The notes below the pieces were generated by a model. It was not told where the DNA came from. It saw nothing but the letters and a program-made list of their open reading frames with translations, and searched no databases. Below are positions 1 through 40,690 of a stretch of 40,690 bases of DNA, piece by piece (the stretch's first letter is position 1; each line of letters starts with the position of its first letter). The DNA is taken from NCBI GenBank assembly GCA_014610835.1, contig QQXM01000192.1, positions 2,593 to 43,282 of the forward strand. Reading direction: 5' to 3'. The position numbers and the translations under genes are program-made. The stretch comes from Erysipelotrichaceae bacterium 7770_A6 (lineage in GTDB: Bacteria > Bacillota_I > Bacilli_A > Erysipelotrichales > Erysipelotrichaceae).

Positions 1-157
1 TTGACAAAAGAAACGATATAAAGCGTTTTCAAACAAGATTAGTGTCGAAAACAAATGAATCTGTCTAATTTCTAACGAAAAATTATGGTTTTTGTTGGAA
101 ATGCGGTACAAAAAAATTTTAAGGATTCTCAAACGTAGAATAGAAAGCGTAAAAGAT

Positions 158-2788
158 ATGAACAAGACAACAAAGGAAATGATCAGTGAATATATCACTG
201 ACAAAACAAACAAATTTGATCTGGTACATACTGATATGTTTACAACCGTATCGATTGCGGATGCATTACATATCTCAAGAAGCATCACTTCTCAATATCT
301 CAATGAGCTATGTGAAGAAGATGAAATTTACAAGGTCAAAAGCAGACCAGTCTACTTCTTTGATGGCGTTGCACTGGAAAAGAAATTCCATGTTTCAATA
401 CGTAATCAGGAATTCCTGGATATGGAAGAAATGATTGAGTATCTAAAGAGATGCGGAAATATCTCTGATGTTTTTACTTCAATGGTTGGACATGATGGTT
501 CATTAAAAAGAACAATCAAGAAATGCAATGAAGTATTCAATTATCCTCCAGATGGTCTTTCGTTCATCATTTACGGAAATGAAGGTTGTGGAAAACAGAC
601 ACTTGCGGAATTGGTTTGTAAAAACTCTCAAGTGAAAAAGGGAATTCTTCAAAAAGGTGCAAAGATCGTTCATCGTGATCTTTCCAATCCTGATCCATTC
701 CTTGTTGAAAAGATACAGTCGTATATCAATGAAAAACAAAATGAATCGATTGTATTGATCCTATCTCATTTTGAAAAAATGACAGATGAAATCAGTTCAT
801 ATTTATTGCAGTTCTTTGAAAAAGGTATAAACAAAAATGTCCACTTTATCTTTCTAGCTTGTACTAGACCGGATGATTTCTTGCCTGTAGAACTTGCAAA
901 GTATATTCCAGTCGCAATTCATATGAAAGACTTCGATGAAAAGCCAAAAGAAGAAAAAGAGGGAATTGTCATTGCATTGTTCGCCAGAGAATCGGATCTG
1001 CTTGGCAAAAACATTCAGATCTGTTCCAACGTATTACGAGCTCTAAGCAATCGAAAATATGAGAACAATATTGATCAGTTATCTAAAATGATCAAATTAA
1101 TCTGTGCACAGGCAATGAGCAGAAATGATGATGAAATCATCGTTCATACATATGACTTGCCAGAAGAAGTATTGGAAAACATTGAAATCACAACAGAAGA
1201 TGTTCGATATATTGATTGTCATTCTTATCAAGTAAGTACAGAAATCAATGAGTATCTTACATATTTCACAAATGTATTAGAAGCAAGTGAAAAGAAATCT
1301 GTTGCGGAAACAATGGATGCCTATAACAAAGTCTATGAACAGATGGCTGAAAAGCTATTAAGAAGTGTTGGTAATGATCGTACATTACGTGGAACAGAAG
1401 CCGCAATTTCATTGATTGTAAATCGTGTTGCACAAAAGTACTTCATTAATATTCCAGGAAGTTTCTCATTCTTAATTGCAAAATTACTTGTTGTATACAA
1501 AGAAAACAGCCTTCAGATTTCTAAATGGGAAGACGAATATGCTAATGCATTGATCAAAACAATTCAAAAGATGAGACGCATTTATGTCAGTGAAACAATG
1601 GTGAGTGATGAATTTTCACAGCTGCTCATGATGAATCTTGAAGAAGAGATTCCTGAAATCTTGAAAATTATTATGAATCTAACTATTTCTTCCTATAACG
1701 CAGATTTCAATAAAAACAAAACGTTTGGAATTGTAATCTGTCATGGATACTCAACAGCTTCTTCCATTGCAAGTGCAGTAAATACAATGATTGGTTCTTA
1801 TGTATTTGATTCCATTGATATGCCAGTCATGACAACTGTTGAAGAAATCAAGATGAAGCTTCGTGACAAGCTTTCAAGAATTAATCAACATGCTGATATC
1901 TGCATCATGGTAGATATGGGATCCCTGGAAAAAATTGCTGATGATGAATTTGCAAAAAATAGAAACTTAGCAGTCATTAACAATGTCACCACAAAGATGG
2001 CATTGGATATTGGCTACAAAATCAAAAATGCAATCCCAATCGAAAAATTTTTTGATAACGCAGAAGAAGATTACAAGGTTGAATACAAGATTCTGAAATC
2101 CAGGAAGAAAGACGCAATCTTATTCACAAGTGAAAGCGGAATCCAGACAGCACAGAGAATGTCAAATCTTTTCTATGATTCCCTTCCAATTGAGATTCCT
2201 GTATCGCTTCAAATCATTTCTTTTACAGAAGCAAAACAAGAAGTTCAAAAGATACAGGAAATATACAACGTGCTATTCGTGAGTGGAACAGAAGATCCAG
2301 GGGTGATAGGAATTCCTTTCATTCCTCTGCAAGATATTATCACCACTACAAACCTGGATCTAGTTTCCACAAAGCTGAGTGGATATCTCAATGAAGATAA
2401 CTTGAAGCAGTTGATTATCAATGTCAGAAGAAACTTTACATTAATGAATATATTGAATTATCTGACTATCTTGAATCCAAAACCATTACTGGATGCAACA
2501 ACTGCAGCAATTGATACATTGCAGACAAGAAGAAAAGTTAATCTTGAAGGCAGGACATTAGTTGCAATCTATATCCATGTATGCATTCTCATTGAAAGAC
2601 TGGTTACAAAAACATCAGTACTTCAAAATGACAATGCGACGGATGAATTCATAAAGAATCATCAGGATTTTATTCAAGATATTCATGCATCATTCAAAAA
2701 CATTGAATCACATTACAGCATCGTTATACCAGATTCAGAAATGAAATACATATATTCGTTTTTCGAACATGAGGGAGAAACAAAATGA
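158..2788 (+). CDS. LevR/GfrR-like PTS-regulated transcriptional activator
   Basis: This regulator probably controls the mannose-family PTS operon that follows; its stop overlaps the EIIA start (ATGA). An N-terminal winged-helix-like region (about residues 30-65, with SIADALHISRS) is followed by an AAA+ region with a P-loop-like GNEGCGKQ near residue 140, an EIIA-Man-like domain with CHGYSTA near residue 528, an EIIB-Gat-like segment near 655 and a C-terminal PRD with His near 807 (IHVCILIERL). This is LevR order. No GAFTGA sigma-54 contact motif is visible and Walker B is poor (IVLILSHFEKM), so the AAA+ domain looks degenerate. The start is uncertain: ATG 158 has a weak AGAAAG upstream and gives the usual distance to the HTH; ATG 101 or TTG 92 would extend it in frame. 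No convincing promoter is visible in bases 1-150. Confidence 0.8.
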   Translation: MNKTTKEMISEYITDKTNKFDLVHTDMFTTVSIADALHISRSITSQYLNELCEEDEIYKVKSRPVYFFDGVALEKKFHVSIRNQEFLDMEEMIEYLKRCGNISDVFTSMVGHDGSLKRTIKKCNEVFNYPPDGLSFIIYGNEGCGKQTLAELVCKNSQVKKGILQKGAKIVHRDLSNPDPFLVEKIQSYINEKQNESIVLILSHFEKMTDEISSYLLQFFEKGINKNVHFIFLACTRPDDFLPVELAKYIPVAIHMKDFDEKPKEEKEGIVIALFARESDLLGKNIQICSNVLRALSNRKYENNIDQLSKMIKLICAQAMSRNDDEIIVHTYDLPEEVLENIEITTEDVRYIDCHSYQVSTEINEYLTYFTNVLEASEKKSVAETMDAYNKVYEQMAEKLLRSVGNDRTLRGTEAAISLIVNRVAQKYFINIPGSFSFLIAKLLVVYKENSLQISKWEDEYANALIKTIQKMRRIYVSETMVSDEFSQLLMMNLEEEIPEILKIIMNLTISSYNADFNKNKTFGIVICHGYSTASSIASAVNTMIGSYVFDSIDMPVMTTVEEIKMKLRDKLSRINQHADICIMVDMGSLEKIADDEFAKNRNLAVINNVTTKMALDIGYKIKNAIPIEKFFDNAEEDYKVEYKILKSRKKDAILFTSESGIQTAQRMSNLFYDSLPIEIPVSLQIISFTEAKQEVQKIQEIYNVLFVSGTEDPGVIGIPFIPLQDIITTTNLDLVSTKLSGYLNEDNLKQLIINVRRNFTLMNILNYLTILNPKPLLDATTAAIDTLQTRRKVNLEGRTLVAIYIHVCILIERLVTKTSVLQNDNATDEFIKNHQDFIQDIHASFKNIESHYSIVIPDSEMKYIYSFFEHEGETK

Positions 2789-3201
2789 AAGAGAGAAAGA
2801 TAGTCATCGCAACACATGGCACATTAGCAGAAGGTTTTCGATCAGCATTAAAAATCATCGCTACAGATGAAGGGGTAGAAACATACTGCTGCTACACAAC
2901 ACCAGATTTCAATCTGGAAAAAACGATTCAAACAATCATGGATGCATATGATGAAGAAACACAAGAATTATATGTATTTACAGATTTATATGGCGGTTCC
3001 GTCAATAACGGATTTGTGAATGCATTAAAAAATCATCAGTTTCATCTCATCACAAATACAACGCTTGGCGTTCTCATTGATTTCATTCTGACAAATCCAA
3101 ATCAAGATGAAATCGAAACAAAACTAAATTCAAATGACTTCAAAGCAGTCTATTGCAATACAGCATTAGTAAACATTGAAGGGATTGAAGAAGATCTGTA
3201 A
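2785..3201 (+). CDS. PTS mannose/fructose/sorbose family EIIA component
   Basis: Cytoplasmic phosphocarrier of a mannose-family PTS: it takes phosphate from HPr on a histidine and passes it to EIIB. The 138-aa product begins with VIATHGTLAEG, so His11 is the likely phosphorylated residue, and carries the family motif TDLYGGSVNN in the middle. Length matches stand-alone EIIA-Man proteins. The start codon overlaps the regulator's stop, indicating translational coupling, and EIIB follows after 18 bases. Substrate cannot be read from this gene; context with two SIS proteins suggests an Amadori-type sugar-amine. Confidence 0.92.
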   Translation: MKERKIVIATHGTLAEGFRSALKIIATDEGVETYCCYTTPDFNLEKTIQTIMDAYDEETQELYVFTDLYGGSVNNGFVNALKNHQFHLITNTTLGVLIDFILTNPNQDEIETKLNSNDFKAVYCNTALVNIEGIEEDL

Positions 3202-3219
3202 AGAAAAGGAGGTGTAAGA

Positions 3220-3684
3220 ATGATTAAAGCACTACGGATCGATCATCGTCTGGTACATGGACAGGTAGCATTTACCTGGACACACTTCTTATCAGCAACA
3301 AGAATCATTGTCATTGATGATAAGGTAGCAAATGACGACTTCCAGAAGATGACGTTAAACATGGCAAAGCCAGCAGGATGTAAACTCAACATATTCTCTG
3401 TCAGCAAAGCACTTGAACGCGCCGATAAAATTGACTCACTGAACGATAATGTATTCATAATTTTCGGAAATTGCAAAGATGCAGCAGGATATATCACTGG
3501 TCATCCAAAATTCAAAGAATTAAATCTTGGTGGCATTGCGAAAAAAGAAGGTTCTAAAAAATATGGAGATGTTGTTTATCTCGCTCCAGATGAAGAAGAA
3601 GAACTTAGAAAGATCCAGGCAACAGGCTGTGAACTGTTTATTCAGCAGTTACCAACAACAAAACGTGATCCTCTGAAACTATGA
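3220..3684 (+). CDS. PTS mannose/fructose/sorbose family EIIB component
   Basis: EIIB receives phosphate from EIIA and transfers it to the incoming sugar. The 154-aa protein opens with the hallmark RIDHRLVHGQV; the histidine of LVHGQ (His13) is the expected phosphorylation site. The rest (VIDDKVANDDFQK, then MAKPAGCKL) follows EIIB-Sor/Man proteins over normal length. A strong AAAGGAGG ribosome site lies just upstream. It sits between EIIA and EIIC in the order typical of these operons. Confidence 0.93.
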   Translation: MIKALRIDHRLVHGQVAFTWTHFLSATRIIVIDDKVANDDFQKMTLNMAKPAGCKLNIFSVSKALERADKIDSLNDNVFIIFGNCKDAAGYITGHPKFKELNLGGIAKKEGSKKYGDVVYLAPDEEEELRKIQATGCELFIQQLPTTKRDPLKL

Positions 3685-3724
3685 TCACAACCATTCACTA
3701 TCGAAAGGGGGTTAATAAATAATT

Positions 3725-4522
3725 ATGCAATTAGTACAAACATTGATAGTGACACTTATTTCGGTTCTGATGATTCTTGACTCCCGTATGCTGGGAAGAT
3801 TGAACTTCGAAAGACCTCTTATGACATGTACCATCTGTGGTTTATTACTTGGTAATTTACCAGTCGGCTTAGCAGTTGGTGCACAAATGGAATTGGCTAC
3901 ATTAGGTATGATGTCCATCGGTGCTTCTGGTATCGATATGAACATGGGCTCCCTGGTAGGATGTGCAATCTGCATCATGACTGGTGCGGATATTGAAACA
4001 GCTCTTACAGTAGCAGTTCCTATGACTCTATTATCCACATTGTTAAACACAATTTCTTCTGTCATCCGTATTCGTTTTACACACATGTGTGATGAAGCAG
4101 TTGATAAAGGAGACTTCGCAAAAGCAAAGAGAGTTGACATTGTGTATGGTCCTGTACTCTATGTCCTGTTTACAATCATTCCAGTATTCTTATCCGTTTA
4201 CTTCGGTGCTGATGTAGTACAGTCCATTGCTTCTTCCGTTCCAGAATGGCTGACAAAGGGTATCTCACTAGGTGCAAATATCATTGCCTTCTACGGATTT
4301 GCAATGCTGTTATCCACAATGGTGAATAGAAATACAGTCGTATATTTCTTCGCTGGATTCTTGTTAGCCGCATATTCAGGACTTGGCTTAACTGCTATAG
4401 CCTTGATCGGTATCGTTATCGCAGTGGTTCTGTATACAGTCAAGTATACAGGTGGTGGATCAAACGCAGCACCACAATCTGCTGACAGCACATTAGATGA
4501 TCTGGAAGATCTAGATAATTAA
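3725..4522 (+). CDS. PTS mannose/fructose/sorbose family EIIC component
   Basis: Integral membrane permease subunit that forms the sugar path together with EIID. The 265-aa sequence is strongly hydrophobic with several membrane spans and EIIC features such as LGRLNFERPL near the N-terminus and GLAVGAQMELATLG in the first third. It ends in a charged cytoplasmic tail. The AAAGGGGG ribosome site lies rather far upstream (about 15 bases), but no other in-frame ATG fits. EIID follows immediately. Confidence 0.9.
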   Translation: MQLVQTLIVTLISVLMILDSRMLGRLNFERPLMTCTICGLLLGNLPVGLAVGAQMELATLGMMSIGASGIDMNMGSLVGCAICIMTGADIETALTVAVPMTLLSTLLNTISSVIRIRFTHMCDEAVDKGDFAKAKRVDIVYGPVLYVLFTIIPVFLSVYFGADVVQSIASSVPEWLTKGISLGANIIAFYGFAMLLSTMVNRNTVVYFFAGFLLAAYSGLGLTAIALIGIVIAVVLYTVKYTGGGSNAAPQSADSTLDDLEDLDN

Positions 4523-4536
4523 AGGAGTAAATGATT

Positions 4537-5376
4537 ATGTCTCAAAAAGGTTTAGAAACACAGAAAAATTATCCTTTAAATAAAAAGATAAAGGAAATCT
4601 TCTGGGGCGCATGGTGCATGCAGACAAACTGGAACTATGAAAGACAGATGAATACAGCATTCATGTATGGCATGTCTCACTGTATTGACCGTCTCTATCC
4701 AGAAGAAGATGAAATTGAAAAGAAGAAAGAAGCATATCGTAGACACTTGGAATTCTTCAATATCACTCCACAGTGTGGTGCATTGACATTAGGTATTGCA
4801 CAGGCTATGGAAGAAGAATATGCAGAAAATCCAGATACATTTGATCCAGCAGCAATCAACGCAGTTAAAGTTGCATTGATGGGTCCTCTATCAGGAATTG
4901 GTGACTCCTTATTCCAGGGAACAATTCGTATCATCGCAATGTCTATTGGTATCTCACTTGCTCAGCAAGGCAGTATCTTAGGACCAATCCTGGCAGCATT
5001 GATCTCTGTATCAACATCTGTATCTATTACATGGTTCTTAGGAAAAATTGGATATACAAAGGGACAGGAATTTGTCAGACAGATGTCTCAATCCAATCTT
5101 ATGGAAAAAGTAATGTTCGTTTGTTCTATCGCAGGTCTATTCGTTATCGGTGGCATGTCTGCTTCACTTGCCAACCTGACAACTCCAATCGCATTCGGTG
5201 AAGCATTCGTATTACAGAATGTATTAGATGGTATCTTACCAAAAATGCTTCCATTAATTATGACATGGGTTATGTATGGCATTATCAAATCAGGAAAAGT
5301 GAAGCCAATGGTAGTTATCATCGGCTGCTTCGTAGCAGGCATCATTCTAAATTATTTTGGAATCCTAGCAGTCTAA
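4537..5376 (+). CDS. PTS mannose/fructose/sorbose family EIID component
   Basis: Second membrane subunit of the permease. The N-terminal half contains the EIID signature WGAWCMQTNWNYERQ followed by AFMYGM, and later GPLSGIGDSLFQGT; the C-terminal half has hydrophobic membrane segments ending in a GxxLNYFGI-like tail, all usual for EIID. An in-frame ATG at 4531 exists, but AAAGGAG at 4521-4527 sits nine bases before ATG 4537, so 4537 is preferred (279 aa). EIIC, EIID and the SIS gene lie within tens of bases and surely share an mRNA. Confidence 0.9.
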   Translation: MSQKGLETQKNYPLNKKIKEIFWGAWCMQTNWNYERQMNTAFMYGMSHCIDRLYPEEDEIEKKKEAYRRHLEFFNITPQCGALTLGIAQAMEEEYAENPDTFDPAAINAVKVALMGPLSGIGDSLFQGTIRIIAMSIGISLAQQGSILGPILAALISVSTSVSITWFLGKIGYTKGQEFVRQMSQSNLMEKVMFVCSIAGLFVIGGMSASLANLTTPIAFGEAFVLQNVLDGILPKMLPLIMTWVMYGIIKSGKVKPMVVIIGCFVAGIILNYFGILAV

Positions 5377-5421
5377 TTGCTTGATTCATACAAAAAGAAA
5401 GGTAAAAAAAGGGAAAAAATT

Positions 5422-6393
5422 ATGTACGACGTAAAATCAATGATCAATGAAATCACATCTAAGAAGGAAATCAATAATATCAGCTTTACAGGATGTGGTG
5501 GATCACTCGCTTGCTTCTTTGCTCCACATTACTATGTAACACATGAATCAAAGAAACTCACAACTGTTTATGAAAATGCAAATGAATTTGCCAATGACAC
5601 TCCAGCAAATGTAGGTGAAAACTCACTCGTCGTTTGTGCATCCCGTAGAGGTGATACACGTCAGACAGTTGCAGCTGCTAAAAAGGCCAAGGAAGTTGGT
5701 GCAACAGTTGTAGGCTTACAGCTTGAAACAGGTACTCCACTTGAAGAAATCTGTGACTATATCATTCAGTTCAAGGACACAGGTGCTGATGGAGCTCTCT
5801 ATGAAGAATCCAAGGGTGCTTATGCATTAAAGATTGCTTATGAACTTGTTAATGCTGTTGAACATAATGACAAGAAGTATGAAGAAATGGTAGCTGCTAT
5901 GGAAAAGATGAACACAATCGTTCCAGAAGCACAGAAGGCAGTTGTACCAGATGCAATTAAGTTCTCTATCAACTATGCGAAGAACGAAATCATTTACACA
6001 ATTGGTTCAGGTACAGCCTGGGCTGCAGCACATCAGCAGACAATCTGCATCTTCATGGAAATGCAGTGGATCAACTCTTCCGCAATCCATTCTGATGAAT
6101 TCTTCAATGGACCATTCGAAATTACAGAACCAGACACAGCATTCTTGCTCCTCAAATCTACAGGTGCTACAAGAGCTGTAGATGAAAGAACACTTGCATT
6201 CTTAGGTAAGTTCTCTGAACATACAACAGTGATTGATGGTTTCGATTATGGTATGAAAGAACTTGGTGAAGTATCTGGATACTTCGATCACAGCTTCTAC
6301 AGTGAGATTCTAGGTGTTTATAACCATCTTCTTGCTGATCGTCGTCAGCACCCACTAAGCTGGCGTAAATACATGTGGAAATATAATTATTAA
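5422..6393 (+). CDS. SIS-domain sugar-amine 6-phosphate deglycase (FrlB/FraB/GfrF-like)
   Basis: Likely splits a phosphorylated Amadori product delivered by the PTS (for example fructoselysine-6-phosphate) into glucose-6-phosphate and amine. The 323-aa protein has two SIS domains: FTGCGGSLACFF and CASRRGDTRQT in the first; IGSGTAWAAAHQQ, EMQWINSS, GPFEITEP and the C-terminal RQHPLSWRKYMWK in the second. These fit the FrlB/FraB family. The usual FFHGPFE motif reads FFNGPFE: Asn229 replaces the His that, with a Glu 16 residues upstream (present here), is thought to do catalysis in FraB. The ATG at 5422 is chosen because AAAGGG lies eight bases upstream; a TTG at 5377 extends the frame but lacks a site. 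A terminator follows. Confidence 0.8.
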   Translation: MYDVKSMINEITSKKEINNISFTGCGGSLACFFAPHYYVTHESKKLTTVYENANEFANDTPANVGENSLVVCASRRGDTRQTVAAAKKAKEVGATVVGLQLETGTPLEEICDYIIQFKDTGADGALYEESKGAYALKIAYELVNAVEHNDKKYEEMVAAMEKMNTIVPEAQKAVVPDAIKFSINYAKNEIIYTIGSGTAWAAAHQQTICIFMEMQWINSSAIHSDEFFNGPFEITEPDTAFLLLKSTGATRAVDERTLAFLGKFSEHTTVIDGFDYGMKELGEVSGYFDHSFYSEILGVYNHLLADRRQHPLSWRKYMWKYNY

Positions 6394-6412
6394 TTCACAT
6401 ACATCTTGGTAG

Positions 6413-6450
6413 TACAGCCTGCTTACTCTCCTTATGCAGGCTGTATTTTT
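6413..6450 (+). terminator. Rho-independent terminator after the SIS gene
   Basis: A perfect 10-bp stem (TACAGCCTGC with GCAGGCTGTA) and 13-base loop is followed by five T. It ends the PTS-deglycase mRNA and would make the MATE-onward genes a weaker readthrough part or a separate unit. Confidence 0.9.
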
Positions 6451-6471
6451 AGAAAATGGAGGTAAGTACAA

Positions 6472-7857
6472 ATGAGGGATACAAAAAAACTGAATCAGAA
6501 AATATTACGTATATTAGTACCCGCAATTCTTGAAAATGCTTTCCTGACTCTTTCTGACATGATATTAACAGGATATATTGGTAGACTCAGTGTAACGGAA
6601 ATCAGTGCGTATGGGATTTCTACACGTGTCTATGGAATATATTTCTCGATATTAAAAGGATTTGCGATTGGTACAATGGTGATTTTTGCTAGAGCCTTTG
6701 GTGCTGGAAAAAGAAAAGAGGGTCTCAATTATTATTTTCAGGCTTTGTTTATCGCATTTCCAGTTGCTCTTGTTGCTGCCGTTTTGATCTGGGTATTTCC
6801 TCAACCGCTGTTATCAACGATGAGTTCAGATTCAACGTTATTGACATATGGTGCATCTTTCTTGCGAATTCATGTATTGACCTATCCTTTCCTGGCAATT
6901 ATTCATTTGAATTCTTCCATGTTTCAAGCTGATGGCAATACAAAAACGCCATTGTATATCGCAACGATTGGAAACCTTGTCAGTATGGTATTGGGATATG
7001 TGTTAATTCTTGGAATTGGTCCAATTCAAGGTATGGGATTACAAGGTGCCGCAATTACAAACAACCTTCGTATTATTGTAATGCTGCTTGTTGGAGTTTA
7101 TCTGTTATTCAATCGAAACAGTGTTTATCGTTCACATGAATTATCTAAATTCAATTTAGATATGGGAATAATCAAAGAATTGATTCGATTTGGTGTTCCA
7201 ACAGCGATAGGAAATTCTTTCTGGAACTTTGCAGCTGTATTCCTGTCCACATATATCTTGAGCTATGGTCAACAGTTCTATGCAGCGTATCAAATTGGAC
7301 TGCAGGCAGAAGGGTTCTGCGACATGATGAGTTCAGGTTTCTTGACTGCTGCGATGTCTTTATCCTCACTGGCCATTGGTGCAAAGGATGCAGATATGTT
7401 TAAGGCCTCCTATAAGCGATTGAATTATTATTGTTATATCATCTGTGGAATTAACATGTTGTTCTTACTTCTATTTTCTAAGAATGTCTTACATTTATTG
7501 ACAGATAAGATGGAATTGATTGATATTGCACATGTATATCTATTATCTATGATTGCATCACAATTCCCACAAATGAAATCGAAAATTGAATATGGATATA
7601 TACGATCCATTGGATTCAGTACATTGCCAACGATTATTGATATGGTTGGAATCTGGGGTGTGCGTGTATTTGGATGCTATCTCGTGAGTTCTGTATTCCA
7701 TTTAGATATTTTCTGGATCTGGATGATTGTCAATGCAGATCAATGGGTGAGATATCTATTATCTGCTGGTGTGATTATTTCTAAAAAAGTATTGCGATAC
7801 TTAGATCAGCCACACTTTTCCTTTCAGTGTGAAGGACAAGTAAATGCATGTAAATAA
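6472..7857 (+). CDS. MATE family multidrug/cation efflux transporter
   Basis: Predicted 12-span Na+ or H+ coupled antiporter of the MatE family (461 aa, normal length). The sequence begins KLNQKILRILVPAILENAF and contains SDMILTGYIGRLSVTEISAYG, a typical first MatE repeat; the second repeat starts near residue 240 (IRFGVPTAIGNSF). Start ATG 6472 follows TGGAGG. It lies between the PTS-deglycase genes and a HAD phosphatase with spacing that suggests co-transcription with the downstream genes. A role in exporting the released amine is possible but cannot be seen in the sequence. Confidence 0.87.
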   Translation: MRDTKKLNQKILRILVPAILENAFLTLSDMILTGYIGRLSVTEISAYGISTRVYGIYFSILKGFAIGTMVIFARAFGAGKRKEGLNYYFQALFIAFPVALVAAVLIWVFPQPLLSTMSSDSTLLTYGASFLRIHVLTYPFLAIIHLNSSMFQADGNTKTPLYIATIGNLVSMVLGYVLILGIGPIQGMGLQGAAITNNLRIIVMLLVGVYLLFNRNSVYRSHELSKFNLDMGIIKELIRFGVPTAIGNSFWNFAAVFLSTYILSYGQQFYAAYQIGLQAEGFCDMMSSGFLTAAMSLSSLAIGAKDADMFKASYKRLNYYCYIICGINMLFLLLFSKNVLHLLTDKMELIDIAHVYLLSMIASQFPQMKSKIEYGYIRSIGFSTLPTIIDMVGIWGVRVFGCYLVSSVFHLDIFWIWMIVNADQWVRYLLSAGVIISKKVLRYLDQPHFSFQCEGQVNACK

Positions 7858-7868
7858 GAGGAGAGAAA

Positions 7869-8525
7869 ATGATGAATGAATTAAAAATGGTTATCTTTGA
7901 TGTTGATGGAACGTTATTAAACACAGAATTTCTATGGGAAAAAGCGTGGGCAGATATTGCGGAAAAGTATCATGTACCTCAATTTTCAGCTGTCTTCCAT
8001 AAAGTTGTAGGAATTTCTGGAAGTGATGTAACGAAAGTACTGGATAAAAATCTTGGAGATATTGAAAATAGAGAAGAACTGTTAGATGCAGCTAGAAAAC
8101 TGGGAACAAAGTACCTCGATGAAAACATTGAATTGATGCCTGGTGTATTGGAACTTTTAGATACACTTGAAAAGCTGCATATTCGTAAAGCCGTAGCTAC
8201 AACGACAAATCGTGAAGCTACAATGAAACGTTTAACGAAAATGGGAATCATTGATCGGTTTGAATATATTCTTTGTGGAGATGAGGTATCAAAAAGAAAG
8301 CCTTCTCCTGAAATTTATTTGAAAGTATTAAAAGCAGTTCATTGTGATCCAGAAGATGTCCTGGTATTGGAAGATACAGGATATGGTGTACAGTCTGCAT
8401 ATGAAGCAAATGCGAAAGTAATCATGATACCTTCTATCAATCCTCCTAAGGATATAGATAGAGAAAATGCTTATAAAATTGTAAATAGTTTGTATGATGT
8501 TCAAAAAATGATTGAGGAATTTTAG
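7869..8525 (+). CDS. HAD superfamily sugar phosphatase / beta-phosphoglucomutase-like
   Basis: HAD hydrolase of 218 aa with motif I MVIFDVDGTLLNTE (nucleophile and acid/base Asp), motif II TTTNR, motif III Lys in KRKPSPEIY and motif IV LVLEDTGYG. A helical cap sits between motifs I and II, as in subclass I phosphatases acting on sugar phosphates. ATG 7869 and 7872 are adjacent; AGGAG at 7859-7863 fits either. The gene is 11 bases after the MATE gene and its stop lies immediately before the next SIS gene's start, so it probably dephosphorylates or isomerises a product of that pathway. Exact substrate unknown. Confidence 0.87.
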   Translation: MMNELKMVIFDVDGTLLNTEFLWEKAWADIAEKYHVPQFSAVFHKVVGISGSDVTKVLDKNLGDIENREELLDAARKLGTKYLDENIELMPGVLELLDTLEKLHIRKAVATTTNREATMKRLTKMGIIDRFEYILCGDEVSKRKPSPEIYLKVLKAVHCDPEDVLVLEDTGYGVQSAYEANAKVIMIPSINPPKDIDRENAYKIVNSLYDVQKMIEEF

Positions 8526-8526
8526 T

Positions 8527-9606
8527 ATGAAAACAATGGTGAATTATGTTTTAGAAACGCCACAGGCAATTCGTAAAATGATATCTGATACATCCAATAT
8601 AAGTGAAGTATTGGAGTATCTGATCAATCGTAAGATCGATCATATTTATGTTGTTGGTTCTGGAACAAGTTACTCTGCAGCTTTAACTTGCATTGACCCA
8701 TTGGAAACAATGCTTCATATTCCAGTGTATGCATATTGTGCAATGGAATTTGTAGATAACGTGAAAGTCATTGAAGAAAGTTCTTTGGTCATTGGTTTTT
8801 CACAGGCTGGACAATCTAATTCAACGATTCAGGCGTTAGATAAGGCAAGAAATCATGGGTGTCTTACAATTGTTGTTACGGCAGAAAATCCTTCACCAAT
8901 TGTTAAACATGCAGATGCCTGTTTGAAAATGGATATTGAAGAAGCAATTGGACCAAAAACAAAAGGATATTATTGTTCGACGGTTGAGGTGATCTTGTTA
9001 TTTGCACAGTTATTAAAATTTACAAACGTGATATCTCATACGGAATATGTTCGTATGATTTCTGAAATCTTAGATGTATTTGATGATTTTACAAACATTG
9101 TCAATAAAGCACAGGAGTGGTATCTAACATCAGAAATTCCATTTGATCAATATGACAATATCATTGTGATTGGATGTGATCAATGTGTTCCATCAGCACT
9201 AGAAGGTGCTTTGAAGATTCTTGAGACTGTGAAGTGCTGTGTGAGATATTATGAACTGGAAGAATTCATGCATGGAATTTATCATGCTATTGATGATAAG
9301 ACACTTGTCATTGCATTAGGCAATCAATCACGTCATCTTGATAGAATGATACGGTTACTGAAATACTTAAAAGAACATAAAAATGCTTGTTGTTTGTTGA
9401 TTACAGGAAGTGAAGCAGATATACTTTCTTTCAAATATTCATTTAAAGACAGCAATCCATATGTATCTTTCGAATATTTAGCTGTTTTACAGGTATTTGC
9501 TGAATGTATGATGAAACAGCGTGGAATGAATCTGAATGACCCTTCAGATCGCAATTTCCATAGATACATGAATAGTTATGTATATGAAGATGGTGAAGAA
9601 AAATGA
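8527..9606 (+). CDS. GlmS-like double-SIS sugar isomerase/deglycase (GfrE-like candidate)
   Basis: A 359-aa protein with two SIS domains and no glutaminase domain. First domain: YVVGSGTSYSAALT and GFSQAGQSNST; second: VIGCDQCVPSALEGALKILE and YELEEFMHGIYHAI, the pattern of the GlmS isomerase half. In gfr-type operons a GlmS-like protein (GfrE) acts beside an FrlB-like protein (GfrF) to deglycate glucoselysine-6-phosphate; the same pairing here supports, but does not prove, that role. ATG 8527 is preferred over TTG 8512 because GAGGA lies eight bases before it. It overlaps the next gene by ATGA. Confidence 0.78.
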   Translation: MKTMVNYVLETPQAIRKMISDTSNISEVLEYLINRKIDHIYVVGSGTSYSAALTCIDPLETMLHIPVYAYCAMEFVDNVKVIEESSLVIGFSQAGQSNSTIQALDKARNHGCLTIVVTAENPSPIVKHADACLKMDIEEAIGPKTKGYYCSTVEVILLFAQLLKFTNVISHTEYVRMISEILDVFDDFTNIVNKAQEWYLTSEIPFDQYDNIIVIGCDQCVPSALEGALKILETVKCCVRYYELEEFMHGIYHAIDDKTLVIALGNQSRHLDRMIRLLKYLKEHKNACCLLITGSEADILSFKYSFKDSNPYVSFEYLAVLQVFAECMMKQRGMNLNDPSDRNFHRYMNSYVYEDGEEK

Positions 9607-10151
9607 CTAGATTAAAAACAGGAGACACATTTCCGGATTTTCGGGTAACAGAAGCTTTTGCGGGGAACACAAGTATTGCTGAACTGATGAATCATAAACC
9701 AATGATGTTTGTGGTATTGCGCTATATTGGATGTACTGTCTGTAGATATGATGTGCATCTGTTGACACAGAGAATCAATGAATTTAAAGAGAAGGGTGTG
9801 AATGTTTGTGTAGTCATGCAGTCTACGAGTGAAAATGTGAAGCATGATTTAAATGGACAGACATTACCATTCCCATTGATTTGTGATTCTGATATGCATG
9901 TATACCAGTCATTAGACATTGCACCAGCTAATAGCATGGAAGAACTTGTTGGTGAAGACAGGGATGCATTAAAGGCAAAGGGTGATAAAGCAAAGGCATG
10001 TGGTTTTGTGCATGGTGTTTATGAAGGGAATGAGCAGCAGCTTCCAGCTTTCTTCTATGTAGATGGAAATGGAAAAGTATTAGTATCACATTATGCGAAA
10101 ACAATTGTTGATATGCCGTCCATTGATGAGATGCTGGCAATGATCATTTAA
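9603..10151 (+). CDS. Peroxiredoxin-like (AhpC/TSA family) protein
   Basis: Thioredoxin-fold protein of 182 aa. It opens like AhpC/TSA proteins (LKTGDTFPDFRVTEAF) and carries a CxxC centre in RYIGCTVCRYDVHLL, followed by the conserved VCVVMQST and LPFPLICDSD. This fits the peroxiredoxin-like/PRXL2 branch, which reduces peroxides or other disulfide substrates; the exact reductant is unknown. The start overlaps the SIS gene stop, so it belongs to the same mRNA. Confidence 0.82.
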   Translation: MTRLKTGDTFPDFRVTEAFAGNTSIAELMNHKPMMFVVLRYIGCTVCRYDVHLLTQRINEFKEKGVNVCVVMQSTSENVKHDLNGQTLPFPLICDSDMHVYQSLDIAPANSMEELVGEDRDALKAKGDKAKACGFVHGVYEGNEQQLPAFFYVDGNGKVLVSHYAKTIVDMPSIDEMLAMII

Positions 10152-10158
10152 AAATCGT

Positions 10159-10692
10159 ATGAAAATAGTAACTATTGCGTTGATTATATTTTTTGCTTCC
10201 TTTCTATACGCGGATGCGAAAAGAAAAGGATATGCGAAACAAGTACAGAATCAACTTGTTGAATTATTAAATCATAAGGAGTTTACTTCCTTTGAAAAAC
10301 AACTAAAAGATGCTGAAGAGCATGGTTATATTCAAGAATATAATGCAAATTATCTGAGAATGAATGCTTCTATTCTTCAAGATGATAGAAAAGCATTGGA
10401 TCATATTTTATTAAAGTTTGATGCCATGGGATTATCTGATGTACAGTGTTCTGCGGTGTATTCTAATATCATGATGTTTGCGGTGGAAAAGAAAGATAAG
10501 GAATTATTTAAAAGAGCATATTCTAATATCATGTCATTGAAAAAGAATGATCAGCTAAAAGATATGGCTACACTTGTATACAAAGTCTTTGTGACAATGG
10601 ATTCTTCTGTGAAAGATGAAATCCAGCAAAGATTGCGTAATGCATCCAGTGAAGAACAGATGTTTCTTACAAAGCTTCAAAAATTAATCTAA
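10159..10692 (+). CDS. Small membrane-anchored helical protein of unknown function
   Basis: No family recognised. The 177-aa product begins with a hydrophobic stretch (IVTIALIIFFASFLYA) just after a short basic end, which would act as a signal anchor; there is no lipobox cysteine. The rest is charged and probably all-helical, with tetratricopeptide-like spacing of aromatic and small residues, so it likely faces outside as a small helical repeat domain. It follows the peroxiredoxin gene by seven bases without a clear ribosome site and ends the operon before a strong terminator. Confidence 0.6.
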   Translation: MKIVTIALIIFFASFLYADAKRKGYAKQVQNQLVELLNHKEFTSFEKQLKDAEEHGYIQEYNANYLRMNASILQDDRKALDHILLKFDAMGLSDVQCSAVYSNIMMFAVEKKDKELFKRAYSNIMSLKKNDQLKDMATLVYKVFVTMDSSVKDEIQQRLRNASSEEQMFLTKLQKLI

Positions 10693-10702
10693 GAAATGTG
10701 TT

Positions 10703-10735
10703 AGAAGGTAATCACAGTGTGATAGCCTTCTTTTG
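10703..10735 (+). terminator. Terminator ending the sugar-amine operon
   Basis: A hairpin with arms AGAAGG/CCTTCT and inner ATCAC/GTGAT is followed by TTTTGTTT. It closes the region 1 transcript. Confidence 0.85.
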
Positions 10736-10762
10736 TTTATGTATCAAAAATCATCGTATAAT
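10733..10762 (+). promoter_or_regulatory. Probable promoter of the phosphofructokinase gene
   Basis: A perfect TATAAT at 10757-10762 lies 25 bases before the start codon. The -35 is weak (TTGTTT at 10733-10738, spacer 18) and overlaps the end of the preceding terminator. Confidence 0.6.
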
Positions 10763-10786
10763 GAATAAAAGAAAGAAGAATTTTAT

Positions 10787-11719
10787 ATGATCTATACAAT
10801 TACATTAAATCCAGCAATCGATTACTTTATCACATTGAATGAAACATTGTTGGTTGATGAAGTAAATCGAGGAAGTCATGAAATCTATAAGGCAGGTGGA
10901 AAGGGATTGAATGTTTCTAAGATCCTTAGTGTACTGAATATTCCATCTAAGGCAATTGCAGTACTTGGTGGTTTTACTGGTCAGTACATTCAGGATTCCT
11001 TTTCGAAAGATCCAAATATTGAAATGATTCCAATTCCAGTCGATGGAATGAATCGTATCAATATGAAAGCAAACTATGGGAAGAAGGCATTATGTATTAA
11101 TGGCAGTGGACCAGTCGTAAATGAATGTACTGTTCAGCTTCTATTAGATGAAATTGCAAAGATCAATGCAGATGATATTGTGATTATCTCTGGTTCTATG
11201 ATGCATGGATTTCCAGAAGATTTTGTAGTTACATTGGCTCAGGCAGTACATCAAAGAAATGCGAAAGTAGTAATTGATATGGAACAGATTACAATGGAAC
11301 AATTAAAAGAGTGCAGACCATATCTAATCAAACCTAATCTGTATGAATTACAACTGTTAATGAGGAATAATGAGATCAATGAATCAAATATTGAAGAATA
11401 TCTAAGAAAAGCAAATGTACTTGGAATAGAGAATATCCTTGTTTCTTTAGGTAAAGATGGTGCAGTATTATCCAATGCACAGGGGATTTATAAACTGGAG
11501 CAGCCTCGTACAGTACTTGTCAATAAGGTAGGTGCAGGGGATGCGATGCTTGCTTCCTTTATTGGAAAGCTGTCACAGGGATATTCCAGTGAAGAAGCAC
11601 TGCAGTGGGGTGGTGCAGCGGGAAATGCTACTGCAAGCAAACTGGAAGATATTACACTACGTGATATTGAAGGATATCTTTTGCAGATGAAGGTGAAGAA
11701 GGTTAAGGAATCAAATTGA
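10787..11719 (+). CDS. 1-phosphofructokinase (PfkB family, FruK/LacC type)
   Basis: PfkB sugar kinase of 310 aa that phosphorylates fructose-1-phosphate or tagatose-6-phosphate with ATP. The N-terminus IYTITLNPAIDYF and the loop KAGGKGLNVSKILS are typical of the FruK/LacC branch; the C-terminal NKVGAGDAMLASFIG holds the anion hole and the catalytic Asp. Length is normal. No fruR or EII-Fru gene is beside it, so it stands as a single-gene unit with its own TATAAT. FruK versus LacC cannot be decided from sequence alone. Confidence 0.87.
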   Translation: MIYTITLNPAIDYFITLNETLLVDEVNRGSHEIYKAGGKGLNVSKILSVLNIPSKAIAVLGGFTGQYIQDSFSKDPNIEMIPIPVDGMNRINMKANYGKKALCINGSGPVVNECTVQLLLDEIAKINADDIVIISGSMMHGFPEDFVVTLAQAVHQRNAKVVIDMEQITMEQLKECRPYLIKPNLYELQLLMRNNEINESNIEEYLRKANVLGIENILVSLGKDGAVLSNAQGIYKLEQPRTVLVNKVGAGDAMLASFIGKLSQGYSSEEALQWGGAAGNATASKLEDITLRDIEGYLLQMKVKKVKESN

Positions 11720-11770
11720 GATAGTTAGTGGAATGTATGAAATTATTAAAAGGAACAGCGTTGATACTAG

Positions 11771-12097
11771 CAGGAATGCTTTGAATCTATGATAAATGGT
11801 TTAGCAAATCATTTATTAGATAATCAACACTTTGCATCTTTAACATTGTCGATGATTGGAATTGAATCTGCATATCTTGATCCATCTATTCATGAAAAGT
11901 GTAAAGAAATATATATTTCCTGGCAGCAGTTATATGTTGATCAGTTCTTGAAGTTTGGATATGAAAAAGAAGAAGCAGTTGAAAGAGCGCAAAGTATCTT
12001 TGGTATTATCCATGGAGCATTGATTTCTTCCTGGATCAAACAGAGTAATGAAGATTTGCTGCTTGTAAAAAATACATTGAAGTACTTAATGAAGTGA
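11771..12097 (+). pseudogene. TetR/AcrR family regulator, 5'-truncated remnant
   Basis: From 11771 the frame reads ECFESMINGLANHLL and then a helical stretch typical of the ligand-binding C-terminal domain of TetR proteins, ending after GIIHGALISSWI and LLLVKNTLKYL. The DNA-binding N-terminal half (about 45-60 residues) is absent: an in-frame TAG lies at 11768 and no HTH-like frame is visible upstream. ATG 11789 could still yield a 102-aa fragment but it has no good ribosome site. Most likely a decayed regulator left by a deletion between pfkB and the helicase. Confidence 0.65.
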
Positions 12098-12098
12098 G

Positions 12099-12130
12099 AC
12101 AAGTATGTGATGATGCATGCTTGTTTTTTT
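12099..12130 (+). terminator. Terminator after the TetR remnant
   Basis: Arms ACAAG/CTTGT with an inner ATG/CAT pairing, then a run of eight T. It separates the remnant from the helicase promoter. Confidence 0.7.
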
Positions 12131-12141
12131 TGATAATCATT

Positions 12142-12147
12142 TATAAT
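12142..12147 (+). promoter_or_regulatory. -10 box placing the start site on the helicase ATG
   Basis: A perfect TATAAT ends seven bases before 12154, so transcription should begin at or next to A of the ATG at 12155. No ribosome site precedes that ATG. The -35 is poor. This looks like a leaderless mRNA. Confidence 0.5.
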
Positions 12148-12154
12148 ATTTGGT

Positions 12155-14269
12155 ATGAATGCTGATTTTTTATCTTTCTGCAAGAAATATGATATTCATT
12201 TAAATTCTCAACAGGCACAGGCTGTACAGGCGATTGATGAGAATGTTTTATTGCTGGCTGTTCCTGGTTCTGGAAAGACAACGGTTCTTGTCGCAAGACT
12301 TGGATACATGATTCTGGAAAAGCATATTGATCCTGAAAAAATATTAGCGATTACGTTTAATAAACAAGCTGCAGCAGAAATGAAACAACGTTTCTCATTG
12401 AAATTTGGAAGTGTACTGGCAAATCAAATTTCCTTTAAAACAATTAATTCACTTGCATATCAGATTTATTCACAATTTTGTTTTGATGTGCATTATCCAA
12501 AAAGAACGATTGATGAAAGAAGAGAAAAAGCAATCTTGAGAAATGTATATCAAAGTATTACAAAAGAATTTCCTGGTGAAAATGATATTCTGAATCTGCA
12601 AAGTGAAATTACATATGTGAAGAATATGAGACTTGATGCATCTCAAATTAAAGAATTAGAAGAGGATGATTCCTTTTTCACTAAGATGTTTGAAATGTAT
12701 GAGAAAGTGATGAAGGAACAAGGTTTAATGGATTTTAATGATCAGATGGTATTTGCGATATGGATCTTAGAGAATCGAAAGTATTATCGAGATTTGTGGT
12801 CACATAAGTATCAGTATATCTGTGTTGATGAAGCACAAGATACTTCTAAAATTCAACATGATATTATCAAGATTCTTTCTTTCAATAATCATTTATTCAT
12901 GGTAGGTGATGAAGATCAGAGTATCTATGGATTTCGTGCTGCGTATCCGCAGGCATTACTGTCATTTCAAAACGATCATGACAATGCAAAAGTGATTCGC
13001 ATGGAAACGAATTATCGTTCAACACCTGAAATTGTTATGAAGGCACAAGCTTTCATCTCTAAAAATAGAGATCGTTTTGAAAAGAATATGTGTGCGGATC
13101 GTCCATCTGGACAAGATGTTAAAGTAAGAATGGTCAAAGATCGTAGACCGCAATATGCATATATGATGAAGGTGCTGGAAAATGTGAATACTCAAACAGC
13201 TGTCTTGTATCGTGAAAATGACAGTGCTGTTCCACTAGTGGATCAATTGTTAAGAAAGAATATTCCGTTTTTTATGGCTGGAGCAAAAACAGATGTGTTT
13301 GGTGTTCCGTGTATTCGAGATATATTAGCTTTTATGAAATTGGCTTTGGATCCATATGATACAGATGCTTTTGACCGTGTTGCAAATAAAGGATATCTGT
13401 TTTTGAAAAAACAGGTGAAAGAACAAATTATTCTTGATTGCAGAACAAATGCCATATCTGTTTTTGAAGCTTTAGATAAGTATAAAGAAAAAGTATCGAT
13501 GAGTAATATCGAAGCATTTGAAGCTATGATCAATCGCTTATGCTATGCAAAAGTGAAAGATGCAATCTGGATTGCTTCCAATGATCGCTATAAGAAATAT
13601 GCGAAAGATATGAATATAGATCTCACAAAATTAGAAACATTGCGATATATTGCAGAAAGTGAAACGAGTATTTCTTCATTTTTAAATCGTATTGAATATT
13701 TAAGAGATATTATGAGAAATGGTGTGCATCCTGAATCTTCTAATATTACATTATCTACAGTGCATGCAAGTAAAGGTAAGGAATTTGATACAGTTTATTT
13801 GATTGATGTCTATGATGGCAAGTTTCCAGCAGTACAAGACAATGAAGAAATTCTATGCATGTCTAATCAACAATTGGAGCAGGAAGAAAGAAGATTGTTC
13901 TATGTTGCTTTGACGCGTGCAAAGAACAATCTGAATCTGATTAAAATGGAAAATAGATACAGTTCCTTCATACAAGAACTGTTTCCAAAACAAGAAAAGA
14001 CAGCAGTAACGTCTCCTCACCCTGTTAAGAAAATAGATCCAGAAGAAGCTGAAAGAAAAAGAGTAGAAGATTTTAATCTCAGAAAAGAAGAAATTCTTCC
14101 ACAGATTCATCAACAGGAAGAACCTGTATTTGATCATACAGGAGAGAGATGGTTTCAATGTGAAATATGTAAAAAAGTATTACCTAGGGAATATTTTTCT
14201 TCTTATGGTGGGATGAATCATATGAATTTAGGTGTGTGTCTTGAATGCAGAAAAAGTGGAAAAGGGTAA
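12155..14269 (+). CDS. UvrD/Rep-type superfamily 1 DNA helicase with C-terminal zinc-finger-like tail
   Basis: ATP-dependent 3'-5' helicase of 704 aa. Visible motifs: NSQQAQAVQAI (Q motif), Walker A VPGSGKTTVL near residues 36-45, motif II CVDEAQDTSKIQ, motif III VGDEDQSIYGFR, motif IV ETNYRST, motif V STVHASKGKEFD and motif VI FYVALTRAKNNL, so the ATPase core is intact. The last 40 residues hold two Cys pairs (CEICKKV and CLECRKS) that could bind zinc, which is not part of PcrA/UvrD. It is followed 22 bases later by vsr, a mismatch endonuclease gene, suggesting a DNA repair pair. Confidence 0.88.
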   Translation: MNADFLSFCKKYDIHLNSQQAQAVQAIDENVLLLAVPGSGKTTVLVARLGYMILEKHIDPEKILAITFNKQAAAEMKQRFSLKFGSVLANQISFKTINSLAYQIYSQFCFDVHYPKRTIDERREKAILRNVYQSITKEFPGENDILNLQSEITYVKNMRLDASQIKELEEDDSFFTKMFEMYEKVMKEQGLMDFNDQMVFAIWILENRKYYRDLWSHKYQYICVDEAQDTSKIQHDIIKILSFNNHLFMVGDEDQSIYGFRAAYPQALLSFQNDHDNAKVIRMETNYRSTPEIVMKAQAFISKNRDRFEKNMCADRPSGQDVKVRMVKDRRPQYAYMMKVLENVNTQTAVLYRENDSAVPLVDQLLRKNIPFFMAGAKTDVFGVPCIRDILAFMKLALDPYDTDAFDRVANKGYLFLKKQVKEQIILDCRTNAISVFEALDKYKEKVSMSNIEAFEAMINRLCYAKVKDAIWIASNDRYKKYAKDMNIDLTKLETLRYIAESETSISSFLNRIEYLRDIMRNGVHPESSNITLSTVHASKGKEFDTVYLIDVYDGKFPAVQDNEEILCMSNQQLEQEERRLFYVALTRAKNNLNLIKMENRYSSFIQELFPKQEKTAVTSPHPVKKIDPEEAERKRVEDFNLRKEEILPQIHQQEEPVFDHTGERWFQCEICKKVLPREYFSSYGGMNHMNLGVCLECRKSGKG

Positions 14270-14291
14270 ATAGATTCAGGAAGTTGCTGCT

Positions 14292-14710
14292 ATGGATAAA
14301 TTAACACAAGATAAACGAAGCTGGAATATGAGTGGAATCAAGGAAAAAGATACATCTATTGAAGTGGAAGTGAGAAAGTATCTTTTTCATCATGGATTCC
14401 GTTATAGAAAAAATGTGAAGGAACTGCCAGGCAAACCTGATATCGTTCTTTATAAATATCGTACTGTGATATTCATTAATGGTTGTTTTTGGCATCATCA
14501 TCCGCATTGTAGACTTGCATATATTCCAAAATCAAGAACTGCATATTGGATGAAAAAGTTTAATGACAATATGGACGAGATATTGAAAATCAGAAACAGC
14601 TGGAAAGCATGGATTACAAAGTAATTACAGTCTGGAAATGTGAGTTAAAAGATTGTTTTGATTATAGAATGCAGAAACTTGTGGAAGAAATTCTGGATGG
14701 ATCGTACTGA
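14292..14710 (+). pseudogene. vsr: Very short patch repair endonuclease (Vsr), frameshifted
   Basis: Vsr nicks T:G mismatches arising from deaminated 5-methylcytosine. The first frame (to 14624) has the Vsr core: MSGIKEKDTSIEVEVRK, GFRYRKNVKELPGKPDIVL and the catalytic region FINGCFWHHHPHC. At about 14594-14596 the normal continuation moves to another frame, KQLESMDYKVITVWKCEL onward, ending at TGA 14708. Restoring one A in the AGAAACAG stretch joins both parts into about 139 aa, the normal Vsr length. Ribosome site AGGAAG lies eight bases before ATG 14292. No cytosine-5 methyltransferase, the usual partner, is in the window, which may explain loss. A sequencing error in an A run is the alternative. 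Confidence 0.8.
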
Positions 14711-14766
14711 AAGTGTCATTTTTACACCATTAAATAAAAAACTAAGAATAAAAGATATAATTTCAA

Positions 14767-14795
14767 TTGTTAACTGGTAGATAAAAAAGTATAGT
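14767..14795 (+). promoter_or_regulatory. Promoter of the 115-aa unknown gene
   Basis: TTGTTA (14767-14772), 17-bp spacer, TATAGT (14790-14795). The predicted start site is about 14802, only two bases before ATG 14804, again implying a near-leaderless message. Confidence 0.6.
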
Positions 14796-14803
14796 GTATG
14801 TAT

Positions 14804-15151
14804 ATGAAAAATAAATATGAAGGAAAATCAATCATTGATATGCTGAAGGGAATTGGTGATTTCTCTAGTGAAGGTGATCCTGATGGATCTATGAAAGCTG
14901 CAGCGATTGAATATGCACAGGATATGGGTGTGGATATCAATAACAGGGATGCAATGATGGATTTATCATGTGCAGTAAATGATAAAACAACAGAGCTATT
15001 AAGACAGTGGAATGATTCAAAAGAACCAAAAGAGAATTCTGTTTTGTATAACATGTACAGAGATTATGAAATCATTGCACAGGGATTAATGTATTTGAAT
15101 TTTGAAAAAATCAGTGAAGATGCTGAGCAATTCGAAGAAGATTTTAAATGA
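14804..15151 (+). CDS. Acidic protein of unknown function
   Basis: Not recognised. The 115-aa product is acidic, soluble and probably helical, with GDFSSEGDPDGSMKAAAIEYA near the N-terminus and an acidic end (EDAEQFEEDF). No membrane span, Cys pair or known motif is visible. The start could also be ATG 14798; the promoter position favours 14804. It is a single gene between its own promoter and a terminator. Confidence 0.6.
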   Translation: MKNKYEGKSIIDMLKGIGDFSSEGDPDGSMKAAAIEYAQDMGVDINNRDAMMDLSCAVNDKTTELLRQWNDSKEPKENSVLYNMYRDYEIIAQGLMYLNFEKISEDAEQFEEDFK

Positions 15152-15154
15152 AGA

Positions 15155-15185
15155 GAAAGGAATGATATATTTCTTTCTTTTTCTT
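15155..15185 (+). terminator. Terminator after the 115-aa gene
   Basis: A 9-bp stem beginning GAAAG and ending CTTTC, with one G:T pair and a five-base loop, is followed by TTTTTCTT. Confidence 0.65.
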
Positions 15186-15247
15186 ATGCAGAATTAAAAA
15201 AATGCTAGAGTATAATTCTTGACTTCAATATAAAGAATATTCATTTC

Positions 15248-15472
15248 ATGGATCAAAAGACAAATCGAGCAGTGATTGGATACCATGCTGGTTTAAACAT
15301 CACCGTAATCATGCTTTTTATTAGAGGTGTATTACAGGTTACAGCAGCAGATACACTTTCTCATGGGATGGATGCTGCTATCTCTGGTATTGCAGGTATT
15401 GGACATCTTGTATTAGGTGTTTCTATGATTATGCTCTTATTAGCAATCAAGAAAAACTGTGAAGACGAATAA
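15248..15472 (+). CDS. Small two-span membrane protein of unknown function
   Basis: A 74-aa protein with two hydrophobic helices (about residues 16-35, LNITVIMLFIRGVLQV, and 45-68, SGIAGIGHLVLGVSMIML) and short charged ends (KKNCEDE). No family recognised. It has a TATAAT at 15211-15216, no strong ribosome site and an excellent terminator just after the stop, which supports a real single-gene unit. Confidence 0.55.
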   Translation: MDQKTNRAVIGYHAGLNITVIMLFIRGVLQVTAADTLSHGMDAAISGIAGIGHLVLGVSMIMLLLAIKKNCEDE

Positions 15473-15516
15473 AAAACAAGGCATGGTACATTTAAAATGT
15501 ACTATGCCTTGTTTTT
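15473..15516 (+). terminator. Strong, probably bidirectional terminator
   Basis: A long stem: AACAAGGCAT pairs with ATGCCTTGTT and inner GTACATTT with AAATGTAC. It has A-rich sequence before and T-rich sequence after, so it could work both ways, insulating the CRISPR locus from upstream genes. Confidence 0.85.
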
Positions 15517-15697
15517 ATGTTTATCAATTATTAAGAAAAGTATAAATATATTATTATAAAACAAAAATGTGTTTTTAGTGTCCTCAATATTGGACTGTAA
15601 AAATAGAATGCTGTGATAAACTTAATGAGAATGTAAAAAAGGATATTTTAAAAATATGGACAGTTCATAAAGCGGTTGAAATAGTAAATTTATTGAA

Positions 15698-15726
15698 TTG
15701 TGATTGGATAATGTAAGTTTTATAAT
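15698..15726 (+). promoter_or_regulatory. Promoter of the cas operon
   Basis: TTGTGA at 15698-15703, a 17-bp spacer and a perfect TATAAT at 15721-15726, 44 bases before the cas9 start. The rest of the 254-base gap since the terminator is very AT-rich with no gene I can support. Confidence 0.6.
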
Positions 15727-15770
15727 TTTAATTATTAAAATAACTCAAAAATAATTGAAGGGAGTTAGTT

Positions 15771-18700
15771 ATGGGTGAAAATAATTATATATTTGGTTTT
15801 GACATTGGTATTGGTTCTACAGGTGTTGCGGTAATTAGTGATGATGGAAATCTGGCTTATGATGGAACACATGTATTTAATACTGCTGAAGAAGCTAGTG
15901 AATCTAGAAAAAATAGAGGCGCTAGAAGAAACTTATCAAGAAAAAAATGGAGAAGAAATCAATTGCTTGAAGCTTTTGATGATTTTAATGTTCTATCTAA
16001 ACAAGAAACAAGTCAAAATGGTTATCTTTGCTACACAGTAAATACAGATACAATTCAAAGACCGCTAGAAAAAACAGTTTATCATTTGAGAAAAAAAGGA
16101 TTGTTTGAACAAATTTCAAAGCGTGAATTATTACTTTGTCTATATAACATGCTGCATGCACGTGGACATTTTTTGATGGAAACAATTGATTTTGCAAACA
16201 CAAATACAATTAGTTTTGATGATTTTAAAGAGCACTTCTATACAACAGTAGAAGAAATAATTCATATTTCCGATAATGAAAAACAAAATTTTGAAAATGA
16301 TATTTTGAAACCTGTTTTTTCAGGAAGTATTAAAAGATCAAACGATATTAAAAAAGTATGTGATAATGCGAAATTGACATTAGAAGATGATGAACGAGTT
16401 TCATTGATTGAAGTATTAAAACTGATTAGTGGATATAAAGCAAAAGCAACAAATATCAGTAATAATCTTGAGTATACGAAAGAATCTTTTAATGTTACTG
16501 ATTTGAAAAATGATGAAAATGAACTTCCTGTATTTTTACAGAGTGCTGTTGATTTATACGATTTGATGAACGTTGCACGTATTATGAGTTCTCATAATTA
16601 TCTCTGTGAAGTAGCAGTAGATAAGCTTGATCATTTTGATGAGGTAGCAAAAGATACTCACTCCGATGAGTATAAAAATGAAGTGAAAAATATCAAAGAT
16701 CATTCTTCTAATGGAAAACATTTACGTGTTGTTCGAAATCTTGAAAATGGATATCCTAATGGCTTATATGTAAAAGAAGCTAGAGCTATTTTAAGAAAAC
16801 AGCAGGAATTCTATCCGAAAATTTCTGATGATTTTATTGAAGTATGTGAATCTATTATTTCTGCTAGAATTCCATATTATATTGGCCCACTAAAAAATGA
16901 TGCTAAAAATGCTTGGGTTACAAAGAATGGAAAAATTAAATACAGTTATGCATATTCAATGAAGCAAGCAGATAAACCTGTAGATGAATATGACAGTATT
17001 GAAAAATGGAAGAAGAGAATGATCTCTCATTGCACTTATTTGCCTGAAGAATATGCATTACCTAAAGGTTCTTTTATTGCAGAAACATTTAGTATTTTGA
17101 ATGAATTGAATATTTTAAGAGCAGAAGATGAGAATGGTAATACTTATTATTTGACTTATGATGATAAAGTAAAAATTCTTGATACTTTATTTATGTCCGG
17201 AAAAGAAGTGAAGTATTCAGATGTGCGTGATTTACTGCACCTTAAAAATTTTGGTACAAGAAAACAATCAAATGACAATAGAAAGTTTAATAATAAATAC
17301 ACTTTATATCCAAGAATCTGTAAATTGATTCCATCTTTAAAACTGGATTCAGTGATTGATATTTTTTCTGAAAACGAAAAAGTTAAAGAAATTGAAGAAA
17401 TTGTTCTTTCAATTAATCTTTATAACGAAGAAAAAACAAAAATTGATTATTTCAAAGATAAAAAAGGGTATTCTCAAGAAGTTTCGAAGGCTTTATCAAA
17501 ATTAACATCAAATAGCTTTTATTCATACTCTGAAAAATTTGTTCTTCATCAACCAATGAACGAAAGAGGAGACTCTATGATGTCGTTGTTATTTGAAGAT
17601 AATAATAGATTTTATACAAATGAACAAATGACATTGATTTCTAAAGCAGTAGATGAAGAAGGAAATCCATTAGATTTTTCAGCAAATAAATATGAAAAAA
17701 TCTTAGAAGAAAACGGTGGAAAACTGAACATTGATTTATTGCTGGAAGAAGGAAATCCAATCATTCCTATTTCTAGACCAGTTATTAGAGGACTGAATGA
17801 AGCAATGAAAATGTATACAGAATTAGTGAAAGTATACGGTGTACCAAAACGTGTTGTAATTGAAACGGCAAGAGATTTAAAAGATCATTCCATTATTGGA
17901 ACACAATCTGAAAAGCATTTTGATCAAACAAAGAAATTATATGATTATTTGGTTGAACAATTTGGTGGTGAAAAGAATTTTGCTAAAAAATCAAATGTTG
18001 AAGAATGGGAACAGATTGAATCCTATGTAAATAAGAATAAGGTAAAGATTGAACTATATCTTAGACAAAATGGTGTTGATTTATTAACTGGTGAGAAGAT
18101 TAATATCAACGAATTAGAAAAATATGAAGTTGATCATATTTTACCAAGAGGTTTTGGAGATGATTCACTTGATGATAAAATGCTGATCTCGAAACTGGCA
18201 AATGCAAAGAAAGCAAATAGACTTCCGTTGCAATTCATTGAAAGTGGTGAACAAATTGGAAACCATGTAGTTACCAGCAGTGAATTTATTCATCGTGTTG
18301 AAAACTTATATGATATGAAACTCATTTCTCAAAAGAAGAGAGATAGATTGCTTTTAGAGAATGACAAAGATTTAGAAACGTTTATTAATCAAAATTTGGT
18401 GGATACTCGATATATTATTAGAGAGTTTATGTCCATTTTGAATGCATATAATAAACATCATCATTATGATACACATGTTGTTTCTTTAAGAGCCGCTTAC
18501 ACAAGTCTATATAGAAAGACATTCAACTTTGATAAAGATCGTGGATATGGGCAACAACATCATGCTCATGATGCTGCATTGATTGTAGTAGCGGATAAAA
18601 CATTATCAACATACTATCCTCATTACGATGAAAGAAATCATAGAAATGATTCTGGATTTTCAAAAACATATAGAGATTTTATTCAAGAAATGCAATCAAA

Positions 18701-19769
18701 TGATCAAGCAAAGAAGGATTCTTTGAAATACTTTATTAGAGGAATGTTTAGAAAAGCGTATGGCGTTTCATTTTCAGATTCATCATCAATTATTTCTCAA
18801 ATTAAAAGAACAGTACCATTTTATTCAACAAAAGTAGAAAAGAATTACAAAGGAAAATATTTTGAAGCTACTAAATTAAATAAAAAGATGTATAAGGAAG
18901 ATGCAGTTCTTTCAATTGTTGGAGTTAATGATGATAAGCAAGTATTCAGTGGTGTAAACTGTGCTGCGGTAGATTTTTATAAATATAAAGATAAAAAGGG
19001 AAATAGAAAACATCTAGCTGTTCATATTCCAAAAGTTATCATTGATAAAGATGGAAATATTAATCAAGAAAAATATATAGCATTAATACAAAAGCACTAC
19101 AAAGTTCCTGAGTTATTAGATGAGAACGGAAAACTAAAAACAGGTTATTTCAGATTCAGAGCATTTACAAATGACATTATTTATAACACAGTTGCTAATT
19201 GTCCAATGTTATTCAATATTGGTAGTATTACTAACAAAAAGCTTGAACTAAAGTTTATCAATGTATTCTCTTATGATGATATTTATAAAAATGGGTTGAA
19301 TATTCAAAATGACTTAATCAATGTATATGATTTGAAAACAAAACAAAATCCAGATGGAGTGGCTTTTAATGATATAAGTAAAGATGTATTTATTAGTTAT
19401 GTAAACAGAAAATATTGGAATTTATCAGATAAAGATCCAAAGCTTAAATCTGTAAGTGAAAAGGTAGAGAAAGATAAAAATGTTTATGAATTGTCTAATC
19501 ATCTTTCATATCTGGGTTTGATTATTAATAGAGTGGGAACTCCACCTACAGTAGATGGAAGATGTCTTTTAGTCGCACATAATAATATAGTAAAAGAAAA
19601 TGAAAACGCTCAATACGTAAAATTAAAATATAACATTTTAGGATTACGTTTTATTCAAAGCCCAGATGGTGGTTTAATTATCCAATCTCCAAAAGAACTT
19701 CCAGGAGCATTTACGCAAGTAAAAAAAGAAAAATTTTCTTGGAAAATCTGCAATGATGATATACAATAA
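15771..19769 (+). CDS. cas9: Type II-A CRISPR RNA-guided endonuclease Cas9
   Basis: Dual-RNA-guided DNA nuclease, 1332 aa. RuvC-I is IFGFDIGIGSTG (Asp11), followed by an Arg-rich bridge helix (RKNRGARRNLSRKKWRR, about 45-61) and the REC lobe. RuvC-II is VVIETARD with Glu698. HNH is YEVDHILPRGF with His789 and a metal-binding Asn near 811. RuvC-III is QHHAHDAALIV with His931 and Asp934. All catalytic residues are present, so it should cut both strands. After RuvC-I the usual RLF motif reads HVF, a sign of divergence. AAGGGAG lies six bases before the ATG. cas1, cas2 and csn2 follow, with the tracrRNA between cas9 and cas1. PAM preference cannot be read here. Confidence 0.97.
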   Translation: MGENNYIFGFDIGIGSTGVAVISDDGNLAYDGTHVFNTAEEASESRKNRGARRNLSRKKWRRNQLLEAFDDFNVLSKQETSQNGYLCYTVNTDTIQRPLEKTVYHLRKKGLFEQISKRELLLCLYNMLHARGHFLMETIDFANTNTISFDDFKEHFYTTVEEIIHISDNEKQNFENDILKPVFSGSIKRSNDIKKVCDNAKLTLEDDERVSLIEVLKLISGYKAKATNISNNLEYTKESFNVTDLKNDENELPVFLQSAVDLYDLMNVARIMSSHNYLCEVAVDKLDHFDEVAKDTHSDEYKNEVKNIKDHSSNGKHLRVVRNLENGYPNGLYVKEARAILRKQQEFYPKISDDFIEVCESIISARIPYYIGPLKNDAKNAWVTKNGKIKYSYAYSMKQADKPVDEYDSIEKWKKRMISHCTYLPEEYALPKGSFIAETFSILNELNILRAEDENGNTYYLTYDDKVKILDTLFMSGKEVKYSDVRDLLHLKNFGTRKQSNDNRKFNNKYTLYPRICKLIPSLKLDSVIDIFSENEKVKEIEEIVLSINLYNEEKTKIDYFKDKKGYSQEVSKALSKLTSNSFYSYSEKFVLHQPMNERGDSMMSLLFEDNNRFYTNEQMTLISKAVDEEGNPLDFSANKYEKILEENGGKLNIDLLLEEGNPIIPISRPVIRGLNEAMKMYTELVKVYGVPKRVVIETARDLKDHSIIGTQSEKHFDQTKKLYDYLVEQFGGEKNFAKKSNVEEWEQIESYVNKNKVKIELYLRQNGVDLLTGEKININELEKYEVDHILPRGFGDDSLDDKMLISKLANAKKANRLPLQFIESGEQIGNHVVTSSEFIHRVENLYDMKLISQKKRDRLLLENDKDLETFINQNLVDTRYIIREFMSILNAYNKHHHYDTHVVSLRAAYTSLYRKTFNFDKDRGYGQQHHAHDAALIVVADKTLSTYYPHYDERNHRNDSGFSKTYRDFIQEMQSNDQAKKDSLKYFIRGMFRKAYGVSFSDSSSIISQIKRTVPFYSTKVEKNYKGKYFEATKLNKKMYKEDAVLSIVGVNDDKQVFSGVNCAAVDFYKYKDKKGNRKHLAVHIPKVIIDKDGNINQEKYIALIQKHYKVPELLDENGKLKTGYFRFRAFTNDIIYNTVANCPMLFNIGSITNKKLELKFINVFSYDDIYKNGLNIQNDLINVYDLKTKQNPDGVAFNDISKDVFISYVNRKYWNLSDKDPKLKSVSEKVEKDKNVYELSNHLSYLGLIINRVGTPPTVDGRCLLVAHNNIVKENENAQYVKLKYNILGLRFIQSPDGGLIIQSPKELPGAFTQVKKEKFSWKICNDDIQ
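19739..19767 (+). promoter_or_regulatory. tracrRNA promoter inside the 3' end of cas9
   Basis: TTGGAA (19739-19744), a 17-bp spacer and TACAAT (19762-19767) lie in the last codons of cas9. The start site would be about 19774, exactly where the anti-repeat begins. Confidence 0.6.
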
Positions 19770-19773
19770 AAGT

Positions 19774-19857
19774 GTCAAATCTTACGAATAAATACTAATC
19801 CGGAAGAATTAGAATTATTCAAAAACTATCAAAAATGGTCGATTGTGACCATTTTTT
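19774..19857 (+). ncRNA. tracrRNA
   Basis: Bases 19775-19809 are complementary to repeat positions 1-34: 31 base pairs with one mismatch, one bulged U and one 2x2 internal loop. The loop leaves a 6-bp lower stem at the repeat's 5' end, as in known crRNA:tracrRNA duplexes. A short AT-rich hairpin (about 19806-19820) could be the nexus, and the RNA ends in a terminator. About 84 nt in total, on the + strand, the same strand as the array. RNase III processing and Cas9 loading are expected. Confidence 0.88.
19831..19857 (+). terminator. tracrRNA terminator
   Basis: ATGGTC/GACCAT with a six-base loop, extended by AAAA before and TTTTTT after. cas1 lies 25 bases downstream, so cas1-cas2-csn2 need readthrough or another promoter. 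Confidence 0.9.
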
Positions 19858-19881
19858 AATTATCTGTTGAAAGCTTGAAAT

Positions 19882-20775
19882 ATGGGTTGGAAAACAGTGA
19901 TTATTGGTAGTGAAGCAAAAGTCTCTTTATCTTTGAATAAATTAAAAATTACAATAGGAAATGAATTTCAAAATGTACCATTAGGTGATATTGATACTGT
20001 TATATTTAGCCATAACAGAGTTATTATTACGATTCCACTATTATCCGCATTAGTGGAAAATAATATAAATATAATTATATGTGATGAGAAGAATGATCCA
20101 ATTGGTATATTCCAACCATTTAATGGTCATTCTCTTGTATTCAAACGTTTGAATGCACAAATCAATTGGAAACTAACAAGAAAAAAGAAACTTTGGAAAA
20201 GAATCATTGAATTAAAGATACAAAGTGAAATTGATGCACTGATTTTAGAAAAACGGCAAGTGAAAATCATTGAACAGTTAAAAGTGTATCGAGAGTCTGT
20301 GTATACAGACGATCAAACAAATCGTGAAGCAGCTTCTGCCAGAATGTATTTTACGGAAATGTTTGGAGATGACTTTACTAGAGATATTCCAAGCATTCAA
20401 AATTATGCTTTGAATTATGGTTATAAAATATTGGCTAGCTATATTTCAAGGTGTATTGCTTCTAGAGGGTTGATAACACAACTTGGCATTCACCACATTG
20501 GTGAATCTAATCCATTTAATCTTACATATGATTTTATAGAACCATTGAGAGCAATTATAGATTTATGGGTGATTGAAAGTATTACAGATACGTTTAATGC
20601 GCCATTGAAGCAAGAACTCATTGGAATATTAAATTACAGAGTGTATGTAAAAGATAAATGGATGAGATTGAATGATGCAATTGAAGATATTGTTGATTCA
20701 TATATTGCATATCTTGATGAAAGGTCTAATGAAGTTTTGTTTATAGACCTATCTAAAGGAATGAAAGTTGATTGA
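19882..20775 (+). CDS. cas1: CRISPR integrase Cas1 (type II)
   Basis: Cas1 forms the spacer-integrating complex with Cas2. The 297-aa protein starts GWKTVIIGSEAKVSL, matching the beta-sandwich N-domain of type II Cas1. The three metal ligands fall where expected: Glu149 (NREAASARMYF), His205 (QLGIHHIGESNPF) and Glu220 (YDFIEPLRA). Length is standard. The stop codon shares a base with the cas2 start (TGATG), indicating coupling. Confidence 0.95.
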   Translation: MGWKTVIIGSEAKVSLSLNKLKITIGNEFQNVPLGDIDTVIFSHNRVIITIPLLSALVENNINIIICDEKNDPIGIFQPFNGHSLVFKRLNAQINWKLTRKKKLWKRIIELKIQSEIDALILEKRQVKIIEQLKVYRESVYTDDQTNREAASARMYFTEMFGDDFTRDIPSIQNYALNYGYKILASYISRCIASRGLITQLGIHHIGESNPFNLTYDFIEPLRAIIDLWVIESITDTFNAPLKQELIGILNYRVYVKDKWMRLNDAIEDIVDSYIAYLDERSNEVLFIDLSKGMKVD

Positions 20776-21122
20776 TGATCAAGAATAGATTTATGAGAAT
20801 GATCTTATTTTTTGATCTTCCAGTTACAACTCCTCAAGGAAGAAGAGAATATACAAGATTTGTTAAGTATTTGGATAGTGATGGATTCATTAGAATTCAG
20901 GAATCTGTGTTTTGTAAATTATGTATTAATATTGATTCAGCTAAAACATTAAGTAAAAGAGTAATAAGAGAATGTCCAGATGATGGAGATATCCGTTTTA
21001 TTATTGTTTCAGAAAAACAATATCAAAGTATAACAAATGTTAATGATACGTATTCCTTACAAGAATCTATTACTACAGATGACAGGTGTATTACGATTGG
21101 AGGGATGAATGATGATAATTAA
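20775..21122 (+). CDS. cas2: CRISPR-associated Cas2
   Basis: Structural partner of Cas1 in adaptation, 115 aa from ATG 20775. The ferredoxin-like core shows MRMILFFDLPVTTPQGRRE, followed by FVKYLDSDGFIRIQESVF and the later VSEKQYQSI strand, as in type II-A Cas2. A TTG at 20772 would add one residue but the ATG overlapping the cas1 stop is the better start. Its end overlaps the csn2 start by a few codons. Confidence 0.93.
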   Translation: MIKNRFMRMILFFDLPVTTPQGRREYTRFVKYLDSDGFIRIQESVFCKLCINIDSAKTLSKRVIRECPDDGDIRFIIVSEKQYQSITNVNDTYSLQESITTDDRCITIGGMNDDN

Positions 21123-21987
21123 AAGTAATGAACATACACTAATTATACCTGTTCACAGAGGCTTGCATTTAATTCACGAAATGAACTGTAAATATGAATT
21201 ACTAGAATGTTTGAATTCTTATTTCACTTTGAAGAAAAAGACGAAATGCATAATTATGGATGATGATCATGAATTGATTAGTCCTAAAGACGTGCAGTTT
21301 GTTTATATATCTTCTAAAGAAGATATATCATCTATTTTTGATTTTAAACCAAAGACATTGTTGAATTCTGAGCTTGAAAAATTCATAAATGAAAATCCAG
21401 AAAGTTATAGGTCAATTGAGAGTGTGAGAAATTATCTTAGAGAATTACTTACAGATGAAGGTATGTATAAATTTATGAATATATTAGGAAATGGTATATC
21501 CATTGATTTAGAACTTAAAACAACAAACTTTACGGTTTCGAAATTATTACAATCTTTAAAATTTGAAACAGACCAAATGACAATACAACAGCAATTTATC
21601 ATTTTATATAACTTGTTATTGTATGTTAGTAGAAATCAATTCACGATTGTATATATTGATTTTGAAATTGATAGTGAGTCTATGGAATGGTTAAAAGGGA
21701 TTCAATCTCCTAATAGAATTATATTAGTAAGTAATGAGGCGATTGATGATAATTATGCGGAAGAATTTGATTCAATGATAGTACTTACCACAAATGATTT
21801 TGTAGAAACATTAGAAATAGATAAGAATAAAGCAAACATTATATCTTATGTATTACATCCTATTGTATTAAAACATCCTGAGTATCAAACAGAAAAAATT
21901 ATTCAGATATTGAGTCTTTTTGAAGATGAATCTTCGACTTTTTACGTAGAATTCATAACCGATAATCCTCTAAAAGCCTTTATTTAA
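21112..21987 (+). CDS. csn2: Csn2-like adaptation protein, long variant
   Basis: Position after cas2 and directly before the array marks this as csn2, the type II-A gene for a DNA-end-binding ring protein needed for spacer capture. Of 291 aa, the parts that resemble Csn2 are the C-terminal half with QQQFIILYNLLLYV and FTIVYIDFEIDSESMEW, where canonical Csn2 has a similar beta-strand-acidic turn. Canonical Csn2 is about 220 aa and the S. thermophilus long form about 350 aa, so this length belongs to neither. GGAGGG lies seven bases before ATG 21112; ATG 21109 is also possible. Identification rests mostly on context. Confidence 0.75.
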   Translation: MIIKSNEHTLIIPVHRGLHLIHEMNCKYELLECLNSYFTLKKKTKCIIMDDDHELISPKDVQFVYISSKEDISSIFDFKPKTLLNSELEKFINENPESYRSIESVRNYLRELLTDEGMYKFMNILGNGISIDLELKTTNFTVSKLLQSLKFETDQMTIQQQFIILYNLLLYVSRNQFTIVYIDFEIDSESMEWLKGIQSPNRIILVSNEAIDDNYAEEFDSMIVLTTNDFVETLEIDKNKANIISYVLHPIVLKHPEYQTEKIIQILSLFEDESSTFYVEFITDNPLKAFI

Positions 21988-22001
21988 GGGCTATTTAAAC
22001 A

Positions 22002-22017
22002 TATAATAGAGCTAACA
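22002..22017 (+). promoter_or_regulatory. CRISPR leader with array promoter -10
   Basis: Only 30 bases separate csn2 from the first repeat. TATAAT at 22002-22007 would start transcription near 22014, just before repeat 1; the -35 (around 21979) is weak. The bases AGCTAACA abut the first repeat and are where new spacers should be placed. Confidence 0.55.
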
Positions 22018-22646
22018 GTTCTTGAGGATTGTATTTATTGGTAAGATTTGATTGTAACTGCTATGCGTGATGAAGTACTGACAGTTCTTGAGGATTGTAT
22101 TTATTGGTAAGATTTGATTCCTTCAGGCACTCTGTAGAATGATAGAATGGTTCTTGAGGATTGTATTTATTGGTAAGATTTGATTGATAAATAGAAAGAG
22201 AGGTATTATAATGAGTTCTTGAGGATTGTATTTATTGGTAAGATTTGATTGGACTGTATGATACTGTTTTCCATGTATGAGTTCTTGAGGATTGTATTTA
22301 TTGGTAAGATTTGATTAAGACGTTAAAAGCGATATTCTCGACTTCCGTTCTTGAGGATTGTATTTATTGGTAAGATTTGATTCAATGAAAAAGCTATTGC
22401 ACTTAAAAGCACGTTCTTGAGGATTGTATTTATTGGTAAGATTTGATTATTGAATGTATAAAGCTATCTATCTATTGAGTTCTTGAGGATTGTATTTATT
22501 GGTAAGATTTGATTCTATATTCTGGTGTGGCATAAATGAATATCGTTCTTGAGGATTGTATTTATTGGTAAGATTTGATTAGTTGTCATGAATGAAATTA
22601 AAAGAAGACAGTTCTTGAGGATTGTATTTATTGGTAAGATTTGATT
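22018..22646 (+). CRISPR. Type II-A CRISPR array, 10 repeats and 9 spacers
   Basis: Ten identical 36-bp repeats begin at 22018, 22084, 22150, 22215, 22281, 22347, 22413, 22479, 22545 and 22611; each starts GTTCTTGAGG and ends AAGATTTGATT. Eight spacers are 30 bp and one (22186-22214) is 29 bp. The terminal repeat is as perfect as the first. Complementarity with the tracrRNA shows the array is transcribed on the + strand, leader at the csn2 side. None of the spacers obviously matches another part of the window. Confidence 0.98.
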
Positions 22647-22722
22647 TCTTATTAAGCTTATTAAATGTATTTCCAACTTTGTAACTCGTATATAAGAAAA
22701 TAATGTAAAATTAATAATATCT

Positions 22723-25467
22723 ATGCTTGATGAAAAAGAACTAAGACAAAATAAAGCAAATTATAAACAGTTGTTCGATCAGATACTAAAGTATGATGAA
22801 CAACTTTTATCATATTTAAATGAAAAACAACAGCTAAACACAAAATTGGTTAATGCTGTGAAAAATTATTTTTCATATAAACTACAACTATCTAATATCA
22901 ATCTTAATTCACTTGCTGTGTCTTTTAATGCATCCCATTATGATCTAGAAGTTGTGAATAATGTATATATGTTGAGAGAGTATTTAAGATATTATGAAAA
23001 TGCAAATTTTCTTTATTATCAAAATCATCAAACAATTAAAGAAAACTACGAAATAGCAAAGCAATTGCTTTCTTTTGCATGGATTTTTAAAGGAAAAGCA
23101 ACAAAAACACAAGTTATTAATGCAGCAAATATACTTGTTGATATTAAAAATGCAATGTACTTTGAAAAAATTAATTATTATATAAACTCTTATAAAGAAA
23201 TTAATATACAGAATGCAATTACAGATTTTATAAATCATGAACAAGAATATTGTTCATTGATTAATCAATACTGTGGTACAAAACTCTATATTAAAGATGA
23301 TCCATTAGAGCCTGATTTTGGTCTGTTTACTAAATTAATTAAGGTAACAGATGCTCAAAAAAAGAAGCTGGATATTATTTCATCTGCAATAGATGGATTG
23401 AAAGAAAATGTTAAGAAGAAAGCACTAGTATGTGCCGATTATAAAGCAATTGCTCTTTTAGATACTATTGATGTTGATGAACTGAAAAGGAACATCAAAG
23501 GTTTGAGAGTGAATGCGTTAAAAGAGGGTGGCTATCATACAATTAAGGATATTTTGCGTGTGAAACCCTGGCAATTATCATCTCTTTATGGAATTAGTGA
23601 AGAAAAAGCATATGAAATTACGCATGAAGCTAATGAAATAAAAGATAAAACCAGATCATCTATTAGTTTGAGATTTGATAATCAAAAAAAGACGGAAGAA
23701 GATACGCTCCTATTAAAAGAAATTATTGCGTACACAGATCATTTGGAACTAATTAATGGTTATGATACGATTACTAAAAAGTTTGCAACTTCATATCATT
23801 TAAACATTCAATCTAATGGATATAGTCAAAATGATTGGTATTATCTTACATATGAACAAAAAGAAAAAATGATATCTCTTTTTGAATATATGGATTCTAA
23901 TACACATCATTCCTATATCAATTATGTTGAAGATTTATATCAAAAATGGATTGTAATAGAAAATAGAGTACGATCAGATCACGAAATATGGAATTATTAT
24001 GAACAAAATGCAGCTTCCATTTATTCTATTCTTGATCAGCTAGTTCCAGGTTTATTCAGTGGTGGTGATGCATTCTATGGCTTGCCAAAAGAATTAGCTG
24101 AAGAAATCAAAGAAGAATGTTTCTTCCCTGATGGTTTATTAACAACACTTAGAACATATCAAGAATGGGGTGTGAAATATATTCTTCACCAAAAGAATGT
24201 ATTACTTGGTGATGAAATGGGACTTGGCAAAACACTTCAAGCAATTGCCACAATGGTATCTTTAAGAAATACTGGAGCTAAACATTTTCTTGTTGTGTGT
24301 CCAGCTGCTGTCTTAGTTAATTGGTGTAGAGAAGTTAGTAAGCATAGCAAACTTAGAGCAATCAAAGTACATGGTTCCTCTAGAAATGCTGAATTTAAAC
24401 GATGGATCCGTTTTGGTGGAGTATGCGTTACAACATATGAAACTACAAAGTATTTGGAATTAAAAGATGATTTTAAATATGATTTGTTAGTTGTTGATGA
24501 AGCGCATTATATAAAAAATGTGAATGCCCAACGAACAAAAAACATCATTGAGATTGCTAAAAAAACAGACAGACATTTATATATGACTGGGACAGCATTG
24601 GAAAATAATGTTGATGAAATGATTTCTTTGATCAATCAGTTAAATCCAGGAATTGCTCAAATTGCTGAAAGATATAAATACATGGGTGCCTCTAAAACTT
24701 TTAGAGACAAGATTGCTGGTGTTTATTACAGAAGAAAAGTAAAAGATGTACAGAAGGAATTACCTGATTTAATTGAAGAAGAAGCATGGGTTTCTTTAAC
24801 CTCTGAAGAAGATAGAATTTATAAAAGAGATCTTTATTCAAAGAGTTATTCAGCTATTCGAAAGGTTTCTTGGAATGTCGATGATTTAAAAGATTCATCT
24901 AAGGCAAATAGATTGAAAGATATCATTGAAAATGCAAAAGAAGAAGGAAGGAAAGTTATTGTTTTCTCTTTCTTTAGAGATACTATTGCCAAAATCTATG
25001 ATTTCTTAAATGGTATTTGCTTACCTCCAATCAATGGTTCTATTTCTCCACAGAGAAGACAAGAAATTCTTGATCAATTTAATGATAGTAAGCCTGGCTC
25101 AGTTTTAATTTCTCAAATACAGGCAGGTGGAACTGGATTGAATATTCAATGTGCAAGTGTGGTTGTTATTGCTGAAGCTCAATTAAAACCTTCAATTGAA
25201 AATCAAGCAATTGCTAGGGCGTATAGAATGGGTCAGACATCAAATGTATTAGTATACAAGCTCTTGTGTGAAAATACGATTGAGGAAAAAATGTTAGAAA
25301 GATTAAAACAAAAGCAAGAAATATTTGATGCTTTTGCTGATAAATCATCTGCTGCAGATGCACAAAATCAAAATGAAATATCAGATAAAACATTCCATGA
25401 AATTGTTGAGGAAGAAATTGATCGAATTAATAAAGAAAAGGGTATTGTTCAAGAAGAAAGTGATTAA
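22723..25467 (+). CDS. SNF2-family (superfamily 2) helicase/translocase with HhH-bearing N-terminus
   Basis: DNA translocase of 914 aa. The C-terminal half is a full SNF2 motor: Walker A GDEMGLGKT (residues 496-504), motif Ia region VVCPAAVLVNW, DEAH box VVDEAHYIKN (592-595), motif III MTGTALENN, motif V QAGGTGLNIQ and motif VI AIARAYRMGQ (about 828-838). The N-terminal 450 residues are not a known module to me, except a helix-hairpin-helix-like stretch (about 262-306, ALKEGGYHTIKDILRVKPW) likely to bind DNA. It begins 76 bases after the last CRISPR repeat with no terminator between. No good ribosome site is seen. Possible antiviral motor; function inferred only from context. Confidence 0.85.
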   Translation: MLDEKELRQNKANYKQLFDQILKYDEQLLSYLNEKQQLNTKLVNAVKNYFSYKLQLSNINLNSLAVSFNASHYDLEVVNNVYMLREYLRYYENANFLYYQNHQTIKENYEIAKQLLSFAWIFKGKATKTQVINAANILVDIKNAMYFEKINYYINSYKEINIQNAITDFINHEQEYCSLINQYCGTKLYIKDDPLEPDFGLFTKLIKVTDAQKKKLDIISSAIDGLKENVKKKALVCADYKAIALLDTIDVDELKRNIKGLRVNALKEGGYHTIKDILRVKPWQLSSLYGISEEKAYEITHEANEIKDKTRSSISLRFDNQKKTEEDTLLLKEIIAYTDHLELINGYDTITKKFATSYHLNIQSNGYSQNDWYYLTYEQKEKMISLFEYMDSNTHHSYINYVEDLYQKWIVIENRVRSDHEIWNYYEQNAASIYSILDQLVPGLFSGGDAFYGLPKELAEEIKEECFFPDGLLTTLRTYQEWGVKYILHQKNVLLGDEMGLGKTLQAIATMVSLRNTGAKHFLVVCPAAVLVNWCREVSKHSKLRAIKVHGSSRNAEFKRWIRFGGVCVTTYETTKYLELKDDFKYDLLVVDEAHYIKNVNAQRTKNIIEIAKKTDRHLYMTGTALENNVDEMISLINQLNPGIAQIAERYKYMGASKTFRDKIAGVYYRRKVKDVQKELPDLIEEEAWVSLTSEEDRIYKRDLYSKSYSAIRKVSWNVDDLKDSSKANRLKDIIENAKEEGRKVIVFSFFRDTIAKIYDFLNGICLPPINGSISPQRRQEILDQFNDSKPGSVLISQIQAGGTGLNIQCASVVVIAEAQLKPSIENQAIARAYRMGQTSNVLVYKLLCENTIEEKMLERLKQKQEIFDAFADKSSAADAQNQNEISDKTFHEIVEEEIDRINKEKGIVQEESD

Positions 25468-25485
25468 CATTGTCTCACTCTTTAC

Positions 25486-25513
25486 AAGAGTCGCTACTAT
25501 TGCGACTCTTTTT
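25486..25513 (+). terminator. Terminator after the SNF2 gene
   Basis: AAGAGTCGC pairs with GCGACTCTT around a seven-base loop, followed by T5. The stem core is nearly the same as that of the terminator at 27972. Confidence 0.9.
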
Positions 25514-25719
25514 AGATGTGTATCTTGTATGGTGTTGTCGTAAAGGAATACTGAATGATTAAAACAACAAATCATGATCATAAATTAATCAGTATGCATT
25601 TACTATCTGTTATATAATGATTCTAACGTTATATAAACTTTTCAATTTTGGATGAAAAGTAGAATAATAAAAAATAGGATTCTTAATCAATAATATAAAA
25701 CCATAGGGGGAATATCATT

Positions 25720-27972
25720 ATGTATGAAATTACACAATGGAATGGAAAACAAGAACTAGCGGAATTAGATAATACAACGATTTCAATTGACCCAATTCTT
25801 TTAAATGATGCCATTTTAAAATTAATGAATAAAGATACAACAATTGAAGATGATGTCATTGATATTGATTTTAATTTTGGTGTGAAAAAAGCGGATAGAT
25901 ATGATTATTGTTTTGCTTTATTTAGTGGTATTTTATCTTCCTTAATAAGTAAGTACGTAAAAATGAGCGGAGATCTAGATATAGATTTAGAAAAAATGGA
26001 TTTTGCTCAATTATTATATTTAGTGAAAGATATAAATATTAAAGTGCAAAAGAATAATGAGAAAGATACAGCTGATATTGAAAAAACTTTGAATAATATT
26101 GAAGAAATTATCAAAGATGCAAATAGTTATAAAAATCTCGTTGTGGATTTTGCTTCTGATTTCAGTATGATGGGTTTATTGATTTCCATTATTGAAAAAG
26201 TATTTGGCAAAGAGATTGGATATGATGAAAATAATAATTTAGTTATAAATGAAGCAAAAGAAACATTTGATAATTTATCATTTCTTGAAAAGGTTGAATT
26301 TGCAATATTTGAATGGTTTTTAGAACAAGTAGATCAATATAAACAAAATGGAAAGTTCAAAGAACAGCTAAAAAATATTCTTGAATGGAGATCCATTGTA
26401 AAGAAGCTGGAACCAATTATTAAAGATTTTTCTCAAATTAATCTATCAAAAGAAGAACTAAAACAATGGTTTGTTAACTTGATTCAAGATAAAAATCAAA
26501 GAATTTCTAAGCTTGATTTCTTGCAGAAAGAGAATATTCCAACACAATTTAATAAAATAATGATTCATACTTATGTACATATTAAAAATCTAATTGAACA
26601 AGTTAAAGAACATAAAATTACAACATTAGAAGGTCTTGAAATTATTAACTTCAATAGAATTGACAATGAAAGAGTAATTTTACGTTTAGAAACAGTATCT
26701 ACTGGAGTCTTCTTTGCAATGGATGCTAGTGCAGCAGTAATACAGGCAAGAAAGTGTGGTGCAGAAGCAAATATTTTTGGTATTCTTAAAGTATTTGCCA
26801 ATACAATTAATTTCTCTAATATTCTTACTTTTACATATGTTGTAAAACAAGATGCCACTTATATCAAAGAAGATATTGATGAAATTTTACATAAGGCAAA
26901 AATAGAAGTTGTTCATCATTGTAAAGATATCTCAGCAGATGAATTAAATTCATATATTTCATTAAATGATCCTGAAACTAGAATTTTATATTCACTCAAA
27001 CTTCATATGATTGAAGAAGATATTCAATGTACAAAATTGAGTGCAGATCAGCAATTAAAGAATGAGTGGAAGAAACAATGGATGGAAGTTTCAAAGAACT
27101 CTTTGCATATGGCAAAACTCTATGAGCCAAATATTCAAAAAGTTTATCAGGCATTAATTACACATGCTGAAAACACAATAGATAATAGAACATGGCTGTA
27201 TAACATTGTTCTAGAATTGTGTCTTTTTAGTCCATATTATCAAATTGATGAAGATGAAAAGAAATATAAAAAACTGAAACTAGTCAATAAGAATCTAGAT
27301 TATATGAAGAACTATTTTTGTGAAGGACAAAAATATGTTTCTTTCAAAGAAATCAAACAGTTTGAATCCTTATATAAACACTATCATGGCTATATAGAAA
27401 ATAAAAATTTAAAAATGGCTGGAGCAGCTGGTGCAGTTGTTGCGGTGGGTGCTGGTGTTGGTGCAGGTGCCATGTTATTTGCTCCACAGATTGCAGTTGC
27501 TTTATTTGGTGGTGCTTTTCCTGGATTGCATGGTGCAGCATTAGTAAATGCAGCACTAGCAGCCGCTGGTGGTGGCTCATTAGTCGCCGGAGGATTTGGT
27601 ATGGCTGGTGGTTCTGTCATCATTGCTGGTGGTGGAGCTCTATTAGGTATGAGTACGGCTAGTGTAGCAACAATGGGATTATTATCCTCTCCAAATTTTG
27701 TGCAGACAGATGATGCGAAGCTACTGGCAAAATGTAATTACGTATTACTGAATCAAATGCATAAAATAGATGTTGTTGTAGCGATTCAGAGAATGACAGA
27801 AGAAAGTTTAAATGACAGTAAAACACAACTAAAAGTTCTAGAAAGTGCAGAAGACAAATCTGATGAATGCAAGAAGACAATAGCTGCATTAAAGAAGAGT
27901 GTCAAATACATGGAAAGAACTAACGATGAATTGAAGAAATTAATTGCTAAAGAAGAGAAGAAGAGTGATTGA
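25720..27972 (+). CDS. Large protein with Gly/Ala-rich membrane-like C-terminal segment, unknown
   Basis: Not recognised. Of 750 aa, the first 560 are soluble, acidic and mainly helical. Residues about 565-660 form a very Gly/Ala-rich hydrophobic stretch in pieces such as GAAGAVVAVGAGVGAGAML, LAAAGGGSLVAGGFGMAG and VIIAGGGALLGM, resembling glycine-zipper segments that pack in membranes. A charged coiled-coil-like tail (LKVLESAEDKSDECKK onward) closes the protein. No signal peptide. Ribosome site AGGGGGA lies about eight bases before the start. Set between a SNF2 motor and a PIN-like nuclease, it could be a membrane-acting effector, but that is inference. GTTATATAA occurs twice upstream (25609 and 25629), possibly regulatory. 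Confidence 0.65.
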   Translation: MYEITQWNGKQELAELDNTTISIDPILLNDAILKLMNKDTTIEDDVIDIDFNFGVKKADRYDYCFALFSGILSSLISKYVKMSGDLDIDLEKMDFAQLLYLVKDINIKVQKNNEKDTADIEKTLNNIEEIIKDANSYKNLVVDFASDFSMMGLLISIIEKVFGKEIGYDENNNLVINEAKETFDNLSFLEKVEFAIFEWFLEQVDQYKQNGKFKEQLKNILEWRSIVKKLEPIIKDFSQINLSKEELKQWFVNLIQDKNQRISKLDFLQKENIPTQFNKIMIHTYVHIKNLIEQVKEHKITTLEGLEIINFNRIDNERVILRLETVSTGVFFAMDASAAVIQARKCGAEANIFGILKVFANTINFSNILTFTYVVKQDATYIKEDIDEILHKAKIEVVHHCKDISADELNSYISLNDPETRILYSLKLHMIEEDIQCTKLSADQQLKNEWKKQWMEVSKNSLHMAKLYEPNIQKVYQALITHAENTIDNRTWLYNIVLELCLFSPYYQIDEDEKKYKKLKLVNKNLDYMKNYFCEGQKYVSFKEIKQFESLYKHYHGYIENKNLKMAGAAGAVVAVGAGVGAGAMLFAPQIAVALFGGAFPGLHGAALVNAALAAAGGGSLVAGGFGMAGGSVIIAGGGALLGMSTASVATMGLLSSPNFVQTDDAKLLAKCNYVLLNQMHKIDVVVAIQRMTEESLNDSKTQLKVLESAEDKSDECKKTIAALKKSVKYMERTNDELKKLIAKEEKKSD

Positions 27973-27997
27973 AGAGTCGTAAATCTACGACTCTTTT
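27972..27997 (+). terminator. Terminator after the Gly/Ala-rich protein gene
   Basis: AAGAGTCGTA pairs with TACGACTCTT around a four-base loop, then TTTT. It separates this gene from the nuclease-like gene downstream. Confidence 0.88.
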
Positions 27998-28050
27998 CCC
28001 ATTCTATCCTTCTTTAATGTTAAAATAATTTTATTGGAGAATAATTTACT

Positions 28051-28680
28051 ATGAGAATATTTCTAATAGATACAGAAAATGTACACCATCATGGTTTAGA
28101 TGGAATAGAAAAACTAGACGATACAGATCTAGTATATGTACTCAGTACACCAAACTTTAAGAAAGAAAAGGTAGAAGGTGATTTATTACTAAAAGTAATG
28201 TCATCAAAAGCAAACTTTCATGTAGATGATTTAACATCCAATGGATCTAAAAACTATCTAGACTTTCAATTATGTACGATCCTAGGACAACTAATGGAAA
28301 GATATGTGAATGCAGAAGCTGTTATTATCAGTAAAGATAATGGATATACTGCAGTGATGGATTACTGGAAAAAGAATAATCGTGTTATCAATAAGGCAGA
28401 ATCAATTCAAGATTTCTTTACGCCAAAACCAGCAGTTGTTGAAAAAGCTAAGCTAGATCCAAGTGATGCAAAAGGTGTAGCACAATATCAGAAACAGATT
28501 GCTACAATCATTCAACAACAATTTCCTGAAAAGAAAAAAGGAACAATTACAAAGCAATCAAAAGCAGCAGCAAATAAACACACAAAGAAAGAATTAAAAA
28601 CATATTGTGCAAATAGTTTAGGTGATAATGAATCAAACTATCAGCTGTATAGTAGAATCTGCCAGATATGGCCGTATTAA
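28051..28680 (+). CDS. PIN/NYN-like nuclease-domain protein
   Basis: A 209-aa protein whose first 130 residues look like a PIN/NYN fold: IFLIDTENVHHHG with Asp7 at the first strand end, SKNYLDFQLCTILGQL giving a central Asp, and AVIISKDNGYTAVMDYW giving a third Asp. These acids could bind metal for RNA cleavage. The remaining part is basic (EKKKGTITKQSKAAANKHTK) and ends in a helical CANSLGDNESNYQLYSRIC segment like those that bind RNA in related proteins. GGAG lies about 11 bases upstream. It follows the 750-aa gene with a terminator between. Exact substrate unknown. Confidence 0.65.
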   Translation: MRIFLIDTENVHHHGLDGIEKLDDTDLVYVLSTPNFKKEKVEGDLLLKVMSSKANFHVDDLTSNGSKNYLDFQLCTILGQLMERYVNAEAVIISKDNGYTAVMDYWKKNNRVINKAESIQDFFTPKPAVVEKAKLDPSDAKGVAQYQKQIATIIQQQFPEKKKGTITKQSKAAANKHTKKELKTYCANSLGDNESNYQLYSRICQIWPY

Positions 28681-28761
28681 AAGATTAAAAAGATAATTGA
28701 TGCTCCCTGACTTTGACAGGAATAAAAGGAATAGGAGTGAAATATATAGATTTTAGAGTAT

Positions 28762-28983
28762 TTGATGCAAGAAAGTTTTCTGAGAACCTCAATAGCCCAA
28801 GCAATCACAACCAGAACAATTGAAGAGGGACAGAAGTATGGATATATTTCAACTTTTGAATTCAAACTTTCAGAAAATCTTAAAACGCATATTTTTGAGA
28901 ATGCAGATGTAGACTGGTTACATTGTATTGCAGTTCATCGAAAGAAAACAAAGCTGTGGTGCAATGGTGGCATATATAGCTGA
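28762..28983 (+). pseudogene. Remnant of a DUF3990-like gene
   Basis: Gap 28681-29299 has no intact gene. Within it, this frame gives IAQAITTRTIEEGQKYGY, FEFKLSENLKTHIFENADVD and WLHCIAVHRK, which resembles the C-terminal half of DUF3990 proteins (sequence ending EWLDFVV-type). The N-terminal part is missing, and the sequence after 28983 shows further broken coding-like stretches in changing frames up to about 29130. Probably a decayed gene, perhaps once part of a toxin-type module. Identification is tentative. Confidence 0.4.
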
Positions 28984-29152
28984 ATTATATAGAGAAGAGT
29001 TAAAGAAATTCGAATATCAGATTTGAGATGAATGCATATCCGGATGGTGTTGAAAACTTCCGATATTATATCGTTGTTACAAAAATACAGAATTTGCACA
29101 TGATATATCAGATAATCATTGCGTGCCACTATCACAGGAATTCTAAATTTCA

Positions 29153-29189
29153 GGGCAGTAGATTATCGTTTCTACTGTCCTATCTTTTT
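29153..29189 (+). terminator. Terminator-like hairpin before the higBA promoter
   Basis: A 10-bp stem (GGGCAGTAGA with TCTACTGTCC, one G:T pair) followed by TATCTTTTTG. It closes the decayed region. Confidence 0.65.
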
Positions 29190-29204
29190 GTATATTGCAA
29201 TCGA

Positions 29205-29279
29205 TTTACCTCTCAGGTAAACCAATATCATTGTCATTTATAACAAATAAGGATATAATATTTTTACCTCAAAGGTAAA
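29205..29279 (+). promoter_or_regulatory. higBA promoter flanked by twin operators
   Basis: TTGTCA (29231-29236), a 17-bp spacer and TATAAT (29254-29259) form a near-consensus promoter. Two palindromes of the form TTTACCT-N3-AGGTAAA lie at 29205-29221, just upstream of -35, and 29263-29279, across the start site. Their centres are 58 bp apart. The arrangement is what is expected for autorepression by the HTH antitoxin encoded downstream. Confidence 0.85.
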
Positions 29280-29299
29280 TTTACAAAAGAGGTGACAGC

Positions 29300-29596
29300 T
29301 TGGAAATAACATATAAAACTCGCAAGATTGAAAAGGTGTGTACAATCGCTAGCGAAGCAGAAAAGAAATATGGTTCAGAAATGGCTGAAAAAATCCATCA
29401 GCGTATAGATGAAATAGATGCATCCGATACTGTTGAAGAGATGGTTCAATTCCATATTGGAAGATGTCATCCATTAAAAGGAAATCGCAAAGGTCAATAC
29501 GCAATGGATTTAGTTCATCCCTATCGACTGGTTTTTGAAAAAATAGGGAATGAAATTCAAATTGCAAATGTAATGGAAATTGTAGATTATCATTAA
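29300..29596 (+). CDS. higB: HigB/RelE-ParE family toxin
   Basis: A 98-aa toxin of the RelE/ParE superfamily, which in HigB members cuts mRNA on the ribosome. The C-terminal block IGRCHPLKGNRKGQYAMDLV followed by HPYRLVFEK is characteristic of this plasmid-maintenance killer group. Start is TTG 29300, supported by AAAGAGGTG seven bases upstream; no in-frame ATG is well placed. The antitoxin gene starts 29 bases after its stop, giving the toxin-first order of higBA. Confidence 0.85.
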   Translation: MEITYKTRKIEKVCTIASEAEKKYGSEMAEKIHQRIDEIDASDTVEEMVQFHIGRCHPLKGNRKGQYAMDLVHPYRLVFEKIGNEIQIANVMEIVDYH

Positions 29597-29625
29597 ATTT
29601 CCGTTTCATTCAGGGAGGTATTACG

Positions 29626-30678
29626 ATGGTAAAAAGTCGCAGTTTTATTGCAACACCACCAGGAGCAACTATAAAAGAGCAGTTGCTTGATAGAGGACTT
29701 AGCCAGAAAGAATTTGCAGTACGCATGGGTATGTCCGAAAAACATATTAGCAAATTAATTAATGGCGAAGTTCAGTTGACTCCGGATGTTGCTGTTCGTT
29801 TAGAAATGGTATTAGGTGTTCCTGCTAAGTTTTGGAATAAACTAGAGGCCACTTATCGTGAAAAACTTGTAAAAGCCAAAGCTGAGAATGATATGGATGC
29901 TGATAAAGAACTTGCAAAAAAACTACCTTATTGTGAAATGTCTAAAAATGGTTGGGTTCCTGAGACTAGAGATACAACCGAAAAAGTTATTTGTCTTAGA
30001 AAATATTTTGAAGTTGTAAACCTTGGGATTATTAAGGATATGCAATTGTCAAAAATAGCATGTCGTAGATTAGCCGAAACAGAAAAAAGTAATCTTGCTC
30101 TATTGGCATGGGCGCAGAAAGCCAAACTAGAGGCGCGTACTATTGAGACTTCATTAGTTAATTTAGAAACGCTTAAGAAAAGTTTGCCAGAAATAAGAAG
30201 CATGACCACAATGAATCCTTCGGATTTCTGCCCTAAGTTGATTGAGCTATTATCCAGCTGTGGTATTGCACTTGTATTTCTCCCTCACATTGGAGGTTCT
30301 TTCCTGCATGGTGCAACTTTCTACGATGGAAAAAAAATCGTTGTTGGCTTAACAGTTCGTGGCAAAGATGCAGATAAATTCTGGTTTAGTCTATTTCATG
30401 AGCTTGGTCATATTTTACTTGGTCACATCAACCAGCCAAATGGAACAACCGAAGAAGATGAAGCTGCCGCTGACAGCTTTGCAAAAGAAACACTAATTCC
30501 AACAGAAGAATTCAACGCATTTACTGATCAGAATGATTTTTCAAAAGCAGCCATTTGTGCCTTTGCTCAAGAAAAACATATTCTTTGTGGAATTGTTGTG
30601 GGACGTCTGCAAAAGGAAGGTTTCATAAACTATAGTCGCTGTAATGATTTAAAGACCAAATATATATTATCAGCGTAA
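29626..30678 (+). CDS. higA: HigA-type HTH antitoxin fused to an ImmA/IrrE metallopeptidase domain
   Basis: A 350-aa fusion. Residues 10-75 are a HigA-like XRE helix-turn-helix: PPGATIKEQLLDRGLSQKEF and MGMSEKHISKLINGEVQLT. The C-terminal part holds a zinc protease motif, FHELGHILLGH with His258, Glu259 and His262, followed by EDEAAADSFAKETLIP, the ImmA/IrrE pattern. Standard HigA is about 100 aa, so the peptidase is an added module; in related proteins it cleaves repressors. It should neutralise HigB and bind the two operators upstream; the protease may offer a switch. GGGAGG lies upstream of the ATG. Confidence 0.88.
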   Translation: MVKSRSFIATPPGATIKEQLLDRGLSQKEFAVRMGMSEKHISKLINGEVQLTPDVAVRLEMVLGVPAKFWNKLEATYREKLVKAKAENDMDADKELAKKLPYCEMSKNGWVPETRDTTEKVICLRKYFEVVNLGIIKDMQLSKIACRRLAETEKSNLALLAWAQKAKLEARTIETSLVNLETLKKSLPEIRSMTTMNPSDFCPKLIELLSSCGIALVFLPHIGGSFLHGATFYDGKKIVVGLTVRGKDADKFWFSLFHELGHILLGHINQPNGTTEEDEAAADSFAKETLIPTEEFNAFTDQNDFSKAAICAFAQEKHILCGIVVGRLQKEGFINYSRCNDLKTKYILSA

Positions 30679-30751
30679 ATATCAAAGAAGAATTATTTTT
30701 ATACCTAGGAATCAGCAGTTATGAAGTAAGCGTCAAATAAATACCGTCTAG

Positions 30752-30829
30752 ATAAAGAAAACCGAGATATCTCAATCAGAAGTCTTCAAAAAAGCAATGC
30801 TGGAAGTGATTGAAGAGAATAAGAAATAA
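30752..30829 (+). pseudogene. Possible 3' tail of a lost gene
   Basis: An open stretch of about 25 codons after a TAG reads TEISQSEVFKKAMLEVIEEN and ends KK-stop. It looks like the charged helical end of a small antitoxin-type protein. No start or 5' part is present. Low confidence. The rest of 30679-30849 shows no gene. Confidence 0.25.
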
Positions 30830-30849
30830 ATTTCTCAGTCCATTAATCA

Positions 30850-30878
30850 TTGCATCAAATCTTTTAAAACGGTATAAT
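30850..30878 (+). promoter_or_regulatory. Promoter of the pheST operon
   Basis: TTGCAT (30850-30855), 17-bp spacer, perfect TATAAT (30873-30878). The start site would be about 30885, leading into the T-box leader. Confidence 0.8.
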
Positions 30879-30884
30879 GAAGCC

Positions 30885-31110
30885 TGTTAAAACGTTACGA
30901 GAAAAGAATATGGCTGAAAGAAGCATATCTCAGAGAGGAATCTATCTGCTGAAAAGATTCTGTTATGTGTTCAGTGAGTTCACTTTTCCATGTGAAGCTA
31001 ATCCCTTCCGTTTAAACTCACGTTACGAGTGAATCAAGGTGCGTATCTATTATGATACGAATCAGGATGGTACCGCGTTAATTCAAACGTTCCTGTTTAT
31101 GGAACGTTTT
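30885..31110 (+). promoter_or_regulatory. T-box riboswitch controlling pheST (tRNA-Phe sensing)
   Basis: The leader has the conserved T-box element AGGATGGTACCGCG at about 31064-31077 and, directly after, a terminator with arms AAACGTTCC/GGAACGTTT (31085-31109) and T run. Upstream, Stem I (about 30898-30988) has a distal hairpin GAATC/GATTC, and a TTC at 30970-30972 on its 3' side is a plausible Phe specifier. A hairpin TCAC/GTGA near 31018-31032 may be Stem III. Uncharged tRNA-Phe should favour the antiterminator and turn the operon on. Confidence 0.85.
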
Positions 31111-31135
31111 TATTTTTATCTGGAGGTTAAAAAAT

Positions 31136-32173
31136 ATGAGTGACAGAATCAGTGAAGTGCAGTCACAGGCGCTTGAAGCAATCAATAACGCAAGTGACTT
31201 AAATGCATTACAGGAAGTAAGAAACACATACCTTTCAAAGAAAGGTTTGATTCCTGCATTAATGAAAGAAATGAAGGATCTTCCAAAGGAAGAAAAACCA
31301 GCATTTGGTCAGAAAGTCAATGTCTGCAAGCAGGAAGTCAGTGAAGCATTAGACAAGAAGCAACAAGAATTAGAAGTAGCTGCGACTGCTTTAAAACTAG
31401 AAAAAGAAAAGATTGATATTACACTGCCAGGTGATTCTATCCGTATTGGAACAAGTCATCCATTGATGCTCATCCAAAAGGAAGTAGAAGATTTATTCTT
31501 AGGTATGGGCTATAAGATTGCAGAAGGTCCAGAAGTTGAACAAGATTACTACAACTTTGAATTAGCAAACATTCCACAGGATCATCCAGCAAGAGATATG
31601 CAGGATACATTCTATATTGATCCAAATACATTACTCAGAACACATACAACAGCGATGCAGATGAGAGAATTAGAAAAGGCACATGGTCAAACACCTATTA
31701 AGCTCATCTGTCCTGGTAAGGTTTATAGAAGAGATGATGATGATGCAACACATTCACATCAGTTCATGCAGTGTGAAGGTCTAGTTGTAGGTGAACATGT
31801 TACACTTGCTGACTTGAAGGGTACACTTGAATTCTTGGCAAATAAGATGTTTGGTGAAGGCAGACAGATTCGTTTCAGACCATCTTACTTCCCATTTACA
31901 GAACCATCAGTAGAAGTAGACGTATCTTGTCCTTTCTGTAATGGTAAGGGATGCAATGTATGTAAGGGCAGTGGATGGATTGAAATCCTTGGTGCTGGTA
32001 TGGTTCACCCACATGTATTGGAAATGAATGGATTTGATCCTGATAAGTGCAGTGGATTTGCATTTGGTGTTGGTCTAGAAAGAGTTGCAATGTTGAAGTA
32101 TGGTATCAATGATATTCGTAACTTCTATATCAATGATGCTAGATTCTTAAAGATGTTTGATAGATTTGACTAA
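31136..32173 (+). CDS. pheS: Phenylalanine--tRNA ligase alpha subunit
   Basis: Catalytic subunit of the (alpha-beta)2 PheRS that charges tRNA-Phe. The 345-aa protein has the N-terminal coiled coil (residues 1-85), the class II core starting [19 protein letters not shown], motif 2 region [20 protein letters not shown] and motif 3 [31 protein letters not shown] cluster gives two Cys pairs, as in many bacterial PheS. Ribosome site CTGGAGG precedes the ATG. pheT follows by 17 bases. Confidence 0.97.
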
Positions 32174-32190
32174 TCTGGAGGAAATTAAAG

Positions 32191-34578
32191 ATGAGATTAA
32201 GTTATAAATGGTTAAAGGAATATGTAGATCTTTCTGATATTACTCCTGAAGAGTTGGCAGATAAGATGACTACTGCTGGTCTTGAAGTTGAAGGCGTTGA
32301 AGCAATGGCTTATGCTGAAGGATTGGTAATTGGTGAAGTTGTTGAATGTGAAGATGTTGAAGGTACACATTTACATAAAACACAGACATGTGTTGGTGAC
32401 AAGACATATCAGATCATCTGTGGTGCACCAAACTGTAGAAAGGGTTTAAAGGTAATCGTTGCACTTCCTGGTGCTAAATTGCCTGGTACTACGATTGAAG
32501 CAAAACCATTACATGGTTTAGAAAGTAATGGTATGTTATGTGCTTTATTTGAACTTGGTGTTGATAAGAAGGCATTAAGAGAAGATCAGATCAATGGGAT
32601 TGAAGAATTGCCTGAAGATGCACCTGTTGGTGAAACGGATGTTCTTGGCTATCTTGGTTTAGATGATACGATCTTAGATGTATCTTTAACACCAAATCGA
32701 GCAGATTGTTCCTCTATGTGGAACATGGCAAAAGAAGTTGGCGCAATTTTACATAGAGAAGTAAAATGGCCAGATTATGCAAATAAGGCAGATATTGGTG
32801 AAGAAGGTGACTTTAAAGTATTCACAAAGAGTGAAAAGTGTGGATGCTATTTAGGTAAGGTTGTAAACCATGTTAAGGTTGGTTCTTCTCCTAAGTGGAT
32901 GCAGCAGTATTTGAATGCAGCTGGTATGAATTCTATCAATAACGTTGTAGATATTTCTAACTTCGTTATGTTGGAAACAGGGCAGCCATTACACTATTAC
33001 AACCTCAAGAAATTACCTGCACATGAAATTACTGTTGTGGATGACAGAGAATTGAAAATGACTGCATTAGATGGTGCTGAATTTGATATTCAAAAGGGTG
33101 ATATCTTAATTACTACAAATGGTGAAGCAACTGGTATTGCTGGTATCATGGGTGGTGAAGAAAGTATGATCGATGAAAGTACAGATAGTATCTTTATTGA
33201 AGCTGCGAAGTTTGATCATGCTTCTATTCGTAGAACATCAATTCGTTTGAATCTTATTACTGAAGCTGCACAGAGATTTACAAAGGGTATTGAAGAATGT
33301 GCAATGCAGAAGGCAATGGATCGTTCTGTTCAGTTATTAAGTGAATATGCGGATGCATCTGGATTTGAAAAGACAGTCATGGCTGGTGAAATGACATATA
33401 AGCCACAGACAGTTGTTGAAACATTGACACATTGCAATGGTTTACTTGGAACACATTTTACAATGGATGAAGTTGTAGATACATTGAAATGGCTGGATTT
33501 CAAACCAGAAGTCAATGGTGATGAAATTACTTGTCATATTCCTAGCTACCGTATTGATATTGAAGGAACTGCAGATATTGATGAAGAAGTCATTCGTTTA
33601 CTTGGATTTGATTCACTGGAAAGTACATTGCCAAATGTATCTGCTACGGTTGGTCAAAGAAGCAATATTCAGCAGGTTCGTGCAACTACTAGAGAAGCAA
33701 TGATGGCAAGCGGCTTAAATGAAATTGTTACATATACACTGGTCAATGAAGACTATGCAAAGAATGGTTTCAATGCATTAGAAAATCCAGTAGAACTGGC
33801 AATGCCTATGAGTGAAGCTAGAAAGTATACAAGAACAAATCTCATTAACTCTGTTATGGAAGTTGTTCAGTACAATGAAGCTCATTCTAATACAGACAAT
33901 GCTTTCTATGAAATCTCTAAAGTATATGCTACGGGTGTAGAAGAAGAAAGACTTGCAATTGTATTAGATGGCAACTACATGGATGACAAGCTTAGACATG
34001 TTTCTCTCAAGGGTGACTTCTATGCAATGAAGGGTATTGTTCTCAACTGGCTGCAGAGACTTGGCTTTACTGGCTCAAGAATCAAGATTGAAGAAAACAA
34101 GATGGATACAACACATTTCCATCCATATAGAAGTGCTGTGATTTCTTTAGGAAACAAGAAGCTTGGTGTATTTGGTGAATTACATCCTGATTATGCAAAG
34201 AAGTTTGACCTGAAGAACGTTACATATGCGGAATTGACACTTGATCCAATCTTTGAAGCAAAGGCTGGAAGAATTAAATTTACAGAACTTCCTAAGTTCC
34301 CGGCAGTGACAAGAGACTTGGCATTTGTTGTAGATAAGCAAGTCAGTGCACAGGATATTACACGTGCAATTACAACAGCTGGAGTTAAGAATATTCTTTC
34401 TAATGTTGAAGTATTTGATGTTTATGAAGGTGAACATGTAGCAGAAGATAAGAAGTCCGTTGCATTGAAACTGACATATCAGGCTGATCATACATTGAAA
34501 GATGATGAAATTACAGATGCATACAACAAGATCTTAGATAACTTAGCTAAGAGAGTAAAGGCAGAATTAAGAGCATAA
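32191..34578 (+). CDS. pheT: Phenylalanine--tRNA ligase beta subunit
   Basis: Beta subunit of 795 aa, full length. N-terminal MRLSYKWLKEYVDLSDITPE and the EMAP-like tRNA-binding domain (GLVIGEVVECEDVEGTHLHK, then ICGAPNCRKGLKVIVALPG); B3/4 editing domain in the middle; B5 near residues 410-475; and the C-terminal anticodon-binding FDX-ACB domain (FPAVTRDLAFVVDKQVSAQD). Standard housekeeping gene co-transcribed with pheS. A terminator follows directly. Confidence 0.97.
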   Translation: MRLSYKWLKEYVDLSDITPEELADKMTTAGLEVEGVEAMAYAEGLVIGEVVECEDVEGTHLHKTQTCVGDKTYQIICGAPNCRKGLKVIVALPGAKLPGTTIEAKPLHGLESNGMLCALFELGVDKKALREDQINGIEELPEDAPVGETDVLGYLGLDDTILDVSLTPNRADCSSMWNMAKEVGAILHREVKWPDYANKADIGEEGDFKVFTKSEKCGCYLGKVVNHVKVGSSPKWMQQYLNAAGMNSINNVVDISNFVMLETGQPLHYYNLKKLPAHEITVVDDRELKMTALDGAEFDIQKGDILITTNGEATGIAGIMGGEESMIDESTDSIFIEAAKFDHASIRRTSIRLNLITEAAQRFTKGIEECAMQKAMDRSVQLLSEYADASGFEKTVMAGEMTYKPQTVVETLTHCNGLLGTHFTMDEVVDTLKWLDFKPEVNGDEITCHIPSYRIDIEGTADIDEEVIRLLGFDSLESTLPNVSATVGQRSNIQQVRATTREAMMASGLNEIVTYTLVNEDYAKNGFNALENPVELAMPMSEARKYTRTNLINSVMEVVQYNEAHSNTDNAFYEISKVYATGVEEERLAIVLDGNYMDDKLRHVSLKGDFYAMKGIVLNWLQRLGFTGSRIKIEENKMDTTHFHPYRSAVISLGNKKLGVFGELHPDYAKKFDLKNVTYAELTLDPIFEAKAGRIKFTELPKFPAVTRDLAFVVDKQVSAQDITRAITTAGVKNILSNVEVFDVYEGEHVAEDKKSVALKLTYQADHTLKDDEITDAYNKILDNLAKRVKAELRA

Positions 34579-34585
34579 GAAAATG

Positions 34586-34619
34586 AAATCTCAAAGATAA
34601 AATCTTTGGGATTTTTTTT
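34586..34619 (+). terminator. Terminator of pheST
   Basis: AAATCTCAAAGA pairs with TCTTTGGGATTT (one mismatch or wobble) and runs into eight T. Its 3' half is part of a repeat that recurs after hicB. Confidence 0.85.
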
Positions 34620-34650
34620 GGAATATGAATAAAAACTGTGAATATGTATA
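34601..34650 (+). repeat. Direct repeat, copy 1 (left of hicAB)
   Basis: 50 bp from the 3' half of the pheT terminator through GGAATATGAATAAAAACTG and GTGAATATGTATA. Copy 2 at 35284-35332 differs by one T and two substitutions; a looser copy lies at 39814-39850. Copies 1 and 2 bracket the hicAB module. Confidence 0.8.
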
Positions 34651-34683
34651 GTGTAGTGAATATGAAATGAGTAATATATTATG

Positions 34684-34721
34684 TAAAATTATATAAAAAT
34701 TTATTGACTTATATAATTTTA
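34684..34721 (+). promoter_or_regulatory. Operator-like inverted repeat upstream of hicAB
   Basis: A perfect 13-bp inverted repeat (TAAAATTATATAA and TTATATAATTTTA) with a 12-base spacer covers the -35 TTGACT at 34704-34709; a weak -10 (TAGTAT) follows near 34727. It is placed to bind the HicB repressor. Confidence 0.6.
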
Positions 34722-34752
34722 TGCAATAGTATTCGTTTGGAAGGAGAAGGCT

Positions 34753-34852
34753 ATGCCATTGACGCCAAATAACGATTACTATTCGTCGACATGCAAAAGA
34801 ATTAGGAAAAGGGATTGAGGATGCAATTCTAAGAGAAGCTAATTTAAAATAA
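34753..34852 (+). pseudogene. hicA: HicA toxin, internally deleted
   Basis: HicA is an mRNA interferase that HicB neutralises. A strong GGAAGGAGAAGG precedes ATG 34753, and the first codons give MPLTP, the usual HicA start. At about 34767-34772 the frame jumps; from 34772 another frame reads TITIRRHAKELGKGIEDAIL followed by REANLK and TAA at 34850, the normal HicA end. About 30 internal codons with the catalytic G-S-H region are gone, so no toxin can be made. hicB follows intact 25 bases later. Confidence 0.75.
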
Positions 34853-34877
34853 TATTTCAACATAGCCAAAGAGACAT

Positions 34878-35270
34878 ATGAAAAAGTATTATCCTGCAGT
34901 ATTTCATAAAGAAGAAAATGCATATTGGGTTGAATTTCCTGATCTGAAAGGATGTTTTTCACAAGGTAAAGATTTTCCAGAAGCATGTACAATGGCAGAA
35001 GATGCATTAGGAGAATGGATCAATGCACAAGAAGATATAGGAAATGTAATTCCTGAACCATCTTCTATGGAAGTCATTTCTAATCAATATCGAGATGAAT
35101 GTGTTTCTGCAATTGCATATGATGATTATGCATGGAAAGAGGCACATTCTACAAGAGCTGTCAGAAAAGCAGTTTCCATTCCTGAATGGATGGATAAACT
35201 CGCAACAAAAAATGGATTAAGTCTTTCAAAAATTCTACAAAAAGCTTTAAAGAATGAATTGCATTTGTAA
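34878..35270 (+). CDS. hicB: HicB family antitoxin
   Basis: A 130-aa antitoxin. The N-terminal HicB fold reads YYPAVFHKEENAYWVEFPDL then KGCFSQGKDFPEACTMAEDA, and the C-terminal 50 residues form a small DNA-binding-type segment (SIPEWMDKLATKNGLSLSKI). It should act as antitoxin and repressor. As its HicA partner is deleted, it is an orphan here; it may still repress its promoter or protect against a HicA elsewhere. A terminator lies immediately after. Confidence 0.87.
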   Translation: MKKYYPAVFHKEENAYWVEFPDLKGCFSQGKDFPEACTMAEDALGEWINAQEDIGNVIPEPSSMEVISNQYRDECVSAIAYDDYAWKEAHSTRAVRKAVSIPEWMDKLATKNGLSLSKILQKALKNELHL

Positions 35271-35301
35271 TCCTGAAGATAGAAATCTTTGGGATTTTTT
35301 T
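35269..35301 (+). terminator. Terminator after hicB
   Basis: AATCC/GGATT outer arms and AAGAT/ATCTT inner arms, then seven T. Its 3' half duplicates that of the pheT terminator. Confidence 0.75.
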
Positions 35302-35332
35302 GGAATATGAATAAAAGTTGTGAATATGTATA
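35284..35332 (+). repeat. Direct repeat, copy 2 (right of hicAB)
   Basis: 49 bp from AATCTTTGGG of the hicB terminator to GAATATGTATA. It matches copy 1 at 34601-34650 apart from one T and AAAGTTG in place of AAACTG-type bases. It lies between hicB and the RelE/XRE module. Confidence 0.8.
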
Positions 35333-35350
35333 TTAGAACACCAAAAAGTA

Positions 35351-35382
35351 TTGATGAATGATAGCATTAATGCTATCATTCA
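35351..35382 (+). promoter_or_regulatory. Promoter embedded in a 28-bp perfect palindrome
   Basis: The palindrome 35355-35382 has arms TGAATGATAGCATT and AATGCTATCATTCA. TTGATG (35351-35356) and TATCAT (35374-35379) with a 17-bp spacer lie across it. Outside, AACACC (35337) and GGTGTT (35391) form a second inverted pair. It is well placed as the operator of the toxin-antitoxin pair that follows. Confidence 0.75.
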
Positions 35383-35419
35383 GATGGAATGGTGTTTGTT
35401 CTAAGAAAGGATGAATACC

Positions 35420-35803
35420 ATGTCATATACAATAGAATTTTATATTACAAAGAATGGTGAAGTTTTAATTTGGGAATTTTTGGAGAAACTGAGAAAGAAA
35501 TCAAAAAATGATAAAAATGCACGCATTCAATATAGACAAATAAGTTTATATATTGAACTTCTTCAAAGAAATGGTGTGAACTTAAATGAAAATATCATAA
35601 AGCATTTAGAAGATGGAATATGGGAATTAAGACCAGGTGTTAATAGAATATTTTTCTTTTGTTTTGAAAATGGCACTTATGTTTTGTTACATCAATATCG
35701 TAAAAAAACTCAAAAAACTCCTAAGAGGGAAATAAAAAAAGCGAAACAAGAAAGAAAAGAGTATTTACAAAAGAAGGAGAAAGAAAATGAAAACATGGAA
35801 TGA
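35420..35803 (+). CDS. RelE/HigB family toxin (phage Gp49-like)
   Basis: A 127-aa toxin of the Gp49/RelE group. MSYTIEFYITKNGEVLIWEF is the typical start and HLEDGIWELRPGVNRIFFFC with YVLLHQYRKKTQKTP is the conserved core, including basic residues for mRNA cleavage. The C-terminus is a long Lys/Glu-rich helix. ATG 35420 is preferred over ATG 35411 because AAGAAAGG ends nine bases before it. It overlaps the antitoxin gene by 17 bases. Confidence 0.87.
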   Translation: MSYTIEFYITKNGEVLIWEFLEKLRKKSKNDKNARIQYRQISLYIELLQRNGVNLNENIIKHLEDGIWELRPGVNRIFFFCFENGTYVLLHQYRKKTQKTPKREIKKAKQERKEYLQKKEKENENME

Positions 35804-36065
35804 ATATAAAGAACATGTGAAAAATGTTGATCCTGATTTATCAAAAGATATTCACGAAACTGAAGAAATAGCTGCTGTTGTTTCAGCAATGGTTCAACAA
35901 AGAAATAAATTAGGTTTATCACAAAGAGAACTTGCACAGATGTGTGGAATCCCTCAATCATCTGTTGCAAGAATAGAATCAGGAAAAATTACACCAAATC
36001 TAGGAACACTTTTAAAAATATTTAGAAATTTAGGTCTTTCCATTTCTGTAGAACAAATGCATTAA
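35787..36065 (+). CDS. XRE family antitoxin (HigA-like)
   Basis: A 92-aa antitoxin whose second half is a Cro/CI helix-turn-helix: QQRNKLGLSQRELAQMCGIP, QSSVARIESGKITPNLGTLL. The N-terminal part is a helix expected to wrap the toxin. Gene order toxin then antitoxin with overlap is normal for this Gp49/XRE pair. It should repress through the palindrome upstream. Confidence 0.88.
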   Translation: MKTWNEYKEHVKNVDPDLSKDIHETEEIAAVVSAMVQQRNKLGLSQRELAQMCGIPQSSVARIESGKITPNLGTLLKIFRNLGLSISVEQMH

Positions 36066-36075
36066 TGATTGTAGA

Positions 36076-36123
36076 TCATCTAAAATTATACAAAAAGCTT
36101 TAAAAAATGAATTGCATTTGTAA
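36076..36123 (+). pseudogene. Duplicated 3' tail of hicB
   Basis: The frame SSKIIQKALKNELHL-stop is nearly identical to the hicB C-terminus (SLSKILQKALKNELHL) at 35229-35270. Nothing else of hicB is present here. It places the RelE/XRE module between two copies of the hicB end. Confidence 0.75.
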
Positions 36124-36162
36124 TAAAGACAGTTCATTTATTTAGGAAACCAAGCGAGAATC

Positions 36163-36183
36163 CTCGGTCATTCAATGACCGAG
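36163..36183 (+). repeat. Left-end hairpin of the IS605-type element
   Basis: Perfect 10-bp arms around a central C. IS200/IS605 transposases recognise such subterminal hairpins. A near copy is at the right end. Confidence 0.75.
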
Positions 36184-36266
36184 ATGAAAGCGCCATTCTT
36201 CCACTTATTTCAAGATGGGGAACTCAATATTTTCGCATAAATAAGCTATATTTCATCGTTCTATCA

Positions 36267-36275
36267 TGGTATAAT
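36267..36275 (+). promoter_or_regulatory. Extended -10 promoter of tnpB
   Basis: TGGTATAAT is a perfect extended -10, 25 bases before the start codon. The -35 is weak, which extended -10 promoters tolerate. Confidence 0.55.
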
Positions 36276-36300
36276 ATATGTAGTAAGTGAGACATATTTT

Positions 36301-37955
36301 ATGCCAAAAGCATGTAAGAAAAAGAGTTCTGAATTTGAAGCTTCACCTGTCAAAAGCGTGTTTTTGTTTGGAAAACCAAACAAAGGAAAACTAGACTTGC
36401 TTTGGCAGATGGAACACAAATATGTTGAACTGATCAACTTCAATATCGAGGCTTTGATGGCTGTTCCAGATATTCATGTACAACTTATCAAGAACGATAA
36501 GAAGGATTCTTATGTTCGCCAGATTCAAAAACAGTTACGTCCTGAAAACATTAACTCTGCATTCTGTCAGAATGCATTTGATACTGCTTTTACAAAACTG
36601 TCAAACAGGCTGGATGCAATCCGTCTGGAAATGCTCAAGACAATTGATTCCATCTTCTGCCAGTCCAAGGTGCTGTTTGGCTTGTGCCTTGATGGTGTGA
36701 CCAAAGATGAAATGACTGCCTGCCTGAATGAAGTTGTCAATGCTGTACGAAACAGGAAAGACACGGCTTTCTATCTGGACTGCATTGCACAGCTGCAGAA
36801 CATGTCTGCTGATGAGTTCGAAGAACAGATGATTGAACTTTGTGATCTGTATGATATGGTTTCCGTTCAATTCAGGATACCTCATGTTATAAGTGAAGCG
36901 ATTCCTTTTGACAGCAGACTGATGAAAATCGAGCCGTCTACCGATACTGCAATGCCGTATGTTATCACGCTCTCAAACCCTTTTGTAAAAGGTAGCCGTA
37001 TTTCAATTCCAGTCAATACAAGCAGACATTCGCTGCATAAGATTCAAGCTAACAGGATGGCTGCTGCGGTAACAGTCAAGCCGGAAGGTACAAAAGTCCG
37101 TATTGGATGGTCTTATGCAAAATCATTCAGGAAGCCTGATACAGCCGTCTGTATGGGAGTAGATACAGGAATCAAGGATTCTTCCTTTCTGTCTGATGGC
37201 CGTTCCATTGGATCCATGAAAGAAGTTATTGACTATTACCATCGTGAGGTTGAACCAGCATTTGCACAGTTGAGCAGACTGCGTAACAAGAAAAGGAGCA
37301 TCAGCTATTATGTGCGTCACCATAAGAACCTTCCTTTGGATGTGAGACGTTCTCTCATTCAGAAGATGGACAGACTGGAACACATGATACGCACAGCAGA
37401 TGCACCGTATCGCAAGAAGCGTGCTACTACAATATGCTGAATCATGAAATCAAACAGGATGTAAAAGCATATATGTCATGTATTACGCATGATACTTTGA
37501 CTGTGCTTGAGCTGCTGGATATCAAAGAATTTGAAAAGTCTCGCAAGTTGAATGGGGATTTATCTACATTTGCACGTGGCAAGCTGCAGCAGAAACTCAT
37601 GTCTGAACTCAACTGGTATGGATATGACTATGTAGAAGTACCGCCAGATTTTACAAGTCAGACATGCCCGATCTGCAGCTATCGTAACGCAGAAAACCGC
37701 AGCAAGGTAAACAGTAAGCTTTTCAAATGCGGATGTTGTGGCTATAAAGATGATGCTGACCATGTTGGTGCAGTAAACATCAGAAACCGTGCAGCAGACA
37801 GGGAACTTCTTAAATTGTGCAAGGATGCAAAGAACCACAAAGAAATGCAATCCAGGCTGATCAGGCTTCTGGATGACAGACATCTTGAATGGCAGATGCA
37901 ACAATTGAAAACACCGATTCTACAGGAAACAGGAAACACTGTTTCCGTCCTGTAG
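36301..37955 (+). pseudogene. tnpB: TnpB RNA-guided nuclease (long form), frameshifted
   Basis: TnpB is an omega-RNA-guided DNA nuclease, ancestor of Cas12. Frame 1 runs to 37440: an unusually long N-terminal region (about 285 aa) and RuvC-I CMGVDTGIKD with Asp288. Frame 2 (from before 37434 to 37955) gives YYNMLNHEIKQDV, RuvC-II VLELLDIKEF with Glu, the zinc finger CPICSYRN and CGCCGYKDDAD, and the last Asp in DDADHVGAVNI. The switch at about 37425-37430 fits a one-base loss and cuts RuvC-I from RuvC-II. Restored length is about 551 aa against about 400 for ordinary TnpB. Catalytic residues are otherwise intact, so the inactivation looks recent. Confidence 0.8.
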
Positions 37956-38117
37956 AACATATGAACTACCGCTTTCTGTACATGGCATGTCCATGTATGG
38001 AATGTAATAAGAAGATATATGCTGATTCATAGCCCTTCGGACTATAAGATTGGGTATATTTTTCAAATTATCGGCTTGTGGTCAAGCATGTAGATGCTCG
38101 ACCATTCAATGACCGAG
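37921..38117 (+). ncRNA. Candidate omega RNA at the tnpB 3' end
   Basis: Three hairpins: TACAGG/CCTGTA with GGAAAC/GTTTCC across the tnpB stop (37921-37954), TACATGG/CCATGTA (37979-37997) and ATAG/CTAT around CCCTTCGGA (38029-38045), then the right-end hairpin. In this family the guide scaffold overlaps the tnpB end and runs to the right end, with guide from the flank. Structure-based inference only. Confidence 0.45.
38097..38117 (+). repeat. Right-end hairpin of the IS605-type element
   Basis: CTCGACCATT and AATGACCGAG arms, with two mismatches in the middle, matching 19 of 21 positions of the left hairpin. Confidence 0.75.
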
Positions 38118-38130
38118 TAGTTCACAAACA

Positions 38131-39789
38131 GTGATAGATAAAACAGAAAAGTACATCATTGTGATGTCAGATCGTACAGAAGACAAGCAAAGAAATATGG
38201 CTTTATCAGAAGCTGTATGTGCTGCAGAAACCGCAAATCGTGCAAAGAGTACATTCCTTTCCAATATGTCTCATGATATCAGAACGCCAATGAATGCAAT
38301 CATTGGATTTACTACACTTGCGGCAGGCAATATCGGTAATCAGGAAAAAGTACAGAATTATCTAGGCAAGATACTTGCGTCAAGTAATCATCTGCTTTCA
38401 TTAATTAATGATATTCTTGATATGAGTCGTATTGAAAGTGGAAAAATTCATCTAGAAGAAACAGAAGTAAATCTTGCGGATGTTCTCCATGATGTAAAAA
38501 CAATCATCAGTGGACAGATTCAGGCAAAACAGCTGGAATTGTATATGGATGTCATGGATGTTGTGGATGAGGATGTGTATTGTGATAAGACAAGACTGAA
38601 TCAGGTTTTGTTGAATCTTTTATCCAATGCCATCAAATTCACACCATCTGGTGGAACGGTTTCTGTTCGACTCGCTCAGCTTGCAAGTCCTGGAAAAGAC
38701 AGTGGACTATATGAAATTCGTGTTAAAGATAACGGTATTGGCATGAGCGAAGAATTTTTAAACAGAATATTTGATTCATTTGAGCGTGAACGTACATCGA
38801 CTGTCAGCAAGATCCAGGGTACTGTTCTTGGTATGGCAATTACGAAGAATATTGTAGATATGATGGGTGGAACAATCCAGATCCAGACAAAACAGGGAAA
38901 AGGAACTGAGTTCATTGTTCGTCTGCCATTACGCATACAATCTGTAAGTCATCATTCTATAAAAATTAAAGAACTGGAAGGTTTGAAAGCTTTAGTTGTA
39001 GATGATGATTTCAATACTTGTGACAGTGTTACAAAGATGCTTGTGAAAGTTGGAATGCGTTCTGAATGGACACTTTCTGGAAAAGAAGCAGTTCTTCGTG
39101 CAAAACAATCCATGGAAATTGGTGATGCATTTCATGCCTATATTATTGACTGGCGTTTACCAGATATGAATGGCATTGAAGTAACAAGACAAATTCGAAA
39201 CTTGGGAGATGATACACCAATCATTATTCTGACTGCCTATGACTGGTCTGATATTGAAGCAGAAGCAATTGAAGCTGGTGTGACGGCATTCTGTGCAAAA
39301 CCAATGTTTATGTCTGATTTAAGAGAAACGTTAATGCATGCGCTTGGTAAAAAAATCTGTGCAGAAAATGAATCTGACAGTTTACGGAAAGAAATTGATT
39401 TTCAAAACAAACATCTGCTTTTAGTTGAAGATAATGAATTGAATCGAGAGATTGCAGAAGCAATTCTTGAAGGGTATGGATTTGTTGTGAACAAAGCTGA
39501 AAATGGTGCAGTGGCTGTGGAAATGGTGAAGAGTGCACCTGAAGAAACATATGATTGTATTTTAATGGATGTACAGATGCCAGTCATGAATGGCTATGAA
39601 GCTACGAAATGTATTCGTGCATTAGACAATCCTGAATTGAAGAATATACCAATTCTAGCTATGACTGTCAATGCCTTTGAGGAAGATCGTAGAAGTGCTT
39701 TGGAATGTGGTATGAATGGGTTTGTATCAAAACCAATTGAAATTGATGAACTGTCACGTGCATTAGAAAATGTATTACATAAGAAGTAG
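38131..39789 (+). CDS. Hybrid histidine kinase, N-terminally truncated
   Basis: Phosphorelay protein of 552 aa. HisKA: FLSNMSHDIRTPMNAI with His48. HATPase: LNQVLLNLLSNAIKFTPSGG (N box) and VKDNGIGMSEEF (G1); the G2 box, normally GTGLGMAI, reads GTVLGMAI (Val232). Two receiver domains follow: LVVDDDFNT with Asp340 (IIDWRLPDM) and LLVEDNELN with Asp480 (LMDVQMPVM). The sensor part before HisKA is absent; the frame opens only 13 bases after the IS605-type right hairpin. GTG 38131 is a default start without ribosome site. Most likely a gene cut by the element and now non-functional or a fragment; a terminator follows the stop. Confidence 0.78.
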   Translation: MIDKTEKYIIVMSDRTEDKQRNMALSEAVCAAETANRAKSTFLSNMSHDIRTPMNAIIGFTTLAAGNIGNQEKVQNYLGKILASSNHLLSLINDILDMSRIESGKIHLEETEVNLADVLHDVKTIISGQIQAKQLELYMDVMDVVDEDVYCDKTRLNQVLLNLLSNAIKFTPSGGTVSVRLAQLASPGKDSGLYEIRVKDNGIGMSEEFLNRIFDSFERERTSTVSKIQGTVLGMAITKNIVDMMGGTIQIQTKQGKGTEFIVRLPLRIQSVSHHSIKIKELEGLKALVVDDDFNTCDSVTKMLVKVGMRSEWTLSGKEAVLRAKQSMEIGDAFHAYIIDWRLPDMNGIEVTRQIRNLGDDTPIIILTAYDWSDIEAEAIEAGVTAFCAKPMFMSDLRETLMHALGKKICAENESDSLRKEIDFQNKHLLLVEDNELNREIAEAILEGYGFVVNKAENGAVAVEMVKSAPEETYDCILMDVQMPVMNGYEATKCIRALDNPELKNIPILAMTVNAFEEDRRSALECGMNGFVSKPIEIDELSRALENVLHKK

Positions 39790-39821
39790 AGATGAAATGT
39801 AAGTAATCTCTACTTTTTTTT
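39785..39821 (+). terminator. Terminator after the histidine kinase
   Basis: AAGTAGAGAT pairs with ATCTCTACTT, then eight T. The stem begins inside the kinase stop codon. Confidence 0.88.
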
Positions 39822-39850
39822 GGAAAGTGAATAAAAAATGTGAATATTAA
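39814..39850 (+). repeat. Looser third copy of the terminator-adjacent repeat
   Basis: T-run then GGAAAGTGAATAAAAAATG and TGAATATTA, similar to the copies at 34601-34650 and 35284-35332. Like them it lies between a terminator and a toxin-antitoxin pair. Confidence 0.5.
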
Positions 39851-39886
39851 TGATAGGAGGATTTAAATAGAAAATGGAAAGAAATA

Positions 39887-39915
39887 TTGAAAAGATATAT
39901 ACCAAGATATATACT
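39887..39915 (+). promoter_or_regulatory. vapBC promoter with operator-like direct repeats
   Basis: TTGAAA (39887-39892), 17-bp spacer, TATACT (39910-39915). AAGATATATAC occurs at 39892-39902 and 39904-39914, one base apart, covering spacer and -10; likely bound by VapB. Confidence 0.6.
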
Positions 39916-39939
39916 TTTGATATCAGGAGGTATTTATCT

Positions 39940-40170
39940 ATGATGACAGCGAAAGTATTTGAAAATGGGAGAAGTCAGGCAGTTCGTTTGCCAAAAGAAT
40001 GTAGATTTCAATCAGATGAAGTTGCTATCAAGAAGATAGGAGATATTGTTTTGTTGATTCCAAAAGAGAATCAGTGGTCAGGTTTTCTTGAAAGTTTAGA
40101 TGCTTTTTCAGATGACTTTATGTGTGAAGAAAGAGTACAGTTAGAAAGTGAAACTAGAAACATATTATGA
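39940..40170 (+). CDS. vapB: VapB-type antitoxin (AbrB fold)
   Basis: A 76-aa antitoxin from ATG 39940: MMTAKVFENGRSQAVRLPKE is the SpoVT-AbrB DNA-binding strand pattern of VapB, followed by a short toxin-binding tail. AGGAGG nine bases upstream decides this start; an in-frame ATG 39874 would add 22 residues that are not VapB-like and would lie across the promoter. The stop overlaps the vapC start (ATGA). Confidence 0.88.
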   Translation: MMTAKVFENGRSQAVRLPKECRFQSDEVAIKKIGDIVLLIPKENQWSGFLESLDAFSDDFMCEERVQLESETRNIL

Positions 40171-40577
40171 AATATCTTCTAGATACCAATATTTGTATTT
40201 ACGCGATAAAGAATAAACCAAAAGAGGTTTTGGAGTGTTTATTTTTACATGATCCAAATGATATTTTTATATCTACGATTACATATGCTGAGTTAATGTA
40301 TGGTGTGAATAAAAGTAAATATCCTGTAAGAAATCGTATTGCGTTAACTTTATTTTTATCATCGTTTGAAATCATTGATTTTGATGCATCAGCAGCAGAA
40401 CAGTACGGTCATATTCGATCTTCTCTTGAAAGAGAAGGGAAAATCATTGGTGCAATGGATATGATGATAGCTTCTATTGCGCGTGCAAAAGATATGGTTG
40501 TTGTAACGAATAATACATCTGAATTTGAAAGAGTAGATGGATTGCATGTTGAAAACTGGGCAGTAAAAAAATTCTGA
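40167..40577 (+). CDS. vapC: VapC-type PIN-domain ribonuclease toxin
   Basis: A 136-aa PIN nuclease, standard VapC length. The acids are in place: Asp6 (MKYLLDTNICIYA), Glu42 (ITYAELMYGV) and Asp98 (IGAMDMMIASIA), followed by VVTNNTSEFERVDGL. VapC toxins cut tRNA or rRNA. Translation is coupled to vapB, and the pair forms an intact module at the window end. Confidence 0.92.
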   Translation: MKYLLDTNICIYAIKNKPKEVLECLFLHDPNDIFISTITYAELMYGVNKSKYPVRNRIALTLFLSSFEIIDFDASAAEQYGHIRSSLEREGKIIGAMDMMIASIARAKDMVVVTNNTSEFERVDGLHVENWAVKKF

Positions 40578-40641
40578 AGAATTAGTATGTGATCCATGGA
40601 AATGGACAAGTGTTACTATTCACCGATAAACAAAAATAAAT

Positions 40642-40690
40642 AGAACAGGTAACCGATACTTAACAGTATCAGATCCTGTTCTGTTTTTTC
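40642..40690 (+). terminator. Terminator downstream of vapC
   Basis: AGAACAGG pairs with CCTGTTCT and inner GATACT with AGTATC, followed by a T run at the window edge. Confidence 0.8.

What the first reader, a model, noticed from the sequence alone, without database searches (positions are those of the whole stretch)
19739..19857. tracrRNA between cas9 and cas1 with promoter in cas9 coding sequence
A 31-pair anti-repeat, a promoter in the last cas9 codons whose start site falls on the anti-repeat, and a terminator are all visible. Its place differs from the S. pyogenes layout and makes the dual guide directly definable from sequence.
Basis: seen in the sequence. Interest (0 to 1): 0.6.

Follow-up and report, generated by a model that had tools for sequence, protein, structure and literature searches.

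The report
Cas9 tracrRNA between cas9 and cas1
This is the small helper RNA (tracrRNA) that pairs with the CRISPR guide RNA so that Cas9 can work; it is real and conserved in related bacteria, but its place between cas9 and cas1 is already known from Streptococcus thermophilus, so it is mostly ordinary.

Summary
A sense-strand tracrRNA gene (about 19774-19857) fills the 112-nt gap between cas9 and cas1 of a type II-A locus in an Erysipelotrichaceae genome. Its anti-repeat makes 32 pairs with the locus's own repeat (-37.2 kcal/mol; next best in the window -27.7), and no second anti-repeat was found in the 2.28-Mb assembly. Alone, the promoter is no better than chance. Comparison rescues it: all ten loci compared have [T/C]TGGNN, exactly 17 nt, then TANNNT over the end of cas9, although the distance from the -35's TGG (a Cas9 Trp codon) to the stop codon varies from 9 to 27 nt. 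Each anti-repeat fits its own repeat best (1 of 40,320 matchings), with compensatory changes; the terminal hairpin covaries. Five other Cas9 loci in the family have cas9 and cas1 abutting. The place is not new: S. thermophilus CRISPR1 has it, and the fourth gene folds most like its long Csn2. Verdict: a well-supported new member of a known kind. By-product: cas1 starts 5-25 nt after the tracrRNA terminator, in 9 of 10 loci without a Shine-Dalgarno sequence, so the adaptation genes are probably expressed by read-through. Expression and PAM are untested.

The parts
15698..15726 (+). probable cas9 promoter (TTGTGA-17-TATAAT), 45 nt upstream of cas9
   Evidence: promoter scan, 10 of 12; consensus match only, conservation not tested
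15771..19769 (+). cas9, 1332 aa
   Evidence: TIGR01865 E 1e-167; HNH_4, Cas9_RuvC, Cas9_REC
19739..19767 (+). tracrRNA promoter: -35 TTGGAA (19739-19744), -10 TACAAT (19762-19767), nested in the last codons of cas9
   Evidence: same hexamer positions and exact 17-nt spacing in 10 loci; alone not above chance
19774..19857 (+). tracrRNA, about 84 nt
   Evidence: covariance model hit 19774-19861, 83.7 bits, the only strong one in the window; one per genome, always at this place
19774..19809 (+). anti-repeat (32 pairs with the repeat; GG internal loop at 19802-19803; lower stem 19804-19809)
   Evidence: duplex fold and permutation test
19812..19820 (+). weak nexus-like hairpin GAAUUAUUC; relatives GAUUGAUUC, GAUUAAUUC; comparable with the S. 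pyogenes nexus (comparison from memory)
   Evidence: alignment of ten loci; not formed in the minimum-energy fold
19831..19857 (+). terminal hairpin and T-tract: intrinsic terminator and probable Cas9-bound 3' hairpin
   Evidence: hairpin in all ten loci; 6 of 9 consensus pairs with compensatory changes
19882..20775 (+). cas1, 297 aa; no Shine-Dalgarno; starts 25 nt after the terminator hairpin
   Evidence: TIGR03639 E 5e-79
20772..21122 (+). cas2
   Evidence: TIGR01573 E 4e-18
21109..21987 (+). csn2-like, 292 aa
   Evidence: no sequence match to Pfam, NCBIfam, PADLOC or PDB; predicted fold best matches Stu0660 (3zth), the large Csn2 of S. thermophilus: Foldseek E 2.7e-5; VIA Z 10.1, rmsd 4.1, 202 residues
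22002..22007 (+). -10 TATAAT of the array promoter; ends exactly 10 nt before repeat 1 in all nine loci that have an array
22018..22646 (+). CRISPR array, 10 identical 36-nt repeats, 9 spacers of 29-30 nt

Best explanation
19774-19857 encodes the tracrRNA of a type II-A CRISPR-Cas9 system. RNA polymerase starts at a promoter nested over the last codons and stop codon of cas9; the transcript begins at or just before the anti-repeat and ends at a hairpin/T-tract about 25 nt before cas1. The anti-repeat pairs with the repeats of the pre-crRNA, the duplex is presumably cut by RNase III, and the lower stem, GA/GG internal loop, short nexus and terminal hairpin hold the guide in Cas9. Shown by computation: anti-repeat, its co-evolution with the repeat, conserved promoter spacing, conserved terminal hairpin, one copy per genome. 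Inferred: transcription, processing, Cas9 binding.
For: Own repeat:anti-repeat -34.6 to -40.3 kcal/mol in nine loci; swapped pairs about -13 to -30, except between close relatives (L027/L028, L030/L031). The true matching is the best of 40,320 permutations of eight loci; repeat position 15 is UA, CG, AU or GC in different loci. Promoter hexamers with exact 17-nt spacing in 10 of 10 loci while the Trp-to-stop distance is 9, 24 or 27 nt. Covariation in the terminal hairpin. Single-guide fold z = -6.1. The covariance model finds exactly one copy in each of nine genomes of the order, always in the cas9-cas1 gap. No other anti-repeat in the assembly.
Against: No RNA data. The promoter alone scores at chance level. 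The terminator of this copy has few G-C pairs. No protospacer was found, so activity of the system is unproven. The free tracrRNA can also fold on its own anti-repeat.
Confidence: 0.96

Rival explanations
1. The tracrRNA is real, but it is made mainly by processing (RNase III or others) of a long cas9-cas1-cas2-csn2 mRNA; the 'promoter' is only the coding sequence of the Cas9 C-terminus.
For: The tracrRNA lies co-directionally inside the operon; the -35 TGG is also the Trp codon of a conserved F-[SYT]-W motif; the promoter score in this window is at chance level.
Against: The spacing to a -10-like hexamer is exactly 17 nt in ten loci even when that hexamer lies wholly outside the coding sequence (L030, L031, L042), where coding constraint cannot act; six of ten have a perfect TATAAT.
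Confidence: 0.1
2. The RNA in the gap is the tracrRNA, but its terminator doubles as a gate for adaptation: cas1-cas2-csn2 have no promoter of their own and are made only by read-through of the tracrRNA terminator, from the cas9 or the tracrRNA promoter, and poorly translated for want of a Shine-Dalgarno sequence. This adds to the best explanation rather than replacing it.
For: 5-25 nt between hairpin end and cas1 ATG in all ten loci, so no room for an ordinary promoter after the terminator; no Shine-Dalgarno in 9 of 10 loci, while cas9, cas2 and csn2 of the window have one.
Against: No expression data; a promoter inside the tracrRNA gene giving a leaderless cas1 mRNA is not excluded; one relative (L042) does have AGGAG; termination efficiency was not measured.
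Confidence: 0.35
3. Chance complementarity or a degenerate relic of a repeat, without function.
For: Anti-repeats can be decayed repeats; the window is A+T-rich, which raises chance pairing.
Against: About 8 sd beyond other windows; compensatory changes across loci.
Confidence: 0.01

Closest known systems
Streptococcus thermophilus CRISPR1-Cas (type II-A)
   Same: tracrRNA in sense orientation between cas9 and cas1 (PMC3401199, citing Deltcheva 2011); long Csn2 (350 aa there; predicted fold here matches Stu0660 best)
   Different: Cas9 there 1121 aa, here 1332 aa with only local similarity (match to 6rj9 over 667-1044); the repeat and tracrRNA sequences were not compared
Enterococcus faecalis T11 CRISPR3-Cas (type II-A)
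   Same: predicted tracrRNA between cas9 and cas1 (PMC4894674)
   Different: not compared in sequence
Bifidobacterium merycicum type II-A
   Same: predicted tracrRNA between cas9 and cas1 (PMC4521832)
   Different: on the minus strand there, sense here; double-stemmed nexus there
Faecalibaculum rodentium FrCas9 (type II-A)
   Same: type II-A; same family (own knowledge)
   Different: tracrRNA upstream of cas9 and antisense to the cas genes (PMC8931148)
Streptococcus pyogenes type II-A
   Same: 6-bp lower stem, internal loop, short nexus plan (from memory)
   Different: tracrRNA place and orientation; only one 3' hairpin after the nexus here, two in Spy-like guides (PMC7606464)

Membership tests
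[quoted passage not shown]
   32 pairs, -37.2 kcal/mol; best of 40,320 matchings
tracrRNA of a type II CRISPR-Cas system | encoded near cas9, outside the array | tested here: met
   between cas9 and cas1; one copy per genome
tracrRNA of a type II CRISPR-Cas system | own promoter and terminator | tested here: met
   conserved by comparison in ten loci; sequence evidence only
tracrRNA of a type II CRISPR-Cas system | nexus hairpin after the lower stem | tested here: inconclusive
   position and partial pairing conserved, 2-3 bp only, not in the minimum-energy fold
tracrRNA of a type II CRISPR-Cas system | expressed, co-processed with pre-crRNA by RNase III, needed for Cas9 cleavage | not testable with these tools
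   needs RNA data and biochemistry
CRISPR-Cas type II-A | cas9, cas1, cas2 with an array in the same direction | tested here: met
CRISPR-Cas type II-A | fourth gene csn2 | tested here: met
   no profile match by sequence, but Csn2 structures are the top six Foldseek hits of the predicted model; Stu0660 Z 10.1, rmsd 4.1, 202 residues; model mean pLDDT only 62.6

The most novel reading that the evidence does not exclude
In this Cas9 lineage the tracrRNA terminator is a conserved gate on memory formation: cas1-cas2-csn2 can be transcribed only by read-through of the tracrRNA hairpin and cas1 lacks a ribosome-binding site, so guide production and spacer acquisition share one transcript fork, and Cas9 or crRNA bound to the nascent tracrRNA could change termination and so link adaptation to guide supply.
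Probability: 0.2. Interest if true: 0.6.

Novelty: new member of a known kind. Interest (0 to 1): 0.3.

Why it matters
It defines the complete guide RNA for a Cas9 lineage (44-54% identical among members, only locally similar to any Cas9 with a solved structure) found here in Erysipelotrichaceae and one other family of the class. It gives a clean case of a promoter kept inside the coding end of a cas gene, and suggests a testable rule by which the adaptation genes are held low. It does not change the picture of how tracrRNA works.

Tried and rejected
Rfam: no family at gathering score in the window. Single-sequence promoter scan: not above shuffles, so not used as evidence alone. PAM: no match of the window array or of the L028 array in 50,697 phage records, none of five spacers exact in IMG/VR; no PAM inferred. 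No relative of this Cas9 on plasmids. S. pyogenes-style long tracrRNA that represses cas9: the longest word shared between the tracrRNA 5' region and the cas9 upstream region is 7 nt, so no support. Other anti-repeats in the assembly: only weak 14-24 nt matches, E 0.4 or worse. Csn2 identity by sequence: no match in four libraries, resolved by fold.

Full report
WHAT IS THERE. The window lies in an assembly of 2.28 Mb (233 contigs, 98.4% complete). The locus reads, all on the + strand: cas9 15771-19769, cas1 19882, cas2 20772, a 292-aa fourth gene 21109-21987, and an array of ten identical 36-nt repeats 22018-22646.

THE OBSERVATION. -35 TTGGAA 19739-19744, 17 nt, -10 TACAAT 19762-19767, the cas9 stop at 19767-19769, the paired anti-repeat 19774-19809 and a hairpin with T-tract ending at 19857 are all present. 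RNAduplex gives 32 pairs at -37.2 kcal/mol. Over 7,982 50-nt windows on both strands the mean is -12.2 (sd 3.0) and the best other place -27.7. The opposite-strand reading is weaker (-31.1), and the terminator direction agrees with the + strand. No other anti-repeat was seen in the whole assembly.

WHY IT IS MORE THAN CHANCE. The promoter by itself is not: such sites are as common in shuffles. Nine relatives at 44-54% Cas9 identity (39% over the C-terminal part for L042, from another family of the class) were compared. All have a 96-121-nt cas9-cas1 gap. In all ten, [T/C]TGGNN lies 17 nt before TANNNT. The TGG is the codon of a Trp in a conserved F-[SYT]-W motif at the Cas9 C-terminus, so the -35 is partly under coding constraint; the -10 and the spacing are not: the Trp codon lies 27, 24 or 9 nt before the stop codon, and in L030, L031 and L042 the -10 lies wholly outside the gene. 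In the other seven loci the cas9 stop codon itself overlaps the -10. The combined rank of these sites among positions of the last 1.5 kb of each cas9 gives p about 1e-16 by Fisher's method; the loci are related, so that number is too optimistic.

CO-EVOLUTION. The repeats differ between loci and each anti-repeat follows its own: of 40,320 ways to match eight tracrRNAs to eight repeats, the true one is the best. Many positions carry compensatory changes, for example repeat position 15 with U-A, C-G, A-U and G-C. The lower stem GUUCUU/AAGAAU and the unpaired positions 7-8 hardly vary. The terminal hairpin keeps its pairing with both-side changes in six of nine pairs. The guide as a single RNA folds with lower stem, internal loop, upper stem and terminal hairpin, z = -6.1. 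Between them lies a nexus-like element (GAAUUAUUC here, GAUUGAUUC or GAUUAAUUC in relatives) that pairs over only 2-3 bp; its likeness to the S. pyogenes nexus is a comparison from memory. A covariance model of nine tracrRNAs finds exactly one copy in each of nine genomes among 315 of the order, always in the cas9-cas1 gap.

LINEAGE-SPECIFIC LAYOUT. Five other loci of the same family with a distant Cas9 (24-27% identity) have cas9 and cas1 abutting (-4 to +5 nt). In L045 and L046 the best anti-repeat is clearly antisense and just upstream of cas9; in L047 and L048 weaker duplexes point to the same place, and in L044 none was resolved. FrCas9 of Faecalibaculum is likewise upstream and antisense (PMC8931148).

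THE FOURTH GENE. It matches no profile in Pfam, NCBIfam or PADLOC and no PDB sequence. Its predicted model (mean pLDDT 62.6, pTM 0.67) has Csn2 structures as the six best Foldseek hits and Stu0660, the large Csn2 of S. thermophilus, as the best VIA match (Z 10.1, rmsd 4.1 over 202 residues; next rows Z 8.5 and below). The system is therefore II-A with a large-Csn2-like protein.

WHAT IS KNOWN. A sense tracrRNA between cas9 and cas1 is the layout of S. thermophilus CRISPR1 (PMC3401199), is predicted for E. faecalis T11 CRISPR3 (PMC4894674), and is predicted on the other strand in B. merycicum (PMC4521832). That tracrRNA place and orientation vary and go with Cas9 clades is established (PMC3936727; PMC7606464). 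I found no paper in the library that describes a tracrRNA promoter inside cas9, which is weak evidence of novelty only.

BY-PRODUCTS. (1) In all ten loci cas1 starts 5-25 nt after the terminator hairpin, and in nine of ten there is no Shine-Dalgarno sequence, while cas9, cas2 and csn2 of the window have one. An ordinary promoter does not fit after the terminator, so cas1-cas2-csn2 are probably made by read-through; this is inference. (2) In all nine loci with an array, the array's -10 ends exactly 10 nt before repeat 1 and csn2 ends 25-46 nt before it, so the pre-crRNA should start 3-4 nt before the first repeat. Both guide RNAs thus start from promoters pressed against or nested in the end of the preceding cas gene.

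LIMITS. No RNA evidence, no PAM, and no comparison with the S. thermophilus CRISPR1 sequence itself.

Noticed in passing
window 19857-19882; L038, L039, L026-L031, L042: cas1 starts 5-25 nt after the tracrRNA terminator hairpin in ten loci and lacks a Shine-Dalgarno sequence in nine; suggests expression of the adaptation genes by read-through.
   Followed up: partly
window 22002-22018 and the same place in L026-L031, L038, L039: The array -10 hexamer ends exactly 10 nt before the first repeat in nine of nine loci, with a leader of only 25-46 nt after csn2.
   Followed up: partly
window 21109-21987: 292-aa fourth cas gene without any sequence-profile match, Csn2-like only by predicted fold, closest to the large Csn2 Stu0660.
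   Followed up: yes
window 22723-25467: SNF2-type helicase that starts about 75 nt after the last repeat, with DrmD- and DpdE-like matches (PADLOC); possible neighbouring defence gene.
   Followed up: no
window 25720-27972: 750-aa protein without Pfam or NCBIfam match, weak match to the candidate defence family PDC-M09A.
   Followed up: no
window 15472-15516: Near-perfect 22-bp inverted repeat followed by a T-rich tail, a strong terminator-like hairpin between the upstream genes and cas9.
   Followed up: no
window 22611-22646: The last repeat of the array is identical to the others, with no degenerate terminal repeat.
   Followed up: no
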